Assembly (NCBI RefSeq): GCF_001761365.1
Contig: NZ_CP017477.1
Span: 2,904,001 to 2,968,000, forward strand
Reading direction: 5' to 3'
Length of the DNA stretch: 64,000 nucleotides
From: Polaribacter vadi
Lineage (GTDB): Bacteria > Bacteroidota > Bacteroidia > Flavobacteriales > Flavobacteriaceae
Shown piece after piece: positions 1 through 64,000 of this stretch. A model generated the notes under the pieces. It did not search any database and was not told where the DNA came from. It was given only the letters and a program-made list of their open reading frames with translations. The stretch's first letter is position 1, and each line of letters opens with the position of its first letter. Both the position numbers and the translations under genes were made by a program.

Positions 1-1
1 T

Positions 2-556
2 AAAACACATCTTACGTCTCTAAATCAAGAGAAAACCAATAAAACTACTCGAAAAATTACGGAGAAAATTATAGCAGAATACGTAAAAGCAAAAGACTAT
101 AAAATTATCGACAAACATGGTGGAATAATTCGTTACAGTAGAGGTTTAAAAGATAAATTTTATCACAATAAAGTAGTTGGAGTTGGAGATGCAGTTTCAG
201 CAATAAATCCAAGAGGAGGAGAAGGAATTCGTTACGCAATGCAAACAGCAGATTTGGCATCAACGTATATTGATGAATATTTAAAAACGGGTAAAGAAAA
301 TTTTGAGAATTATAGAAAAATTTGGCGAAGAAAAAAGTTATTAAAATGGAATTTAAGCGAATTTTCTGGTAGAAGAATGTACAGCAGATATTCTGATGCG
401 CAAGTAGAAAATAGAGTTCAATTTTTTTACGACAATTTTAATATTGATGAAATGATTGCAAGTTTATTCAATTTTAAATATAGTAAGCCTTTTACACGTC
501 TTTTTCAGTATAGTTTTATAAAACTGTCTTATTTGTTTAAAAAGGAGAAGTTTTAA
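2..556 (+). CDS. FAD-dependent oxidoreductase, geranylgeranyl-reductase-like (3' part only)
   Basis: This frame is open from the left edge, so the N-terminal FAD-binding half lies outside the window. The visible 184 residues contain VGVGDAVSAINPRGGEGIR (about residues 59-77 of the visible part). That is the GD...P..GEGI motif that contacts FAD in the geranylgeranyl reductase/PHBH-like flavoprotein family. It is followed by an A-M-x-x-A helix and a basic C-terminal tail (KIWRRKKLLKW). Members reduce isoprenoid chains or hydroxylate small molecules. The substrate cannot be told from this fragment. It ends 65 bases before the preferred ileS start, on the same strand. The family call is good; the specific function is open. 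Confidence 0.7.
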   Translation, partial: KTHLTSLNQEKTNKTTRKITEKIIAEYVKAKDYKIIDKHGGIIRYSRGLKDKFYHNKVVGVGDAVSAINPRGGEGIRYAMQTADLASTYIDEYLKTGKENFENYRKIWRRKKLLKWNLSEFSGRRMYSRYSDAQVENRVQFFYDNFNIDEMIASLFNFKYSKPFTRLFQYSFIKLSYLFKKEKF

Positions 557-621
557 ACGCTTAACTTAATTAATTGTCAAGAAAATTCTTAATTTCGCAT
601 CCTGATTTGAAAAGAGACCAA

Positions 622-3600
622 ATGAAAGCGAAATTTCCTGAATATAAAGGACTTGACTTACCAAATGTTGCAGAAGAAATTCTTAATTATTGGCAAGAAA
701 ATAACATCTTCGAAAAAAGTGTAACTTCTAGAGAAGGTGCAGAACCTTACATATTTTTTGAAGGACCACCTTCTGCAAACGGATTACCTGGAGTGCATCA
801 TGTTTTGGCGAGAGCTATTAAAGATATTTTTCCTCGTTACAAAACCATGAAAGGTTTTCAAGTGAAAAGAAAAGCTGGTTGGGATACGCATGGTTTACCA
901 ATAGAATTAGGTGTTGAGAAAGAATTAGGAATTACCAAAGAAGATATTGGAACCAAAATTTCTGTAGAAGATTATAATGCAGCTTGTAGAAAAGCGGTTA
1001 TGAGGTATACAGATATTTGGAACGATTTAACTCAGAAAATGGGGTATTGGGTAGATATGGAAGATCCATATATTACTTACGAACCAAAATATATGGAATC
1101 TGTTTGGTGGTTATTAAAACAGATATACAACAAAAAATTAATTTACAAAGGCTATACAATTCAGCCTTATTCTCCAAAAGCAGGAACTGGTTTAAGTTCT
1201 CACGAATTAAACCAACCAGGAACCTATCAAGATGTTACTGATACCACTGTTGTTGCACAATTTAAAGCAGTAAACGAAACGTTGCCAGATTTTTTACAGA
1301 ATTTAGGAACTATCAATTTTATAGCTTGGACTACAACTCCTTGGACCTTGCCAAGTAACACAGCATTAACTGTTGGACCAAAAATCGAGTATGTTTTAGT
1401 CGATACTTTTAATCAATATACATTTGAACCTGTAAAAGTAATTTTAGCTAAAAACTTAGTTGGAAAACAATTTGGAGGAAAAAATGCTTTTCAAGTTGAA
1501 ACATCAGAAGAATTAAAAGCATACAAATCTGGTGAAAAGAAAATTCCTTTTTACGTTGTAAAAGAATTTGTTGGTAAAGATTTAGTGAGTATTAAATATG
1601 AGCCAATTTTAGATTACAACCTAGATTTTGAGAATAAACAAGACGCTTTTAGAGTAATTTTAGGAGATTTTGTTACGACTGAAGATGGAACAGGAATTGT
1701 ACACACAGCACCAACTTTTGGAGCAGATGATGCTTTGGTTGCCAAACAAGCGAGTCCAGAAATTCCAGCTTTATTAATCAAAGATGAGAATGATAATTTA
1801 GTTCCTCTTGTAGATTTACAAGGGAAATTTAGAAAAGAAATTAAAGATGATATTTACGGTTTTGCAAGCGAATATGTAAAATCTGAATATTTAAATGAAG
1901 AAGATTTAGAAGTTGAATTAAAGGTTCAGCAAGAAAAATTAAAAGACGTTTTAAAAGATCAAAAGCAATATTTATCTGTTGATGAACGATTAGGTTTAAA
2001 ACTTAAAAACGAAAACAAGGCTTTTAAAGTCGAAAAATACAAGCATAGTTACCCAAATTGTTGGAGAACAGACAAGCCAATTTTATATTATCCATTAGAT
2101 TCTTGGTTTATAAAAGTAACAGATGTAAAAGACAGAATGCACGAGTTGAACAAAACCATTAACTGGAAACCTGAATCTACAGGAACTGGACGTTTTGGAA
2201 ATTGGTTGGCAAATGCAAACGATTGGAATTTATCTCGTTCACGTTATTGGGGAATTCCTTTGCCAATTTGGCGAACACAAGATGGTAAAGAAGAAATTTG
2301 TATTGGTTCTGTTGAAGAATTAAAACAAGAAATGGCGAAAGCTGTAGAAGCTGGAGTTTTATCAAAAGATATTTTTGAAGATTTCGAAATTGGAAATATG
2401 TCTGATGAAAATTATGCAAAAATAGATTTACATAAAAATATTGTCGATGAAATTACTCTAGTTTCATCCGAAGGAAAACCAATGAAACGTGAAAGCGATT
2501 TGATTGATGTTTGGTTCGATTCTGGCTCTATGCCTTATGCTCAGTGGCATTATCCTTTTCAGAATAAAGAATTGGTAGATACAACTTGGAGAAAAGCAGA
2601 TTTTATTGCAGAAGGAGTAGACCAAACTCGTGGTTGGTTTTACACTTTACACGCAATTGCAACCATGATTTTTGATGATGTTGCCTATAAAAATGTAGTT
2701 TCTAACGGTTTAGTTTTAGATAAAAACGGACAAAAAATGTCTAAACGTCTTGGAAATGCAGCAGATCCTTTTACAACTTTAGGAACTTATGGAGCAGATG
2801 CCACAAGATGGTATATGATTTCGAATGCAAATCCTTGGGACAATTTAAAGTTCGATTTAGAAGGAATTGAAGAAGTAAAACGTAAGTTTTTCGGAACACT
2901 TTATAATACGTATTCGTTCTTTAGTTTATATACAAATATCGATGGTTTTTCTTATGATGAAGCTGATATCGCTTTAAATGAAAGACCAGAATTAGACAGA
3001 TGGATTTTATCGGAATTGCATACGTTAATTGAAAATGTAGATAAATTTTATGCAGATTACGAACCAACAAGAGCTGCAAGAGCAATTTCTGATTTTACAC
3101 AAGAATATTTAAGCAACTGGTATGTACGTTTAAGTAGAAGACGTTTTTGGAAAGGAACTTACGAAACTGATAAAATTTCTGCCTACCAAACTTTATATAC
3201 CTGTATGGTTACTGTTGCAAAGTTGGCAAGTCCTATTGCACCATTTTTTATGGACAAATTGTATCAAGATTTGAATTCTGTAACGAATAAAGAAACTTCA
3301 GAAAGTATTCACTTATCAGATTTCCCTGTTTTTGATGCTTCTTTTGTTGATAAATCTTTGGAGCGTAAAATGGAAAATGCGCAGAAAATATCTTCTTTAG
3401 TTTTATCATTAAGAGCAAAAGAAAAGATAAAAGTGCGTCAGCCATTGCAAAAAATTATGATTCCTGTTGATAATCAACAACAAAAAGAAGAAATTTTAGC
3501 AGTTGCAGATTTAATAAAACACGAGGTAAATATCAAAGAAATCCAGTTAATGGAAGATGCTTCAGATATTTTAATCAAACAAATAAAACCGAATTTTAAG

Positions 3601-4095
3601 ACTTTAGGGCCAAAATTTGGAAAAGATATGCGTTTTGTAGCAGCAGAAGTTAAAAACTTTACGCAAGAAGATATTAACAAAATAGAGAAAGATAAAAACA
3701 TTTCTATTAAAATTAATGGAAATAATATATTTTTATCACTTGAAGATGTAGAAATTACATCTAAAGATATAGAAGGTTGGTTAGTTGCAAACGATGGTGC
3801 TTTAACAGTGGCTTTAGATGTAACTATCACAGAAGATTTGCACAAAGAAGGTGTTGCTAGAGAATTGGTAAACAGAATTCAGAATGCACGTAAAGATGCT
3901 GGTTTAGACGTTACTGATAAAATTAAATTAACGGTTTTAAATTTTGATAATTTACAAAGTTCTATCAACGAGAATAAAGAATATATAATGAGTGAAACAT
4001 TAACCACTGAATTGGTTTTTGTGGATGAATTAAATAATGGTACAGAAATTGAATTCGACACCATAACAAGTAAAATATTAATCGAAAAAATTTAG
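622..4095 (+). CDS. ileS: Isoleucyl-tRNA synthetase
   Basis: IleS charges tRNA-Ile with isoleucine in the cytoplasm and edits misactivated valine. The class I signature appears as PPSANGLPGVHH (HIGH equivalent) near the N-terminus. The editing domain includes the WTTTPWTLPSN motif, the catalytic GVDQTRGWFYTL stretch follows, and the KMSKRLGN (KMSKS) loop comes next. The tRNA-binding anticodon domain is at the C-terminus. Length is about 1157 aa, normal for the long Bacteroidetes form, which lacks the C-terminal zinc finger. The frame stays open upstream to a TTG at 574. I prefer ATG 622 because the protein then begins MKAKFPEYKGLDLP, matching the family start. The stop is 4 bases before the DksA-like gene, a conserved Bacteroidetes neighbour, so the two are probably co-transcribed. 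Confidence 0.95.
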   Translation: MKAKFPEYKGLDLPNVAEEILNYWQENNIFEKSVTSREGAEPYIFFEGPPSANGLPGVHHVLARAIKDIFPRYKTMKGFQVKRKAGWDTHGLPIELGVEKELGITKEDIGTKISVEDYNAACRKAVMRYTDIWNDLTQKMGYWVDMEDPYITYEPKYMESVWWLLKQIYNKKLIYKGYTIQPYSPKAGTGLSSHELNQPGTYQDVTDTTVVAQFKAVNETLPDFLQNLGTINFIAWTTTPWTLPSNTALTVGPKIEYVLVDTFNQYTFEPVKVILAKNLVGKQFGGKNAFQVETSEELKAYKSGEKKIPFYVVKEFVGKDLVSIKYEPILDYNLDFENKQDAFRVILGDFVTTEDGTGIVHTAPTFGADDALVAKQASPEIPALLIKDENDNLVPLVDLQGKFRKEIKDDIYGFASEYVKSEYLNEEDLEVELKVQQEKLKDVLKDQKQYLSVDERLGLKLKNENKAFKVEKYKHSYPNCWRTDKPILYYPLDSWFIKVTDVKDRMHELNKTINWKPESTGTGRFGNWLANANDWNLSRSRYWGIPLPIWRTQDGKEEICIGSVEELKQEMAKAVEAGVLSKDIFEDFEIGNMSDENYAKIDLHKNIVDEITLVSSEGKPMKRESDLIDVWFDSGSMPYAQWHYPFQNKELVDTTWRKADFIAEGVDQTRGWFYTLHAIATMIFDDVAYKNVVSNGLVLDKNGQKMSKRLGNAADPFTTLGTYGADATRWYMISNANPWDNLKFDLEGIEEVKRKFFGTLYNTYSFFSLYTNIDGFSYDEADIALNERPELDRWILSELHTLIENVDKFYADYEPTRAARAISDFTQEYLSNWYVRLSRRRFWKGTYETDKISAYQTLYTCMVTVAKLASPIAPFFMDKLYQDLNSVTNKETSESIHLSDFPVFDASFVDKSLERKMENAQKISSLVLSLRAKEKIKVRQPLQKIMIPVDNQQQKEEILAVADLIKHEVNIKEIQLMEDASDILIKQIKPNFKTLGPKFGKDMRFVAAEVKNFTQEDINKIEKDKNISIKINGNNIFLSLEDVEITSKDIEGWLVANDGALTVALDVTITEDLHKEGVARELVNRIQNARKDAGLDVTDKIKLTVLNFDNLQSSINENKEYIMSETLTTELVFVDELNNGTEIEFDTITSKILIEKI

Positions 4096-4099
4096 AAAA

Positions 4100-4477
4100 A
4101 TGTCTGACGTTAAAGTAAAATATTCAGAGGAGGATTTAAAAGAATTCAAAGCAATTATAGAGAAAAAAATAGCAAGAGCAAACGAAGATTTAGCATTATT
4201 AGAAGCTGCTTATAAAAACGATTCTGATAACGGAACCAATGATACATCTTCTTCTTTTAAATCTTTTGACGAAGGTTCAGAAGTAATGAACAAAGAAGCA
4301 AATGTGCAATTGGCTATTAGACAAGAAAAGTTTATTAGAGATCTTAAAAATGCCTTATTACGTATAGAAAATAAAACGTATGGTGTTTGTAGAGTTACTG
4401 GTAAATTAATACAAAAAGAACGTTTAAAATTAGTGCCTCATGCAACTTTAAGTATTGAAGCTAAAAGAGCGCAATAA
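4100..4477 (+). CDS. TraR/DksA-family protein with degenerate zinc finger
   Basis: This 125-aa protein has a long N-terminal coiled-coil region (about residues 10-90) and a short C-terminal globular tip (YGVCRVTGKLI, about 92-105). That is the layout of DksA/TraR transcription factors, which insert into the RNA polymerase secondary channel. Canonical DksA has a C4 zinc finger. Here only one cysteine remains (GVCRVTG), so zinc binding is unlikely. The family commonly sits between ileS and lspA in Flavobacteria, which agrees with this position directly after ileS. Transcription probably ends at the strong hairpin at 4498-4523. It could modulate rRNA or amino-acid promoters; that is inferred from the family only. 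Confidence 0.8.
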   Translation: MSDVKVKYSEEDLKEFKAIIEKKIARANEDLALLEAAYKNDSDNGTNDTSSSFKSFDEGSEVMNKEANVQLAIRQEKFIRDLKNALLRIENKTYGVCRVTGKLIQKERLKLVPHATLSIEAKRAQ

Positions 4478-4497
4478 TCTAATCATTAAAATTTTTT

Positions 4498-4523
4498 AAG
4501 CTTCTTTTTAAGAAGCTTTTTTT
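4498..4523 (+). terminator. Rho-independent terminator of ileS-dksA-like unit
   Basis: A perfect 9-bp stem (AAGCTTCTT / AAGAAGCTT) with a TTT loop is followed by five T residues. The T-tract ends one base before the ATG of the next gene, so a transcript reading through must pass the hairpin immediately before a start codon. Confidence 0.85.
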
Positions 4524-5174
4524 ATGAAAAATATTTTCCAAATACTTTTGTTTTTATGTTTTTCTGTGAGTTTTTCACAGAAAAAAGTAATGAAAAAATT
4601 TCAAACTGCTGCAGATGAAATTACTATTTACACAGCTGGTTTAGATAATTTAGTACTTGAAAACTCCACTTCAGAGTTTATAGAAGTGTATTTGTTTGCA
4701 GAAAGTTATGATGACCAATTAATAAAAATAGAAGAAAAAAGTAAAGAGTTATTTATAAAATTTCATTTTGAAGGTACTGAAACTAGAGAAGTTGTTTTCA
4801 GGAAATTTATTACGAAAAGACTGCAAAGAGCTAATGCTATCATAAAAATACCAACAGGAAAAAAAGTATTTATTTTTGGTGAAAATGTAGATATTGAATC
4901 TAAAAGTCATCAAAATGAATTGGCAATTTATATAGAAAATGGCATTGTAAAACTGAATAAAATTGAAGCAAAAACTACTTTAAAACTGTATTCTGGAAAT
5001 GTGTATGCAACTGTTACAAACACAAATTTAGAGATCAATTCTAAAGATGGTAAAATTAAGGTTGATGACTTTTTTTATGAGAAAAAATATCAACAGAAAT
5101 CTAAAGAAAATGAATTACAGTTATCTATAATAAGCATGAAAGGGAATGTTTTCTTAAAAACGGAAATTAATTAA
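4524..5174 (+). CDS. Exported hypothetical protein, beta-rich
   Basis: I do not recognise the family. The 216-aa product begins with a typical signal peptide (MKNIFQILLFLCFSVSFSQ, cleavage after about residue 18). The rest has a regular alternation of short beta strands (about 25-200), reminiscent of the right-handed beta-helix of DUF4097/DUF2807-type adhesin-like proteins, but no signature is clear. The start codon directly abuts the terminator T-tract of the upstream unit, so either a promoter lies inside the dksA-like gene or expression depends on read-through. It converges with the serine hydrolase gene, and the two stop codons overlap (TTAA). Confidence 0.6.
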   Translation: MKNIFQILLFLCFSVSFSQKKVMKKFQTAADEITIYTAGLDNLVLENSTSEFIEVYLFAESYDDQLIKIEEKSKELFIKFHFEGTETREVVFRKFITKRLQRANAIIKIPTGKKVFIFGENVDIESKSHQNELAIYIENGIVKLNKIEAKTTLKLYSGNVYATVTNTNLEINSKDGKIKVDDFFYEKKYQQKSKENELQLSIISMKGNVFLKTEIN

Positions 5175-6661
5175 TTTCCAATTTTTTGCTTTTCAATTTT
5201 AGCAAGGTATTTTTCTGCGTTCGTATTTTTAGGATCTAGTTCTAGAGATTTTTCGTAATTCAATTTTGCTTTTTTGTAATTTTTATTTTCAAAATGAGCT
5301 TGTCCTAAACTATCATATAAATTTGCGTTTTTTGGATCTTCAGAAATGGCAAATTCAAAAATTTCTATAGCTTTTTCCATTTTCTTATCTTTTAAAAGTT
5401 CATAGCCAATTCTGTTTAAAGCATCAATAAAATCAGTATTAAAATAACTGTCTTCATTTCTTTTTAATTGTTCAAATTCTTTTTTAGCAGCTATTTTATC
5501 AGTTAAAACCTTTGCTTTTATATAAGATTTTAAATTAATTTTAGGGAACTTTATTAAGTCTGCTTCAATTGTATAAAACAGATTAAAATAATCATCACTT
5601 GCAGCATCAGAATTATTATTAATAATTACAATTTCGCCATAATTACTATCAGGACAAATTAATATTCCACTATGAATTCCGAGAGAATTTCCAGTTTTTG
5701 AGTAATAAAATCCTTCTTCTTCTGCAACCCCTAAACCTTGCCATAAATACCCCATTTTATCTCCTTCCTCATCTGTAAATAAAGTTTTTGTAGCTTCTTT
5801 TACAATTGGGTTTTTACTTTCTAATTGAAATTTCATCAACTTTATTAAATCTGGCAAAGTACTTATCATACCACCTGCACCCCCTAATAAAGGATTTTTA
5901 TATAAAGGCGCTAAATTGTTTTTTTCATCATATCCATTTGCTAAATTATTTTTATGATTTTCAAAATCCATTAAATAAGTAGAATTCATTTCTAGCTCTT
6001 TCAAAAAATCATAGACTAAAGTTTTGTAATTTTTTTGATATACTTTTTGCAAAATATAAGCCATAAGTTCAGGTCCAATATTATTGTATTCAAAAAATGT
6101 ACCTGGTTTTTTATCCAATTCCATGGTTTTTAAATCTTCCAGAAAAATATTAAAATCATAAGCTATTTCTTTATCTACATAATATCCTTCAGCAATTTTA
6201 TCATTGATGTCTGAAAATGTTTTTGGATGTTTATTTTTAAACCCTAAAGAATGTGTTAACAGATTTTTTATAGTAATTGGAGTGTTTTCAAATTCTAAAT
6301 TATCATAATTTCCTTCTAGATATTTTCTAATATCATCATCTAGATTAATTTTATTTTCTAAAACGGCTTTTGCAGCTAAAGAACCTGTAAAAACTTTTGT
6401 GATGGATGCAATTTCATACAATGTGTTATCATTTGGAGTATTATTTTTTCCTTTGTCAATTTCTCCAAAATAATTTTTATACACTTTTCCATTTCTGTAA
6501 ATGGCCAAAGCAATTGAATTTATATTGCCTTTCTGTAAAGTACTTTCTGCATGTTGATCAACTAAATCTGTTAGTTTTTTAAAAGAATTTACTTCGGTTT
6601 TCGTTGAGTTTTTACAGCTTACAGCCAGTAAAATGATAAGAATGGCTATTACTTTTTTCAT
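5171..6661 (-). CDS. Serine hydrolase (beta-lactamase/class C family) lipoprotein with C-terminal TPRs
   Basis: This is a predicted lipoprotein: the signal sequence ends in LLAVSC, with the lipidated Cys at residue 16. The penicillin-binding-protein-like fold follows, with the active-site S-I-T-K (Ser86/Lys89), a YNN motif (YxN) near residue 195, and an HSG triad further on in place of KTG. The last 110 residues form tetratricopeptide repeats with alternating D-P-K-N turns. Such proteins are D,D-peptidases or esterases acting in the periplasm; the TPRs suggest a protein partner. The frame opens upstream at a TTG (6673), but ATG 6661 gives the correct signal peptide. The gene sits alone on the minus strand between the DksA-like gene and lspA, which are usually adjacent, so it looks inserted. 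Confidence 0.8.
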   Translation of the reverse strand: MKKVIAILIILLAVSCKNSTKTEVNSFKKLTDLVDQHAESTLQKGNINSIALAIYRNGKVYKNYFGEIDKGKNNTPNDNTLYEIASITKVFTGSLAAKAVLENKINLDDDIRKYLEGNYDNLEFENTPITIKNLLTHSLGFKNKHPKTFSDINDKIAEGYYVDKEIAYDFNIFLEDLKTMELDKKPGTFFEYNNIGPELMAYILQKVYQKNYKTLVYDFLKELEMNSTYLMDFENHKNNLANGYDEKNNLAPLYKNPLLGGAGGMISTLPDLIKLMKFQLESKNPIVKEATKTLFTDEEGDKMGYLWQGLGVAEEEGFYYSKTGNSLGIHSGILICPDSNYGEIVIINNNSDAASDDYFNLFYTIEADLIKFPKINLKSYIKAKVLTDKIAAKKEFEQLKRNEDSYFNTDFIDALNRIGYELLKDKKMEKAIEIFEFAISEDPKNANLYDSLGQAHFENKNYKKAKLNYEKSLELDPKNTNAEKYLAKIEKQKIGN

Positions 6662-6776
6662 ATATTTTATCAATTAAATTCTATATTTTTTTTAAGAGCT
6701 TATTTTTTAGCAAGATAGCCACAATATTTAAAATCGATAAAATATTGCCATATCTTATCAATTTTAAACGGTATAA

Positions 6777-6875
6777 TTAATTAATGGCACTCAAATTATG
6801 CTTCAAAATGATGCAAAATTACCTATAGGAAAGTCGTTTAAAAAAGAACTTTTAGAGAGAATAAATAACATCTAA
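6777..6875 (+). pseudogene. Remnant 3' end of a LytTR-type response regulator gene (tentative)
   Basis: A 32-codon stretch with an in-frame stop just upstream reads LINGTQIMLQNDAKLPIGKS followed by a basic FKKELLERI-like tail and a stop codon. It resembles the extreme C-terminus of LytTR DNA-binding domains, where a turn and a strand precede the conserved P(I/V)(G/S)(R/K)(S/T)xxKxLxE helix. Nothing upstream continues the domain in any frame. It is therefore either a gene relic or a chance ORF. The match is by eye, over few residues. Confidence 0.4.
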
Positions 6876-6895
6876 TATATTCTGAATAATATTGC

Positions 6896-6903
6896 TATTT
6901 TTG
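6896..6903 (+). promoter_or_regulatory. Putative -7 box of lspA
   Basis: The sequence TATTTTTG fits the Bacteroidetes -7 consensus TAnnTTTG and lies 19 bases before the lspA ATG, giving a short leader. No clear -33 TTTG is visible at the expected distance. Confidence 0.5.
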
Positions 6904-6922
6904 TGTCTTCAAAATTAAAAAA

Positions 6923-7552
6923 ATGTCAAAAAAGAATATTGCAATTCTTACAGTTTTATTAGCTATAATTTTAGATCAAGTTTTAAAGATTTATATAAAA
7001 ACCACGTATGCTTTAAATGGTGGTTTTGAAGTGTTTAGTTGGTTTCAAATTCACTTTGTAGAAAATAATGGAATGGCTATGGGTTTTGAATTTGGAGGAG
7101 AAGCTGGTAAACTTTTTTTAACTTTATTTAGAATTATCGCTGTTTTTGCTATTGTTTATTGGTTAATAGGCAATATAAAACGCAAAGTTCATAATGCTGT
7201 AATTGTAGGAATCGCGCTTATTTTTGCAGGTGCTGTTGGTAATATTATCGATTCTGTTTTTTATGGAGTTATTTTCGATTCTTCAAATAATAATGTGGCT
7301 ACACTTTTTGCAGACGAACCTTATGGAACACTTTTTCATGGTAAAGTTGTAGATATGTTTTACTTTCCTTTTATAAAAGATGCTATTTTACCAGAATGGA
7401 TTCCTTTTATTGGTGGAGATACTTTTACTTTTTTTCAGTATATTTTTAATCCTGCAGATGCTTATATTTCTGTTGGTGTTGCTTTATTATTTATTTTTAG
7501 CAAGCAAGCTTTTCCAAAAGAAGAGAAAAAGAAAAAAGATATTAAAGCATAA
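6923..7552 (+). CDS. lspA: Lipoprotein signal peptidase (signal peptidase II)
   Basis: This inner-membrane aspartyl protease cleaves the signal peptide of prolipoproteins after diacylglyceryl modification. The catalytic aspartates fall in GNIID (Asp110) and FNPAD (Asp179), matching Asp114 and Asp141 of E. coli, with the intermediate V-V-D motif at Asp144. Four membrane segments are apparent. The 209-aa length exceeds the E. coli protein (164 aa) because of an insertion between the two catalytic motifs, which is usual in Bacteroidetes. The C-terminus is lysine-rich and probably cytoplasmic. The gene has its own predicted promoter just upstream, consistent with its separation here from ileS and the dksA-like gene. 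Confidence 0.93.
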   Translation: MSKKNIAILTVLLAIILDQVLKIYIKTTYALNGGFEVFSWFQIHFVENNGMAMGFEFGGEAGKLFLTLFRIIAVFAIVYWLIGNIKRKVHNAVIVGIALIFAGAVGNIIDSVFYGVIFDSSNNNVATLFADEPYGTLFHGKVVDMFYFPFIKDAILPEWIPFIGGDTFTFFQYIFNPADAYISVGVALLFIFSKQAFPKEEKKKKDIKA

Positions 7553-7555
7553 TTT

Positions 7556-7915
7556 TTAAATATTTTCATAAGTTTCTACAGTAATATTCGCAACAACATT
7601 TCCTGTATGTTTAATTGAAAGTGGTTCGAATAATACAATATGCACTTCTTCTTTTGCAATAGGTTTGTGCTCAACTCCCTTTGGAACAATATAAAATTCG
7701 CCTTCTTTTAGGGTGATGGTTTTGTCTCTCAATTCAATTTCTAGAGTTCCTTTTATCACCATAAAAAGTTCATCTTCGAACTCATGTTTATGAAAAACGA
7801 ATTCGCCTTTTAGTTTTGCCAATAAAATTTGTTGTCCATTTAATTCGCCCACCTTTTTTGGTGACCACAAATCAGAAAATAGTTTGAATTTTTCTTGAAT
7901 ATTGATTACGCTCAT
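7556..7915 (-). CDS. Small cupin-domain protein
   Basis: This 119-aa single-domain cupin has motif 1 as H-K-H-x4-E in FVFHKHEFEDELFMVIKG (about residues 40-57) and motif 2 as FYIVPKGVEHKP (about 73-84). These would supply three His and one Glu to a bound metal. Such small cupins occur as sugar epimerases, dioxygenases or sensors; no substrate can be assigned. No signal peptide is present, so it is cytoplasmic. It converges with lspA with only 3 bases between the stops and no terminator hairpin. Confidence 0.75.
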   Translation of the reverse strand: MSVINIQEKFKLFSDLWSPKKVGELNGQQILLAKLKGEFVFHKHEFEDELFMVIKGTLEIELRDKTITLKEGEFYIVPKGVEHKPIAKEEVHIVLFEPLSIKHTGNVVANITVETYENI

Positions 7916-7941
7916 ACAGCAAATTTACGAAAACTAATTCC

Positions 7942-8030
7942 GCGTTAACGATTGAAGCGACATCCTTTTTGTTTTTCACAAAAAGATACAGCGAAAAGCG
8001 TGGCATTTCTATTTCAGAAATGAACGCCCA
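7942..8030 (+). repeat. Dispersed structured repeat (copy A)
   Basis: This about 89-base element begins GCGTTA, contains GATTGAAGCGACATCC, a hairpin TTTTTG-N-CAAAAAGATA, then AGCG-AAAGC, and ends with AACGCCCA. The same string of blocks recurs at 23146-23228 on the same strand, with a different hairpin near the end (ATTTCT...AGAAAT here). It lies between the cupin gene and the aspS promoter. Confidence 0.8.
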
Positions 8031-8058
8031 AAAATATATCAAATTTGGTATAATTGAT

Positions 8059-8066
8059 TAAATTTG
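8059..8066 (+). promoter_or_regulatory. Putative -7 box of aspS
   Basis: TAAATTTG matches the Bacteroidetes -7 consensus TAnnTTTG. It would give a leader of about 80 bases holding three consecutive hairpins before the aspS start codon. Confidence 0.5.
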
Positions 8067-8073
8067 CAACTTA

Positions 8074-8153
8074 AATTCTGGAAGAAGTTCAGAATTATAG
8101 AAACATAACAAAGATTCTGAATCAAGTTCAGAATTGTAAATTAAAATTTACAA
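8074..8153 (+). promoter_or_regulatory. aspS leader with three consecutive hairpins
   Basis: Hairpin 1 pairs AATTCTG (8074-8080) with CAGAATT (8090-8096). Hairpin 2 pairs ATTCTGAA (8114-8121) with TTCAGAAT (8127-8134). Hairpin 3 pairs TTGTAAAT (8134-8141) with ATTTACAA (8146-8153), whose last base is the A of the aspS ATG. Hairpins 1 and 2 are imperfect copies of one repeat. Hairpin 3 would hide the translation start, and hairpins 2 and 3 share one base, so they could compete. A regulatory role is inferred. Confidence 0.5.
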
Positions 8154-9907
8154 TGTATAGAAGTCATTCTTGTGGAGAGTTAAGAGCAGCGCATATAAAT
8201 ACAGAAGTTACCTTGGCTGGTTGGGTGCAAAAAAGCAGAGATAAAGGTTTTATGGTTTGGGTAGATTTGCGAGACAGATATGGAATTACGCAGTTAATTT
8301 TTGATGAAGAGCGCACACCAAAAGAAATGATGGAAAAAGCAAAATCTTTGGGAAGAGAATTTGTAATTCAAGTTACAGGAACTGTAATTGAGCGTGAATC
8401 TAAAAACAAAAATATTCCTACAGGAGCAATTGAAGTATTGGTTTCTAAACTAGAAATTTTAAACGCGTCAAAAATTCCTCCTTTTACAATTGAAGATAAA
8501 ACTGATGGTGGAGAAGACATCAGAATGAAATACAGATATTTAGATATTAGAAGAAATCCTGTAAAAGACAGTTTGATTTTTCGTCATAAAGTAGCAATGG
8601 AAGTCCGTAAATACTTGTCTGACCAAGAGTTTATAGAAGTTGAAACACCGTATTTAATAAAGTCTACTCCAGAAGGCGCACGTGATTTTGTGGTGCCAAG
8701 TAGAATGAATGAAGGTCAGTTTTATGCACTTCCTCAATCTCCTCAAACCTTCAAGCAGCTTTTAATGGTTGGTGGAATGGATAAATATTTTCAGATTGTA
8801 AAATGTTTTAGAGACGAAGATTTACGTGCAGACAGACAGCCAGAATTTACACAAATTGACTGTGAAATGGCGTTTGTGGAGCAAGAAGATATTTTAAATA
8901 TTTTTGAAGGCTTAACACGTCATTTGTTAAAAGAAATCAATAATGTTGAGGTGGAGAAATTTCCAAGAATGTTGTATGATGATGCCATGCGTTTGTATGG
9001 AAATGATAAACCAGACATCCGTTTTGGAATGGAGTTTGGCGATTTAAATGCAGTGACACAACACAAAGATTTTGGTGTTTTTAATTCGGCTGAATTAGTA
9101 ATCGGAATTGCAGTTCCTGGAGGAAATGTATACACAAGAAAAGAAATTGATGCGTTAATAAAATGGGTAAAAAGACCACAAGTTGGTGCTTTAGGCATGA
9201 TTTACGCAAGAGTAAATGAAGATGGAACTTTTAAATCTTCTGTAGATAAATTTTACGATCAAGAAGATTTAGCAAAATGGGCTGAAGTTACAGGCGCAAA
9301 ACCTGGAGATTTGGTTTGTGTTTTATCTGGTGAAACTAATAAAGTAAGAGCGCAAATGTCTGCTTTAAGAATGGAATTAGCAACGCGTTTAGGGTTGAGA
9401 GATCCAAAAGTATTTGCACCACTTTGGGTCATTGATTTTCCATTATTGGAACTAGATGAAGAAACTGGTCATTATCATGCAATGCACCATCCATTTACAT
9501 CACCAAAACCTGGGCAAATGGAATTACTAGATTCAGATCCTGGAGCTGTAAAAGCAAATGCGTACGATTTGGTGTTGAATGGAAACGAAATTGGTGGAGG
9601 TTCTATAAGAATTCACGATAAAAAAATGCAAGCAACCATGTTAAAGCATTTAGGTTTTTCTGAAGAAGATGCCAAAGCACAATTTGGTTTCTTAATGGAT
9701 GCTTTTGAGTATGGAGCACCACCTCATGGAGGTTTGGCTTTTGGTTTGGATAGATTGGTTGCAATTCTTGGTGGTCAAGAAACCATTCGTGATTTTATTG
9801 CATTCCCAAAAAATAATTCTGGTAGAGATGTTATGATTGATGCTCCTGCTTTTATTGATAATGAACAATTAAAAGAATTGAGTTTGAAGTTGGATATTAA
9901 AGCGTAA
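8153..9907 (+). CDS. aspS: Aspartyl-tRNA synthetase
   Basis: AspS is a class IIb synthetase that attaches aspartate to tRNA-Asp. The N-terminal OB-fold anticodon domain (about 1-110) begins [14 protein letters not shown] and includes [20 protein letters not shown]. Motif 2 is [18 protein letters not shown] (near residue 220). The bacterial-type GAD insertion occupies roughly 290-410. Motif 3 is [12 protein letters not shown] near the C-terminus. Its 584-aa length is standard for bacterial AspS. It stands alone between a structured repeat and a strong palindromic terminator. The leader hairpins next to its start codon are unusual for this gene and are described separately. Confidence 0.96.
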
Positions 9908-9931
9908 AATATATTTGTAAATATTAATTTC

Positions 9932-9970
9932 AGACCTGTCAGGTTTTTAAAACCTGACAGGTCTTTTTTG
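9932..9970 (+). terminator. 33-bp perfect palindrome acting as aspS terminator
   Basis: Positions 9932-9964 form a perfect palindrome with 16-bp arms (AGACCTGTCAGGTTTT and its complement around a single T), followed by a T-rich tract. It is a good terminator. The CCTGTCAGG/CCTGACAGG core looks like an intergenic palindromic repeat rather than an ordinary hairpin. Confidence 0.8.
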
Positions 9971-9993
9971 TTTTTTATTATTAAATTTACTTT

Positions 9994-10569
9994 ATGAAGA
10001 AACTATTTAAGTTTGTTTTGAAAGTTTTTCTATTTTTTTTGGGTTTATTGTCAATTTGGATTGTTTGCCTGTTTTTTGACTTACCAGTAATTCCTTTCAA
10101 TGAAACTAATTATTATTTAAAACATAATGAGAATTCTTTAAATGAAAGACAAATTATTAAAACCATTGATTCTTTAAGTATACGTCTAGAAATACCTAAT
10201 TATTTTGAGGAAAATGGACAGTGTTTTGATGTTTGGTTTTATTCAGATGTGGAAAAGAAAAATTTATCTGTAGACAGTTTTTTATTCGAACTTAAAAACC
10301 TAAGTGGAAAAGATGAAAATCTAATAGATAGTATTTTATTTTGGGATGGAGGCAGTCAAGAAAATACATCAACAATTGATAATTATAAATTCAATTCAAA
10401 AAACAAATATATTTTTTTTAGAAAAATTTATAATCTTGATGGTATTAGTGATTTTTCAATTAAACTGAATATTAATTATAGTATTGATAGTATTCAATAT
10501 AAATTAGATACATTACTTAATATTAACAAAAAGAAAAAACTAACTTGGGATAAATTTAGAGTTCATTAA
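9994..10569 (+). CDS. Membrane-anchored hypothetical protein
   Basis: I do not recognise this 191-aa protein. It has one N-terminal hydrophobic segment (about residues 5-28, FVLKVFLFFLGLLSIWIVCL) that could be a membrane anchor or uncleaved signal, and then a soluble asparagine-rich and aspartate-rich domain with no cysteine pair or catalytic motif visible. The start at 9994 lies 24 bases after the palindromic terminator of aspS. The next gene begins 11 bases after its stop, so the two may share a transcript. Confidence 0.55.
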   Translation: MKKLFKFVLKVFLFFLGLLSIWIVCLFFDLPVIPFNETNYYLKHNENSLNERQIIKTIDSLSIRLEIPNYFEENGQCFDVWFYSDVEKKNLSVDSFLFELKNLSGKDENLIDSILFWDGGSQENTSTIDNYKFNSKNKYIFFRKIYNLDGISDFSIKLNINYSIDSIQYKLDTLLNINKKKKLTWDKFRVH

Positions 10570-10580
10570 TTAAAAATCTT

Positions 10581-11288
10581 ATGAAAAATCTATTCACACT
10601 TCTATTCATTTTCACCTCAATAATTGCATTCTCTCAAGAAATTTCTGGTGATGAATTATTAAAAAAAGCAATCGAATTTCACGATCCAAATGGAAATTGG
10701 GCAACCTTTAAAGGTGAGCTTTTTGTAACGATGGAAACTCCTAAAAATGGAGATAGAGTTAGTAAAATCAACATCAATTTACCAAAACAATATTTTTCGG
10801 TAGTTGCTAAAAGAGATACTATTATTACAACATATATTCTTGATAAAGATGAGATTAGCTTTTCTTTAAATGGTGATAAAAATCCATCAGAAGAAAATAA
10901 AAAGAAGTTTAGTTTAAACGCAGAACGTGCAAATTTGTATAAAAACTATTATACGTATTTATATGGTTTGCCAATGAAATTAAAGGATGAAGGAACTGTA
11001 ATTCATCAAAAAGTAGAAAGAAAAACCTTTAAAGGAAAAGAATATTTAGTTTTAAAAGCTACTTATAATCAGGAAGTAGGTAAAGATACTTGGTACTTTT
11101 ATTTTAATCCAGATAATTTTGCGATGGAAATTTATCAGTTTTTTAAAGAAGAAAAAGATAGTGGAGAATATATTTTATTATCAGAATTAGAAACGATTAA
11201 TGATATTAAAATGCCAAAAATTAGAGCCTGGTATTATAATAAAGATAATACATATTTAGGAACAGATATTTTATCAGCAAAAAACTAA
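10581..11288 (+). CDS. DUF6503-like exported protein (LolA-type fold)
   Basis: The product has a clean signal peptide (MKNLFTLLFIFTSIIAFSQ, 19 aa). Its mature domain of about 215 residues begins EISGDELLKKAIEFHDPNGNW, the hallmark start of the DUF6503 family in Flavobacteria. The beta-sheet pattern, ending with WYFYFNPDNFAMEIY and a C-terminal GTDIL strand, resembles the outer-membrane lipoprotein-sorting fold. The probable location is periplasmic or outer-membrane-associated; no ligand is known. Its stop is 1 base before the start of the CLC gene, so translation is probably coupled. Confidence 0.7.
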   Translation: MKNLFTLLFIFTSIIAFSQEISGDELLKKAIEFHDPNGNWATFKGELFVTMETPKNGDRVSKININLPKQYFSVVAKRDTIITTYILDKDEISFSLNGDKNPSEENKKKFSLNAERANLYKNYYTYLYGLPMKLKDEGTVIHQKVERKTFKGKEYLVLKATYNQEVGKDTWYFYFNPDNFAMEIYQFFKEEKDSGEYILLSELETINDIKMPKIRAWYYNKDNTYLGTDILSAKN

Positions 11289-11289
11289 A

Positions 11290-13065
11290 ATGCCAACCAA
11301 AAATAAATTTCTAAAACAAATTTTACTTTGGAGATATAAATTTATCTCTGAGCGTCAGTTTGTATATGCTTTAAGTATTTTAGTGGGTTTATTGGCAGGT
11401 TTAGGAACTGCAGTTTTAAAAAACTTAACTTTCTTTATAGAAAATGTTATAGAAGGAAAATTTATTAAAGACTTTCATTATTCTCTATATTTTATTTTTC
11501 CAATTATTGGGTTGGTTTTGGTGTATTACATCAAAAAGAAAATCATTAAAAAAGAAATTGGGCATGGTATTTCTACCACACTTCATGCAGTTTCAAAAAG
11601 AAACGGAATTATAGAAAAATACAAAATGTATGCTTCTTTAATTACAGCTCCAATTACAGTTGGTTTTGGGGGTTCTGCAGGTTTGCAAGGTCCAGCTGTA
11701 AGTACAGGAGCAGCTTTGGGATCTTATGTTGCACAGCTGTTTCATATGAATGCTAAAACAAGAATGCTTTTGATTGGTTGTGCAACTGCAGGTGCAATGT
11801 CATCGATGTTTAAAGCACCAGTTGCTGCCATTATTTTTGCTGTAGAAATTTTTAGTTTAGATTTGGCTTTTGCATCTTTAGTGCCACTTTTATTGGCATC
11901 AGTTTCTGCTGTAATTACCTCTTATTTTTTCTTTGAAAAAGATGCTTTGTTTGGCTTTGAATTGGTAGATGCTTTTCAGATAAAAGATATTCTATATTAC
12001 GTTATTTTGGGTTTTGGAACTGGTGTAGCTTCTGTTTATTTTTCTAAAATTTATTTTAAAATCACCAATTTTTTCAAACGGATAAAAAAACCAATTCACA
12101 AATTAATTATTGGCGGTTTTGCAATCGGTATTATGTTGTATTTAATTCCACCTTTATATGGAGAAGGATATGGATTAATTAATAATTTACTGAATGGAAA
12201 TACTGCTGAAGCTTTAAAAGATATTCCTTACAAAGTAGATTTAACCAATATTTGGATTGTTATTGGTTTCTTGTTTTTAATTGCTATTTTTAAGGCAATT
12301 GCAATGACAACTACGTTTGCAGCTGGTGGAGTTGGAGGTATTTTTATTCCGACTTTATTTATGGGAAGTGCTTTAGGAAACGTTTTTGCCAAAGTAATTA
12401 ATACTTTAGGAGGTAATGTTTCTGAATCTAATTTTACCTTAATTGGTATGACAGGTTTAATGGCTGGAGTTTTACATGCGCCTTTAACTGCTATTTTTTT
12501 AATTGCAGAAATTACGGGTGGTTATGAACTTTTTGTACCATTAATGTTGGTTGCTGCTATTAGTTTTGCGTTCACAAAATACTTTATTGCGAACTCAATT
12601 TACACAACAGAATTAGCAGCAAAAGGAGAACTCATCACGCATAATAAAGACAAAAATGTGTTAATGATGATGAAGATTGATCGACTTATTGAAAAGAATT
12701 TCAAAGCTGTAAATCCAGATATGTTATTAGGAGAAATGCTCACAAAAGCGGTTGCAAAATCGACCAGAAATATTTTTCCTGTGATTAATAAAGAAAAACA
12801 ATTTTTAGGAATTGTCTTGTTAGATGATATTCGTTCTTTTATGTTTGATACAGAAATGTACAACAGCATAACTGTAGAAACTTTTATGAAATCGGCTCCA
12901 GAAATTATTTTTTATGATGATTCTGTGGAAGAAATTATGCGAAAATTTAAAACTAGCGACGCTTGGAATTTGCCTGTTATTAAAGATGAAAAGTATCTTG
13001 GTTTTATATCGAAATCTAAACTATTAACAGCATACAGAAATAAGTTGATAGAAGTTACGAGTTAA
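11290..13065 (+). CDS. CLC-family chloride channel/antiporter with two CBS domains
   Basis: This 591-aa membrane protein has the CLC core (about residues 25-430) followed by a C-terminal pair of CBS domains (about 445-590). The selectivity-filter regions are recognisable: GHGIS at the GSGIP position, GLQGP at the GREGP position, and GVGGIFIPTL at the GxFxP position. The second region carries Gln133 where CLC exchangers have the gating glutamate; this predicts altered or uncoupled transport. CBS pairs usually bind adenine nucleotides and tune the pore. The gene follows the DUF6503 gene with a 1-base gap and is followed 10 bases later by another membrane protein gene, so a small operon is likely. 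Confidence 0.88.
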   Translation: MPTKNKFLKQILLWRYKFISERQFVYALSILVGLLAGLGTAVLKNLTFFIENVIEGKFIKDFHYSLYFIFPIIGLVLVYYIKKKIIKKEIGHGISTTLHAVSKRNGIIEKYKMYASLITAPITVGFGGSAGLQGPAVSTGAALGSYVAQLFHMNAKTRMLLIGCATAGAMSSMFKAPVAAIIFAVEIFSLDLAFASLVPLLLASVSAVITSYFFFEKDALFGFELVDAFQIKDILYYVILGFGTGVASVYFSKIYFKITNFFKRIKKPIHKLIIGGFAIGIMLYLIPPLYGEGYGLINNLLNGNTAEALKDIPYKVDLTNIWIVIGFLFLIAIFKAIAMTTTFAAGGVGGIFIPTLFMGSALGNVFAKVINTLGGNVSESNFTLIGMTGLMAGVLHAPLTAIFLIAEITGGYELFVPLMLVAAISFAFTKYFIANSIYTTELAAKGELITHNKDKNVLMMMKIDRLIEKNFKAVNPDMLLGEMLTKAVAKSTRNIFPVINKEKQFLGIVLLDDIRSFMFDTEMYNSITVETFMKSAPEIIFYDDSVEEIMRKFKTSDAWNLPVIKDEKYLGFISKSKLLTAYRNKLIEVTS

Positions 13066-13075
13066 AAAAAAGTAA

Positions 13076-13708
13076 ATGAGAGAAAATAGTTTTACTAAAA
13101 ATATGCGCAATAAATCTAACTCAGAGTTAGAACATATTATAGAAAATAAAGATAAATATACTCCAGAAGCATTACAGGCTGTTGTTTGGGAATTAGAAGA
13201 CAGGAATTTAATTGAAAAAGGCGAAATTGACCTGCCAGAAATTGCAGAAATTCCTATAGAAAAAACCTCATTACAGAATGATGAATTAGAGAAAACTACG
13301 TTAAATAATGAAAACCCTTTTGAGGAATTTGAACAGCCAAATTTATATTCTAAACAAGCAATTTTAGGATTTACTCTTTTTTTTAGTACAATTTTTGGAG
13401 TGGTTTTATTGATGTATAATTTAAAGGTGATGAACAAGCATAAAGCAAGGACTCAAGTACTTGTTTTTGGGATTTTGTACATAGTTTTATCTTATACTCT
13501 TTTGGAAGTATTACCTAAAATATACTTTATTACCTTGATTTTTAATTTTATTGGCTATGCAATATTAGTCGAATATTTTTGGAATAAGTATTTGGGTAAA
13601 GATTTACAATATGAAAAAAAATCAGTTACCAAACCTTTATTAATTTCTTTAGCAATTACTGGGATTTTGTTTTTTTTGATACTTTTTCCATTACTTATGG
13701 GTAAATAA
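13076..13708 (+). CDS. Hypothetical membrane protein
   Basis: I do not recognise the family. The first 95 residues are soluble and acidic, with a short helical segment (LEHIIENKDKYTPEALQAVVW) that recalls small zinc-ribbon-less membrane proteins of Bacteroidetes. The rest contains about four membrane helices (about 99-118, 125-146, 148-165, 187-207). It lies 10 bases after the CLC gene and is the last gene of this run; no terminator is evident before the convergent gene. Confidence 0.55.
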   Translation: MRENSFTKNMRNKSNSELEHIIENKDKYTPEALQAVVWELEDRNLIEKGEIDLPEIAEIPIEKTSLQNDELEKTTLNNENPFEEFEQPNLYSKQAILGFTLFFSTIFGVVLLMYNLKVMNKHKARTQVLVFGILYIVLSYTLLEVLPKIYFITLIFNFIGYAILVEYFWNKYLGKDLQYEKKSVTKPLLISLAITGILFFLILFPLLMGK

Positions 13709-13742
13709 TAGTTGATTTAAACTAAACTGAAAAGTTTAAAAT

Positions 13743-14273
13743 TTAAGTCCAAGGATCTTCATTTGTTTCTAATTGTTTCTGGCTTGTTAAAATACTACCC
13801 GAGTTTTCGTGATTTTTTCCAACTAGCAAACAGGTGTACAAAAGAAAAACTATTTCTAATTCGTTTTTATCGGTAGTTATCAATTCTTTAAAATTTTCTT
13901 CGGATAAATTTTCATCAACCTCTGCAATTTTTATCTGGTTTTTGTAAATAGATTTCTTGTTTTTATAATTGATTTTAATTTCAAAATTGGTGTCATCAAT
14001 TTCTATTTTAAAAATAGTATTTCTATTATTGGTAGAGATTAATATGAATTTATTTTCATTCTTATTTTTAATAAGATATACCATTCTCCATTTCCAAAAT
14101 TGAAATTTTTTTGTAATAGTATAAAGGTGTTCTTCTTTAGCATTTTTGATTTCAGCACAGGTTTTGCCAAATTCCATAAACCAAAAAGAACTAAAGATAA
14201 TTTCTTTTTTATCAGCTTTAAAAACTTTTAATTCATTGTTAAAGTGAGATATTTTATAAGTAGTTTTATTCAT
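13743..14273 (-). CDS. Hypothetical protein, possible LURP/scramblase-like beta barrel
   Basis: The 176-aa product has no signal peptide. A run of alternating strands (KEIIFSSFWFMEFGKTCAEI, then YTITKKFQFWKWRMVYLI) followed by a C-terminal helix (VFLLYTCLLVG) suggests the tubby/LURP-one/scramblase fold, but this is a guess from the strand pattern. Its ATG follows directly after the glpQ stop codon (TAGATG), so it is probably translated by coupling from the glpQ message. Confidence 0.5.
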   Translation of the reverse strand: MNKTTYKISHFNNELKVFKADKKEIIFSSFWFMEFGKTCAEIKNAKEEHLYTITKKFQFWKWRMVYLIKNKNENKFILISTNNRNTIFKIEIDDTNFEIKINYKNKKSIYKNQIKIAEVDENLSEENFKELITTDKNELEIVFLLYTCLLVGKNHENSGSILTSQKQLETNEDPWT

Positions 14274-15251
14274 CTATTTTTTATTTAAAAAAGCAACAAC
14301 TAAATCTGGGAAATCAGTAAAAGCACCATCAACATTTGCATCGATTAAAAGGGTTTGCATCATTTCGTTAAAGGTAGTAAATTCTACTAATTGGTCTGCT
14401 CTAAAGGTATAAGGATGCACTTTTAAACCTAATTGATGAGCATCAGTAACTAAAGAAGTAAAGGTAAACTTACCATCAACTTTATCACTTAAAATTTGTG
14501 TATACCAAGGTCCAATTCCATCTGCATAACTTGCAAAATGTGCTAATTGTTTTGTTTCTTCTTCAAACTCCATTAACTGTACTAAAAACAAATCCGATTT
14601 TAATTCTTTTCTGATTCGCTCTAATTCTTTGGCATCAAAACACTGTAAAATACAGTTGTCTTTTTTGGTTTTGTAGCCATAATCTGCAAGTACTTTTAAA
14701 ACAATTTCTGTGAGGTTTTTTCCTTCTTGTTGATGAAACTCTGGCGCTTTTATTTCTGGATAAATTCCAATATTTTTTTTGGTTGATGCATTTAAACCTT
14801 GAATCAATTCAATTTCTTCTTGAAGCGAATGCAATTTAAAATTTCCTTTTCCTTTTGGAAATCTATTTGGGTAAAATTGCTCACCTGTTTCTGGATTAAA
14901 ACGTTCTGAAACTTGAAGTCTTTTTAGTTCATTAAACGTAAAATCGATCACATAAAAACGATTGTCTTCTCTTTTTCTAGTTGGGAATTTAGTGGCAACA
15001 TCAGTAACATCATCCAAATAAATATCATGAATAACAATTGGCACATCATCTTTACTCAACACTAAATCTTGCTCAATAAAATCTACATTCATTGCATGTG
15101 CCATCGTTTTTGCTTCTATAGTATGTTCAGGCAAATAGGCAGAAGCTCCTCTGTGAGCAATCACTATTTTTTTATTCATAGTTGGTTTTTTTGTAGGTTG
15201 ATTGCAAGAAAATAGGAGCAAGCAAATCAAAAATACAGAAATTGATTTCAT
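14274..15251 (-). CDS. glpQ: Glycerophosphodiester phosphodiesterase, lipoprotein
   Basis: GlpQ hydrolyses glycerophosphodiesters to glycerol 3-phosphate and an alcohol. The protein is a predicted lipoprotein (LLLFSC, Cys16). The GDPD TIM barrel begins IAHRGASAYLPEHT (about residues 31-44), with the catalytic HRG and the first metal-ligand Glu. The E-Q-D ligands follow in VDFIEQDLVLSKDD, and the second catalytic His lies in VIHDIYLDDVTDV. The late strand TDFPDLVV is typical of the periplasmic long form. Length is 325 aa, close to E. coli GlpQ (about 358). The downstream gene is directly coupled. The inverted repeat at 15273-15325 lies in its upstream region. Confidence 0.9.
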   Translation of the reverse strand: MKSISVFLICLLLFSCNQPTKKPTMNKKIVIAHRGASAYLPEHTIEAKTMAHAMNVDFIEQDLVLSKDDVPIVIHDIYLDDVTDVATKFPTRKREDNRFYVIDFTFNELKRLQVSERFNPETGEQFYPNRFPKGKGNFKLHSLQEEIELIQGLNASTKKNIGIYPEIKAPEFHQQEGKNLTEIVLKVLADYGYKTKKDNCILQCFDAKELERIRKELKSDLFLVQLMEFEEETKQLAHFASYADGIGPWYTQILSDKVDGKFTFTSLVTDAHQLGLKVHPYTFRADQLVEFTTFNEMMQTLLIDANVDGAFTDFPDLVVAFLNKK

Positions 15252-15272
15252 TTTAAATTTATCTGTCAGGTT

Positions 15273-15325
15273 GAGCGCAGTCGAAACCTATTATTAGTAA
15301 CATAAATAACCTCTCGACTGCGCTC
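15273..15325. repeat. Inverted repeat with GAGCGCAGTCGA arms
   Basis: GAGCGCAGTCGA (15273-15284) is perfectly complementary to TCGACTGCGCTC (15314-15325), with a 29-base AT-rich loop. Its GC content is far above the flanks, and it sits between the divergent glpQ and a small membrane-protein gene. It looks like a mobile-type intergenic repeat. Confidence 0.7.
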
Positions 15326-15383
15326 GAGGAGACATAATTATTTTTTTTATTTTTTAAAGATATAACTTTTGTAAATTTACAGC

Positions 15384-15629
15384 ATGAAAATAGCGTTAAA
15401 AATAATGTTTGTTATCTTTTTAGTTTGGATGATTTTTGGTATTTATTTACTAAATCAAGATCATGAAAAAGCTAAAATTGTGATGGGTTTAGGGGTGTTT
15501 TACTTTTCGTTTTTGTTTATGCCATTTTTTATTTATTACAGATACAGAGATGGAAAATATCAAAAATATATTTTAAATGATGAAAAATTAAGACAAGCTT
15601 TTAATCAACAAGGAAAAAAGAAGAGTTAA
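15384..15629 (+). CDS. Small membrane protein, hypothetical
   Basis: This 81-aa protein has two predicted membrane helices (about 5-24 and 33-53) and a basic, Gln/Lys-rich tail. I do not recognise a family. It is oriented away from glpQ and converges on the endonuclease/phosphatase gene, with which its stop overlaps by 4 bases. Confidence 0.5.
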   Translation: MKIALKIMFVIFLVWMIFGIYLLNQDHEKAKIVMGLGVFYFSFLFMPFFIYYRYRDGKYQKYILNDEKLRQAFNQQGKKKS

Positions 15630-16606
15630 TTTTCTTTCTTCAAAAATACATATACAGGAAAATGATCTGAAAAACCTCCTTGATACCAAGGACCTATATA
15701 GGTTCTAAAAGGACTTCCTTTTAATTTTCCTCTAAAAATTCTCAACCATTTTTTGTTAAAAACTTCTGCGTGTTTAAAAGTTAACTCCTCATTATTATTA
15801 TCATCTAAAAAATTTTTAGAAAGCATAATTTGGTCAAAAAAGTTCCATTTTTTATTATAGGTAGATGTTCCTCTTTTATCTTTATCAACCAAACTTTCCA
15901 TAGGATTAAAAAAAACATCTTTTACCAAAAAATCTTTTACACTTTTACTAGATGGATCATCATTAAAATCGCCCATTAAAATAATTTTTGGGTTCATTTC
16001 TTTCTGGTTGATTGTATCAATAATTGCTCTAGCAGTTATAGCAGTCGCAATTCTTTTAGGCTCACTTATTTCTGTTCCTTCTCTTCTAGAGGGCCAATGA
16101 TTTACTAAAATATGCACCAATTCTCCATGCAATTTTCCACTAACTTTTAAAATATCTCTTGTATAATCCCTTTCACCTTTTTCGTTTTCTAAAAAAACAG
16201 GATAGGTAGAAGAGTCGAATAATTCAAACGCTACTTTGCTGTATAAAAGAGCCACATCAATTCCACGTTCATCTGGCGAATCATGATGTACATATCCATA
16301 ATGATGTTTTTTTAAGTATGATGAATTTGCCAAATCAGAAACGACACTTGCATTTTCAACTTCTACCAAACCAACAATAACAGGAACTTTAGCAGACCTG
16401 TTTAAACCTAATTGAGAAATTACAGAACCCAATTTTCTAATTTTAACTTTATAGCGTTTTAAAGTCCAATTTAGTTTTCCTTTTGGTGTAAAATCATCAT
16501 CTGCAGTTGCAGGATTATTAACAGTGTCAAACAAATTTTCTACATTATAAAATGCTATGGTAGTAATATTTTCTTGTTGTTTTGATGATTTTAACGAAGG
16601 GAACAT
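15626..16606 (-). CDS. Endonuclease/exonuclease/phosphatase-family protein
   Basis: The 326-aa product has the complete EEP fold signature: YNVENLFD (metal-site Asn and first acidic position), GLVEVEN (catalytic Glu), LVNHWPSR (His), ILMGDFNDDP (Asp/Asn pair) and the terminal FSDHFPVY (Asp-His). This is the bacterial 'endonuclease' subgroup abundant in Bacteroidetes; nuclease and phosphodiesterase activities are both possible. No signal peptide is visible at the chosen ATG, so it is likely cytoplasmic, although relatives may be exported. The gene is monocistronic. Confidence 0.85.
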   Translation of the reverse strand: MFPSLKSSKQQENITTIAFYNVENLFDTVNNPATADDDFTPKGKLNWTLKRYKVKIRKLGSVISQLGLNRSAKVPVIVGLVEVENASVVSDLANSSYLKKHHYGYVHHDSPDERGIDVALLYSKVAFELFDSSTYPVFLENEKGERDYTRDILKVSGKLHGELVHILVNHWPSRREGTEISEPKRIATAITARAIIDTINQKEMNPKIILMGDFNDDPSSKSVKDFLVKDVFFNPMESLVDKDKRGTSTYNKKWNFFDQIMLSKNFLDDNNNEELTFKHAEVFNKKWLRIFRGKLKGSPFRTYIGPWYQGGFSDHFPVYVFLKKEN

Positions 16607-16709
16607 GTATGTTGTTTTGTGTAAAAGTAAGTAAATACTATTGCAATTTTATAACTTAATTTTTTTGATTTGTTAACATTTATGTAACCTTAAATAAGTG
16701 TAATTTCTA

Positions 16710-16823
16710 TAAATTTGTGCATATCAAAATATGAATTTAATAAAAATTGTATGAAAAAAAAGGCATAGTGTTAAAAATTTGAATTAGTTAAAGAAGTTCT
16801 CAATATTTATTGAGGATTTTTTT
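16710..16823 (+). ncRNA. Candidate small RNA or leader in the 321-base intergenic gap
   Basis: The gap 16607-16927 holds no gene. A -7-like box TAAATTTG lies at 16710-16717. About 80 bases later there is a perfect hairpin CTCAATA-TT-TATTGAG (16799-16814) followed by G-A-T9, a good terminator. The transcript between them would be about 85-100 bases and contains only two tiny frames (7 and 5 codons). No known RNA family is recognised. Confidence 0.35.
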
Positions 16824-16902
16824 TTGCACTAATTTTTCAGGTATAAATTCTTAAATTAACGTTAAATAGCTAGTATGCTTTCTTTTTCGATAGTGATACT
16901 TT

Positions 16903-16910
16903 TATATTTG
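16903..16910 (+). promoter_or_regulatory. Putative -7 box of the DUF2490 gene
   Basis: TATATTTG matches TAnnTTTG and lies 17 bases upstream of the ATG at 16928, after the hairpin terminator. This suggests that the DUF2490 gene is transcribed independently of the preceding candidate RNA. Confidence 0.45.
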
Positions 16911-16927
16911 TAATAAATAAATTTTGA

Positions 16928-17620
16928 ATGAAGTATTTACTATTTTTAACGATTACATTTTTATCAATTTTTAGCTTAAAAGCACAAGTAGACGAAAACC
17001 AAACTGGAGCCTGGTACATGTATTTTTATAATCATCAATTTAAAAATTCTCAATTTGGTACTCAAGGTGATTTTCAATACAGAGATTGGCAATTTTTAGG
17101 AGATAAAGAGCAACTTTTACTAAGATCTGGTTTCACATTTACGCCCAAAGATGCAGGTATTATGTTTACATTAGGTTTTGCAAATATAACATCAGGTACT
17201 TTTGGGGATTCAGATGATACATCAAACGAAAATAGAATTTACCAAGAAGCATTATTACCGCAAAAAATTGGAAGTCGTTTTTTTATAACTCATCGTTTTA
17301 GATTTGAACAACGTTTTGTGGAAAATCAAGATTTTAGAACTCGTTACAGATATAACTTGTTTATAAATGTGCCATTTAATAGCAAAAGTTTATCAGAACC
17401 AAAAACTATTTATGGGGCGTTTTACAATGAACTTTTTATGAATGGCGAAAGAAATATTGGCGATAATAATAATGTTGAGTTGTTTGATAGAAACAGAACT
17501 TATTTGGGTTTAGGTTATGTTTTAAATCCAAAAATAAGATTCCAAATGGGTTGGATGAATCAATCCACAGATGCCTGGAGTAAATCACAATTGCAATTTA
17601 GTATGCATCATAGTTTTTAA
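16928..17620 (+). CDS. DUF2490 outer-membrane protein
   Basis: The 230-aa product starts with a signal peptide (MKYLLFLTITFLSIFSLKAQ, 20 aa) followed by a beta-barrel pattern of alternating aromatic and polar residues ending in an aromatic C-terminus (LQFSMHHSF), typical of outer-membrane insertion. The W-Y-M-Y-F-Y and the FRFEQRFVENQDFRTRYRY blocks are characteristic of DUF2490. Its role is unknown. It is monocistronic, with its own -7 box just upstream. Confidence 0.75.
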   Translation: MKYLLFLTITFLSIFSLKAQVDENQTGAWYMYFYNHQFKNSQFGTQGDFQYRDWQFLGDKEQLLLRSGFTFTPKDAGIMFTLGFANITSGTFGDSDDTSNENRIYQEALLPQKIGSRFFITHRFRFEQRFVENQDFRTRYRYNLFINVPFNSKSLSEPKTIYGAFYNELFMNGERNIGDNNNVELFDRNRTYLGLGYVLNPKIRFQMGWMNQSTDAWSKSQLQFSMHHSF

Positions 17621-17744
17621 AAAATGGAATTCATAAAAACGCCATAAAAACTGCGAACGTAGATTTTTTGCACAGTTTTCATTCAATTATTTTAATGATT
17701 AATTTAGTTGTGATCAAATTTGTTTTTGGTGCCAACTTTCTTTT

Positions 17745-17752
17745 TATCTTTG
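17745..17752 (+). promoter_or_regulatory. Putative -7 box of hflX, close to the start codon
   Basis: TATCTTTG fits TAnnTTTG. It ends only 6 bases before the ATG at 17759, so transcription would begin at or next to the start codon and the mRNA may be leaderless. Confidence 0.45.
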
Positions 17753-17758
17753 TAATCT

Positions 17759-18976
17759 ATGATAGAACAAAAAGAAGCAACGTCAGAGAAAGCCGTTTTA
17801 ATTGGTGTAATTACACAAAAACAAGACGAAACTAAATCTACTGAATATTTAGACGAATTAGAATTTTTAACAGCAACTGCTGGAGGAGTTGTTGTAGAAC
17901 GCTTTGTGCAAAAATTAGACAAACCACATCCTAAAACTTTTTTAGGAACAGGTAAACTAGAAGATGTAAAGGCTTATATAGATTCACACAATATTGGAAC
18001 CGCAATTTTTGATGATGAATTATCGCCAGCACAATTAAGAAATATCGAAAAGATTTTAGATTGTAAAATTTTAGACAGAACTAATTTAATACTCGATATT
18101 TTTGCACAAAGAGCACAATCAAGTTCAGCAAGAACTCAGGTAGAATTGGCTCAACATCAATATTTATTGCCACGTTTAACACGACTTTGGACGCACCTTG
18201 ACAAGCAAAAAGGGGGAATTGGAATGCGTGGACCTGGAGAAACTGAAATTGAAACTGATAGACGAATTATCAATGATAGAATTGTTTTGCTGAAAAACAA
18301 ATTAGCTAAAATTGATAAACAAATGGCTACGCAACGTAAAAACCGTGGGCAAATGGTAAGAGTTGCTTTGGTTGGTTATACTAATGTTGGGAAATCTACC
18401 TTAATGAATGTAATTAGTAAAAGTGATGTTTTTGCAGAAGACAAACTTTTTGCAACTTTAGATACTACAGTTCGTAAAGTGGTGATTAAAAACATTCCTT
18501 TTTTAATGACAGATACTGTTGGGTTTATTAGAAAATTACCAACACAATTGGTAGAGTCTTTTAAGTCTACCTTAGATGAGGTTCGTGAAGCAGATTTGTT
18601 GTTACATGTGGTGGATATTTCTCATCCAAATTTTGAAGATCATATAGCCTCTGTAAATTCGGTTTTAAATGATATTAAGTGTGGAGACAAGCCAACAGTA
18701 ATGGTTTTTAATAAGATTGATGCTTACGAACATGAAACAATTGATGAAGACGATTTAATTACTGAAAAAGGAAAAGAACACTATACAATTCAAGATTGGA
18801 AAAAAACTTGGATGAACGATTATGATGTAGAATCTATCTTTATATCTGCCTTAAACAAAGAAAATTTAGAGGATTTTAAAGAAAAAACGTACGAAGAAGT
18901 TAAGAAAATTCACATTCAACGTTTTCCTTATAACGACTTTTTGTATTATGAATACAAAGAGGAAGATGATCAATAA
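17759..18976 (+). CDS. hflX: Ribosome-associated GTPase HflX
   Basis: HflX binds the 50S subunit and splits stalled or hibernating ribosomes, especially after heat stress. The N-terminal HflX domain includes HPKTFLGTGKLEDVK (about 57-71) and the glycine-rich GGIGMRGPGETEIETDRR linker. The GTPase domain has G1 GYTNVGKST (about 206-214), G3 DTVGF followed by IRKLPTQLV, and G4 NKID. The length of 405 aa is normal. A promoter-like box lies almost on the start codon. The gene ends before a composite palindromic repeat that may serve as a two-way terminator towards the convergent CNNM gene. Confidence 0.94.
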   Translation: MIEQKEATSEKAVLIGVITQKQDETKSTEYLDELEFLTATAGGVVVERFVQKLDKPHPKTFLGTGKLEDVKAYIDSHNIGTAIFDDELSPAQLRNIEKILDCKILDRTNLILDIFAQRAQSSSARTQVELAQHQYLLPRLTRLWTHLDKQKGGIGMRGPGETEIETDRRIINDRIVLLKNKLAKIDKQMATQRKNRGQMVRVALVGYTNVGKSTLMNVISKSDVFAEDKLFATLDTTVRKVVIKNIPFLMTDTVGFIRKLPTQLVESFKSTLDEVREADLLLHVVDISHPNFEDHIASVNSVLNDIKCGDKPTVMVFNKIDAYEHETIDEDDLITEKGKEHYTIQDWKKTWMNDYDVESIFISALNKENLEDFKEKTYEEVKKIHIQRFPYNDFLYYEYKEEDDQ

Positions 18977-18998
18977 CTAAATAAGTTTCTGATAACAA

Positions 18999-19111
18999 TT
19001 TATCCTGCAAGGTCTTTTTTTTTGACCTTGTAGGTATTATAAAGTTGATAAGATTAAGTTAATAGAATTCAAAATTATACCTATAAGGTTTTTAAAACCT
19101 TGCAGGATAAA
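18999..19111. repeat. Paired CCTGCAAGG palindromes in inverted orientation
   Basis: One palindrome (CCTGCAAGGTC at 19004-19014 with GACCTTGTAGG at 19024-19034) and a second (19080-19106) lie 46 bases apart. The outer 15 bases, TTTATCCTGCAAGGT (18999-19013) and ACCTTGCAGGATAAA (19097-19111), are perfect inverted copies, so the whole can form one large cruciform. It separates two convergent genes. Confidence 0.8.
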
Positions 19112-19117
19112 ATAGGA

Positions 19118-20233
19118 TTATTCTTCTTTTTTATCCTCAATAATTCCCATTCTTTTCGCACGATTTCTCCAAGATTTTCTTGCATGTGCTTGTAAGTCTG
19201 CAACAGAATCACTTTCATCCATAATTTCTAAACCTAAAAGTGTTTCAATAACATCTTCTTGAGAAACTATACCAGACACAGAACCATATTCATCTACTAC
19301 TAAAGCAATGTGTTCTTTTTCTTTGATTAATCTATCAAACAAATCTGGGATAGAAAGGTCTCTATCAGTTACAATAATATCTCTTCTAATAGAAGCTAAA
19401 GTTTCGTTTCCTTTACCATTTATCATTCCTTCTAATAAATTGTCTTTTAGAAAATAACCTGTAATTTCATCAGGATTTTCAGCAAAAACAGGAATTCTAG
19501 AATAGCGTAAATTTTTATGTTCGTTGTAAAAAGATTCGATAGTTTGGCTTTCATCAGCAGTTTCTAAAACCGTTCTTGGCGTCATTACATCATTCACTTT
19601 AATGTTTTTAAACCCTAATAAATTTCTGATTACTTTACTTTCATCTTTATGAAAAACACCATCTTTTTCAGCCATTTCTGTCATCACTAAAAAACCTTCT
19701 CTACTTAAAATACTTCCATGACCTTTACCACCAATTAATTTTGTAGTTAATTGTAAAAGCCATAAAATACCAGTCCATTTTAATGGAAAGATCATTATGT
19801 TTAATGCTTTTGATGTAAAGTTTGCCAGCTGTTTCCAGTAAGTAGCGCCAATTGTTTTTGGGATAATTTCTGATGCCACTAAAATTAAAATCGTCATTAC
19901 AGTAGAAACGATTCCAACCATTAGATCTTCTGTAATCGCAATTCCAAAAATAGTTTGTTCTGTAGTTCCATACATTTCTGCATAGGCAACTTTTGCTTGC
20001 ACACCTACTAAAATTGCACCCACAGTATGTGCAATTGTATTAATGGTTAAAATGGCAATAAGTGGTTTATCAACATCTTTTTTTAAGATTTCTAAGTCAG
20101 TTGCATAGGCTTCTCCTTCACTCTTTTTTAAATTGATAAAAGTTGGAGTGATGCTTAATAGAACAGCTTCTAAAATAGAGCATAAAAAAGAGAAAAATAT
20201 AGATACAGTCGCGTAAATTATTAAAATTGTCAT
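19118..20233 (-). CDS. CNNM/HlyC/CorC-family membrane protein with CBS pair
   Basis: The protein has an N-terminal DUF21 (CNNM) transmembrane domain of four helices (about 1-160) and a CBS pair (about 190-340). The CBS motifs include VNDVMTPRTVL and HIALVVDEYGSVSGIVSQED. Members bind Mg2+-ATP and are tied to magnesium or cobalt homeostasis. The C-terminal CorC/HlyC transporter-associated domain is absent; a basic tail ends the protein. The frame extends to a TTG inside the promoter box, so I take ATG 20233 (MTILIIYATVSIFFSF) as the start. Gene orientation is opposite to hflX. Confidence 0.85.
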   Translation of the reverse strand: MTILIIYATVSIFFSFLCSILEAVLLSITPTFINLKKSEGEAYATDLEILKKDVDKPLIAILTINTIAHTVGAILVGVQAKVAYAEMYGTTEQTIFGIAITEDLMVGIVSTVMTILILVASEIIPKTIGATYWKQLANFTSKALNIMIFPLKWTGILWLLQLTTKLIGGKGHGSILSREGFLVMTEMAEKDGVFHKDESKVIRNLLGFKNIKVNDVMTPRTVLETADESQTIESFYNEHKNLRYSRIPVFAENPDEITGYFLKDNLLEGMINGKGNETLASIRRDIIVTDRDLSIPDLFDRLIKEKEHIALVVDEYGSVSGIVSQEDVIETLLGLEIMDESDSVADLQAHARKSWRNRAKRMGIIEDKKEE

Positions 20234-20251
20234 TAACAGAAATTTAGAATA

Positions 20252-20259
20252 CAAAAGTA
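20252..20259 (-). promoter_or_regulatory. Putative -7 box of the CNNM gene
   Basis: Read on the minus strand, TACTTTTG matches TAnnTTTG and lies 18 bases before ATG 20233. This argues against translation from the TTG at 20254, which is inside the box. Confidence 0.5.
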
Positions 20260-20446
20260 ATCAAATTAAAAAAAACCTTTTTAATTATTTTTAAATAGTT
20301 AAGAAGTAGTTTTAACATTATAAACATAGAGTATTATTAATTTTATTTACTGTTTTTTGAATTATTATAAAATAAAAGAGGTTCTATTTTTAAATCAATA
20401 ATTTTTTTACTTCTACGTAAAAAAAATCAAAATTTTACTATAAAAA

Positions 20447-20468
20447 TAAGTAATAATACTTAATTTCG
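20447..20468 (+). promoter_or_regulatory. nirB promoter with TAAGTA-N4-TACTTA operator
   Basis: TAAGTA (20447-20452), four bases, then TACTTA (20457-20462) form an inverted repeat. Its last TA is the TA of the -7 box TAATTTCG (20461-20468; one mismatch to TAnnTTTG). The narK promoter has exactly the same layout. Extra TACGTA elements occur at 20414-20419 and 20478-20483, and CGTATT-ATA-AATACG (20467-20481) can form a small hairpin before the ATG. Confidence 0.6.
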
Positions 20469-20486
20469 TATTATAAATACGTAGTT

Positions 20487-23000
20487 ATGAATAAAATTAT
20501 TGTAGTTGGTAATGGAATGGTTGGTTATAAATTTTGTGAAAAATTTGTGGCAGCTTCAGGAAATGAGAATTTTAAAATTACCGTTTTTGGTGAAGAACCA
20601 AGACCAGCATATGATAGAGTTCACTTAAGTGAATTTTTTGAAAATCAAGATGCAAAAGCTTTAGAAATGGCTCCAGCAGAATGGTATTCAGAAAATGGAA
20701 TTGACTTAATTGTAGATGAAAGAGTTTCTGAAATTCACAGAGTATCTAAAACAATAACTACTGCAAAAAATAGAGAGCTGTCTTATGATTATTTAGTGTT
20801 AGCTACAGGATCTTCTGCTTTTGTTCCACCTATAAAAGGAGTTGAAAAAGAAGGCGTTTTTGTGTATAGAACTATTGAAGATTTAGAAGGAATGTTAGGA
20901 TATGCTGCAAAATTAAAGGCAGAAAATCCGAACGCAAAAGCAGCAGTTTTAGGTGGAGGTCTTTTAGGTTTAGAGGCAGGAAAAGCAGTTATGGACATGG
21001 GTCTAGAACCTCATATTGTAGAGTTTGCTCCTAAATTAATGCCAAGACAATTAGATGCTAGAAGTAGTCAAGTATTACAATTAAAGTTAGAGTCTTTAGG
21101 TTTAAATATTCATTTAAGTAAAGCAACAAATCAGATTTTAGGAAATGGTTCTATTGTAGGAATGGAGTTTGGTGAAGATGATGTTCTAAACGTAGATATG
21201 TTAGTAATTTCTGCAGGAATTAGACCAAGAGATGAACTTGGAAAAACTTCTGGTTTAGAAATGGGAGCTAGAGGAGGAATTATTGTAAACAATAAAATGC
21301 AAACTTCTGATGAGAATATTTTTGCAATTGGTGAGGTTGCTTTGTATAATAAAATGATTTATGGTTTAGTTGCTCCAGGTTATGATATGGCTGGAGTTGC
21401 TGTAAATCAAATTATTGGAGAAAAAGAAAATGTAATGCCAGAAGATATAGATATGTCTACCAAGTTAAAATTAATTGGTGTAGATGTGGCAAGTTTTGGA
21501 GAACCTTTTATGCCAGCATCAAAAGGGCATTCTATCATATTTGAAAATAAAACACAACATTTATATAAGAGAATTAATGTTAGTCATGATGGTAAAAGGT
21601 TGTTAGGAGGAATTTTAGTTGGAGATGCTTCAGATTATAATATGTTGCATCAGGTTTATTTAAACGGAATGAAGATTCCTGAAGATCCATCGCAATTAAT
21701 TTTACCTGCAAGTGAAGGAGGTTCTTCTTTTGGAAGCGTCTTAGATTTGCCAGATACAGCACAAGTTTGTTCTTGTGAAAGTATAAGTAAAGGTGATATT
21801 TGTTGTTCAATTACAGAAGAAGATTGTAATAATTTAGGTGATGTAATTGCAAAAACTAAAGCAACAACTGGTTGTGGAGGTTGTAAACCTATGGTTGCAG
21901 ATTTAGTAAATGAAACTTTAAAATCTCTTGGTAAAGAAGTAAAAGAAACCATTTGTGAGCATTTTGATTATAACAGACAAGAATTATATGATTTGGTAAA
22001 AGTGAGTAAAGTTGCTACTTATGAAGAAACTTTAAATACGTTTGGTAAAGGTCATGGTTGTGAAATTTGTAAGCCTTTAGTGGCGTCAATTTTTGCAACA
22101 GTTACAATGGAAACTGCCAATCGTCAACCAACAATTCAAGATACAAATGATCGCTTTTTGGCAAACATTCAAAGAAATGGAACGTATTCTGTGGTGCCAA
22201 GAGTTGCTGGTGGAGAAATTACTCCAGATCAATTAATTGTTATTGGAGAAGTTGCTAAAAAATACGATTTATATACCAAAATTACGGGTGGACAAAGAAT
22301 AGATTTATTTGGAGCTCTAATACATGAACTTCCTTTAATTTGGAAAGAATTAATTGCTGCTGGTTTCGAAAGTGGTCATGCATATGGAAAATCTTTAAGA
22401 ACTGTAAAAAGTTGTGTAGGCTCAACTTGGTGTAGATATGGTATGCATGAAAGTGTAACATTTGCTATCGAAATTGAAAACAGGTATAGAGGTTTGCGTT
22501 CTCCTCATAAATTAAAAGGAGGAGTTTCTGGTTGTATTAGAGAATGTGCAGAAGCAAGAGGTAAAGATTTTGGTTTAATTGCTGTTGATGGTGGTTGGAA
22601 TTTATACGTGTGTGGAAATGGTGGAGCTACACCAAAACACGCGGTTTTATTGGCAGAACAATTAAATGATGAAACCGTTGTAAAATACTTAGATAGATTT
22701 TTAATGTTTTATATAAGAACTGCAGGACCTTTAGTAAGAACAGCTCCTTGGTTAGATAAATTAGATGGTGGAATTGAATATTTAAAACAAGTTGTTATTG
22801 AGGATTCTTTAGGAATTGCAAAAGATTTAGATATCGAAATGCAAGGTTTGGTTAACAAATACGAATGTGAATGGAAACAAGCTGTAGAAAATGAAGAAGT
22901 AATGAAACGCTTTAAACACTTTGTAAATTCTGATGATACTGATGATAACATTAAATTTGTGCCAATGCGTGGTCAAAAAATGCCAAAAGCTTGGGTGTAA
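20487..23000 (+). CDS. nirB: Assimilatory nitrite reductase (NADH), large subunit
   Basis: NirB reduces nitrite to ammonium in the cytoplasm, passing electrons from NAD(P)H via FAD and Fe-S centres to siroheme. The order of domains is FAD-binding (IIVVGNGMVGYKF, residues 4-16), NAD-binding (AAVLGGGLLGLEAGKAV, about 152-168), two BFD-like [2Fe-2S] regions (CSC...CGGC near 428-467 and a CEIC region near 525), then ferredoxin-like and siroheme/4Fe-4S domains. The cluster ligands are Cys643, Cys649, Cys683 and Cys687 (C-x5-C and C-x3-C). Length 837 aa matches the family. It is separated from nirD by 245 bases of repeat DNA. Its promoter carries the operator shared with narK. Confidence 0.95.
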   Translation: MNKIIVVGNGMVGYKFCEKFVAASGNENFKITVFGEEPRPAYDRVHLSEFFENQDAKALEMAPAEWYSENGIDLIVDERVSEIHRVSKTITTAKNRELSYDYLVLATGSSAFVPPIKGVEKEGVFVYRTIEDLEGMLGYAAKLKAENPNAKAAVLGGGLLGLEAGKAVMDMGLEPHIVEFAPKLMPRQLDARSSQVLQLKLESLGLNIHLSKATNQILGNGSIVGMEFGEDDVLNVDMLVISAGIRPRDELGKTSGLEMGARGGIIVNNKMQTSDENIFAIGEVALYNKMIYGLVAPGYDMAGVAVNQIIGEKENVMPEDIDMSTKLKLIGVDVASFGEPFMPASKGHSIIFENKTQHLYKRINVSHDGKRLLGGILVGDASDYNMLHQVYLNGMKIPEDPSQLILPASEGGSSFGSVLDLPDTAQVCSCESISKGDICCSITEEDCNNLGDVIAKTKATTGCGGCKPMVADLVNETLKSLGKEVKETICEHFDYNRQELYDLVKVSKVATYEETLNTFGKGHGCEICKPLVASIFATVTMETANRQPTIQDTNDRFLANIQRNGTYSVVPRVAGGEITPDQLIVIGEVAKKYDLYTKITGGQRIDLFGALIHELPLIWKELIAAGFESGHAYGKSLRTVKSCVGSTWCRYGMHESVTFAIEIENRYRGLRSPHKLKGGVSGCIRECAEARGKDFGLIAVDGGWNLYVCGNGGATPKHAVLLAEQLNDETVVKYLDRFLMFYIRTAGPLVRTAPWLDKLDGGIEYLKQVVIEDSLGIAKDLDIEMQGLVNKYECEWKQAVENEEVMKRFKHFVNSDDTDDNIKFVPMRGQKMPKAWV

Positions 23001-23066
23001 ATAAGTAGGCAGTATTTTAGTTGGCAATTTCAGTCGTCAATTAGTTGAAAAAGTATGAGTTCTCTT

Positions 23067-23093
23067 CCTGCAAGGTTTCAAAAACCTTGTAAG
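23067..23093. repeat. CCTGCAAGGTTT palindrome
   Basis: CCTGCAAGGTTT pairs with AAACCTTGTAAG around a short loop. It is of the same type as the palindromes at 18999-19111 and 43820-43928. It lies between nirB and nirD and could act as a partial terminator. Confidence 0.7.
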
Positions 23094-23145
23094 TATTTAA
23101 AAAATAAATACACTTTAAGCGATAGCTAAAAGTTAGCAAAAATGT

Positions 23146-23228
23146 GCGTTAGGGATTGAAGCGACATCCTTTTTGCTTTTTCTGCAAAAAGATATAGCGT
23201 AAAGCCCGACCTTTTTAGGTAACGCCCA
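23146..23228 (+). repeat. Dispersed structured repeat (copy B)
   Basis: This second copy of the element at 7942-8030 begins GCGTTA and ends TAACGCC, so its ends are complementary and the whole element can fold. The internal block GATTGAAGCGACATCC and the hairpin TTTTTGC-N-GCAAAAAG match copy A. It sits 17 bases upstream of the nirD start. Confidence 0.8.
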
Positions 23229-23245
23229 AATAAAATAATAAAAAT

Positions 23246-23623
23246 ATGCAAGAAGTACTAGAAAAATATCAAACAGTTTTAGAAGCAGATGTAAACGAAT
23301 GGTTTAAGGTTGGTAAAACAACAGATTTTCCAGAAAATTCAGGGGCTTGTATTAAGCATAAAACAAAGCAGATTGCAGTTTATAATTTTGCAAGAACTGG
23401 TAAGTGGTATGCTACTCAAAATTTATGTCCTCATAAAATGGAAATGGTTTTATCTGTTGGTATGATTGGTGACAAAGGAGGGATTCCAAAAGTTGCTTGT
23501 CCATTACATAAAAAGAATTTCTCTCTAGAAGATGGGGCAAATTTAGCTGGAGAAGATTTAAAAATTGCTACATATCCTGTAAAGATTAATGAAGGAAATG
23601 TGTATATTGGCTTCTCGGATTAA
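23246..23623 (+). CDS. nirD: Nitrite reductase (NADH) small subunit, Rieske-type
   Basis: The 125-aa NirD accompanies NirB. It has a Rieske fold with a full set of potential cluster ligands: Cys61-x-His63 (CPHKMEM) and Cys85-x2-His88 (CPLHKKNF). E. coli NirD lacks these residues, so this version may actually bind a [2Fe-2S] cluster. No signal peptide is present, in line with a cytoplasmic assimilatory enzyme. The DUF4202 gene follows after 9 bases, and the histidine kinase gene after that, so these three are likely one transcript. Confidence 0.88.
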   Translation: MQEVLEKYQTVLEADVNEWFKVGKTTDFPENSGACIKHKTKQIAVYNFARTGKWYATQNLCPHKMEMVLSVGMIGDKGGIPKVACPLHKKNFSLEDGANLAGEDLKIATYPVKINEGNVYIGFSD

Positions 23624-23632
23624 AACCAAAAA

Positions 23633-24217
23633 ATGAAGCCAACAAGATTTGAAACTGCCATTGCAATTATTGATCAAAAAAATGCAGAAGACCCAAACAC
23701 GTACCAAGTTGCTGGGATAGCGTATTCTAAAGAATTATTGTATTCTCAAAGAATGACAAGAAAGCTACTTCAGTTTGAGCCTAACGCATCAAAAGCACTT
23801 CAAATTGCTGCAAGAGCACAACATATTTGTCGTTGGAAAATTGAAAGAAAAGAATATCCAATGGATAGAGTTGGATATTTAAAATGGCGTGAGGAATTGA
23901 AAAAAATGCACGCTAAACTTACTGGAGAAATCTTAGAACAAGTTGGTTTTGATGAGCAATTTGTAGATAGAGTGCAGAAAATCATTTTAAAAAAACTCAT
24001 CAAGAAAAACGAAGAATCTCAAACATTAGAAGATGTTATTTGTTTGGTTTTTTTAGATTATTATTTTGATGAATTTGCAGCAAAACATACTGATGAAAAA
24101 ATTATCGATATTTTAAAGAAAACTTGGGTAAAAATGTCTGATAAAGGACATCAAGCTGCACTACAACTTCCTTTTTCTGAAAAAAGTTTAGCTCTAGTAA
24201 AACAAGCGATTTCTTAA
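23633..24217 (+). CDS. DUF4202 protein
   Basis: This 194-aa soluble all-alpha protein matches DUF4202, recognised by the start RFETAIAIIDQKNAEDP, the RMTRKLLQFEP block, the central HICRWKIERKEYPMDRVGYL block (about 63-82) and the late LVFLDYYFDEFAAKH. The conserved His, Arg, Glu and Asp residues in these blocks could form a metal or phosphate site of the HD-like type, which is a guess. The biochemical role is unknown. The family is often next to nitrate/nitrite assimilation genes, as here between nirD (9 bases) and the sensor kinase (10 bases), which points to a function in this pathway or its control. Confidence 0.8.
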   Translation: MKPTRFETAIAIIDQKNAEDPNTYQVAGIAYSKELLYSQRMTRKLLQFEPNASKALQIAARAQHICRWKIERKEYPMDRVGYLKWREELKKMHAKLTGEILEQVGFDEQFVDRVQKIILKKLIKKNEESQTLEDVICLVFLDYYFDEFAAKHTDEKIIDILKKTWVKMSDKGHQAALQLPFSEKSLALVKQAIS

Positions 24218-24227
24218 ACAATTAAAA

Positions 24228-26039
24228 ATGACAAAAAATGGCAATTCATTAGACAAAAAAACGTTTGATAAATTAAGTCGTTTATATATTATTGCCTTAA
24301 GTACAATTGCACTTTCTGTAATAATTAGTCAGATTTTGGTTCGTAAACATTTAGAAACTCAACAAAGCGATTCTACAGTAATTAATATTGCAGGTAGACA
24401 AAGAATGCTGAGTCAGAAATTAACCAAAGAAGTTGTTTCTCTTTCGGTTTCTTCTGATAAAAAAGATAGAGAAATACTTCAAAAAAACATTAAAGAAACG
24501 CTATACTTATGGAATTTTTCTCATAATTCTTTACAGAAAGGAAATGATAGCTTAGGGCTTCCTAAGCAAAATAGTGATCATATAATTAGGGAGTATAATA
24601 CATTAAATCCTGTTTTTAATACCATTCTAAAAGCTTCTAATTCTATTGTTGAAAAGTTAGAAAAAGATTTATTAATTTCTGTTGATGAATTAACTTCAGA
24701 CATCAAAAAAATAACCAATAATGAAGGTGAATTTTTGTTGATTATGGATAGAATTGTAAATCAGTACGATTTAGAAGCTAATAAAAAAGTTGTTTGGTTG
24801 CGTAAGTTAGAGTTCCTTTTAATGACTTTTACTTTGCTTATTCTTTTAGGTGAATTTTTATTCATTTTTTGGCCAACAGCAAAATCAGTAAAAGCAACAT
24901 TATCTGAATTATTATCTGCAGAAAAGAAAGCAAAAAAAATGGCTTTTGAAGCAGATGAATTGAGTATTTCTAAAGAAAAATCAATTAAAGAATTGCGTGC
25001 ATTGAGTCATGCAATGGATGAAACATTATTGTTTGCAAGAATTTCTACTAACGGTAATTTAATTCATTTTGGAAACAAGTTTTCACGTTTATTTAAACTT
25101 TCAAATTTTAAACAAGACATTTTGTTTTGGAATGTTTTATCAATTAATGAAACCGAGCAATTATTAATTGAAGACTTAATCTTTCAGCATAAAAAAACGG
25201 GTTGGCAAGGAGAGGTTAAATCAACAACAAAACAAGGAGAAGTTGTTTGGTTAGAAATGTCTATCATTCCATATAATCCATCAGAAGATAAGTCAGAATT
25301 ACTAATTATAGCTTCAGAAATTACAGATAGAAAAGCTGCTCAATTAGAAATAGAAAGGTTGACAAAAGATAGTTTTGAGGAGAAAATGAGTCAACAAAAA
25401 ATAATCTCGAGCAAAATTATAGAGAATCAAGAAAAAGAACAGAATAGAATTGCCAAAGATGTGCATGATGGAATTGGGCAAATGCTAACTGGTTTAAAAT
25501 ACAATTTAGAAAGTATTAATATTGCAGATATAGATAAAACTGCCATTAAAATAGAGCATCTAAAAGAGTTAACTACCAATATTATTAAAGGAGTTAGAAC
25601 AGCAACTTTTAATTTAACACCACCAGAATTATCAGATCATGGAATTGTACCTGCAATTACAAAATTAACCCAAGAATTAGGTAGATTAACAGGAAAGGAA
25701 ATTGTATTTTTTAATAAAACAGATTTTAATATTCGTTTAGATTCTTTAACAGAAATAAATATTTATAGAATTGTACAAGAAGCCATTAATAATGCTATTA
25801 AATATGCAGATTCGTCTCATATTTTAGTGTCACTTTCTCATAGTAAAAGTATGCTAAGTCTAGTTATAGATGATGATGGAAAAGGTTTTGAACCATCAAA
25901 AGTGAAGAAAGTTAAAAATGGAGATGGTGGAATGGGAATGACTTTTATGAAAGAACGCATCAAATATATAGATGGCAGGTTGTTTTTAAATTCAGAATTA
26001 GGAAAAGGGACAAGAGTTACTTTAAATATCCCTATTTAA
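24228..26039 (+). CDS. Sensor histidine kinase with PilJ/NarX-like sensor and PAS domain
   Basis: The 603-aa kinase has two membrane helices (about 20-38 and 196-216) bracketing a periplasmic helical domain. That domain begins with NIAGRQRMLSQKL (residues 53-65), the GRQRMLSQ motif of PilJ-type sensor modules, which occupies the same place as the nitrate-binding P-box of NarX. A PAS domain (about 255-385) precedes a HisKA_3 domain with the phospho-acceptor His413 in DVHDGIGQML, then HATPase_c with the N-box EAINNAIKYA and the G-box DDDGKGF. This is the NarX/UhpB class. Location in the nitrate cluster suggests a nitrate or nitrite sensor. The cognate regulator is the next gene. Confidence 0.88.
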   Translation: MTKNGNSLDKKTFDKLSRLYIIALSTIALSVIISQILVRKHLETQQSDSTVINIAGRQRMLSQKLTKEVVSLSVSSDKKDREILQKNIKETLYLWNFSHNSLQKGNDSLGLPKQNSDHIIREYNTLNPVFNTILKASNSIVEKLEKDLLISVDELTSDIKKITNNEGEFLLIMDRIVNQYDLEANKKVVWLRKLEFLLMTFTLLILLGEFLFIFWPTAKSVKATLSELLSAEKKAKKMAFEADELSISKEKSIKELRALSHAMDETLLFARISTNGNLIHFGNKFSRLFKLSNFKQDILFWNVLSINETEQLLIEDLIFQHKKTGWQGEVKSTTKQGEVVWLEMSIIPYNPSEDKSELLIIASEITDRKAAQLEIERLTKDSFEEKMSQQKIISSKIIENQEKEQNRIAKDVHDGIGQMLTGLKYNLESINIADIDKTAIKIEHLKELTTNIIKGVRTATFNLTPPELSDHGIVPAITKLTQELGRLTGKEIVFFNKTDFNIRLDSLTEINIYRIVQEAINNAIKYADSSHILVSLSHSKSMLSLVIDDDGKGFEPSKVKKVKNGDGGMGMTFMKERIKYIDGRLFLNSELGKGTRVTLNIPI

Positions 26040-26043
26040 TAAA

Positions 26044-26074
26044 TACGTAGTTTTACTTAAAAACCTTATTTTTG
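26044..26074 (+). promoter_or_regulatory. Promoter of the response-regulator gene with operator-like repeat
   Basis: TACGTA (26044-26049), GTTT, TACTTA (26054-26059) resembles the TAAGTA-N4-TACTTA operator with one mismatch. It is 7 bases upstream of a -7 box TATTTTTG (26067-26074). The box ends 22 bases before the ATG, so the regulator can be transcribed separately from the kinase gene. Confidence 0.45.
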
Positions 26075-26096
26075 TACGTATAAAATATTTATAATT

Positions 26097-26756
26097 ATGA
26101 TTAATGTAGTTTTAGCAGACGACCATGTTTTGGTAAGAGATGGTATTAAAGCGCTTTTAGAAGATCAAACAGGAATTACGGTTATTGATGAAGCTTCTAA
26201 TGGAAAAGAAGCGTTGGAAGTAATTTCTAAAAATAAACCAGATGTTTTAATTGTTGATATTAGAATGCCAGAAATGAACGGAATTGAAGTGGTTGCTGAA
26301 ATTAATAAAAATAATTTAGATGTAAAAACGCTAGTTCTTTCTATGCACGATTCAGAAGAATATGTTGTAAAATCTATACAAGCAGGTGCAGATGGTTATT
26401 TATTGAAGGGAGCAAGTAAAGAAGAGTTTTTAAAAGCGGTTAATAATGTAGCTGTTGGAGGTAAGTATTTTACAGGTGATGTTTCTACTATTATTATGAA
26501 CAATTTTGTTAGTGGTAACACAAGTAAAGTTTTAAAGGAAGAAAAAGATGCAAAAGAGTTACCTTTTAAATTAACTAAAAGAGAAAAACAAATACTTAGT
26601 TTAGTCTTAGAGTTGAAGAATAATAAAGACATTGCAGATGAACTTGCAATTAGTAAACGTACTGCAGAAGTGCATCGTTTTAACTTAATGAAGAAGTTAG
26701 AGGCTAAAAACCTTCAAGAATTAACTACTAAAGCTAAAGAATATCAATTATTATAA
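26097..26756 (+). CDS. NarL/FixJ-family response regulator
   Basis: The 219-aa regulator has a receiver domain (about 1-120) with acidic residues at Asp8 and Asp9, phospho-acceptor Asp54 (LIVDIRMPEMNG) and the Lys in GYLLKGASKEEF. The C-terminal LuxR-type helix-turn-helix (about 155-215) reads LTKREKQIL and ends DIADELAISKRTAEVHRFN. It partners the preceding kinase. The inferred targets are the nitrate genes, possibly through the TAAGTA/TACTTA half-sites seen at nirB and narK. A downstream gap of about 170 bases contains TACGTA elements and the narK promoter. Confidence 0.92.
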   Translation: MINVVLADDHVLVRDGIKALLEDQTGITVIDEASNGKEALEVISKNKPDVLIVDIRMPEMNGIEVVAEINKNNLDVKTLVLSMHDSEEYVVKSIQAGADGYLLKGASKEEFLKAVNNVAVGGKYFTGDVSTIIMNNFVSGNTSKVLKEEKDAKELPFKLTKREKQILSLVLELKNNKDIADELAISKRTAEVHRFNLMKKLEAKNLQELTTKAKEYQLL

Positions 26757-26886
26757 GTGTTAAGTAGTTGGCTGTTTTTTATTCTAATTATTTTTTATGG
26801 TCAATTTTATCAAATTCTTAAAAACAGTATTACGTAATTATTAATCTACTAATAATTAAAATATACGTATTTTTAAACATATAAAT

Positions 26887-26908
26887 TAAGTATTTATACT
26901 TAGTTTTG
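26887..26908 (+). promoter_or_regulatory. narK promoter with TAAGTA-N4-TACTTA operator
   Basis: TAAGTA (26887-26892), TTTA, TACTTA (26897-26902) is an inverted repeat whose terminal TA is the start of the -7 box TAGTTTTG (26901-26908; perfect TAnnTTTG). The nirB promoter has the same layout. TACGTA elements also occur at 26831-26836 and 26864-26869. Confidence 0.65.
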
Positions 26909-26928
26909 TATATCTAAAAATATGTATT

Positions 26929-28359
26929 ATGGCAAGTTTAGCACAACAAAAATCAACAAAACTAAGTTTATTTAATTTTAAGAGTATTTCTACTCGCACA
27001 TTTTGGATTACTTCCATATCCTTCTTTTTATGCTTTTTCGCATGGTTTGGTATTGTTCCTTTTATGCCAGATGTTGTAAAAGATTTAGGATTAACTCCAG
27101 ATCAAAAATGGAACTCAATTATTTTAGCGGTTTCAGGAACTGTATTTGCACGTTTACTAATTGGTAAATTGTGTGATAAATATGGTCCAAGATTATGTTA
27201 TACATGGTTGTTAATGTTAGGCGCAATTCCTGTTATTTTATGTGGATTGGTTCAAACTCCTACACAATTTCTTATCTGTAGATTATTTATTGGTTTTATA
27301 GGGGCTTCCTTTGTAATAACGCAAGTACACACTTCATTAATGTTTGCTCCTAATATTGTAGGTACTGCAAATGCAACTTCTGCTGGTTGGGGAAATTTAG
27401 GTGGTGGAGCAAATAGGTTAGGAATGCCTCTAATTGCTGCTGCTGTAGTTTCATTTGGTGTTGCAGATGCTGAGGCTTGGAGATATTCTATGGTAATTGC
27501 AGGTATTGTCTGTTTTTTAATGGGAATCGTTTATTTCTTTTTCACAAAAGATACCCCAAGAGGAAATTTTAAAGAATTAAAAGCTGCAGGAGAAATGATT
27601 GTTGCTAAAAAAGATCAAATAGGTTTTTTAGCTGTTTTAAAAGATTATAGAGTTTGGATTTTATTTGTAGTATATGCTGCTAGTTTTGGAATAGAATTAA
27701 CGGTTTATGGAACCATGGATGACTATCTGCAAAATACCTTTCAATTAGAAAGAGTAACAGCAGGTAATATTGTATTATCATTTGCTTTAATGAATATTTT
27801 TGCAAGAACTTTAGGTGGATTTTTTGGTGATAAATTTGGGAAACTAAAAGGATTAAGAGGTCGTGTTTTATTCTTATCTTTCATTCTTACTTTACAGGGA
27901 ATTATGTTAATTTCTTTCTCAAGTGCAACAAGTATTGTTTTTGGAATTGTTTTATTGATTTTCTTTAGTTTAACCGTACAAATGGCAGAAGGCGCAACAT
28001 TCTCTGTAGTGCCTTTTATTAATAAAAAAGCAATTGGTTCTATCTCTGGAATAGTTGGAGCAGGAGGAAATGTAGGTGCTTTTTTAGCAGCAATGTTGTT
28101 AAAATCAAAATCTGCGATGGCAGAAAAAGCAGCTATTGTTGCTAATGAAGGTTTAGGTGAAGAAGTAATAAAAGCAGCACAATCTGTAGCTTCATCAAGC
28201 GCTGTTTCAAGTGGGTATTTATTAATAGGTTTTGTAGTAGTAATTACAGGTATTGCTGCTTTAGCTATAAAATTTTCTACTGAAGAAGAAGAAAATGAAG
28301 CGCCATCTAATGTAAAAAATACAAGCCCAGAATTAATTCCTATACCTGTAAAACGTTAA
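26929..28359 (+). CDS. narK: NarK-type nitrate/nitrite transporter (MFS, NNP family)
   Basis: The 476-aa, 12-helix carrier has both nitrate signature motifs of the NNP family: SAGWGNLGGGANRLGMPL (helix 5, about 149-166) and GIVGAGGNVGAF (helix 11). A conserved Arg lies in helix 2 (FARLLIGKLCDKYGPR). It imports nitrate or exchanges it for nitrite across the inner membrane. The C-terminal cytoplasmic tail is acidic. It lies between the regulator and the nitrate reductase, 126 bases upstream of the latter. Confidence 0.93.
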   Translation: MASLAQQKSTKLSLFNFKSISTRTFWITSISFFLCFFAWFGIVPFMPDVVKDLGLTPDQKWNSIILAVSGTVFARLLIGKLCDKYGPRLCYTWLLMLGAIPVILCGLVQTPTQFLICRLFIGFIGASFVITQVHTSLMFAPNIVGTANATSAGWGNLGGGANRLGMPLIAAAVVSFGVADAEAWRYSMVIAGIVCFLMGIVYFFFTKDTPRGNFKELKAAGEMIVAKKDQIGFLAVLKDYRVWILFVVYAASFGIELTVYGTMDDYLQNTFQLERVTAGNIVLSFALMNIFARTLGGFFGDKFGKLKGLRGRVLFLSFILTLQGIMLISFSSATSIVFGIVLLIFFSLTVQMAEGATFSVVPFINKKAIGSISGIVGAGGNVGAFLAAMLLKSKSAMAEKAAIVANEGLGEEVIKAAQSVASSSAVSSGYLLIGFVVVITGIAALAIKFSTEEEENEAPSNVKNTSPELIPIPVKR

Positions 28360-28381
28360 TTATAGTTGTGTTTTTTTATTG

Positions 28382-28406
28382 ATTTCTAGAATAGAAATAC
28401 CCTTTT
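28382..28406 (+). terminator. Possible weak terminator after narK
   Basis: ATTTCTA-GAA-TAGAAAT (28382-28398) is a perfect AT-rich hairpin followed by A-C-C-C and a run of six T. The stem is weak, so partial read-through into the nitrate reductase gene is likely. Confidence 0.35.
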
Positions 28407-28485
28407 TTAAAGTATTCAGAATAATAAAGTCAACCTTTGGCTAGTCAGCTTTTAATGTCGTATTTAGTATAAAATCTTAGTCTAA

Positions 28486-31400
28486 ATGATTAAAAATGAA
28501 ATCAAAACAACATGCTCTTATTGTGGAGTTGGTTGTGGAATTATCGTAAAAAAAGACATTAACAACAAGGTTTTTGTTGAAGGTGATAAAGATCATCCTG
28601 TAAATAAAGGAATGTTATGTTCTAAAGGAATGAATCTGCATTATGTAGCTAATGATACTTCAGATAGAATTTTATATCCAGAAATGAGATGGAGTCGTTC
28701 ACATCCACGTGAACGTGTTTCTTGGGATACTGCTTTAGATAGAGCTGCTAGTGTTTTTAAATCAATTATAAAAAAACACGGTCCAGATTCAGTTGCTTTT
28801 TATGTTTCAGGACAAAGTTTAACAGAAGAATATTATATCGCAAATAAACTAACAAAAGGGTTTTTAGGAACTAATAATATAGACACCAATTCTCGTTTAT
28901 GTATGAGTTCTGCTGTTGTAGGTTACAAAAAAACTTTTGGAGAAGATAGTGTGCCAATTTCGTATGCAGATATAGAATTAGCAGATACTTTTTTAATAAC
29001 AGGCGCAAATCCTGCTTGGTGTCATCCAATTTTATTTAGAAGGATTGAAAAACACAAAGAAGAAAATCCAAATGTAAAAATAATTGTAATTGATCCTCGT
29101 AAAACAGATTCTGCAAATTTTGCCGATTTACATTTACAGCTTATTCCAGGAACAGATGTTATTTTACACAATGCTATTGGTAGACATTTGTATAAAAGTG
29201 GTTTAATTAATGAAGATTTTATAAAAAATCATACAGAAGGTTTTGACGGTTATGAGAAAATTATTTTTGAAACAAGCCTAAAGCAAGCTTCTAAAATCTG
29301 TGGAGTTTCTCAAGATGATATCAAAAAAGCGGCAGAAATAATAGGTCTTTCTAAAGGGTTTATCAGTATGTGGGCTATGGGTTTAAATCAAAGTGTTATT
29401 GGTACAGATAAAAATACATCACTTTTAAATTTATCATTAATTACAGGTCAAGTTGGTAAACCTGGTTCAGGACCTTTTTCTTTAACAGGGCAGCCAAATG
29501 CAATGGGAGGAAGAGAAGTTGGTGGAATGGCAAATTTATTAGCAGTTCATAAAGATTTACAAAACGAAGAACATAGAAGAGAAGTGGCGCAATTTTGGGG
29601 AGTTGATAAAATATCTCCAAAACCAGGTTTAACAGCAACAGAAATGTTTTCTGCTTTAGAAAGTGGAAAATTAAAAGCAGTTTGGATTGTTTGTACAAAT
29701 CCGTTAGTGAGTATGCCAAATTCTCATCAAATAGAAAAAGCAATGGCAAATTCTAAGTTTGTTGTGGTACAAGAAATTTCTCATAAATCAGATACTGTAA
29801 AGTATGCAGATTTGGTGTTGCCAGCAGCAGCTTGGTTAGAGAAAGAAGGAACCATGACAAATTCTGAACGTAGAATTTCTTATTTGCCTAAAGAAATTGA
29901 AGCTCCAGGAGAAGCAAGACCAGATGTAGAAATTTTTTGTGATTTTGCTCAAAGAATGGGTTTTAGAGGGTTTAATTATAATAATGCATCAGAAATTTAT
30001 GATGAATATGCATCTATGACCAAAGGGACAAATATTGATGTTTCTTTTCTAAATTATGATCGATTAAAAAACGAAGGAACTTTTCAATGGCCTGTAAATG
30101 AATATCGCCATAAAGGAACTCCTCGTCTTTTTGAGGATAAGAAATTTTATACGCCTTCTCAAAAAGCAATTTTTAATGTTCCATCAACTTTAGAAAATAC
30201 TTCTGTAAAGACAAATTCTGAATTTCCATTGATTTTAACTACAGGTCGTGTTAGAGATCAATGGCACACCATGACCAAAACAGGAAAAGTAGCAAGATTA
30301 AAAACACATTATCCGAAGCCTGTTTTAGAAATAAATCCTGTAGATGCATATTTAAACAAGATTTCAGATGGAGATATTACTGAAATTAAAAGCGGAAATG
30401 GTATAGTTAGAGTTCGTGCAAAAATTACAGACGCTATTAAAGAAGGTGTTGTTTTCTTGCCAATGCATTGGGGAAAAGTATTGCAAAGTAATTTAAATAG
30501 AGCTAATAATTTAACAAATACGCATGTAGATCCTGTTTCTAAAGAACCAGATTTTAAATTTACATCAGTATCTGTATCAAAATATAAAAAACCAAAAGAC
30601 AAAATTATCATTGCAGGTGCAGGAGCAGCAGCTTTTCGTTTTTTACAAAATTATAGAGATTATAATGACGTTGATGAAATTCATGTTTTTTCTAAGGAAG
30701 AAAACTTGTTTTATAACCGAGTTTTATTGCCAGAATATATTACAGAAGAACTTTCATGGGAACAATTATTGAAGATTAAAAATTCAGAATTAAGCAATTT
30801 AAATATCAAAATTCACTCAGAAACTATTATTGATAAAATTGATAAAGAAAAGAAGGTAGTTGTAGATTCTAAAGGGGAAACACACACTTTTGATAAGTTG
30901 ATTTTAGCAACAGGAAGTAGGCCTTTTATTCCTAAAGATGTACAAATAGATTTACCTGGTAGATTTACGATGCGTAATAAAACAGATGCAGATCAATTTA
31001 AAAAATATTTAGATGATACAGGTTTACCTCCAGAAGAACAACATGTAGTAATTGTTGGTGGAGGTTTGTTAGGTTTAGAGTTGGCAGCTGCAATGAAGCA
31101 CAAGAATGTAAAAATTACCATTGTGCAAAGAGCTTCTCGATTAATGGAGCGTCAATTAGATAAAATTTCGAGTAAATTATTGTCTTTAGATGTTCAAGAA
31201 AGAGGCATTCAAATTTATTTTGATAATGAAGTAAGTACTGTTTTTGATGATGAAGATACTGGCGAATTAACCATCAATCTAAAAAGTGGAAAATACATAA
31301 CTGCCAATGCAATTGTGTATGCTATTGGTACAAGACCCAATATAGAAATTGCTAAAAATAACGGAATTATTTGTGGACGTGGAGTAAAGGTAAATCAGCA

Positions 31401-32007
31401 TTTACAATCTTCAGACCCAAGTATTTTTGCTATTGGAGAAATTGCAGAATTTAATAATCAATTATTCGGAATTACATCAGCAGCAGAAGAACAAGCAGGT
31501 ATTTTAGCCAATTTTATAGCGGGAGATATTAGTGAAGCTTACAATGGCTCTGTGTTAATGAATATTCTAAAATTCAACGATTTAAACCTTTGTAGTATTG
31601 GTGAAATTACGGTTCCAGAAAACGATTCTAGTTACGAAGAAATTATTTTTACTGATATTTCTAAACGTTATTATAAAAAATGTATTGTAAAAGACGATTT
31701 GTTAATTGGAGCAGTTTTAGTTGGTGATAAAAATGAGTTTGCAGAATTCAAAACCATGATTGAGAGCAAAATCGAAATGTCTGACAAACGAAATACCTTG
31801 TTAAGAGGTGCATCAAACGATAAACCAGTTTTAGGAAAATTAGTATGTTCTTGTAGTCAAGTTGGAGAAGGAAATATCGAAGAAGAAATTGCAAAAGGAT
31901 GTACAAATTTTACAGAATTATGTAATAAAACAGGAGCAGGTTTAGGTTGTGGAAGTTGCAAAACTGAAGTTAGAGAAATTTTGAACAATGCAAAAGTAGG
32001 TGTATGA
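28486..32007 (+). CDS. Assimilatory nitrate reductase fused to FAD/NAD(P)H reductase and [2Fe-2S] modules
   Basis: This 1173-aa cytoplasmic enzyme reduces nitrate to nitrite. The N-terminal 690 residues are a Nas/Nap-type molybdopterin catalytic domain with the 4Fe-4S ligands Cys10, Cys13, Cys17 and Cys45, Cys139 as the Mo ligand (SRLCMSS), and the QPNAMGGREVGG region. A NirB-like FAD/NAD(P)H domain follows (FAD GAGAAAFRF near 710; NAD VGGGLLGLE near 858). A BFD-type [2Fe-2S] domain ends it (Cys1121-x-Cys1123 and Cys1155-x2-Cys1158). In most bacteria the diaphorase is a separate protein (NasB-type), so here one polypeptide can take NAD(P)H electrons to nitrate. Its last 4 bases overlap the start of the next gene (ATGA). 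No signal peptide is visible. Confidence 0.93.
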   Translation: MIKNEIKTTCSYCGVGCGIIVKKDINNKVFVEGDKDHPVNKGMLCSKGMNLHYVANDTSDRILYPEMRWSRSHPRERVSWDTALDRAASVFKSIIKKHGPDSVAFYVSGQSLTEEYYIANKLTKGFLGTNNIDTNSRLCMSSAVVGYKKTFGEDSVPISYADIELADTFLITGANPAWCHPILFRRIEKHKEENPNVKIIVIDPRKTDSANFADLHLQLIPGTDVILHNAIGRHLYKSGLINEDFIKNHTEGFDGYEKIIFETSLKQASKICGVSQDDIKKAAEIIGLSKGFISMWAMGLNQSVIGTDKNTSLLNLSLITGQVGKPGSGPFSLTGQPNAMGGREVGGMANLLAVHKDLQNEEHRREVAQFWGVDKISPKPGLTATEMFSALESGKLKAVWIVCTNPLVSMPNSHQIEKAMANSKFVVVQEISHKSDTVKYADLVLPAAAWLEKEGTMTNSERRISYLPKEIEAPGEARPDVEIFCDFAQRMGFRGFNYNNASEIYDEYASMTKGTNIDVSFLNYDRLKNEGTFQWPVNEYRHKGTPRLFEDKKFYTPSQKAIFNVPSTLENTSVKTNSEFPLILTTGRVRDQWHTMTKTGKVARLKTHYPKPVLEINPVDAYLNKISDGDITEIKSGNGIVRVRAKITDAIKEGVVFLPMHWGKVLQSNLNRANNLTNTHVDPVSKEPDFKFTSVSVSKYKKPKDKIIIAGAGAAAFRFLQNYRDYNDVDEIHVFSKEENLFYNRVLLPEYITEELSWEQLLKIKNSELSNLNIKIHSETIIDKIDKEKKVVVDSKGETHTFDKLILATGSRPFIPKDVQIDLPGRFTMRNKTDADQFKKYLDDTGLPPEEQHVVIVGGGLLGLELAAAMKHKNVKITIVQRASRLMERQLDKISSKLLSLDVQERGIQIYFDNEVSTVFDDEDTGELTINLKSGKYITANAIVYAIGTRPNIEIAKNNGIICGRGVKVNQHLQSSDPSIFAIGEIAEFNNQLFGITSAAEEQAGILANFIAGDISEAYNGSVLMNILKFNDLNLCSIGEITVPENDSSYEEIIFTDISKRYYKKCIVKDDLLIGAVLVGDKNEFAEFKTMIESKIEMSDKRNTLLRGASNDKPVLGKLVCSCSQVGEGNIEEEIAKGCTNFTELCNKTGAGLGCGSCKTEVREILNNAKVGV

Positions 32008-33437
32008 GCAAGCAGTTAAATAGATTAATCGTTAAAGGTGGAGTTTTATCTCCAGGAGAGCTAAAATACATTTGTGAGTCTGTAGAAAGTTTGGGTTTAA
32101 AAACTATTTCTTTTGGCTCTAGACAAGATATTTTATTGCCTAAAAAAGTAAATTCAGAAGACCTTACTCAGTTTGATAAACTAAAAGTTGTAGAAGTTGA
32201 TGAGGTTGGTGTAGAAAACATTGTTTCCTCATATGTTTGTGCAGATATTTTTCCAAGTACTTCTTGGTTAACTGGTGATAGATACTTGTATTTGTTAGAG
32301 CAATTTCGTTCTAAATCTAAATTAAAAATCAATTTAACAGATCCAAAACAACGTTTGGTTCCGTTGTTTACTGGGCATATTAATTTTATTGCTTCAGAAC
32401 ACGAAGATTATTGGTATTTGTACATCAGACTTCCAGAATGGAAAAAAACAAAAATGTATCCTGCGTTAATTTATAGCTGGGATTTAGATAAAATTGAAGC
32501 CGCAATTGAAGATATACTTCAGGAAGAACCAGAAACCATAGAAACTATTTTTGAATTGGTAAGTGATGCAGTTGATACCAATAATAGAACAGTAGATAAG
32601 CCTTTAGAAGTGCCTTTTTACCCTTTTCCGTATTTTGAAGGAATGAATAAAATTGGAATGGATAAATATTGGTTGGGTTTGTATTGGAGAAATAATAAAT
32701 ATGATATCTCTTTTTTGAAGGAAATGTGCGAATTATGTTCAGAAAACAAGATTGGTAAAATATCTATTACTCCTTGGAAATCTTTTATTGTAAAAGGAAT
32801 TCCCAAAGAATCTAAATTAACTTGGGAGAAGTTTTTAGGAAAAAGAGGAATTAACGTAAGGCATTCTATGTTAGAGCTAAATTGGCATTTGCCAGTAGCC
32901 AATAAAGATGCGCTAAATCTTAAAAAGTATTTGGTTTCTAATTTTGATCAAAATGATATTAGCACTTATGGTTTAACCTTCGGAATTACAGATTACAGTA
33001 AATCATCTTATTATTTTACTTCTATTGTAGTTGAAAAAAATAAACAACCAGAAATGATTGGTAATTTTAAAACTAGAGATACCTATAATTTGTTGTATGC
33101 AAAAAACTTCGACCCAAATACAAGAGATTATATTTTACATGTACAAGATGTAGATAAGGTAGAATTACCAGGTTTGTTAATGGAATTAAGTCAATTGTAT
33201 TTTGATCAATTAGGAACAGAAAGAGAAGAAGAAAAAGAAGTTGAAACCAAAAAAGAAACTTCAGAATTAGAAGTGTACCAATGTGCAGACTGTTTAACAA
33301 TTTATGACGAACATTTTGGAGATGCAACTCAAAATATTCCTGTAGAAACTTTATTTAGTGAACTTCCTTCAGATTATGAATGTTCTCTTTGTGAAGCTCC
33401 AAAAACTAATTTTAAGAAGATAATACTGGTAAAATAA
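32004..33437 (+). CDS. Degenerate siroheme-reductase-like protein fused to rubredoxin
   Basis: The 477-aa product has two halves with the repeat pattern of nitrite/sulfite reductases. The ferredoxin-like N-terminal repeat (about 10-50) and the substrate-domain blocks FGSRQDILLP and KISITPWKSFIVKGI are recognisable. The C-x5-C...C-x3-C ligands of the 4Fe-4S/siroheme centre are missing: DPKQRLVPLFTGHINFI stands where the CPN-x-C loop normally is. After an acidic linker (about 405-424) comes a rubredoxin domain with Cys427-x2-Cys430 and Cys460-x2-Cys463. It overlaps the nitrate reductase gene by 4 bases and is probably translated with it. It is likely an electron carrier or scaffold for nitrate or nitrite reduction; this is inference. 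Confidence 0.8.
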   Translation: MSKQLNRLIVKGGVLSPGELKYICESVESLGLKTISFGSRQDILLPKKVNSEDLTQFDKLKVVEVDEVGVENIVSSYVCADIFPSTSWLTGDRYLYLLEQFRSKSKLKINLTDPKQRLVPLFTGHINFIASEHEDYWYLYIRLPEWKKTKMYPALIYSWDLDKIEAAIEDILQEEPETIETIFELVSDAVDTNNRTVDKPLEVPFYPFPYFEGMNKIGMDKYWLGLYWRNNKYDISFLKEMCELCSENKIGKISITPWKSFIVKGIPKESKLTWEKFLGKRGINVRHSMLELNWHLPVANKDALNLKKYLVSNFDQNDISTYGLTFGITDYSKSSYYFTSIVVEKNKQPEMIGNFKTRDTYNLLYAKNFDPNTRDYILHVQDVDKVELPGLLMELSQLYFDQLGTEREEEKEVETKKETSELEVYQCADCLTIYDEHFGDATQNIPVETLFSELPSDYECSLCEAPKTNFKKIILVK

Positions 33438-33516
33438 TTTAAAGTGTTATTTTATTTAATAACAGACAATACGTCAATTTTAAACAAGAAAATTAGTAAA
33501 ATTAAAAAAGTAAATA

Positions 33517-34791
33517 ATGAAAAAACAATACGTAATTTTAGGATTAATGCTTGTGTGTTTCCAATTTTCAAATGCACAGTTTACATTAGATGGAGAGTTT
33601 AGACCAAGAACAGAATATCGTCATGGATTTGGAAGTTTAATTCCAGATGCATCAGATGCAGGTTTCGGAATTTCTACTAGAGTAAGATTAAATACTAGTT
33701 ATATGACTGATAATTACTGGGTATATGTTAGTTTGCAAGACATAATGGTTTGGGGAGAAAACAGACAAATTTTACCTTATGATCAGAATAATTCTTTCGC
33801 CGTTTTTCAAGCTTGGGCAGAAATTAAGTTAGGAGAAAATACTTCAACAAAAGTAGGTCGTCAAGTATTATCTTATGATGATCAAAGAATTTTAGGAGGA
33901 TTAGATTGGGCGCAACAAGGTCGTAATCATGATGCAGCTTTAATAAAATATAAGAAAGACAACTTTATGTTAGATTTTGGTTTGGCTTTTAATCAAGATT
34001 ATTCTAATCCAACAGGATTTGTATCAACAGGTACAGAATATAGTACTACAGGTTTTTTCTCATATAAAACGATGCAAATGTTATATATGAAACAAAAATG
34101 GGACAAATTAACAGGTAGTCTTTTATTATTAAATAATGGATTTCAAAAATATGACACTAATAATGTTGCAGATGGTGTAAGTAATTTACAAACCTTAGGA
34201 ACACATTTAGAGTATAAATCTGGAAGTTTAGGAATTGCTGCAAATGCATATTTGCAAACAGGAAAACGTCAAGGAGAAGTAGAAGTAAAAGGAGCGTATT
34301 TATTAGGATTAGATTTTACTTACAAAGCATCTTCAAAAGTTGGTTTAGGAGCAGGGTTAGAAATTATTAGCGGTAATGATGGTAATGCTGGTGAAACAGG
34401 AGCTTTCTTCCCTTTATATGGAACAAATCATAAATTTAATGGGTTTATGGATTATTTTTATGTTGGTAATCATGCAAATTCTATTGGTTTGGTTGATGTT
34501 CATGCAAGTGCAAATTTCACTTTAAGTAATGCATCAAGTTTAATGGTTAAAGTTTTAAACTTTAGAGGAGAACAAGCATTGGCTAGTGGAGAAAAGTCTT
34601 TAGGAACTGAAGTAGATTTAGTGTATAAGAGAAAATTTAAAGGCTATGCTTTAGTGCTAGGCTATTCTCAAATGTTTGTAAGTGATGGAATGTATGAATT
34701 AAAAGGAGTAACAGAAGCTGAAGCTGCAGGAACTCAAAATTGGGCTTGGGCAATGTTAGTAATTAAGCCTAAGTTTTTAGGAGGTAATTAA
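33517..34791 (+). CDS. Alginate-export-type outer-membrane porin of the nitrate cluster
   Basis: The 424-aa protein begins with a signal peptide (LMLVCFQFSNAQ, cleaved near residue 20) and forms a long beta-barrel with many aromatic girdle residues. The start FTLDGEFRPRTEYRHGF and the block KVGRQVLSYDDQRILGGLDWAQQGR fit the AlgE-like porin family. As the last gene of the nitrate cluster it may admit nitrate through the outer membrane; the substrate is not proven. A strong two-way hairpin follows 25 bases later. Confidence 0.8.
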   Translation: MKKQYVILGLMLVCFQFSNAQFTLDGEFRPRTEYRHGFGSLIPDASDAGFGISTRVRLNTSYMTDNYWVYVSLQDIMVWGENRQILPYDQNNSFAVFQAWAEIKLGENTSTKVGRQVLSYDDQRILGGLDWAQQGRNHDAALIKYKKDNFMLDFGLAFNQDYSNPTGFVSTGTEYSTTGFFSYKTMQMLYMKQKWDKLTGSLLLLNNGFQKYDTNNVADGVSNLQTLGTHLEYKSGSLGIAANAYLQTGKRQGEVEVKGAYLLGLDFTYKASSKVGLGAGLEIISGNDGNAGETGAFFPLYGTNHKFNGFMDYFYVGNHANSIGLVDVHASANFTLSNASSLMVKVLNFRGEQALASGEKSLGTEVDLVYKRKFKGYALVLGYSQMFVSDGMYELKGVTEAEAAGTQNWAWAMLVIKPKFLGGN

Positions 34792-34804
34792 AATATTTTA
34801 TTAC

Positions 34805-34847
34805 GTAAAAAAAAAAGCCTGTTGATTTAAATCAACAGGCTTTTTTT
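34805..34847. terminator. Bidirectional terminator
   Basis: A 24-bp perfect palindrome, GCCTGTTGATTT and its complement (34817-34840), is flanked by an A-run on the left and a T-run on the right. It can end both the nitrate cluster and the converging DUF3078 gene. Confidence 0.92.
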
Positions 34848-34863
34848 ATGATATTTTACTTTT

Positions 34864-35808
34864 TTATAAAGCATAACTCAAACCAAATAACCAATAGGTT
34901 TGTAATTTGTTGTCAATATTATCGAATGTTGGAGTTGGTGTTGTACCAATAGTTGTCATTGAATTAAATTCGTTAAGAGCACTGTTTAAAGCCTCTTGTT
35001 TGTTGTTTCTTAAACCAACTTCAAAACCTAAGCCAATTCCATTCCAAATTGTGTATCCAAAAGAGTTTGTAAAAGTCCAGTTAGATAAATCTCCATTTTC
35101 ATAGCTTTGAAACAATGATAAGTTAGATTTTATACTTAAACCTCCATATTTATTAGTGTAATCTGCTACAACTTTTGCACCTAAAGAAGATTCAAAAGCA
35201 GTATCTCCATCACTAAAAACAAAATTGTAGTTTCCAGGATGCATTACAACTACTAAATGGCTTGTAGGTGTCCACGTTAAACCAGCACCTAAATCTAAAT
35301 AACCAGGGTTGTTGAAATTATCAATTAACGTAGTTCTATATTCTGCTAAACCAGAAACTGCCCATTTTTTATTTAATCGTTTACCATATAAAGAGCTAAT
35401 TGTAAAAACGTCTGTTGCAGTTTCAAAACCTTCATCTCCAGTAACAGATTTATCATCTAATTTTACCCAACCAAGATTGATGTTTCCAGAGTTTCTCCAG
35501 AAAAAATCTTCTTCAATTAAGTTTGCAAAACCATTTATAGTAACACCAATATTACCTGCAGAAGCATCTGGGGCATTTCTTGCATACCAATTGTTAAAAC
35601 CAGATAGGCTAGCTCCTATAGTTCCAAAAGCACCAATTCTCCAACCTGGAAGTGCATCTATTTTTGCCTGTAAAGCTTTTACTTCTCCCTGTAATTTAGC
35701 AATTTCAGCTTTTTTAGGAGCTTGTTCTTTTTTTAATTCGTCAGCTGTTTGTGCGTTTGCGGAAAAGCTAATCGTTATTAAAAGTAGTAAAATTGATAAT
35801 TTTTTCAT
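34864..35808 (-). CDS. DUF3078 outer-membrane protein with N-terminal coiled coil
   Basis: The 314-aa product has a signal peptide (about 19 aa, ending SANAQ). A short coiled-coil follows (KKAEIAKLQGEVKALQAKID, about 32-51), then a beta-barrel domain with a terminal aromatic residue near the end (LSYAL). The G-W-R-I-G-A-F-G-T and FNNWYARN blocks fit DUF3078, whose members are conserved in Bacteroidetes outer membranes without known function. A paralogue is 75 bases upstream on the same strand, so both may be co-transcribed with the suf group. Confidence 0.7.
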   Translation of the reverse strand: MKKLSILLLLITISFSANAQTADELKKEQAPKKAEIAKLQGEVKALQAKIDALPGWRIGAFGTIGASLSGFNNWYARNAPDASAGNIGVTINGFANLIEEDFFWRNSGNINLGWVKLDDKSVTGDEGFETATDVFTISSLYGKRLNKKWAVSGLAEYRTTLIDNFNNPGYLDLGAGLTWTPTSHLVVVMHPGNYNFVFSDGDTAFESSLGAKVVADYTNKYGGLSIKSNLSLFQSYENGDLSNWTFTNSFGYTIWNGIGLGFEVGLRNNKQEALNSALNEFNSMTTIGTTPTPTFDNIDNKLQTYWLFGLSYAL

Positions 35809-35883
35809 TTTTTAAGTTTGATTTTTTTATTAAAATTTAAACGTGCTAAAGTGCATCTTATATTCTATTAGACAATAAAAATA

Positions 35884-36744
35884 TTAATAAGTCACTTTTT
35901 CGTGAAATTTGTAATTAAGTCCTAAACCAAATAATTGTCTAAATTGTACTTTGCTAGAAGCATTATCATCCATAATTGTATGAAAAGTCATCAACATTTT
36001 TATAGATTTATTTACTTTAAAGCGAATGTTAGTCTGGTAATCTACATCTACATTACCCACATTTGCCAAATAATCTGTATATAAATTTAAGATGTTTTCC
36101 ATCTCTATATTTTCCATTAAACTAAACTTATAATAGCCAGATAAGTTAAAACCTAAACTGAAAGCAGTGTTTTTGTCTTCTTCTACACCAAATTTTCCAG
36201 AGAAAAAATCATCAACAAAAGTATATCTTGCTGTTGAAGGTGCAATGTTTGCTGTTAAATCATCGGTGTTTTTATAAAGTAAACCTGGGCCAAATGTTAA
36301 ATATGCAGGTGATAAAAAGTCTGAAACGAGTACTTTAGGATCTGTTTTGTAATTAAAACCTTCTGTAAATTGTGTTCTAAAATTTGTTAGAATTGATAAA
36401 AACCAGCTTGGAGATGTTTTAAAACCTAGTAAAGAATTAAATTCAAAACGATCATCGGTTTTTCTATTCCCTTTTTCAGCAATGTGGCTTAATCCAAAAC
36501 TAGATATTATTCTACCATCCCAGTTAATGTTATTTTTTTTGTAGTTAAAATCATAATTAACATTAAAATTACCAGCAATTGTATTTTCTCCTCCAGAAGC
36601 CCAATTAGAAAAAGAAGATTGATTGAATATAAAAGCGAATTTTCCGTCGATTTTCCATTTAGGTACTGGAGCCTCTTTCTTCTTCTTTTGAGCGAAAGTA
36701 CTCATAGATATTAACAAGAAAAAAAAGAAAATAAACTTATTCAC
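35884..36744 (-). CDS. DUF3078 outer-membrane protein
   Basis: The 286-aa product has a signal peptide (MNKFIFFFFLLISMSTFAQ) followed by a lysine-rich stretch and a barrel starting WKIDGKFAFIFNQSSFSNWASGGENT. That W-x-S-G-G-E-N block is the DUF3078 signature. A paralogue lacking the lysine-rich stretch but with a coiled coil follows downstream. It sits 49 bases after the DUF2480 gene, a frequent neighbour in Flavobacteria. Function unknown; possibly linked to envelope biogenesis. Confidence 0.82.
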   Translation of the reverse strand: MNKFIFFFFLLISMSTFAQKKKKEAPVPKWKIDGKFAFIFNQSSFSNWASGGENTIAGNFNVNYDFNYKKNNINWDGRIISSFGLSHIAEKGNRKTDDRFEFNSLLGFKTSPSWFLSILTNFRTQFTEGFNYKTDPKVLVSDFLSPAYLTFGPGLLYKNTDDLTANIAPSTARYTFVDDFFSGKFGVEEDKNTAFSLGFNLSGYYKFSLMENIEMENILNLYTDYLANVGNVDVDYQTNIRFKVNKSIKMLMTFHTIMDDNASSKVQFRQLFGLGLNYKFHEKVTY

Positions 36745-36793
36745 GCGTAATATTTAAGCTAACAAAAATAATGTTATTTAATAAAAAATAAAA

Positions 36794-37309
36794 TTATTTT
36801 TTCGATTTATATAATGGTACTGTAGAACATGCTTCACCAAACATAATTGATTTAGCTGTAGGTTGTAATTTTGCAATTAAAAAAGCATACGCAGAATTCG
36901 GAATGGGTTTATCTGCACAACCTTTAATTATTACTGGTTTATCTGCAAATTCTTTAAAATCTACAAAACTTAATAACTCTTGATAAATAACGGTTTCTAA
37001 CAACTCTAAATCTCCAATAACAACTTTATTGGCAAAAGGCGTTAATTCTGCAGCAATTAACATAAATGCCCAAGAAGGTATAATCGCATCTGCAGAACAA
37101 GTTATAGCTACAAAACACTTTCGGTATTTAGACCAATCATGGTTTTTTACCAAAACTCTAAAATCTCTTTCTTTTAAAATTAATTCTTGAAAAAGCCAAT
37201 CTTTAATATCAAACAAGATTCTTTCTCCTTCAGGATAAATTTCTTCGAGGTCAAAAGTTTTAAGAACACTATTGCTAACTCTATTTATAATTTCTTCTTC
37301 TTGATTCAA
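36794..37309 (-). CDS. DUF2480 protein
   Basis: This 171-aa soluble protein is recognised by EEIINRVSNS, GERILFDIKDWLFQELILKE, VAITCSADAIIPSWAFMLIA and the late GCADKPIPNSAYAFL. All fit DUF2480, which in Bacteroidetes clusters with suf Fe-S assembly genes. Two conserved Cys (about residues 71 and 136) lie in the C-S-A-D and G-C-A-D-K-P turns and could bind a metal or cluster. The role is unknown. It is downstream of the DUF59 gene, from which it is separated by a palindromic repeat. Confidence 0.82.
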   Translation of the reverse strand: MNQEEEIINRVSNSVLKTFDLEEIYPEGERILFDIKDWLFQELILKERDFRVLVKNHDWSKYRKCFVAITCSADAIIPSWAFMLIAAELTPFANKVVIGDLELLETVIYQELLSFVDFKEFADKPVIIKGCADKPIPNSAYAFLIAKLQPTAKSIMFGEACSTVPLYKSKK

Positions 37310-37335
37310 TGTTTAAAATTTTAAATTTAAAGTTG

Positions 37336-37380
37336 TTCTCGATACAATTTCGATGAAAAATCGAAATCACTCGAACTGAC
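37336..37380. repeat. Intergenic hairpin repeat in the suf group
   Basis: ATTTCGAT (37347-37354) pairs perfectly with ATCGAAAT (37360-37367), with flanking TTCTCGA and CTCGAAC partly complementary. It stands between the DUF59 and DUF2480 genes and resembles a short mobile intergenic element; only one copy was noticed in the window. Confidence 0.55.
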
Positions 37381-37418
37381 ATTTACTAAAAAACTGCTAC
37401 TGCAAACTGCAAACTTTT

Positions 37419-37739
37419 TTAAAGCATTCCTAATTCCAATTTCGCTTCTTCACTCATCATTTCAGAAGTCCAAGTTGGATCGAAAGTAATTTCTACTTCA
37501 CAAGAATTAATTTCTTTTAAAGATTTTACTTTTTCTTCGATATCAACAGGCAAACTTTCTGCAACTGGGCAGTTTGGAGATGTTAATGTCATTAATATTT
37601 TTGCATTGTTTTCATCCGACACAAAAACATCATAAATTAACCCAAGTTCATAAATATCTACAGGAATTTCTGGATCATAAATAGTTTTTAAAACTCTTAT
37701 AATTTTATCGCCAATTTCTTCTAATTCTTTATCTGTCAT
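37419..37739 (-). CDS. SUF-associated DUF59 (SufT/PaaD-like) protein
   Basis: The 106-aa protein is a complete MIP18/DUF59 domain with TIYDPEIPVDIYELGLIYDV (about 17-36), LTSPNCPVAESLP holding the conserved Cys, and VEITFDPTWTSEMMSEEA. In Bacteroidetes and Firmicutes this type accompanies suf genes and helps Fe-S cluster transfer. It starts 1 base after the sufE stop, so the two are translationally linked. Confidence 0.88.
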   Translation of the reverse strand: MTDKELEEIGDKIIRVLKTIYDPEIPVDIYELGLIYDVFVSDENNAKILMTLTSPNCPVAESLPVDIEEKVKSLKEINSCEVEITFDPTWTSEMMSEEAKLELGML

Positions 37740-37740
37740 G

Positions 37741-38166
37741 TTATTTTGCTAATTTTGTTTGTTGCGCAATTGCGTACATTTTTATTTGTTTCACCATCGA
37801 AACCAAGCCATTTGCTCTTGTTGGTGATAAATGTTCTTTTAAACCGATTTCGTCTATAAATTTAGTTTCTGCAGTTAAAATATCTGCGGGTTTTTGCCCA
37901 GAATAAACTCTTAATAATAACGCTGCAATTCCTTTTGTTAAAATGGCATCACTATCTGCTGTGTATTTTACAGTATCGTTTTCTAATTCAGAAAATAACC
38001 AAACTTTAGATTGGCATCCTTTAATTAAATTTTCATCTAATTTATACTCGTCGTTAATTATTGGTAAAGATTTGCCAAGCTCTATAATGTATTCATAACG
38101 TTCCATCCAATCATCAAACATAGAAAACTCATCAATAATTTCTTCTTGTATTTCTTTGATAGTCAT
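37741..38166 (-). CDS. sufE: Cysteine desulfuration protein SufE
   Basis: SufE accepts persulfide sulfur from SufS and passes it to the SufBCD scaffold. The 141-aa protein has the typical IIDEFSMFDDWMERYEYIIEL start (first 30 residues) and the acceptor Cys in LIKGCQSKVW (Cys51). The ending LVSMVKQIKMYA is also family-like. The rest of the Suf system is not in the window. A -7 box lies about 50 bases upstream, and the DUF59 and DUF2480 genes follow on the same strand. Confidence 0.92.
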   Translation of the reverse strand: MTIKEIQEEIIDEFSMFDDWMERYEYIIELGKSLPIINDEYKLDENLIKGCQSKVWLFSELENDTVKYTADSDAILTKGIAALLLRVYSGQKPADILTAETKFIDEIGLKEHLSPTRANGLVSMVKQIKMYAIAQQTKLAK

Positions 38167-38213
38167 TTTTAAAACTTATTTTTGCGGTATTGTAAATACC
38201 TTTTATAAAAAGG

Positions 38214-38221
38214 CAAAAATA
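38214..38221 (-). promoter_or_regulatory. Putative -7 box of the sufE operon
   Basis: Read on the minus strand, TATTTTTG matches TAnnTTTG. The leader of about 45 bases contains a perfect hairpin GGTATT-TAC-AATACC. Confidence 0.5.
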
Positions 38222-38349
38222 CGATAAAAAAGCATTAAAAAGTGCTTGTAAAGTATTAAAGTATATAGAATATTCATTGTTGTTACTTCGTTTTTAAGAA
38301 TGATTTAACGTATTAAAATTCTTCTTTTTTAGAAGATTAATTAAAATTT

Positions 38350-39276
38350 ATGAGCAAATTATTAGCAGTTGGTACTGTAGCATTCGATGCAATTGAAACT
38401 CCTTTTGGTAAAACCGATAAAATTTTAGGCGGATCTGGAAGTTATATTGGTTTATCAGCAAGTCAATTTGGAGTAGAAACAGGAGTTGTTTCTGTAGTTG
38501 GTGGAGATTTCCCAGCATCATATTTAGAAATGTTGAACAATAAAGGGGTTAATACTGATGGTGTTGAAGTTGTAAAAGAAGGAAAAACCTTTTTTTGGAG
38601 TGGAAAATATCATAATGATATGAACTCTAGAGATACTTTAATCACAGAATTAAATGTATTAGAAACTTTTACGCCTGTTGTTCCTGAAAACTTTAAAGAT
38701 GCAGGTATCGTAATGTTGGGTAATTTACACCCTTTAACACAAGCATCTGTTTTAGATCAAATGACAGAAAGACCAAAATTAGTAGTTTTAGATACCATGA
38801 ATTTTTGGATGGATATTGCTTTAGATGATTTGCATACCGTTTTAAAACGTGTGGATGTTATTACTATTAATGATGAAGAAGCTCGCCAACTTTCTGGAGA
38901 ATATTCTTTGGTAAACGCTGCAAAGAAAATCCATTCTATGGGTCCAAAATATGTAGTGATTAAAAAAGGAGAACATGGAGCTTTATTGTTTAATGATGGT
39001 AAAATGTTTTTTGCACCAGCTTTGCCTTTAGCAGAAGTTTTTGATCCAACAGGAGCAGGAGATACTTTTGCAGGTGGTTTTTGTGGTTATTTAGCAAAAA
39101 CAGAAAATATTTCTTTCGAGAACATGAAAAATGCAATTATTTACGGTTCTAATTTAGCTTCCTTTTGTGTGGAGAAATTTGGTACTGAAAGAATGCAAGA
39201 ATTAAAAAAAGATGAAGTTGATAAACGCTTACAATCGTTTAAAGAACTAACTCAATTTGATATAGATATCTCATAA
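38350..39276 (+). CDS. PfkB-family sugar/nucleoside kinase
   Basis: The 308-aa ribokinase-fold enzyme carries the GGSGSYIGLSASQFG start near residue 28 and the C-terminal signature DPTGAGDTFAGGF (Asp catalytic base, GAGD oxyanion motif). The sequence resembles the adenosine/ribokinase-like group annotated in Flavobacteria, so adenosine, inosine or ribose are possible substrates. It is monocistronic, with a strong terminator directly before the amidophosphoribosyltransferase gene. Their proximity is compatible with a purine role. Confidence 0.85.
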   Translation: MSKLLAVGTVAFDAIETPFGKTDKILGGSGSYIGLSASQFGVETGVVSVVGGDFPASYLEMLNNKGVNTDGVEVVKEGKTFFWSGKYHNDMNSRDTLITELNVLETFTPVVPENFKDAGIVMLGNLHPLTQASVLDQMTERPKLVVLDTMNFWMDIALDDLHTVLKRVDVITINDEEARQLSGEYSLVNAAKKIHSMGPKYVVIKKGEHGALLFNDGKMFFAPALPLAEVFDPTGAGDTFAGGFCGYLAKTENISFENMKNAIIYGSNLASFCVEKFGTERMQELKKDEVDKRLQSFKELTQFDIDIS

Positions 39277-39280
39277 ATAA

Positions 39281-39310
39281 AAATCCGCGTTTAAAAACGC
39301 GGATTTTTTT
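39281..39310 (+). terminator. Terminator after the PfkB kinase gene
   Basis: A 12-bp perfect stem (AAATCCGCGTTT / AAACGCGGATTT) with an AA loop is followed by further T residues. It separates the kinase gene from the next gene. Confidence 0.9.
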
Positions 39311-39341
39311 ATTAAAAAATTATAATAAAAGTATACTTAAA

Positions 39342-41240
39342 ATGAGCGACGCAATTAAACACGAATGTGGAATAGCATTAGTTAGATTAAAAAAGCCATT
39401 ACAGTTTTATAAAGATAAATACGGTTCTGCTTTTTATGGCATTAATAAAATGTATTTATTGATGGAAAAGCAACACAATCGTGGGCAAGATGGAGCAGGT
39501 TTTGCAAGCGTAAAATTTAATGTTGCACCAGGAACTAGATATATTAGTCGAGTTCGATCAAATCAATCGCAACCAATTCAAGATATTTTTGCACAAATTA
39601 ACGGACGTTTAAATGGTGTTTTAGAACAAAATCCAACTAAAAAAGACGATGTAAATTGGCAAGAAGAAAATATGCCTTATGTTGGTAATTTATTTTTAGG
39701 ACATGTACGTTATGGAACTTTTGGTAAAAATTCGATAGAAAGTGTGCATCCTTTTCTACGTCAAAGTAATTGGAAACACCAAAATTTAATTGTTGCTGGG
39801 AATTTCAACATGACGAATTCTAACCAAATGTTAGAAGAGTTAATTGAGTTAGGGCAACATCCAAAAGAAGCTACAGATACTGTAACTGTCATGGAAAAAA
39901 TTGGGCACTTCTTAGAAGATGAAGTTGCTAAATTATATCAAAAAGCAAAGAAAAAAGGCTTTAGTAAAAAAGATGCGTCACCATATATAGAAGAAAATTT
40001 AAGCTTGAAAAAAGTTTTAAAAAGATCTTCTAAAAATTGGGATGGAGGTTATGCAATGGCTGGTTTAGTTGGGCATGGAGATGCTTTTGTGTTAAGAGAT
40101 CCAAATGGAATTAGACCAACTTATTTTTATGAAGATGATGAAGTTGTAGTGGTTGCCTCAGAAAGACCAGTAATACAAACCGTTTTTAATGTTAAGATTG
40201 ATAAAGTTCAGGAATTAGAAAGAGGACATGCTTTAATCATTAAAAAAAGTGGAAATGTTTCTATTAAAAAAGTAATTGAACCAAGAGAAAATAAAGCCTG
40301 TTCTTTTGAACGTATTTATTTTTCTAGAGGAAGTGATGCAAGTATTTACGAAGAACGAAAAAATTTAGGAAAATACGTATTCCCAAAGATTTTAAAATCG
40401 ATTGATTCTGATATTTCAAACACTGTTTTTTCTTTTATTCCTAACACAGCAGAAACCTCTTTTTACGGAATGACAGAAGCTGCTGAAGATTTGTTAAATC
40501 AACAAAAAACTGCAAAAATTTTAGCTGGAGGAACAAAATTGTCAGCAAAAAAAGTTACAGAAATTTTATCTGAAAGACCACGTTTTGAAAAAATTGCTAT
40601 TAAAGATGCAAAATTAAGAACGTTTATTGCAGATGATAGTTCAAGAGACGATTTGGTAGAACACGTTTATGATATTACCTATGGAGTTGTAAAACCTACA
40701 GATAATTTGGTAATTATTGATGATAGTATTGTTCGTGGAACAACACTTAAAAAGAGTATCATCAAAATATTAGATCGATTAAGTCCGAAGAAAATTGTGG
40801 TAGTTTCTTCTGCACCACAAATTCGCTATCCAGATTGTTATGGAATTGATATGGCTAGGATTGAAGCTTTTATAGCGTTTAAAGCAGCCTTAGAATTATT
40901 AAAAGACCATGATAAATACCATATTGTAGAGGACGTTTACAAGAAGTGTATTGCTCAAAAATCAAAAAAAGATGAAGAAATTATAAATCACGTTAAAGAA
41001 ATTTATAGTCCTTTTAAACCTGAAGAAATTTCTGCTAAAATTGCAGAAATGCTAAAGACTGAAGATATAAAAGCAGATGTTGAGGTTATTTATCAATCTA
41101 TTGAAGGATTGCACAAAGCATGTCCAGACAATTTAGGCGATTGGTATTTTACAGGAAATTACCCAACTCCAGGAGGAATGAGGGTTGTTAATCAGGCTTT
41201 TATCAACTTTTATGAAGGAAATGACGAAAGAGCTTATTAA
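39342..41240 (+). CDS. purF: Amidophosphoribosyltransferase-like enzyme, long form
   Basis: The 632-aa protein couples a class-II glutaminase domain to a phosphoribosyltransferase domain. An 8-residue propeptide (MSDAIKHE) precedes the likely nucleophile Cys9, which would become N-terminal. QHNRGQDGAGFAS and the GNFNMTNSNQML block fit the glutaminase; the PRPP site is LVIIDDSIVRGTTLKKS (near 462-478). It is about 130 aa longer than classical PurF, with internal helices and a C-terminal extension. Flavobacteria can carry this long type in addition to a shorter PurF. It probably catalyses the first step of purine synthesis, but a related amidotransfer is possible. Confidence 0.82.
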   Translation: MSDAIKHECGIALVRLKKPLQFYKDKYGSAFYGINKMYLLMEKQHNRGQDGAGFASVKFNVAPGTRYISRVRSNQSQPIQDIFAQINGRLNGVLEQNPTKKDDVNWQEENMPYVGNLFLGHVRYGTFGKNSIESVHPFLRQSNWKHQNLIVAGNFNMTNSNQMLEELIELGQHPKEATDTVTVMEKIGHFLEDEVAKLYQKAKKKGFSKKDASPYIEENLSLKKVLKRSSKNWDGGYAMAGLVGHGDAFVLRDPNGIRPTYFYEDDEVVVVASERPVIQTVFNVKIDKVQELERGHALIIKKSGNVSIKKVIEPRENKACSFERIYFSRGSDASIYEERKNLGKYVFPKILKSIDSDISNTVFSFIPNTAETSFYGMTEAAEDLLNQQKTAKILAGGTKLSAKKVTEILSERPRFEKIAIKDAKLRTFIADDSSRDDLVEHVYDITYGVVKPTDNLVIIDDSIVRGTTLKKSIIKILDRLSPKKIVVVSSAPQIRYPDCYGIDMARIEAFIAFKAALELLKDHDKYHIVEDVYKKCIAQKSKKDEEIINHVKEIYSPFKPEEISAKIAEMLKTEDIKADVEVIYQSIEGLHKACPDNLGDWYFTGNYPTPGGMRVVNQAFINFYEGNDERAY

Positions 41241-41320
41241 AACGGAATCACGAAACATGATTTAAAAAAGAGACAAGACAAAAGATTTATTGTCTTTAAT
41301 TTTATTACGTTATTTAAAAT

Positions 41321-41353
41321 AGAAAAGCATCCAATTTAATTGGATGCTTTTCT
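41321..41353. terminator. Bidirectional terminator between purF-like and sod genes
   Basis: AGAAAAGCATCCAATT (41321-41336) and its complement (41338-41353) form a 16-bp perfect stem around one T. With A-rich and T-rich arm ends, it can terminate transcription from both sides. Confidence 0.9.
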
Positions 41354-41419
41354 GTTTTATAAATTTATTAAATCACTATATTATTTATAAGAGTGAAATA
41401 ACAAAAGTAACTGCGCTAC

Positions 41420-42028
41420 TTATTTTGCAGCTGCGTATCTTTTTTCAACTTCGTTCCAGTTGATTACTTTAAAGAAAGCATCAATATAATCTGGTCTTCT
41501 ATTTTGGTAATTTAAGTAATATGCGTGTTCCCAAACATCTAAACCTAAAATTGGAGTTCCTCCACAAGTTACACCTGGCATTAATGGATTATCTTGGTTT
41601 GGAGTAGAACAAACTTCTACTTTCCCTCCTGGATGCACACATAACCAAGCCCAACCTGAACCAAATTGTGTTGCAGCAGCTTTAGAAAAAGCTTCAACAA
41701 AAGCTTCTTTAGAACCAAATTCAGCTATTATAGCATCTTTTAACTCTCCAGATAAATTTCCTCTTCCTTCAGGGTTTAAAACCGTCCAAAATAAAGAATG
41801 GTTGTAAAAACCACCTCCATTATTTCTAACAGCACCATTACTCATATCTAAATTTGCAAGAATATCTTCAATAGATTTTCCTTCTAAATCTGTACCTTCA
41901 ATAGCTGCATTTAATTTTGTTGTATATCCATTATGATGTTTTGTATGGTGTATTTCCATAGTTTTTGCATCAATATTTGGTTCTAATGCATCGTAAGCAT
42001 ATCCTAATTCTGGTAATTCAAAAGCCAT
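41420..42028 (-). CDS. sodA: Superoxide dismutase (Mn/Fe type)
   Basis: The enzyme dismutates superoxide in the cytoplasm. The 202-aa protein has all four metal ligands in HHTKHHNGY (His27 region), NHSLFW (His), and DVWEHAYY (Asp and His). The block [11 protein letters not shown] resembles the NQDSPL of MnSOD, where the Gln tunes the metal, so manganese or either metal is more likely than a strict iron enzyme. No signal peptide. A -7 box lies about 40 bases upstream. Confidence 0.93.
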
Positions 42029-42067
42029 AATTTTATTTTTTTATTGATTAAATTAATTTTTGTTTTA

Positions 42068-42075
42068 CAAATTTA
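42068..42075 (-). promoter_or_regulatory. Putative -7 box of the sod gene
   Basis: On the minus strand TAAATTTG matches TAnnTTTG, giving a leader of about 35 bases. Confidence 0.55.
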
Positions 42076-42139
42076 AGTATTTAAGCATGTTAAAACAAGT
42101 CTTTAGGAATATGTTAACTTATAATGAAATAGAAAGGAT

Positions 42140-43150
42140 TTATTCCCCAAATGTTTTCATAAATTCTGCTACTTTTTTTACCATATTTTTACTTCCGCAA
42201 ATAAAAGGCACACGTTCATGAAGCTCTGTTGGCTCAATTTCCATAATTCTTTTAGTGCCATCAGTAGCTAAACCACCTGCTTGTTCTGCAAGAAAAGCCA
42301 TTGGGCTACATTCATATAGTAAACGTAATTTTCCTTTCGGATTTTTAGATCCTTTTGGATACATATAAATCCCACCTTTAATCATATTTCTATGAAAATC
42401 AGAAACTAAAGAACCAATATATCTGCTTGTGTAGGGTCTGTTACCTTCTTCTGCTTGGCAGTATTTTATGTACATTTTAATACCTGCAGGGAAATCTAAA
42501 TAATTTCCTTCATTCACAGAATAGATATTTCCATCTTCAGGGAATTTCATATTTGGGTGTGATAAATACCAACTTCCTAAAGCAGGATTTAACGTAAATC
42601 CATTTACGCCATTTCCTGTAGTGTATACCAACATTGTAGAAGTTCCATACACAATATAACCTGCAGCAACTTGTTGATCTCCTGATTGTAAAAAATCTTT
42701 CATTTCTACAGGTGTTCCAACTTCAGTAACTCTTCTAAAAACAGAAAAAATTGTTCCTACAGAAACATTTACATCAATATTAGACGAACCATCTAAAGGA
42801 TCAATTAAAACTACATATTTGTTTTGATGATTGTTATCTTGACTGTTAATAATGATAAAATCGTCTTCTTCTTCACTGGCAATTCCACAAACAATATTTC
42901 TGTTTCTTATGGTTTCAATAAACACATCATTTGCATACACATCAAGCTTTTGTTGGTCTTCACCTTGAATATTTGTATCTCCTGCAGCTCCAGTAATATC
43001 AACCAAACCAGCTTTATTTACTTCGTGATTTACAACCTTACCAGCTAATCTTATTGAGTTTAATAATCGAGATAATTCTCCAGAAGAATATTTAAAATCA
43101 TTTTGATTTTCGATGATAAATTCCCCTAAAGTTTGATTCTTTTTTGCCAT
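42140..43150 (-). CDS. fbp: Fructose-1,6-bisphosphatase, class I
   Basis: Fbp converts fructose 1,6-bisphosphate into fructose 6-phosphate in gluconeogenesis. The 336-aa protein has the metal-binding [20 protein letters not shown] motif (about 114-133), the preceding ASEEEDD acidic cluster, and the [20 protein letters not shown] block near the C-terminus, all class I features. Length is normal. It is separated from sod by 111 bases, and both run on the minus strand. Confidence 0.95.
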
Positions 43151-43312
43151 ATTATTTGTGTATTCAAGTTTCTGCTACAAATATGCTAAATATTTTGATA
43201 TTATTCCCTCCTTTGCTATCCTTTATTCAGGTCTAAAATGATAAAAATTTCAACAAAATAAAATTATCTGTCAAAAAATACTATTAATTTTTACCGATTT
43301 TAAAATGAACTA

Positions 43313-43320
43313 TCTTTGAC
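43313..43320 (+). promoter_or_regulatory. Putative -7 box of the GNAT gene
   Basis: TATCTTTG matches TAnnTTTG and ends 14 bases before the ATG at 43335. Confidence 0.5.
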
Positions 43321-43334
43321 TAAAATTAAAAAAG

Positions 43335-43811
43335 ATGAGTTTTACAATCAGAAAAGGAGTTGAAAACGACATGCAATCTGTACATAACTTAATTACAGAG
43401 CTAGCTGTTTTTGAAAAAGAACCAGAAGCTGTAGAAATTACCGTAAATAATTTAATAGAAGATGGTTTTTCTGAAAATCCAAAATTCAACATTTTTGTAG
43501 CAGAAGAAGAAAATAAAATTATAGGAATTGCACTTTTTTATGAGCGTTATTCAACTTGGAAAGGTAAAACGATTCATCTAGAAGATTTAATTGTTACAAA
43601 AAGCAGACAAAAAATTGGTGCAGGAAAAGCACTATATACAGCTGTCTTAAAATATGCTTTTGATAACGATTTTAACAGAGTTGCTTGGGAAGTTATCGAT
43701 TGGAATAAAAATGCCATAGAATTCTATAAAAGCACAGGTGCAACGTATTTAAATGATTGGTCTGTGGTGCAAATGAATAAAGAAAACTTAGCAAAATTTA
43801 TACAAGACTAA
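43335..43811 (+). CDS. GNAT-family N-acetyltransferase
   Basis: The 158-aa single-domain acetyltransferase contains the GNAT acetyl-CoA loop in KSRQKIGAGKALYTAVLKYA (Q/R-x2-G-x-G/A pattern, near 96-115), the beta-bulge block IHLEDLIV before it, and the late WNKNAIEFYKSTGA block. It resembles diamine/spermidine acetyltransferase-like members, as suggested by the YSTWKGKTIHLEDL region, but the substrate is unproven. It is followed by palindromic repeats and then lysC. Confidence 0.88.
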   Translation: MSFTIRKGVENDMQSVHNLITELAVFEKEPEAVEITVNNLIEDGFSENPKFNIFVAEEENKIIGIALFYERYSTWKGKTIHLEDLIVTKSRQKIGAGKALYTAVLKYAFDNDFNRVAWEVIDWNKNAIEFYKSTGATYLNDWSVVQMNKENLAKFIQD

Positions 43812-43819
43812 CAAAGTCT

Positions 43820-43928
43820 GCTGCAAGGTTTTCCAAACCTTGTAGGTTTATCTTTTTTGAAGATATTTTATAGTAATTATTAATTAACTGATTAATTATA
43901 CTTACAGGGTCTCTGAGACCTTGCAGGA
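43820..43928. repeat. Paired CTGCAAGG palindromes between the GNAT gene and lysC
   Basis: Palindrome 1 is GCTGCAAGGTTT (43820-43831) with AAACCTTGTAGG (43836-43847). Palindrome 2 is CTTACAGGGTCTC-T-GAGACCTTGCAGG (43901-43927). The outer CTGCAAGGT and ACCTTGCAG are inverted copies about 90 bases apart, as in the pair at 18999-19111. The right arm runs almost into the lysC ribosome-binding site. Confidence 0.8.
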
Positions 43929-43941
43929 CAAAAGGAGAGAA

Positions 43942-45195
43942 ATGAAGATTTTTAAATTTGGTGGAGCATCTGTAAAAGATGCAGAAAGTGTAAAAAATGT
44001 AGCTTCAATTATTAAAACTGAAGGAGCAAAAGATACTTTAGTCGTAATTTCTGCAATGGGAAAAATGACGAATGCTTTTGAAGAAGTGGTGAGTGCATAC
44101 TATAATAAAGAAGCAGATTTACCCAATAAATTAAATTTTATTGAAGAGTATCATAAAAATATAATGAGCTCTCTTTTTGATAAAGAAGATGCTGTTTATA
44201 AAGATATTGATATTCTTTTTGGAGAATTAGGCTGGTTTTTATCAAGAAATACCTCACAAAGATTTAACTATGTTTATGATCAGATTATTTGTTTTGGAGA
44301 GCTTTTATCAACCAAAATTGTAAGTGCTTATTTAGCAAAAATTGGACAAGAAAATGTTTGGTTTGATGTTAGAAACTATATAAAAACCGATAGTAATTAT
44401 AGAGATGCAAAAGTAGATTGGGAGCTTACAGAAGAATTAATTACTAAAAAGGTTGATGCATCAAAAGTAAATATTACCCAAGGTTTTATTGCTGCAAATG
44501 ATACTGAAAACACCACAACTTTAGGAAGAGAAGGTTCAGATTATACTGCAGGAATTTTTGCCTATTGTTTAAATGCAGAAAGTGTTACGATTTGGAAAGA
44601 TGTTCCTGGAGTTTTAAATGCAGATCCAAGAGTTTTTTCTGAAACTACTTTGTTAGAACAAATTTCTTATGAAGAAGCTATTGAAATGGCTTTTTATGGT
44701 GCTTCTGTAATTCACCCAAAAACGCTACAACCACTAGAAAGAAAAGATATTCCTTTGTTGGTTCGTTCTTTTATCAATCCAAAAGAAACTGGTACACAAG
44801 TTTCTAAAGGCACAAGATTGGTACCACATATTCCTACTTTTATTGTTAAAAAAGGTCAGATTTTAGTGTCAATTTCTGCTTTGGATTTCTCTTTTATGGT
44901 AGAAAATAACATCAGTTATATTTTTCAGAAACTGCATGATTATCAATTAAAAGTAAATTTAATTCAGAATTCTGCCATTAGTTTTTCGGTTTGTATTGAT
45001 GATAAGTTTGGTAATTTTGAGGCTTTTTATAACGAATTAAAAAAACAATTTAAAATTGATGTTCAAACTGGTGTAGATTTATATACGGTTCGTCATTTTG
45101 ATGAAAAAGCAATTGAATTGATTGAGAAAAAAGGAACATCACTTTTAACACAAGTTAATAAAGAGACTTCTCAAATTGTTGTTCATCCAAATTAA
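43942..45195 (+). CDS. lysC: Aspartate kinase
   Basis: LysC phosphorylates aspartate, the entry to lysine, threonine and methionine synthesis. The 417-aa protein has the kinase start FKFGGASVKD (residues 4-13), the GREGSDYTAGIFA block (about 193-205), WKDVPGVLNADPR and a C-terminal ACT-type regulatory half. The frame extends to TTG 43921, but ATG 43942 is preceded by AAAGGAGAGAA, a Shine-Dalgarno sequence stronger than usual for this genome. The TTG lies inside a palindromic repeat. Length fits monofunctional aspartate kinase. Confidence 0.93.
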   Translation: MKIFKFGGASVKDAESVKNVASIIKTEGAKDTLVVISAMGKMTNAFEEVVSAYYNKEADLPNKLNFIEEYHKNIMSSLFDKEDAVYKDIDILFGELGWFLSRNTSQRFNYVYDQIICFGELLSTKIVSAYLAKIGQENVWFDVRNYIKTDSNYRDAKVDWELTEELITKKVDASKVNITQGFIAANDTENTTTLGREGSDYTAGIFAYCLNAESVTIWKDVPGVLNADPRVFSETTLLEQISYEEAIEMAFYGASVIHPKTLQPLERKDIPLLVRSFINPKETGTQVSKGTRLVPHIPTFIVKKGQILVSISALDFSFMVENNISYIFQKLHDYQLKVNLIQNSAISFSVCIDDKFGNFEAFYNELKKQFKIDVQTGVDLYTVRHFDEKAIELIEKKGTSLLTQVNKETSQIVVHPN

Positions 45196-45221
45196 ATAGA
45201 ACTCAATTTCGTTTTTTTCAC

Positions 45222-45229
45222 TACTTTTG
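45222..45229 (+). promoter_or_regulatory. Putative -7 box of the olsF-like gene
   Basis: TACTTTTG matches TAnnTTTG and ends 22 bases before the ATG at 45252. Confidence 0.5.
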
Positions 45230-45251
45230 CGAATCGTTCTAATTAGAATAC

Positions 45252-47057
45252 ATGGCATTAGTAACATCAAAAGAAATATCACAAGTAATTGGCTTAGAGA
45301 AGTTTGGTTTTTTAGGAACTTTTGTGGGTTGGTCTTTATTACGTGTATTACGTATTTCTACCATCAATAAAATCTACGAAAACAATAAACACAAAACTGA
45401 TTTAGACTTTTTAAATGGTGTTTTAGATGATTGTAATATTAAATTCGAAATTCCAGAAGAAGATTTAAAAAGAATACCAAAAGAGGGTGCTTTTATAACG
45501 ATTTCAAATCATCCTTTAGGAGGCATTGATGGTGTTTTACTTTTAAAATTATTGATAGAAAAAAGAGCCGATTATAAAATAATTGCCAATTTTTTATTGC
45601 ACAGAATCGAGCCTTTAAAGCCCTTTGTAATGCCAGTAAATCCTTTTGAAACTAGAAAGGATGCCAAATCTAGTGTTGCAGGAATTAAAAGTGCTTTATT
45701 ACATTTAAGAGAAGGAAAACCTTTGGGGATTTTTCCTGCTGGTGAAGTTTCTACCTATAAAGATGGCAAACTAAAAGTTGATAAACCTTGGGAAGAAAGT
45801 GCTGTTAGATTGATACAAAAAGCAAATGTTCCTGTAATTCCGATTTATTTTCACGCTAAAAATAGTCGTCTTTTTTACTTTTTATCAAAAATATCCGACA
45901 CTTTAAGAACTGCAAAATTACCATCCGAAGTTATTTCTCAAGAAGGTAGAGTTATTAAAGTGAGAATTGGGAAACCTATTTCTATAGCAGATCAAAATGA
46001 GTATAAAGAACTTGCTGCTTTTTCTGAGTTTATTAGGAAAAAGACTTATATGTTGGCAAATCCTTTTGAGAAAAAGACTAAAATTTTATCGACAGAAAAA
46101 ATAAAAATTAAAAAACCTGCTAAAAAAATTACGTCTCAAAGAAGCATTCATTTATTTGTAAAAGAAATAGAAATTTTAAGAGAGAAAGAAACAAGACTCT
46201 TAGAAAGTAAAAATTACGAAGTGTTTTTTGCAAGTGCAAAAGACATTCCTAATTTGTTGCATGAAATTGGTAGATTACGTGAAATTACGTTTAGAGAAGT
46301 TGGGGAAGGAACCAATAAAGAAATTGATTTAGATAAGTTCGATAAATATTACCATCATTTATTGCTGTGGGACAGAGAAGCAAATTGTTTGGCTGGTGCT
46401 TACAGAATGGGACTTGGAAAAGATATTTATAAAAAATACGGGATTAACGGTTTTTACATTCAAACTTTATTTAGGATTGAGCCAGAATTGTATCAAATGA
46501 TGGAAAATACCATAGAAATGGGTAGAGCTTTCATTATTGGCGAATATCAACAAAAACCAATGCCTTTATTTTTATTGTGGAAAGGAATTGTACACGTTAC
46601 TTTGCGTTATCCTGAATACAAATATTTAATGGGTGGCGTTTCTATTAGCAATCAGTTTTCAGACTTCTCAAAATCGTTAATGATTGAGTTTATGAAATCT
46701 CATTATTACGATCCTTATGTGGCACAATATATTTATCCGAAGAAAGAATACAAAGTAAAATTAAAAGATGGTGATAAAGATTTTGTGTTTGATGCTACAA
46801 AAGCAGACATGCAAAAATTCGATAAAATTATTGATGAAATAGAACCTGGAGCTTTAAGAATTCCTGTTTTAATTAAAAAATATGTAAAGCAAAATGCACG
46901 TTTGGTAGCTTTTAATGTAGATCCGAAGTTTAACAATGCAATTGATGGCTTGATGTACATTAAAGTTTCAGATATTCCTGATAGTACAGTAAAACCAGTG
47001 ATGGAAGAGTTTCAGGCAGAATTGGAGAGAAAAGCTGCAGAGGTGCAAAATAAATAG
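45252..47057 (+). CDS. olsF: Bifunctional ornithine-lipid synthase OlsF (O-acyl- and N-acyltransferase fusion)
   Basis: The 601-aa protein joins two acyltransferases. The N-terminal PlsC-like part (about 60-280) has a variant HX5D motif (NHPLGGID, His87-Asp93) and an FPAGEVS block near 160. The C-terminal GNAT part (about 320-560) has VFFASAKDIPNLL, LREITFREVGEGT and YLMGGVSISNQFSDF, as in OlsB-type ornithine N-acyltransferases. The same order occurs in OlsF, which makes ornithine lipids in Serratia and Flavobacterium. These phosphorus-free membrane lipids help under phosphate limitation. It is expected at the inner membrane. The assignment is by domain order and motifs only. Confidence 0.82.
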   Translation: MALVTSKEISQVIGLEKFGFLGTFVGWSLLRVLRISTINKIYENNKHKTDLDFLNGVLDDCNIKFEIPEEDLKRIPKEGAFITISNHPLGGIDGVLLLKLLIEKRADYKIIANFLLHRIEPLKPFVMPVNPFETRKDAKSSVAGIKSALLHLREGKPLGIFPAGEVSTYKDGKLKVDKPWEESAVRLIQKANVPVIPIYFHAKNSRLFYFLSKISDTLRTAKLPSEVISQEGRVIKVRIGKPISIADQNEYKELAAFSEFIRKKTYMLANPFEKKTKILSTEKIKIKKPAKKITSQRSIHLFVKEIEILREKETRLLESKNYEVFFASAKDIPNLLHEIGRLREITFREVGEGTNKEIDLDKFDKYYHHLLLWDREANCLAGAYRMGLGKDIYKKYGINGFYIQTLFRIEPELYQMMENTIEMGRAFIIGEYQQKPMPLFLLWKGIVHVTLRYPEYKYLMGGVSISNQFSDFSKSLMIEFMKSHYYDPYVAQYIYPKKEYKVKLKDGDKDFVFDATKADMQKFDKIIDEIEPGALRIPVLIKKYVKQNARLVAFNVDPKFNNAIDGLMYIKVSDIPDSTVKPVMEEFQAELERKAAEVQNK

Positions 47058-47206
47058 TTTAAGTTTCTATTTCTGCTCTAAATTTTGTTTGCAAAAGTAT
47101 AATACCTCACTTTTAATTTTTTAAATGAGCAAAAAATCTATTTAATTGCATTAAACTATTTTTAAGAATAGCTCTAAATTTGATGTTCAAATAATTACAT
47201 AAACTC

Positions 47207-47671
47207 ATGAAACTTATCAAAAAAATTACAGCGATTTTAACAATTACATCATTTTTACTTGTTTCTTGTAACCAAAAAGAAAAAGAATATAATTTAACAT
47301 TAAATGATGGGACAGAAGTTTTCTACAACTCAAATGATGAAAGTGCAATTTCTATAATGGGTTGGAGTGAATTTAACGAGATCAATAAAGATTTACTAAA
47401 CTTAAAAGACAAAGAGTATAATATTACAATTAATAGTTTAGAGGGTTTGAATGGGGCAATTACTAATTTGGCAAATACAGTTCCATCTTCTTTAAAAACA
47501 GAAGAAGTTTTAGAAGATATTAGTGATTTACAAGAAGAATACACAAAATTAATCAACGAAAAAAATGCGCCACTTAAAAATGTAAAACAAAACATTGAAG
47601 AGTTAGTTGAAAAATTTGATGATTTACGAGAAGAATTAAATGAAACTGTAGAAGATTACATAAAAAAATAA
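47207..47671 (+). CDS. Hypothetical lipoprotein with coiled coil
   Basis: The 154-aa product has a lipobox SFLLVSC (Cys21). After a short N-terminal region (about 25-75) the last 75 residues are charged and heptad-like (LKTEEVLEDISDLQEEYTKL), suggesting a coiled coil. No family is recognised. It is monocistronic and followed by a two-way terminator. Confidence 0.6.
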   Translation: MKLIKKITAILTITSFLLVSCNQKEKEYNLTLNDGTEVFYNSNDESAISIMGWSEFNEINKDLLNLKDKEYNITINSLEGLNGAITNLANTVPSSLKTEEVLEDISDLQEEYTKLINEKNAPLKNVKQNIEELVEKFDDLREELNETVEDYIKK

Positions 47672-47690
47672 ACAAGAATTTTAAAATAAA

Positions 47691-47725
47691 AAAGAGCGAT
47701 TTAATTATTAAATCGCTCTTTTTTT
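47691..47725. terminator. Bidirectional terminator
   Basis: AAAGAGCGATTTAA (47691-47704) pairs perfectly with TTAAATCGCTCTTT (47708-47721) around a TTA loop and is followed by T residues. It serves the lipoprotein gene and the converging TonB receptor gene. Confidence 0.9.
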
Positions 47726-47735
47726 TATGCTCTTT

Positions 47736-50078
47736 TTAGAAATTTAAAGTTGCTCCTACTAAGAAATTTCTGGTTGCTTGAGGATAAAAACCAGCACCAT
47801 CAACTGTAGTTGCTGTACCAGGATTAGACCAAGTGTCATCATACGTATAATAGTAACCTCTATCTACATATTCTGCATTAAAAATATTATTTACTAAAGC
47901 AGTTAGTGTAATCGATTTAAAAATTTTGTTAGTTTTTATTTGATACACCACATTTATATCGCTTGTAAAAAAACTATCTAACACATCATTATCAGAAACA
48001 GCACTGTTTAAATTACTCATTAATTGTTGCCCAACATATTTTGATAAAAAGGTAAATTGTAAATTCTCTAAAGGATTGTAAATAAACATATTTCCAGCGA
48101 TTACTTCTGGTGAAAAAGATAAATCTGTATTGCCTAAATTCTGTAAATTACCATCGATTTCAGTTACAAAATCTCTGTTTTTATTATTGCTAAAAGCAGC
48201 ATTTGGTTTTATAGAGAATTTATCCGAGATTCTAATATCTGCATCAATCTCTAAACCTAATCTGTAACTACTTCCAGAAGTTGCTCTTATAGGTTGCCCA
48301 ACATCATCTAAAGCACCCGTTAAAACCAACTGATCTTTATAATCCATATAATAAACGTTGGTGTTTAGTTTGATGTTTCCATTGTTTAAACGCCAACCCA
48401 ATTCAAAATCATTTAAAGATTCTGGTGTAGAAACTCCGTTTTCAAAATCGTTTCTGTTAGGTTCTCTATTGGCAACTGCAAAAGAAGTATATAAATTATT
48501 ATTTTGGTTGATGTTATACGTAAAACCAAACTTTGGGTTAAAGAAATTAAAATTTGCATCTACATCTATAGGAACAATATCATTGGTAATTCCTTTAGTT
48601 TGATAACCTACAAAACGACCTTGTAAATCTGCATAGGCAGATAGTTTTTCATTAATACTAAACGTTGCTTTTGCAAACATAGAAAAGTCCGTCTTTTTAG
48701 CATCAGAAAAATAATAACGATCTCTAATACTTACGTTTGGCGCTAAATTTTCTCCCCAAATTACTTCTCCAAAATGATCTCCTGTGTAATGAGAATACGA
48801 AATTCCAGTTATAAAATTGATTTTATCTGTTTTGTAATTTGTGTTGAAATTAAAAACATAAAAATCATTATCTAACCAACGTCTTACAATTACATCACTA
48901 TCATCCACTATTAAATTATTGAAATCTGCTGCGCTTTCTTCTTCTTTAAATTGCTCAAAAAATCCAGAACCTTTGGTGTAGTTTAATCCTAAAGTTGTAG
49001 ACCAATTGTTGTTTAATTTTTCATTCCAATGTAATTGATAATGGTTTTGATTATAATCGTCCACTTCATTATCATACGTATAAGGATTTTGTTTTCTATC
49101 TTCCTTTAATTGAGTTGCTGTTAAACCTTCCCAAGCTTGGTAGGTTAATTCTTTTCCTCCAAAAGTAATGGCTTTAATCAGCGTATTTTCATCAGAATAA
49201 CTTCCTTGTAAAAAGTACGATTTTAAATCTGCAGAAGCTCTATCTACATAACCATCTGTAGAAATATTAGATAAACGACCAGCAATTTCTATGTGATTAT
49301 TCAACTTTCCTGTACTAAATTTTACAGTATGTTTTCTGGTATTAAAAGAACCAAAAGAATTGGAAATTTCCCCATAAGCTTCGTCTGAAATTGCATCTGT
49401 TAAAATATTTAAACTTGCACCAAAAGCTCCTGAACCGTTAGTTGAAGTTCCAACACCTCTTTGTAATTGCAAATTTTCTGTAGAGGATGCAAAATCGCCT
49501 AAATTCACCCAAAATGAACCATGACTTTCTGCATCATTATAAGGAATTCCGTTTACAGTTACATTAATTCGCTCGCTGTTAGAACCACGAACGCTCATGT
49601 AAGTGTACCCAACTCCTGCACCTCCATCAGTAGAAGAAACCACAGAAGGTAAGTAGTTTAACAAAATAGGAATGTCTTGTCCTAAATTTCGTTTGGCAAT
49701 TTCTTTTTTTGATAAGTTAGAAAATGTTACAGGAATATCTGTATTTGCACGAACTGCAGCTACCAAAACTTCGTCTAAAACAGTTTCATCAGCATTTAAC
49801 TGAACCACATATTCTTCATTTTTAGAAAGTGTAATTTTCTCTGAAATTGTTTTGTAACCTAAAAAAGAAACTTCTAAAGTGTACGTTCCTTTTATTAGTG
49901 TAAAACTAAAATTACCATCAAAATCTGCTGATGTTCCTTTGTTAATTTCTTTAACCAAGATAGATGCTCCTGTTAAAGGTTCTTTGTTTTTATCGACAAC
50001 TTTTCCTGAAAGTTTAAACGATTGGGCGTTTGCAAGTGTACTTACAAACAAGAATAAAAAAATGGATATTTTTTTCAT
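47736..50078 (-). CDS. TonB-dependent outer-membrane receptor, TPP-riboswitch controlled (thiamine or precursor uptake)
   Basis: The 780-aa receptor begins with a signal peptide (to about 18). A carboxypeptidase-like beta-sandwich follows (about 20-100; KVVDKNKEPLTGASILVKE). The TonB plug is next (VRGSNSERINVTVNGIPYND, near 164-183), then a 22-strand barrel ending in an aromatic terminus (FLVGATLNF). The upstream 476 bases contain a TPP riboswitch on the same strand, so the ligand is most likely thiamine, a phosphorylated form or a precursor. Repression by TPP is predicted. It converges with the lipoprotein gene. Confidence 0.9.
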   Translation of the reverse strand: MKKISIFLFLFVSTLANAQSFKLSGKVVDKNKEPLTGASILVKEINKGTSADFDGNFSFTLIKGTYTLEVSFLGYKTISEKITLSKNEEYVVQLNADETVLDEVLVAAVRANTDIPVTFSNLSKKEIAKRNLGQDIPILLNYLPSVVSSTDGGAGVGYTYMSVRGSNSERINVTVNGIPYNDAESHGSFWVNLGDFASSTENLQLQRGVGTSTNGSGAFGASLNILTDAISDEAYGEISNSFGSFNTRKHTVKFSTGKLNNHIEIAGRLSNISTDGYVDRASADLKSYFLQGSYSDENTLIKAITFGGKELTYQAWEGLTATQLKEDRKQNPYTYDNEVDDYNQNHYQLHWNEKLNNNWSTTLGLNYTKGSGFFEQFKEEESAADFNNLIVDDSDVIVRRWLDNDFYVFNFNTNYKTDKINFITGISYSHYTGDHFGEVIWGENLAPNVSIRDRYYFSDAKKTDFSMFAKATFSINEKLSAYADLQGRFVGYQTKGITNDIVPIDVDANFNFFNPKFGFTYNINQNNNLYTSFAVANREPNRNDFENGVSTPESLNDFELGWRLNNGNIKLNTNVYYMDYKDQLVLTGALDDVGQPIRATSGSSYRLGLEIDADIRISDKFSIKPNAAFSNNKNRDFVTEIDGNLQNLGNTDLSFSPEVIAGNMFIYNPLENLQFTFLSKYVGQQLMSNLNSAVSDNDVLDSFFTSDINVVYQIKTNKIFKSITLTALVNNIFNAEYVDRGYYYTYDDTWSNPGTATTVDGAGFYPQATRNFLVGATLNF

Positions 50079-50176
50079 TTTAAAAAAATTAAAACGAATA
50101 AAAAGAGGTAATTATTCTTGTGATTATTATTGAATAATTAATGTTTTGAACTTTTAAATTTATTGTTTTCAGCTAT

Positions 50177-50219
50177 TTTGAGTGCATGCGAAAATATTTA
50201 ACAATCGATAGCACTCAAA
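50177..50219 (-). promoter_or_regulatory. Hairpin between TPP aptamer and receptor gene (candidate expression platform)
   Basis: TTTGAGTGC (50177-50185) and GCACTCAAA (50211-50219) form a perfect 9-bp stem with a 25-base loop. It lies between the aptamer (50248-50392) and the start codon at 50078. It has no obvious T-tract after it, so it may act on translation or mRNA stability; the assignment is tentative. Confidence 0.4.
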
Positions 50220-50247
50220 CTGACAACTATAAACTTTGTCAAGTTCG

Positions 50248-50392
50248 AATTTCCCTAAACAGCATTACCTGTTCTAGGTTCATTGGGTATGATCTCAGCC
50301 GTTTTTAATTTCAATATTTAAAGTTTTTAATTCAAAGTTTTTACGATGAACTGCCACTGAAAACTGAATACTAAAAAAAGCACCCCTTTATG
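50248..50392 (-). promoter_or_regulatory. TPP riboswitch (THI element)
   Basis: On the minus strand, aptamer elements appear in order: AAAGGGGTGC (50383-50392), a long AT-rich P3 extension of about 80 bases, GGCTGAGATCATACCC (about 50285-50301), GAACCTAGAACAGG, TAATGCTG and TTAGGGAA (about 50249-50256). CTGAGATCATACCC and the G-A-A-C-C-T-G-type loop are the conserved thiamine pyrophosphate contacts. The length of the P3 arm is greater than in compact versions but within the known range. It controls the receptor gene downstream. Confidence 0.92.
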
Positions 50393-50526
50393 AGAACGAT
50401 GCAAAACTAAGTCAGATTTTTTTCTTGGCAAATAGAAAAGTGATTTTTTTTTGAATATAATAATTTTCGTAATCATATCAATTAAGTAAAATTTTATATG
50501 AGTTCATTTTAAAAAAAAACACGCAA

Positions 50527-50534
50527 TAAATTTG
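50527..50534 (+). promoter_or_regulatory. Putative -7 box of the Omp85-like gene
   Basis: TAAATTTG matches TAnnTTTG, 20 bases before the ATG at 50555. Confidence 0.5.
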
Positions 50535-50554
50535 TAAAAATTATAATTCATAAC

Positions 50555-51754
50555 ATGAAAAATTATCAGCCAAAAAATAAAAACCAGAATTTAATATTCG
50601 CAATTTTTACATTTCTATTTGTATTTTCAATTAATTCTCAAGAAAAAGAAGAGAAAAAAGGAAATGGTATAGACAATTTTGTAGAGACGTTTACTTTTTA
50701 TCCAAATAAAAAAAAGGTTGAAAAGGATTCAAGTTTATATTTATCAAAAATTATAACAGCACCTATTGTTAGTTATTCGCCAGAAACAGATTTTGGTTTT
50801 GGAATTGGAGCAAAATACTTGTTTAAATTTAAAGGAAGTGGAGATGAAACAAGAACATCTAACATGCCAGTTTCTATGCTGTATACGTTAAATAATCAGT
50901 TTTTTATTTATTCAGGATTTGAGATTTTTACAAATCAAGAAAAATGGGTAATTTCTGGAAATATTATTTTTCAAAATTATCCGAGGCTGTACTATGGAAT
51001 AGGTCAAAATTCACCAGATACAAATGAAGAAATTTACGATACGTATCAATTTTTAATAGAGCCAATAATCTTAAAACAAGCCTTTACACGTTATTTGTTT
51101 TTAGGAGGAGGTTTTAGGTACAATACTATTTATGATACTACAGTTGAAGAAGATGGTTTGTTGGATACGAATATGCCATCAGGTTTTGATGGCTCAACAT
51201 CTACTGGAGTTGAGTTAGCGCTTTTATATGATAGTAGAGACAATATTTTAAATGCTTCAAAAGGTTGGTATTTTGAGTTTACTAGAGGTTTTTATAACAC
51301 TTCTTTAGGTGGCACACACGATTTTGATTTAACAAGGTTTGATTTACGTCATTATATGAAAATTTCACAAAAAAATAATGATGTTTTAGCATTTCAAGCA
51401 GTTGGTCATTTTGCGAATGGAGATGTGCCTTTAGCTGAATTAGCACTTTTTGGTAATGAACAAATTATGCGTGGTTATATTGAAGGAAGATATATTGAAG
51501 AAAATTTGTTAGCAGCGCAAGTAGAATATAGAAAAACATTTAAAGATAGCAGATTTGGGTTTGTTGCATTTGTTGGTGCAGGAGATGTTTTTAGTAAATC
51601 TACAGATTTAAGTTTAAATGATTTAAAACTAAATTATGGAGTAGGTTTACGTTTTATGCTAGATAAAAAGGAAAAATTAAATGTTAGATTCGATTATGGA
51701 GCAGGAAACGAATCTGATGGAAACTTTTACGTAAATATTGCAGAAGCTTTCTAG
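50555..51754 (+). CDS. BamA/TamA-family outer-membrane barrel protein without POTRA domains
   Basis: The 399-aa product has a signal peptide (to about 29, SINSQ) and a short linker, then a 16-strand-type barrel. The Omp85 loop motif appears as MRGYIEGRY (near 309), and DSRDNILNASKGWYFEF near 225 is the D-x-R-D-N-x-x-x-P/S-x-x-G turn of surface antigen D15. The usual POTRA repeats are missing, so it resembles short single-barrel members (patatin-associated or standalone). Its function is unknown. It diverges from the TonB receptor gene. Confidence 0.82.
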   Translation: MKNYQPKNKNQNLIFAIFTFLFVFSINSQEKEEKKGNGIDNFVETFTFYPNKKKVEKDSSLYLSKIITAPIVSYSPETDFGFGIGAKYLFKFKGSGDETRTSNMPVSMLYTLNNQFFIYSGFEIFTNQEKWVISGNIIFQNYPRLYYGIGQNSPDTNEEIYDTYQFLIEPIILKQAFTRYLFLGGGFRYNTIYDTTVEEDGLLDTNMPSGFDGSTSTGVELALLYDSRDNILNASKGWYFEFTRGFYNTSLGGTHDFDLTRFDLRHYMKISQKNNDVLAFQAVGHFANGDVPLAELALFGNEQIMRGYIEGRYIEENLLAAQVEYRKTFKDSRFGFVAFVGAGDVFSKSTDLSLNDLKLNYGVGLRFMLDKKEKLNVRFDYGAGNESDGNFYVNIAEAF

Positions 51755-51780
51755 AAGTTTTAAAAATACTGAAAATACAA

Positions 51781-51821
51781 AAACGAGTAATCAACTTTTA
51801 AATTGAATTACTCGTTTTTTT
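51781..51821. terminator. Bidirectional terminator between the barrel gene and arfB
   Basis: AAACGAGTAAT-CAA pairs with TTGAATTACTCGTTT with one bulged base, flanked by T- and A-runs. It separates two convergent genes. Confidence 0.82.
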
Positions 51822-52226
51822 TTATTCTATTTTTGGTCTTTTACGTAAAGCTTTTTTAACCGAAGTTCGTTGTTTTGTTTCAAGGCGTTTTTTAATTGCA
51901 CCTTTACTCGGTTTTGTTTTCTTTCTTCTTTTAGGTCGAATTAAATTCGCTTCTATCAACCCTAAAAAACGTTTAATTGCCAAATCTTTATTCCGATGTT
52001 GAGAGCGTGTTTCTTCACAAAACAAAATCAACACATTTTCATTGGTTAATTTTGATGAAAGTTTGGTTTTTAGCAGTGTTTTTTCATCCTCAGACAAAGA
52101 ATTTGAGTTTTCTAAATCGAACGTTAATTCTATTTTAGACGATGTTTTATTTACATGTTGTCCTCCAGCACCAGAACTTCTAATGGCTTTAAAGTTTAGT
52201 TCTTTAAGAATGTTTTCTACGTTCAT
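51822..52226 (-). CDS. arfB: Ribosome-rescue peptidyl-tRNA hydrolase ArfB (YaeJ)
   Basis: ArfB releases stalled peptides on ribosomes lacking a stop codon. The 134-aa protein has the catalytic GGQ (residues 21-23 in SSGAGGQHVNKTSSKIEL), a compact domain, and a basic C-terminal tail (RPKRRKKTKPSKGAIKKR and KKALRKRPK) that threads into the empty mRNA channel. Length fits the family (about 130-140 aa). Confidence 0.93.
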   Translation of the reverse strand: MNVENILKELNFKAIRSSGAGGQHVNKTSSKIELTFDLENSNSLSEDEKTLLKTKLSSKLTNENVLILFCEETRSQHRNKDLAIKRFLGLIEANLIRPKRRKKTKPSKGAIKKRLETKQRTSVKKALRKRPKIE

Positions 52227-52282
52227 GTGTATTGTTGTTTGACTGTATTTTATAATAATACTTCAAGAAAATCAAGATATTA

Positions 52283-52780
52283 TTAAAATCTCCAACCAAC
52301 ATTTACGCCAACTCTTGGAACTAAAGTAGGCGAATTAGAACCAAATAAATTTCTTCCAACTCCAGCATATGCATCAATTGTTAAACCACCATTTGCAACG
52401 TACTTTAAACCAGCAGCAACTCCTAGAGCAGCATCTGTATATTTTACATCGTAAATACCAGAATCTTTTATGGCTTCTTTTTTACCAGAATTTATACCAA
52501 AAAAACCTTCTCCAAAAAAGTTCCAAGCATAATCTGTTGTAAAATAATGGCGATAATAAGGTGTAATCATTACATTCTCATTATACCTAAAATCTACCTC
52601 TTGTTTTGCTAAATTAAAAAGGGCAGAAACTCCAAAAGAAGATTCAGTATTTATATAATTTTCGTAAGAAAACTCTAAACTTCGAATAGCAAGAGCATCA
52701 GCAATATCTAATTTTATTTCTTTTTGAGAAAATGTAACAGCGCTTATAAAAAGCGTAATAAGGAAAATTATTTTTTTCAT
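52283..52780 (-). CDS. Small outer-membrane barrel protein, DUF3575-like (paralogue 1)
   Basis: The 165-aa protein starts at ATG 52780 with a signal peptide (MKKIIFLITLFISAVTFSQ). A longer frame opens upstream, but it would overlap the neighbour and lose the signal peptide. The strand pattern (SLEFSYENYINTESSFGVSA, then YYRHYF) and the C-terminal GVNVGWRF indicate a small beta-barrel with DUF3575-like features. It is closely related to the next gene upstream, at 52824-53342. Confidence 0.72.
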   Translation of the reverse strand: MKKIIFLITLFISAVTFSQKEIKLDIADALAIRSLEFSYENYINTESSFGVSALFNLAKQEVDFRYNENVMITPYYRHYFTTDYAWNFFGEGFFGINSGKKEAIKDSGIYDVKYTDAALGVAAGLKYVANGGLTIDAYAGVGRNLFGSNSPTLVPRVGVNVGWRF

Positions 52781-52823
52781 AAATTTATTTTTAATCAAAA
52801 ATACTAATTTTTTAATTATTAGT

Positions 52824-53342
52824 TTAAAATCTGTAGCCGACAGAAATAGCAACTCTACCAACAGCTTCATTGTTTTCACTTTCTAAAAAATTCCTACCAA
52901 TACCCAATAGTAATTCAGTTGAAAATCCTTGTTTAGAGACGAATTTACCACCAACAGAAATTCCAAGTGCGAGACCAGTTACATCTTCGTAAGTAGAATT
53001 AAATAAACCATTATCTTCTGCTGAAAATAACATTCCAAAACCTTCCACAAAAAAACCTCTGGCAAATTTTCCAGAAAAATAGCGTCTGTAAAAAGGTGTA
53101 ATTGCATAGTTTAAATCGGCTATATCTTTATCTGTATTTATTGTTGCTGAAACACCGAAAGAAGATTCTTCATTAATCAATTTTTCATAAGATACATCTA
53201 ACCATTTAGCAGCTAATAAGGTTAAAGCATTTATTTTAATTTCATGTTTTTTTCCAATATCTTGTGGAAATTCTTCTTCTTTTTCTTGTGCAATTGATAC
53301 TGATGTTACAAATAATAAAATAAGTAGAGTAATTTTTTTCAT
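52824..53342 (-). CDS. Small outer-membrane barrel protein, DUF3575-like (paralogue 2)
   Basis: The 172-aa product has a signal peptide (MKKITLLILLFVTSVSIAQ). Its mature domain shares INEESSFGVSA-, TPFYRRYFSGKF- and GVGRNF-type blocks with the neighbouring paralogue and ends VAISVGYRF. Both genes lie head to tail on the minus strand, 43 bases apart, and probably arose by tandem duplication. Function unknown. Confidence 0.75.
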   Translation of the reverse strand: MKKITLLILLFVTSVSIAQEKEEEFPQDIGKKHEIKINALTLLAAKWLDVSYEKLINEESSFGVSATINTDKDIADLNYAITPFYRRYFSGKFARGFFVEGFGMLFSAEDNGLFNSTYEDVTGLALGISVGGKFVSKQGFSTELLLGIGRNFLESENNEAVGRVAISVGYRF

Positions 53343-53493
53343 TGTTGATTTTTTAAAATTGTTAAGTTAACAAACTCATCAAAAAATATACCACTAAATT
53401 TTAGGCTTTTCTTTAATGAGATTACAATAGTACATTTTATAGATGATAAAAAATAGAAAAGGTTGCTTAAATTAGCGATTTAATAATCACTTT

Positions 53494-54609
53494 TTAAAAC
53501 ATAGAAAGCCCCTCTATAAGGATTTTTTTGTCTTTTAAAGATTGATGATTTTCAATCTGAATAAAGTTTTCATCTTCTAATTGAGTTGTGATTTTTATCT
53601 TTTCAAAAATATAAGCATCCTTATTTTCATTCTTTAAAACAAATACAAAAGCATTATTTTCATTATTTAAAATGGCGCTTTTTGGGAGTGAAATTTCTTT
53701 GTTTTCGCCATAAATTATAGCAGCTTCTATAAACATGCCTGTTATAAAATTGGTATTTTCATCATGATTTATATGTCCATGTACTTTTATAGTTCTGTCT
53801 GTATTTACAAAAGTACCTACTAAATAAACTTCGGCTTCAAACGTTTCTGTAGATGCTTCAGGAATTCTAAATTGTATTTTCTGATCTTTCTTAATTTTCA
53901 AAATATCTTTTTCAAAAACATTCAGTTCCAAATGAATGTGATCTGTATTTATAATTTCTAACACTTCATTTGCAGAAGAAATATAAGAACCATTGCTTAC
54001 ATCAACTTTGGTTACAAATCCATCTATTGGCGCGTATAAGTTTATGGTCGATGAAATCTCTCCCTTTTCAATATTTGCAGGATTCAAGTTCATCATTTGT
54101 AGTTTTTTACGCAAACCATTAAATGTTGCTAAATTACTTTTGTAAGTACTTTCGGCTTTTAAATAATTTTTTTCGGAAGTTATTTGTTCATTATACAGCG
54201 TTTTTTGTCTTTCAAACTCATTTTTTAAATAGCTTAATTGCGCTGAGATTTCCAAATAATTCTGTTGAATTTCTATAAATTCTGGATTTTGTAAACTTGC
54301 AACCAATTGTCCTTTTTTTACTTTATCACCAATTAAAAGTGGAATTTTAGTTACATAACCACCCATAAAAGTACTAACGCTTGCTTTGTTTTCTGGTGGA
54401 ACATCTATAATTCCAGTGGTTTTTACAGTATTATAAAATTGATGTTCTGTAAGCTCACCAAAAGCCATTTTCTCGCTTTCAAATTGCTGTTTGCTAATGG
54501 TAATTATGTTGCTGTTTGTTTCTGTTTCTTTAACACTTTCTGATTTATTTTCTTGATTTCCGCAAGCAATAAATAAAAGTGTTATTATGAATGTTGTTAT
54601 ATTTTTCAT
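53494..54609 (-). CDS. Periplasmic adaptor of a heavy-metal RND efflux pump (CzcB/CusB-like)
   Basis: The 371-aa membrane-fusion lipoprotein (FIACGNQ, Cys16) has the biotinyl-lipoyl-like LIGDKVKKGQLVASLQNPEF hairpin (about 96-115), a coiled-coil helical hairpin (about 120-180) and beta-barrel domains (about 190-330). It connects the inner-membrane RND pump to the outer-membrane channel, both encoded by the next gene upstream, 2 bases away. Metal ligands such as Cu-specific Met clusters are not apparent, so Co/Zn/Cd or Cu/Ag specificity stays open. Confidence 0.9.
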   Translation of the reverse strand: MKNITTFIITLLFIACGNQENKSESVKETETNSNIITISKQQFESEKMAFGELTEHQFYNTVKTTGIIDVPPENKASVSTFMGGYVTKIPLLIGDKVKKGQLVASLQNPEFIEIQQNYLEISAQLSYLKNEFERQKTLYNEQITSEKNYLKAESTYKSNLATFNGLRKKLQMMNLNPANIEKGEISSTINLYAPIDGFVTKVDVSNGSYISSANEVLEIINTDHIHLELNVFEKDILKIKKDQKIQFRIPEASTETFEAEVYLVGTFVNTDRTIKVHGHINHDENTNFITGMFIEAAIIYGENKEISLPKSAILNNENNAFVFVLKNENKDAYIFEKIKITTQLEDENFIQIENHQSLKDKKILIEGLSMF

Positions 54610-54611
54610 CT

Positions 54612-57600
54612 TTAAAAAGGATTTAAAGTTAGGTAGTTAATGTTGATAATAGTTTGATTGTATGTGTTTAAATTTTCCAAATAAGAAAGTTCTATTTCTT
54701 TGGCAGTTTCTATACTTTGTAGGTATTGAAAAAAATCAATTTCGCCTTCTTTAAAAGTTCTATTGGCAGTTTTTAGAATTTCATTTTTTAGGTTTTCTCC
54801 TTCATTATGATAATAATGAATGCTTTCTTTATATTGATTTAAAGTTGCCAAAAGCGATTTATATTGTGCTTCTAAAACCAGTTTATAATTTTGTTCCTCT
54901 GCTTCCACAATGTTTTTAGAGATTTTTGAAGCTTTTATTTTGGAGGAATATCCAGAAAATAATAACGGAATTTTTAATCCAATTTGATAGCCAGTTAAAT
55001 TGTTGTTTAACAAATCATTAGTTCCTTTAAAATACTCCAAACTAATATCTGGTAACAAATTTTGTTTTTCTAATTTATAAAGTGCTTCTTCATAATTTTT
55101 AGCATTTTCAAAATATTGTAAACCCACATTTTCATTCGTTGAAATTGTTTGTACTTCTAAAACCGATAAATTTTCATCAACAATTTCCAAAAACTCTACC
55201 TGCACAACAGCTTTTAATTTTTCTTCGGATAAAATAACTTCTTGTAAAGCTTGTTTGTATAAAGTTTCTAATTGTTTTTGTTTTGATTTTGCTGTAATCA
55301 TTTCCAAATAATTAGTTTCACCCAACTCAAATCTACGTGTTGCTTTTTTTGCAAAATCTTGATACAAACTATCTAAAAAAGCATAAGTTTTAGCCTTGTT
55401 TTTGGTGTATGCTAATTGATAAAAGCTACTTGAAACTTCTTTTTTAATTTGTTGATATTTAATATTGTAAGCGCTTTCCTCTAAAGTTAATTTTGTTTGA
55501 TGCACCTTTTTATCAGCAAAATAAACAGTTGGGAATTTAAAATCTTGTGCAATTCCAAAAACTTTTAAAGGAACATTGTTTAAGGCTAAATTACTTTCAT
55601 CATAACTATAATAAATACTTGTTTTATCAAAAGTAAAAGCATTTTTAATTAGGGCATTGCTTTTATCAATCTTTAAATTAGACGCTTTTAAATTGGTGTT
55701 ATTTTCAATAGCTAACGCCAAAGTTTGCTCTAAATTTAGTTTAGTTTGTGCATTATTTTGCAATACAAACAGAAAACCAATAATCGTTAATAATGCTGTT
55801 TTATTCATTTTAATATTCTTTTTTTCTTCAAACCAAGCGTATAAAACTGGCAAAACTATTAACGTTAAAAGTGTTGCTGTTATTAAACCACCAATTACAA
55901 CTGTGGCTAAAGGACGTTGAACTTCTGCACCAGCATTTGTGGAAATTGCCATAGGTAAAAAACCTAATGCTGCTGCAGTTGCTGTTAAAATTACGGGTCG
56001 TAAACGCTCTTTTGTTCCTTTTTTTATGCGTTCTTCAATGTTATAAAAACCTTCTTTTTTGAGTTCTTTAAAATGCTCAATTAAAACAATTCCGTTTAAA
56101 ACTGCAATTCCAAAAAGTGCAATAAAACCAACGCCTGCAGAAATACTAAAAGGTAAATCTCTAAGCCATAATAAATAAACACCACCAACTGCAGAAAGTG
56201 GAATTACAACATAAACTAATAATGCTTCTTTTACAGAGCCAAAAGCAAAATAGAGTAATAAAAATATCAATGCTAATGCAATTGGCACTACAATTAATAA
56301 ACGAGTTTTAGCACTTTGCAAGTTTTGAAATTGACCTCCATAAGTAATAGTATAACCCACAGGAAGTTTTAAATTTGCATCAACAATTGTTTTAATTTCA
56401 TTTACAACCGATTGTAAATCTCTATTCCTTACATTAATTCCTACAACTATTCTACGTTTTGTGTCATCTCTAGAAATTTGTGCAGGTCCAGTTGTATACT
56501 TGATTTCAGCTAATTCACTTAAAGGAATTTTAGTTCCATTTGGTGTATCTACAAATAAATTTTGCAAGCTAGAAATATCTTTTCTACTACTTTCATCTAA
56601 ACGAATTGCCAAATCAAAACGTTTTTCACCTTCAAAAATACTGCCAATAATTTTGCCAGCAAATCCCATTGAAATCAACTCATTTACATCAGCAATATTT
56701 AAATTATAACGAGCAATTTTATTTCTGTTATAAATGATGCTCATTTGTGGCAAACCTTCTACTTTTTCAACGACAATGTCTGAAGCACCTTGCACATTCT
56801 GAATTAAATCTTTTAGCTGATCTGCTTTTTTTGCTAAAACAGCTAAATTTTCTCCAAATATTTTAATGGCAATATCTGCTCTAACTCCAGTAATTAATTC
56901 ATTAAAACGCATTTCAATTGGTTGCGTAAATTCAACTTCCATTTCAGGAATTATTGCCAAAGCTTCTTTGAATTTATCTGCTAATTCGTCTTTACTTTCT
57001 GCGGATGTCCATTCTTTTTTAGGTTTCAGTTTTATGATAACATCACTTTCTTCCATAGACATTGGATCTGTAGGAACTTCTGCTGCACCAATTCTAGTAA
57101 CAACTTGGTCTACTTCAGGGAAATTATCCAGCAAAATTTGTTCAATTTTTGTTGTAATTTCTATGGTTTTCCCTAATGATGTTCCCGTTTTTAAAACAGG
57201 CTGAATTACAAAATCACCTTCATCTAATGTAGGTACAAATTCGCCTCCCATTTTACTAAAAATCCAAATACTTGAGATTAAAAGTAAACCTGCAAAACCA
57301 ATTACTATTTTTTTATGATGTAAAGACCAATTAATAATTGGCGCGTAAAAACGATTCAAAAAATTCATTATTTTTATTGAAATGTTGTTTTTACTCGGCT
57401 TTTTTGGCTTCAAAAATAAAGAAGAAACCACAGGAACATATGTTAAACAAAGTAACATTGCACCAATTAGAGCAAAGCTAAAAGTAAGTGCCATTGGTTT
57501 GAACATTTTACCTTCAACACCTTCTAAAGTTAAAATAGGTATAAAAATAATTAAGATGATGAATTGCCCAAAAATGGCAGAATTCATCATTTTTGAAGCA

Positions 57601-58931
57601 CTTTTTAGGGTTATTGCATCAATTTGCTCTTGTTTTATTGATTTTTCTAAACGTTGTAAATCATCACTTTTAGTAATAATCATAAACGTAATATATTCTA
57701 CAATAATCACTGCACCATCAATAATAATCCCAAAATCGATGGCACCTAAACTCATTAAATTAGCATCAATATTAAAAATGCTCATCAAAGAAATAGCAAA
57801 TAATAAACTTAAAGGAATAACAGAAGCAACCACCAAACCAGATCGAATATTACCCAACAATAAAACCACGATAAAAATTACAATAAGAGATCCTATAATT
57901 AAATTTTCTGAAATAGTGTAGGTTGTTTTATCAATCAACTCACTTCTTTCTAAAAAACCATTGATAAAAACACCTTCAGGCAACGTTTTTTGAATGGAAG
58001 CAACTCTTTCTTTTACAGCATTTATAATGCTTTTAGAATCGCCATCTTTCAACATCATAATTTGCCCAAGTACTTTTTCGCCTTCGCCATTTCCTGTAAT
58101 TGCCCCAAAACGAGTTGCACTCCCAAAACCAAATTTTGCAATATCTTTAATATAAATTGGTGTGCCATTATTTTGAACGATTATGTTTCCAATATCTTCC
58201 AAACTATTTATTAACCCTTCTCCTCTAATAAAAAAAGCTTGATTCGTTTTTTCTATATATCCACCACCAGCAATGCTATTATTTTTTTCTAAAGCCTCAT
58301 AAATTTTGGAGACAGAAATATTCATCGCATTCAATTTGCTTGGGTTTATAGCAACTTCATATTGCTTTAAAAATCCGCCCCAAGTATTTACTTCTACAAC
58401 TCCAGGAATACCAGAGAGCTGTCTTTTTACAATCCAATCTTGTATGGTTCTTAGTTCAGTAACCGAATATTGGTCTTTAAAATCAGGTTTTACATCTAAT
58501 ATATATTGATAAATTTCTCCTAAACCTGTTGTGATTGGTCCCATTTCTGGTGTACCAAAACCTTCAGGAATTTTCTCTGAAGCAGATTTAATTTTTTCGG
58601 CAATTAATTGTCTTGGTAAATAAGTTCCTAATTCATCATCAAAAACAATGGTAACCACAGATAAACCAAATTTAGAAACCGATCTAATTTCGGTAACTCC
58701 TGGTAAATTTGCCATTTCTAACTCAACAGGATACGTTATAAATTGTTCTACATCTTGTGTAGATAAATTGCGAGAAGTTGTAATTACTTGTACTTGATTG
58801 TTTGTAATATCTGGTACAGCACCAACAGAAATATGCGTAATTGAATACACACCAAAACCAATTAAAAACGCTGTAAATAGAAAAATAAGCAGCTTATTTT
58901 TTAAGCTGAATTTTATAATGTTTTCTAACAT
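54612..58931 (-). CDS. CzcA/CusA-family RND metal efflux pump fused to a TolC-like outer-membrane channel
   Basis: The 1439-aa polypeptide has an N-terminal RND pump (about 1-1040, 12 membrane helices). The starts SVGAVPDITNNQVQVIT and LPGVTEIRSVSKFG, and the family block DFGIIIDGAVIIVEY in helix 4, are visible. After residue 1041 a second protein begins: MNKTALLTIIGFLFVLQNNA looks like a complete signal peptide, followed by a CzcC-type TolC domain (TKLNLEQTLALAIENNTNL onwards, 398 aa). Pump, channel and adaptor therefore come from two genes. The metal is not identified; Czc/Cus families export Co, Zn, Cd or Cu, Ag. An ATG at 55808 could permit separate translation of the channel. Confidence 0.93.
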   Translation of the reverse strand: MLENIIKFSLKNKLLIFLFTAFLIGFGVYSITHISVGAVPDITNNQVQVITTSRNLSTQDVEQFITYPVELEMANLPGVTEIRSVSKFGLSVVTIVFDDELGTYLPRQLIAEKIKSASEKIPEGFGTPEMGPITTGLGEIYQYILDVKPDFKDQYSVTELRTIQDWIVKRQLSGIPGVVEVNTWGGFLKQYEVAINPSKLNAMNISVSKIYEALEKNNSIAGGGYIEKTNQAFFIRGEGLINSLEDIGNIIVQNNGTPIYIKDIAKFGFGSATRFGAITGNGEGEKVLGQIMMLKDGDSKSIINAVKERVASIQKTLPEGVFINGFLERSELIDKTTYTISENLIIGSLIVIFIVVLLLGNIRSGLVVASVIPLSLLFAISLMSIFNIDANLMSLGAIDFGIIIDGAVIIVEYITFMIITKSDDLQRLEKSIKQEQIDAITLKSASKMMNSAIFGQFIILIIFIPILTLEGVEGKMFKPMALTFSFALIGAMLLCLTYVPVVSSLFLKPKKPSKNNISIKIMNFLNRFYAPIINWSLHHKKIVIGFAGLLLISSIWIFSKMGGEFVPTLDEGDFVIQPVLKTGTSLGKTIEITTKIEQILLDNFPEVDQVVTRIGAAEVPTDPMSMEESDVIIKLKPKKEWTSAESKDELADKFKEALAIIPEMEVEFTQPIEMRFNELITGVRADIAIKIFGENLAVLAKKADQLKDLIQNVQGASDIVVEKVEGLPQMSIIYNRNKIARYNLNIADVNELISMGFAGKIIGSIFEGEKRFDLAIRLDESSRKDISSLQNLFVDTPNGTKIPLSELAEIKYTTGPAQISRDDTKRRIVVGINVRNRDLQSVVNEIKTIVDANLKLPVGYTITYGGQFQNLQSAKTRLLIVVPIALALIFLLLYFAFGSVKEALLVYVVIPLSAVGGVYLLWLRDLPFSISAGVGFIALFGIAVLNGIVLIEHFKELKKEGFYNIEERIKKGTKERLRPVILTATAAALGFLPMAISTNAGAEVQRPLATVVIGGLITATLLTLIVLPVLYAWFEEKKNIKMNKTALLTIIGFLFVLQNNAQTKLNLEQTLALAIENNTNLKASNLKIDKSNALIKNAFTFDKTSIYYSYDESNLALNNVPLKVFGIAQDFKFPTVYFADKKVHQTKLTLEESAYNIKYQQIKKEVSSSFYQLAYTKNKAKTYAFLDSLYQDFAKKATRRFELGETNYLEMITAKSKQKQLETLYKQALQEVILSEEKLKAVVQVEFLEIVDENLSVLEVQTISTNENVGLQYFENAKNYEEALYKLEKQNLLPDISLEYFKGTNDLLNNNLTGYQIGLKIPLLFSGYSSKIKASKISKNIVEAEEQNYKLVLEAQYKSLLATLNQYKESIHYYHNEGENLKNEILKTANRTFKEGEIDFFQYLQSIETAKEIELSYLENLNTYNQTIININYLTLNPF

Positions 58932-58999
58932 AATTCATGAAAATTTTATAAATAATAAAGTTCTTGTTTATAAAACAAGAATAGCTATCTAATAAAAAA

Positions 59000-59389
59000 T
59001 TATGAATATTTGGGTGGCTGAAAAATTGCTGATTTCTCGTAAAAAGAATAAGAATCTTTGTAAAAATAAGTTGGTTTTAAGTTTAAAACAATATTGTTTT
59101 TTAGCTCAAAAACTTCAACTTTAAAATCAAAAACAGAAATCGAATGATTGAAATTATGAGTGCATTCTTTAAAAGGCAAATCTTCATGCTCATCATGGTT
59201 ATTTGCTGCTAACAAATCTTTATCTCCATAATGTTCATAAAGAAATTCAAACAAACTATCTCCATATTTTTCCTGATGAAATTGCGCATGCTCTAACAAC
59301 ACATTTAATTTAGCAAAAGACTCTAAATTAATGTTTAAACTCTGTATAAGAATCAGGTTAGATATTAAAATGGCAACTATTTTCATCAT
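59000..59389 (-). CDS. Small exported His-rich protein preceding the RND operon
   Basis: The 129-aa product has an N-terminal hydrophobic segment (about 3-18) followed by a mature part rich in His (HAQFHQEKYGD, NNHDEHED, THNFNHS), suited to metal binding. It lies 69 bases upstream of the RND pump gene and on the same strand, so it probably belongs to the operon as a periplasmic metal-binding or sensing protein. I know no named family; similar small His-rich ORFs precede heavy-metal RND genes in other Bacteroidetes. Confidence 0.6.
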   Translation of the reverse strand: MMKIVAILISNLILIQSLNINLESFAKLNVLLEHAQFHQEKYGDSLFEFLYEHYGDKDLLAANNHDEHEDLPFKECTHNFNHSISVFDFKVEVFELKNNIVLNLKPTYFYKDSYSFYEKSAIFQPPKYS

Positions 59390-59451
59390 TATAGATTACA
59401 AAGTAAGTCTTTTTTTTTGATTTATTTGTTGCAAATTTTAATTTATAACTG

Positions 59452-62400
59452 TTAAAAATTAGCTCTTAACTGCACACTTCCTGTATGAATTGCTCTTGAG
59501 TTTTCACTTTTTCTTCCTAAATAACTCAAGTTTAAATTTAAAAACGAATTCAATTTTCGGTTAAAAAGTACATTCCAAGTATAATTTTTTCCTGCCTGCA
59601 AACCCTCTAACATTTGGTAAGCAACTGGCGTGTTTGTATCGCCTGTAAAATCGTTTAAAAATACATTTACATTTGCCGAAATTTGATTCTTATTTTTGCT
59701 GATGTAAAAATATTCAACTCCAAATTTTTGCTGATTCAAAACCTCAAAATCTTCCAATCTATTTTCCTTCTTTTTAAAGTGATAAAAAGCCGAAAAGCGA
59801 TTATTTTCATTATATAAAAAACTTATTTTAGGGTTGATTTCATTCGCATCAATTTCGAAATTTCTATTGATAAAATTTTCTGTTTCTAAACTGTTTTTTG
59901 ATGTTTTTGCTAATACATCTATCAACCAAAAATTAGCAAATTTGTTTGCATATTCTAATTGATGTAATTTGATGGTATTTTCTTGATTACCAATAAAATA
60001 TTGTTGTTTAAGTTGCGAATTTCCATACGTAAAAGTCACACTGTTTTTTTGTAAATCTTTGTTATAGTATAAACTGTTTCTGATGTTTAGATTTAGGGCA
60101 ATTAATGAGTTTTCATTAAAGTCAAAAGGATTTAATTGAAATGAATTTGCGGTTCTTTCTTGTTCGTTTTCTACAGATAAAAAACTCTGATTGTAAAATT
60201 GAGAAATCAACTTTTTAAATCCTTTTTTATTACTCCATTTTCTAGGATTTATAGTAATGGATTGGCTCCATTTTGCACGTTGAGTAGCAATAAAACGTAA
60301 GTTTGGTCTTGGTAAACGTAAATAATTTGCTTGATCTTGAAAAAGTGCAATTTCAAACTCGTTAAAGTCTTTTATGCCATCGTTATTATAATCAATCCAA
60401 GTATAAAAACCCAAACCAGGTTCTGTTTGCACGTACACAAAATCTTGCCTAGCAACATTTCCAGAAGAAGTTTCGTAAACGGTTCCTAAATTGATAAAAC
60501 TATCAAACAATTTCTGATTGAAAACTACTTTTGAGTTTAATGCTTTTTCATCCTCTGTAAAATTATTTTTTGTGATTCTGTAATTTGCAAAAACACTCAA
60601 ATTCGTATTTTTATTTTTGATCAGTTTACTGTTGATATAAAATGTTTTTCGGTTGTTGATTTCTGTAAATTGGTTTTGTTTTATACTATCGTTATTTCTA
60701 TAATTAAAACCAATTTTCGCAAAAACAGCAGTAGAGTCTCCAATTCCAAAATACGCTTCGTAATCCTTAAAACGATGACTTGTATTTATAAATTCATTGG
60801 TATTTATATTTTCTCTTAAATTTGTTTCAAAATTTAAAATTCCTCCAAACCAAGATTTTTTCAAAGAATGTTCGGCTTTAGCTCTCGCTCTAAAAAATGA
60901 ATTATCTTCTAAATTAGATGTGTTTGATAAAAAGCTTCCATCCAAGAAAAAAGAAGTTTTATTGGCATTTATTTTTGATTTTAGTTCGTGTTTTGTTCCT
61001 TTAAAACTATTGTCGTACGTTAAATTATTAAATTGATAAGTTACAAAATCACCTTTTTTATTCGTTAAGTTTAATGCAGACTGAAAATAATTTTTAGTTG
61101 CATTGTTGGTTAAAATATTCCAATCTCTATTAAATTCTACAGATTCCCAACGTTGTAAACTTCTAAAGTTTTTGTGAGCATATTCATGGTTAATGTTTGT
61201 TGATAATTGCCATTTTTTATCAATTAAAATCTGCTCTAAACCAATTTTTACAGCAAGTGCTTTATTCTGATCATTATCAATATCAGAAAATAAATTATTA
61301 TCGATATTACTAATAGCAACTTCTGTATTTACAATGGTTTTTTCAGAAGGATTATATCCTGATTTTACGACAAAAAACTGAGATTTTGTAGGTGCAATTA
61401 AACGCACAATTGGGTTGTATTCTCCTAGATTTTGGCCTACATACTCAAAAATAGTTCCAATAGCAGTGGTTTCTTTTAGGTTATAATCGCCATTATTTGT
61501 ACCCGTATTTGTAAAAGTTACTGTAAATAATTCATCATTTGGATTCGTGGAATATTCAAAAAAATCTTCATTACCTGCAATAACTTTTTTGTACAAAATT
61601 TTGTTTTCATTAAACGTATCTAAAAACGCACTTTCAAAAACCATAGCATCAACATTATTACCAGCATTTGCTAAAATTTGTTGCTGTTCTGTAGATAAAC
61701 TTTGTTGTAAAGGTTGGTTTTTCGCATCATTTTCTGAATAAAAATAACCAGCAATATTAAAATTGTCATTCTCATATTCAGTTTTATTATAAGTAACAAA
61801 ACGTGTGTAATTCCTTTCTGCATATTGGAATTCCACAGTTATTCTCATATCGTTTGTGATAGGATATGTAGTGTTGAATCTGATTTCACCCAAATTATAA
61901 TCAATAGTATAATCTTCGTTTTCACCAGCTTTAATTTTGATGCCATTTACAAACACATTTTCACTGCCTTCAATAATTAAAATAACAGCTTCGTTATTTG
62001 CGCCAAAAAGTTTGTAAGGACCTTGGTTGCCTTCTACACCCACAAATTTAAAATTATTGAATTTACCTCTTACAATTGCACCTGAAGCTGCAACTTTTAG
62101 GTTATCGTTAATATTGGCTTCAACCTCTAAACCAGAAACCTGTTTTTGAAAAGGTAAAAAGTAAGTTTCTGTGTTTTTAAGCGATAAATCTCCTGCTTTT
62201 ACGCGCCAATTATCTGTGAACATTTCAATAAAAATTCGATCAAAATTAGATAAGTTTTGAGAAACTCCATTTTCTTGAATAGGAATATTAGTATCAAAAA
62301 TATTCGCTCTTAAGGTTACGTTTTGTGAGAGTTTTCCAGAAATTTCTAAATCTAAAGCAGAATTTGTAACCGCATTTTGGTTATTTCCAGAAGTAATTCC

Positions 62401-62829
62401 TCTAGAGATAAAACCTCTGGTTTGCAAACCGTCAAAAAGTTTAAGGTCGGCTGCTTTTTTATTGGTAGTTAAACTGTATAATTGTCCTTGGTTTGTATTG
62501 CTTTGTAAAATTAATTTTTCATCAAAAGGACTATAAATTTTGGTGATAAAATATGGAATTCTAAAATACTCAACAGTAATTTTTGAATATTTTTTTGAGT
62601 TGATAATTAAAACAGCGTTGCTAAAATCTATTTGATACTCTAAAGCAGGAATATTGTTTTTCAGGCTATCTAAAATTTTAAATTTCTGAGGATTGATAGC
62701 AACAGAGTCAATTTGAATGGTATCTTTTTTTATGTCAATATTTCTTTTTCTAAAATCTGTAGATATTGTTTGCGATTGGATAGCATATCCAACAAAAAGC
62801 AAACCGAAAAAAAGATATTTTTTAAACAT
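59452..62829 (-). CDS. Very large outer-membrane barrel protein, hypothetical
   Basis: The 1125-aa protein starts at ATG 62829 with a signal peptide (MFKKYLFFGLLFVGYAIQSQ); a longer frame from a TTG was rejected. The N-terminal quarter includes RGFISRGITSGNNQNAVTNS, after which long beta-strand repeats with Asn/Phe/Tyr-rich turns occupy the rest. A DYNNDGIKDFNE loop (near 810-821) fits the DxNxDGxxDxxE calcium loop. The C-terminus (SVQLRANF) is aromatic. It may be a large gated barrel or secretion-linked protein; I cannot name a family. It is separated from the RND operon by 62 bases and from ogt by 58. Confidence 0.68.
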   Translation of the reverse strand: MFKKYLFFGLLFVGYAIQSQTISTDFRKRNIDIKKDTIQIDSVAINPQKFKILDSLKNNIPALEYQIDFSNAVLIINSKKYSKITVEYFRIPYFITKIYSPFDEKLILQSNTNQGQLYSLTTNKKAADLKLFDGLQTRGFISRGITSGNNQNAVTNSALDLEISGKLSQNVTLRANIFDTNIPIQENGVSQNLSNFDRIFIEMFTDNWRVKAGDLSLKNTETYFLPFQKQVSGLEVEANINDNLKVAASGAIVRGKFNNFKFVGVEGNQGPYKLFGANNEAVILIIEGSENVFVNGIKIKAGENEDYTIDYNLGEIRFNTTYPITNDMRITVEFQYAERNYTRFVTYNKTEYENDNFNIAGYFYSENDAKNQPLQQSLSTEQQQILANAGNNVDAMVFESAFLDTFNENKILYKKVIAGNEDFFEYSTNPNDELFTVTFTNTGTNNGDYNLKETTAIGTIFEYVGQNLGEYNPIVRLIAPTKSQFFVVKSGYNPSEKTIVNTEVAISNIDNNLFSDIDNDQNKALAVKIGLEQILIDKKWQLSTNINHEYAHKNFRSLQRWESVEFNRDWNILTNNATKNYFQSALNLTNKKGDFVTYQFNNLTYDNSFKGTKHELKSKINANKTSFFLDGSFLSNTSNLEDNSFFRARAKAEHSLKKSWFGGILNFETNLRENINTNEFINTSHRFKDYEAYFGIGDSTAVFAKIGFNYRNNDSIKQNQFTEINNRKTFYINSKLIKNKNTNLSVFANYRITKNNFTEDEKALNSKVVFNQKLFDSFINLGTVYETSSGNVARQDFVYVQTEPGLGFYTWIDYNNDGIKDFNEFEIALFQDQANYLRLPRPNLRFIATQRAKWSQSITINPRKWSNKKGFKKLISQFYNQSFLSVENEQERTANSFQLNPFDFNENSLIALNLNIRNSLYYNKDLQKNSVTFTYGNSQLKQQYFIGNQENTIKLHQLEYANKFANFWLIDVLAKTSKNSLETENFINRNFEIDANEINPKISFLYNENNRFSAFYHFKKKENRLEDFEVLNQQKFGVEYFYISKNKNQISANVNVFLNDFTGDTNTPVAYQMLEGLQAGKNYTWNVLFNRKLNSFLNLNLSYLGRKSENSRAIHTGSVQLRANF

Positions 62830-62887
62830 ATAAGACAATATGTACTGAACGTAAAAATATGTTTTTTATGTTTTAGCAGCGCAAAAT

Positions 62888-63385
62888 TTAAAAAAGAGAT
62901 TGTTGTTTTACAGGATTTTCATGATTTAGCAACCATTGTTTGCGCCAAATGCCACCTGCATAACCTGTCAAAGAACCATCAGAACCAATTACTCTATGGC
63001 AAGGAATTACAATCCAAAGTGGGTTTTTACCATTGGCAGTTGCTACAGCTCTTATGGCTTTTACATCGCCCAAAGATTTGCTTTGTGCTAAATAATTGGT
63101 TGTTTTTCCGTATTTAATTTTTAGTAAAGATTTCCAAACTTTTAGTTGAAATTTAGTTCCTTTTGGATTTACTGTTAAATTAAAACTTTCTCTTTTACCT
63201 TTAAAATATTCATCTAATTGGACAACACATTCTTGCAAACATTCAGGAACTGATGCATTGAATGCTTCTTCAGAAATGGTACCATCATCTAAAACAGATA
63301 CAGATTGAATTCCGTTAAAATCGCCAACAATTTTTGCGATTCCTATAGGTGTTTGTTGATATGTGGTTTGTACAATTTCTGCCAC
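62888..63385 (-). CDS. ogt: Methylated-DNA-[protein]-cysteine S-methyltransferase
   Basis: Ogt directly repairs O6-methylguanine by transferring the methyl group to its own cysteine. The 165-aa protein has the active-site block NPLWIVIPCHRVIGSDGSLT, with Cys in PCHRV, and the DNA-binding helix (AIRAVATANGKNP) before it. The start used is a GTG (no ATG fits); a GTG a few codons upstream is also possible. TatD follows upstream on the same strand, so they may be co-transcribed. Confidence 0.92.
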   Translation of the reverse strand: MAEIVQTTYQQTPIGIAKIVGDFNGIQSVSVLDDGTISEEAFNASVPECLQECVVQLDEYFKGKRESFNLTVNPKGTKFQLKVWKSLLKIKYGKTTNYLAQSKSLGDVKAIRAVATANGKNPLWIVIPCHRVIGSDGSLTGYAGGIWRKQWLLNHENPVKQQSLF

Positions 63386-63429
63386 GAATTCACGAATTTT
63401 GAATTGAAGTTCTTTTGAAAAGTATAAAA

Positions 63430-64000
63430 TTAAATTCCAAAAATATCTTTAGAATTTTGAGTTGTAATTTCTGCAATTTCATCAAAAGACAGCTTATAAA
63501 TGTCTACTAATTTATCAATTACTTTAGTAATATAGGAAGATTCGTTTCTTTTTCCTCTAAAAGGTGTTGGCGCTAAATAAGGTGAATCTGTTTCTAAAAC
63601 GATGTGTTTAATATCAATTTCATTTAAAAACTGATCGATTTTGCCATTTTTAAAAGTAGCAACTCCCCCAATTCCTAATTTCATGTTGTAAGAAATGGCT
63701 TGTTTTGCTTGCGTTAAAGTTCCAGTAAAACAATGAAAAATCCCTCTTAAATCGTCACTTTTTTCAGTTTCTAAGATTTCAAAAATCTCATCAAATGCAT
63801 CTCTACAATGAATTACAATTGGTAGTTTTTTTTCTTTTGCCCATTTTATTTGTGTTCTAAAAGCTTCTTGTTGTTGAGGTAAATAACTCTTATCCCAATA
63901 TAAATCGATACCAATTTCGCCAATTGCATAGAAATCTCTTTTGTCAATCCATTCTTTTACATGTGCCAATTCTTCTAAATAATTTTCTTTAACAGATGTT
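63430..64000 (-). CDS. tatD: TatD-family DNA exonuclease/metal hydrolase (N-terminus outside window)
   Basis: TatD enzymes are metal-dependent 3'-5' exonucleases and D-aminoacyl-tRNA-like hydrolases. The visible C-terminal 190 residues carry AIGEIGIDLYWDKS (metal-site Glu and Asp), LPIVIHCRDAFDEI (His), GIFHCFTG (His) and LETDSPYLAPTPFRG (Asp), the full late part of the metal site. The frame continues past the window edge; a TTG at 63969 is not a real start, since family-like sequence lies upstream of it. A palindrome-free 44-base gap separates it from ogt. Confidence 0.92.
   Translation of the reverse strand, partial: TSVKENYLEELAHVKEWIDKRDFYAIGEIGIDLYWDKSYLPQQQEAFRTQIKWAKEKKLPIVIHCRDAFDEIFEILETEKSDDLRGIFHCFTGTLTQAKQAISYNMKLGIGGVATFKNGKIDQFLNEIDIKHIVLETDSPYLAPTPFRGKRNESSYITKVIDKLVDIYKLSFDEIAEITTQNSKDIFGI

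Follow-up and report, generated by a model that had tools for sequence, protein, structure and literature searches.

The protein analysed here, RdSiR, can be set beside several kinds of described systems. Assimilatory siroheme reductases, represented by E. coli SiRHP/CysI (1aop), M. tuberculosis NirA (1zj8) and spinach NiR (2akj), are 10-17% identical to RdSiR, which differs from them in lacking the siroheme/[4Fe-4S] cysteine ligands and, going by an alignment that is weak in places, the arginine of the RN motif and a constant lysine in the RKF motif, and in adding a rubredoxin and a further CxxC. Rubredoxins (1rdg, 1bq8) and rubredoxin fusions (class III hybrid cluster protein, 7e0l; flavorubredoxin NorV) have the four cysteines and the fold in common with RdSiR, whose own rubredoxin is instead joined to a siroheme reductase (SiR)-like body. 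Finally, PMC4724949 describes small redox partners that, like RdSiR, are co-encoded with an assimilatory nitrate reductase: NasG of Paracoccus, a ferredoxin that carries electrons from NasB to NasC and NasB, as well as Flp of Bradyrhizobium. RdSiR belongs to a different protein family from NasG and Flp, and the Rieske protein NirD is present besides it; Pfam and NCBIfam scans gave no match to a Rieske [2Fe-2S] domain in RdSiR itself. Judged by title and the start of the abstract, searches of an open-licence full-text library brought up no description of an RdSiR-type protein. RdSiR is a real and conserved fusion of a pseudo-siroheme-reductase with a rubredoxin and, as far as these searches reach, an undescribed one.

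The RdSiR gene and its nitrate cluster

The window is a stretch of 64,000 nucleotides from Polaribacter vadi (NZ_CP017477.1, positions 2,904,001 to 2,968,000). Its cluster runs in the order NirB, NirD, DUF4202 protein, PilJ-domain sensor kinase, response regulator (family assigned by reading its sequence), NarK-type transporter, fused NasA, RdSiR and an alginate-export-family porin. The main features are:

20487..23000, + strand, NirB, siroheme nitrite reductase large subunit, ligands intact
23246..23623, + strand, NirD, Rieske-type small subunit
26929..28359, + strand, NarK-type nitrate/nitrite transporter (310.0 bits, just below the TIGR00886 cut-off of 311.7)
28486..32007, + strand, fused assimilatory nitrate reductase (NasA), with 4Fe-4S/Mo, FAD-NAD module with Rubredoxin_C, and BFD [2Fe-2S]
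32004..33437, + strand, RdSiR gene, ATG start, 477 aa, SiR-like body followed by C-terminal rubredoxin
32004..32007, + strand, ATGA, where the RdSiR start shares bases with the nitrate reductase gene stop
32010..33218, + strand, SiR-like body, residues 3-405
32121..32126, + strand, R40-Q41, aligned to the TTR motif of NirA/SiR, invariant
32727..32738, + strand, C242-x2-C245, CxxC beyond the rubredoxin, in 67 of 67 members
32769..32780, + strand, T256-P257-W258-K259, aligned to the T-x-x-Q motif of the second half domain
32859..32885, + strand, R286-H287-x3-E291-L-N293-W294 motif, in the region where the enzymes carry their C-x5-C pair
33276..33413, + strand, rubredoxin domain, residues 425-470 (Pfam)

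The open reading frame at 32004-33437 is genuine and complete, and the four-base overlap with the nitrate reductase gene reported by the first-pass annotation is seen as the ATGA. The C-terminal rubredoxin named there is likewise present: PF00301 matches residues 425-470 (E=1.5e-12), with all four cysteines (Cys427/430/460/463) in the two CxxC knuckles of the fold. By Pfam scan this is the only rubredoxin domain in the P. vadi genome. Its metal is predicted to be iron, and may instead be zinc.

NasA is 1173 aa long and carries, in order, a 4Fe-4S/Mo part, a NirB-like FAD/NAD module with Rubredoxin_C (73 bits; a domain known from rubredoxin reductases), and a BFD [2Fe-2S] domain. None of the NCBIfam nitrate reductase models reached its cut-off for this protein (NasC 541 of 1100 bits, Fdh-alpha 590 of 666), and its identity as a nitrate reductase rests on its neighbours and on the RefSeq naming of relatives.

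Predicted fold, lost ligands and conserved residues

Structure prediction gives RdSiR the full SiR fold, with doubled ferredoxin-like/NIR_SIR halves. At the sequence level PF03460 (NIR_SIR_ferr) matches in two stretches (E=1.1e-8; 35.1 bits against a 24-bit cut-off), and the NIR_SIR 4Fe-4S domain gave no Pfam match. A six-frame PF03460 scan of the whole P. vadi genome returned three matches, two of them the half domains of a separate, intact sulfite reductase and the third within NirB, and missed RdSiR. Sequence therefore gives only a weak signal for either RdSiR half domain, and the case for the full fold depends on structure prediction. In hhalign comparisons the full-length family profile reached E=2e-6 and 79% probability; the C-terminal half alone against the C-terminal halves of NirB and NirA (E=0.018, 2.6%) and a distant RdSiR branch against NirA (E=0.013, 3.4%) were unsupported. 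The kinship to siroheme reductases thus comes mainly from predicted folds, and at 10-17% identity an origin from a NirA of the same operon is conjectural.

Beyond the rubredoxin, RdSiR has only the cysteines C24, C79, C242 and C245, which form neither a C-x5-C nor a C-x3-C ligand pair. As controls, both pairs are found in NirB of the window and in the separate intact sulfite reductase of P. vadi (697 aa), whose gene adjoins PAPS-reductase, tetrapyrrole-methylase and siroheme-synthesis genes. The earlier description of a siroheme reductase fold stripped of its metal ligands is supported by the missing pairs, the predicted fold and the PF03460 match. A search for an intact ligand set elsewhere in the protein found no other conserved set among the aligned members.

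Our family alignment comprises 67 distinct members (49 genome-search loci, the window included, and 18 others) at 32-91% identity, across which the domain arrangement is kept, more than chance would explain. Forty positions do not vary at all; they include R40, Q41, N72, S76, C242, C245, T256, P257, K259 and E291 as well as all four cysteines of the rubredoxin. W258, R286, H287, N293 and W294 are each found in 66 members, with Tyr at position 287 in one. The 242/245 pair and the rubredoxin set are the only conserved Cys columns. In a partly overlapping set of 74 sequences, R286, H287, E291, W294 and C245 are present in all, C242 and R40 in 73 and N293 in 61. Set against the active-site basic residues of CysI (R83, R153, K215 and K217), RdSiR keeps R40 and mostly K/R108, in an alignment that is weak in places; that alignment, with the same weakness, shows mostly E/N/Q/P instead of the RN arginine (position 71), a retained N72 and a variable RKF lysine (position 106). 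The first-pass annotation had gone on to suggest a dead reductase, which holds for canonical siroheme/4Fe-4S chemistry only: on the side that faces the cofactor in the enzymes, the motifs have been conserved rather than left to decay. Since these motifs are among the best conserved of the protein, a putative ligand may still be bound there. Neither the invariant CxxC nor the conserved siroheme-facing motifs figured in that annotation.

Some members depart from the common architecture. In L046 and L049 the four-cysteine rubredoxin knuckle is shortened. The member in genome G318 (L080:63-1553), at a contig edge, consists of the RdSiR body and stops before any rubredoxin, and searches of that genome turned up no NirB and no fused NasA. 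Fourteen of the 67 (L025-L036, L065, L066; the last two from Flavobacterium species) have two extra Cys after the CxxC, giving C-x2-C-x2-C-x5-C.

Relatives are numerous: 2554 of 7996 scored candidate proteins matched at E<=0.001, some of which may share the rubredoxin part only, and the best 120 of them are 76-90% identical. Names among the matches listed include Polaribacter, Olleya and other Flavobacteriaceae, annotated as 'rubredoxin', and a second branch, reached through a distant member, includes Flavisolibacter, Ginsengibacter and a mine drainage metagenome. Among 72,556 plasmid records four match, all from Bacteroidota (two Persicobacter, Hymenobacter and Spirosoma), the phylum covered by our whole-genome searches. 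Two weaker similarities came to nothing: CobG precorrin-3B synthase (TIGR02435) was rejected, its match to residues 213-285 scoring 13.1 against a cut-off of 234.8 bits in a different gene setting, and DUF7862 matched at E=0.11 (Pfam).

Linkage, co-occurrence and matched divergence

Close coupling to the nitrate reductase, proposed from the single overlap, recurs across 78 RdSiR loci (18 from one search and 60 from another). The flavin part of a fused NasA lies upstream on the same strand in 77, the exception being the G318 locus at its contig edge; a lack of this gene order in relatives had been set beforehand as a refuting observation. The distance from NasA stop to RdSiR start is negative in 39 of the 77, 0-60 nt in 30, 61-300 nt in six and above 300 nt in two, so that 69 overlap or lie within 60 nt. 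Both of the widest gaps contain an open reading frame, unnamed in L079 and Nitr_red_assoc (PF09655) in L077 (10796-11299, genome G286), the latter seen in 1 of 99 fetched loci and not in the window. On plasmids, the order is nirD, MFS, nitrate reductase, 'rubredoxin', cobA in Hymenobacter volaticus and nirD, nirB, cobA, porin, NarK, nitrate reductase, 'rubredoxin' in Spirosoma oryzicola.

Among 199 Flavobacteriaceae genomes, RdSiR, fused NasA and NirB are each found in 46, and these are the same 46 (identity checked for 45 plus the window genome). Across 392 Bacteroidota genomes, 105 matched RdSiR, 74 of them by the rubredoxin part only; the RdSiR body is present in 31, NirB in 30 and full-length fused NasA in 35. 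The 30 NirB genomes are the RdSiR genomes minus G318, and no NirB genome in either sample (30 of 30 and 46 of 46) is without RdSiR and fused NasA. In the genomes examined, RdSiR goes with a single type of module for nitrate assimilation, and it looks like a dedicated nitrate-use helper in many Bacteroidota. Such a pattern would also arise if one module were inherited as a block. The module as a whole is dispensable within the genus, because G131 (same genus, 2.6 Mb) has none of the three genes.

Five genomes (G408, G246, G206, G345, G369) have fused NasA without RdSiR, and NirB is missing there too. The family HMM found no hidden RdSiR below E=0.1 in these operons; in the same search the strong match was the G318 member (L080/L136), and a genome's own intact sulfite reductase matched at E=0.0059. 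Each of the five has a gene for a NirA-type protein close to NasA (Pfam), along with genes for an FAD/NAD reductase and a flavodoxin (Pfam-confirmed in three, read by eye in two). These genomes are from other families, so that phylogeny is confounded with function. In the nitrate operons of these five genomes (L131-L135) the NasA partners NirA, flavodoxin and FAD/NAD reductase all start with a similar F-x-x-E/x-Q-R/K-x-W/Y-L-x-G/D-F stretch, perhaps a docking motif common to them. In G206 a globin (PF00042, E=1.2e-13; L133:7787-8230) directly precedes the fused NasA, like Bjgb in Bradyrhizobium; globin as an RdSiR substitute was rejected, being present in only one of the five.

The divergence of RdSiR follows that of NasA more closely than that of NirB. 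Bit scores to the window proteins over 45 genomes correlate at 0.97 with NasA and 0.71 with NirB (Pearson; Spearman 0.76 and 0.68), and distances over the 26 loci with all genes give 0.97 for both NasA parts and 0.67 for the siroheme half of NirB. Within 11 loci of the Polaribacter type, NasA scores 0.75-0.80 and NirB -0.09, the latter because two NirB types (93% or 76-77% to the window NirB) are exchanged separately; in L050-L064 the two types of NirB/NirD are swapped independently of NasA-RdSiR. Physical linkage alone could be the source of the match with NasA. RdSiR also diverges faster (mean distance 0.42, against 0.24-0.32 for NasA and NirB), as would be expected of an accessory protein rather than of a subunit at the redox core.

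Candidate roles of RdSiR

We tentatively propose, as a reading that may well prove wrong, that RdSiR serves the fused NasA of Bacteroidota as a dedicated accessory subunit. A nitrite/sulfite-reductase-fold protein would have lost its siroheme/[4Fe-4S] ligands and been retained as a docking body with a C-terminal rubredoxin; co-produced with NasA, RdSiR would seat this body on it and exchange electrons between the rubredoxin iron and the NADH-FAD-[2Fe-2S] module, acting as an adaptor or buffer that links NADH oxidation with the Mo site and possibly with NirB. The predicted fold and ligand loss, NasA directly upstream in nearly every locus, the shared set of 46 genomes and divergence that tracks NasA over NirB count for the proposal. 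That the genome's sole Pfam rubredoxin is translated with a flavin module resembling rubredoxin reductase suggests, by analogy, electron exchange with NasA, and the ferredoxin NasG, placed between NasB and NasC in PMC4724949, is a functional precedent. Against an adaptor, a nitrate reductase that draws on NADH and has flavin, Fe-S and Mo centres of its own ought to work without any additional redox partner, and by its domains NasA looks self-sufficient, with a complete NADH-FAD-[2Fe-2S]-[4Fe-4S]-Mo chain. Fused NasA is moreover kept without RdSiR in five genomes; Rubredoxin_C is no proof of a rubredoxin partner, because NasA of RdSiR-less G206 has it too (49.6 bits); the rubredoxin is shortened in two members and missing in the G318 member; and RdSiR diverges faster than the enzymes. 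Linkage, co-occurrence and matched divergence could also all stem from one jointly inherited module.

A part in maturation or assembly is unlikely on its own terms, yet nearly as likely as electron exchange with NasA. Here RdSiR would hold apo-NasA (or NirB) while a cofactor is inserted, its CxxC and knuckle handling metal or sulfur or binding a structural zinc and its basic pocket binding siroheme, a pterin or another such cofactor. The invariant C242/C245, the conserved former cofactor side, the faster divergence relative to the enzymes and the shortened knuckles all fit, as does the siroheme-synthesis gene cobA, adjoining RdSiR on the Hymenobacter plasmid and near it on that of Spirosoma; the five RdSiR-less NasA genomes do not. 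FdhD is a Mo-enzyme factor of the CxxC type, and its replacement by the RdSiR CxxC was rejected: FdhD occurs in 13 of the 31 RdSiR genomes (the window's included) and is absent from four of the five without RdSiR, which is no replacement pattern. Also counted against maturation is that G286, in its single locus, has the other-family factor Nitr_red_assoc alongside RdSiR. RdSiR itself matched none of the FdhD, NarJ and Nitr_red_assoc families (Pfam and NCBIfam, E<=1), and its role may be analogous.

A pure scaffold, the body docking NasA and NirB(D) for nitrite handover and the rubredoxin serving only as a structural metal knuckle, is improbable. It would account for NirB accompanying RdSiR in 30 of the 31 phylum-sample genomes, and for the absence of RdSiR from the five NirB-less genomes, which however come from other families; the independent exchange of two NirB types in the 11 Polaribacter-type loci is an ill fit for a closely matched NirB interface. 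We give very little credence to RdSiR as a still active redox enzyme, in which His287 would hold a siroheme or haem, no [4Fe-4S] cluster would be present and the rubredoxin would supply the electrons, for example to remove NO or nitrite that the nitrate reductase forms. H287, within the region of the lost C-x5-C, is nearly universal, and R40 and N72 are kept, but RdSiR lacks both Cys pairs and, in the partly weak alignment, the Arg of RN and a constant RKF lysine; residue 287 is Tyr in one member, and there is no direct sign of a tetrapyrrole. PMC4724949 has NasC making NO and co-encoded with a globin and globin reductase in Bradyrhizobium. The RdSiR-less operon of G206 has its globin and the window genome no Pfam globin match, which would agree with such a function; globin is nevertheless present in 7 of the 31 RdSiR genomes. 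A new class of siroheme-fold redox protein, in which the NasA flavin module would reduce a His287 tetrapyrrole through the fused rubredoxin and so guard nitrate assimilation against NO or nitrite, is a long shot.

If RdSiR is indeed an accessory subunit of NasA, a siroheme reductase has turned pseudoenzyme and been incorporated into a nitrate reductase, and knocking out this one gene in common marine flavobacteria would show whether nitrate assimilation has a part that has so far been missed. A large protein family, some of whose 2554 matching proteins may share the rubredoxin part alone, would also be renamed, the database name being just 'rubredoxin' in a module that every NirB genome of both samples contains.

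Two further genes accompany the module. The DUF4202 protein (window 23633-24217) recurs near full length in the nitrate cluster of 33 further loci and stands beside RdSiR and cobA in Hymenobacter. The alginate-export-family porin (window 33517-34791), which adjoins RdSiR, lies in many loci beside NarK/NasA and is perhaps an outer-membrane nitrate channel.
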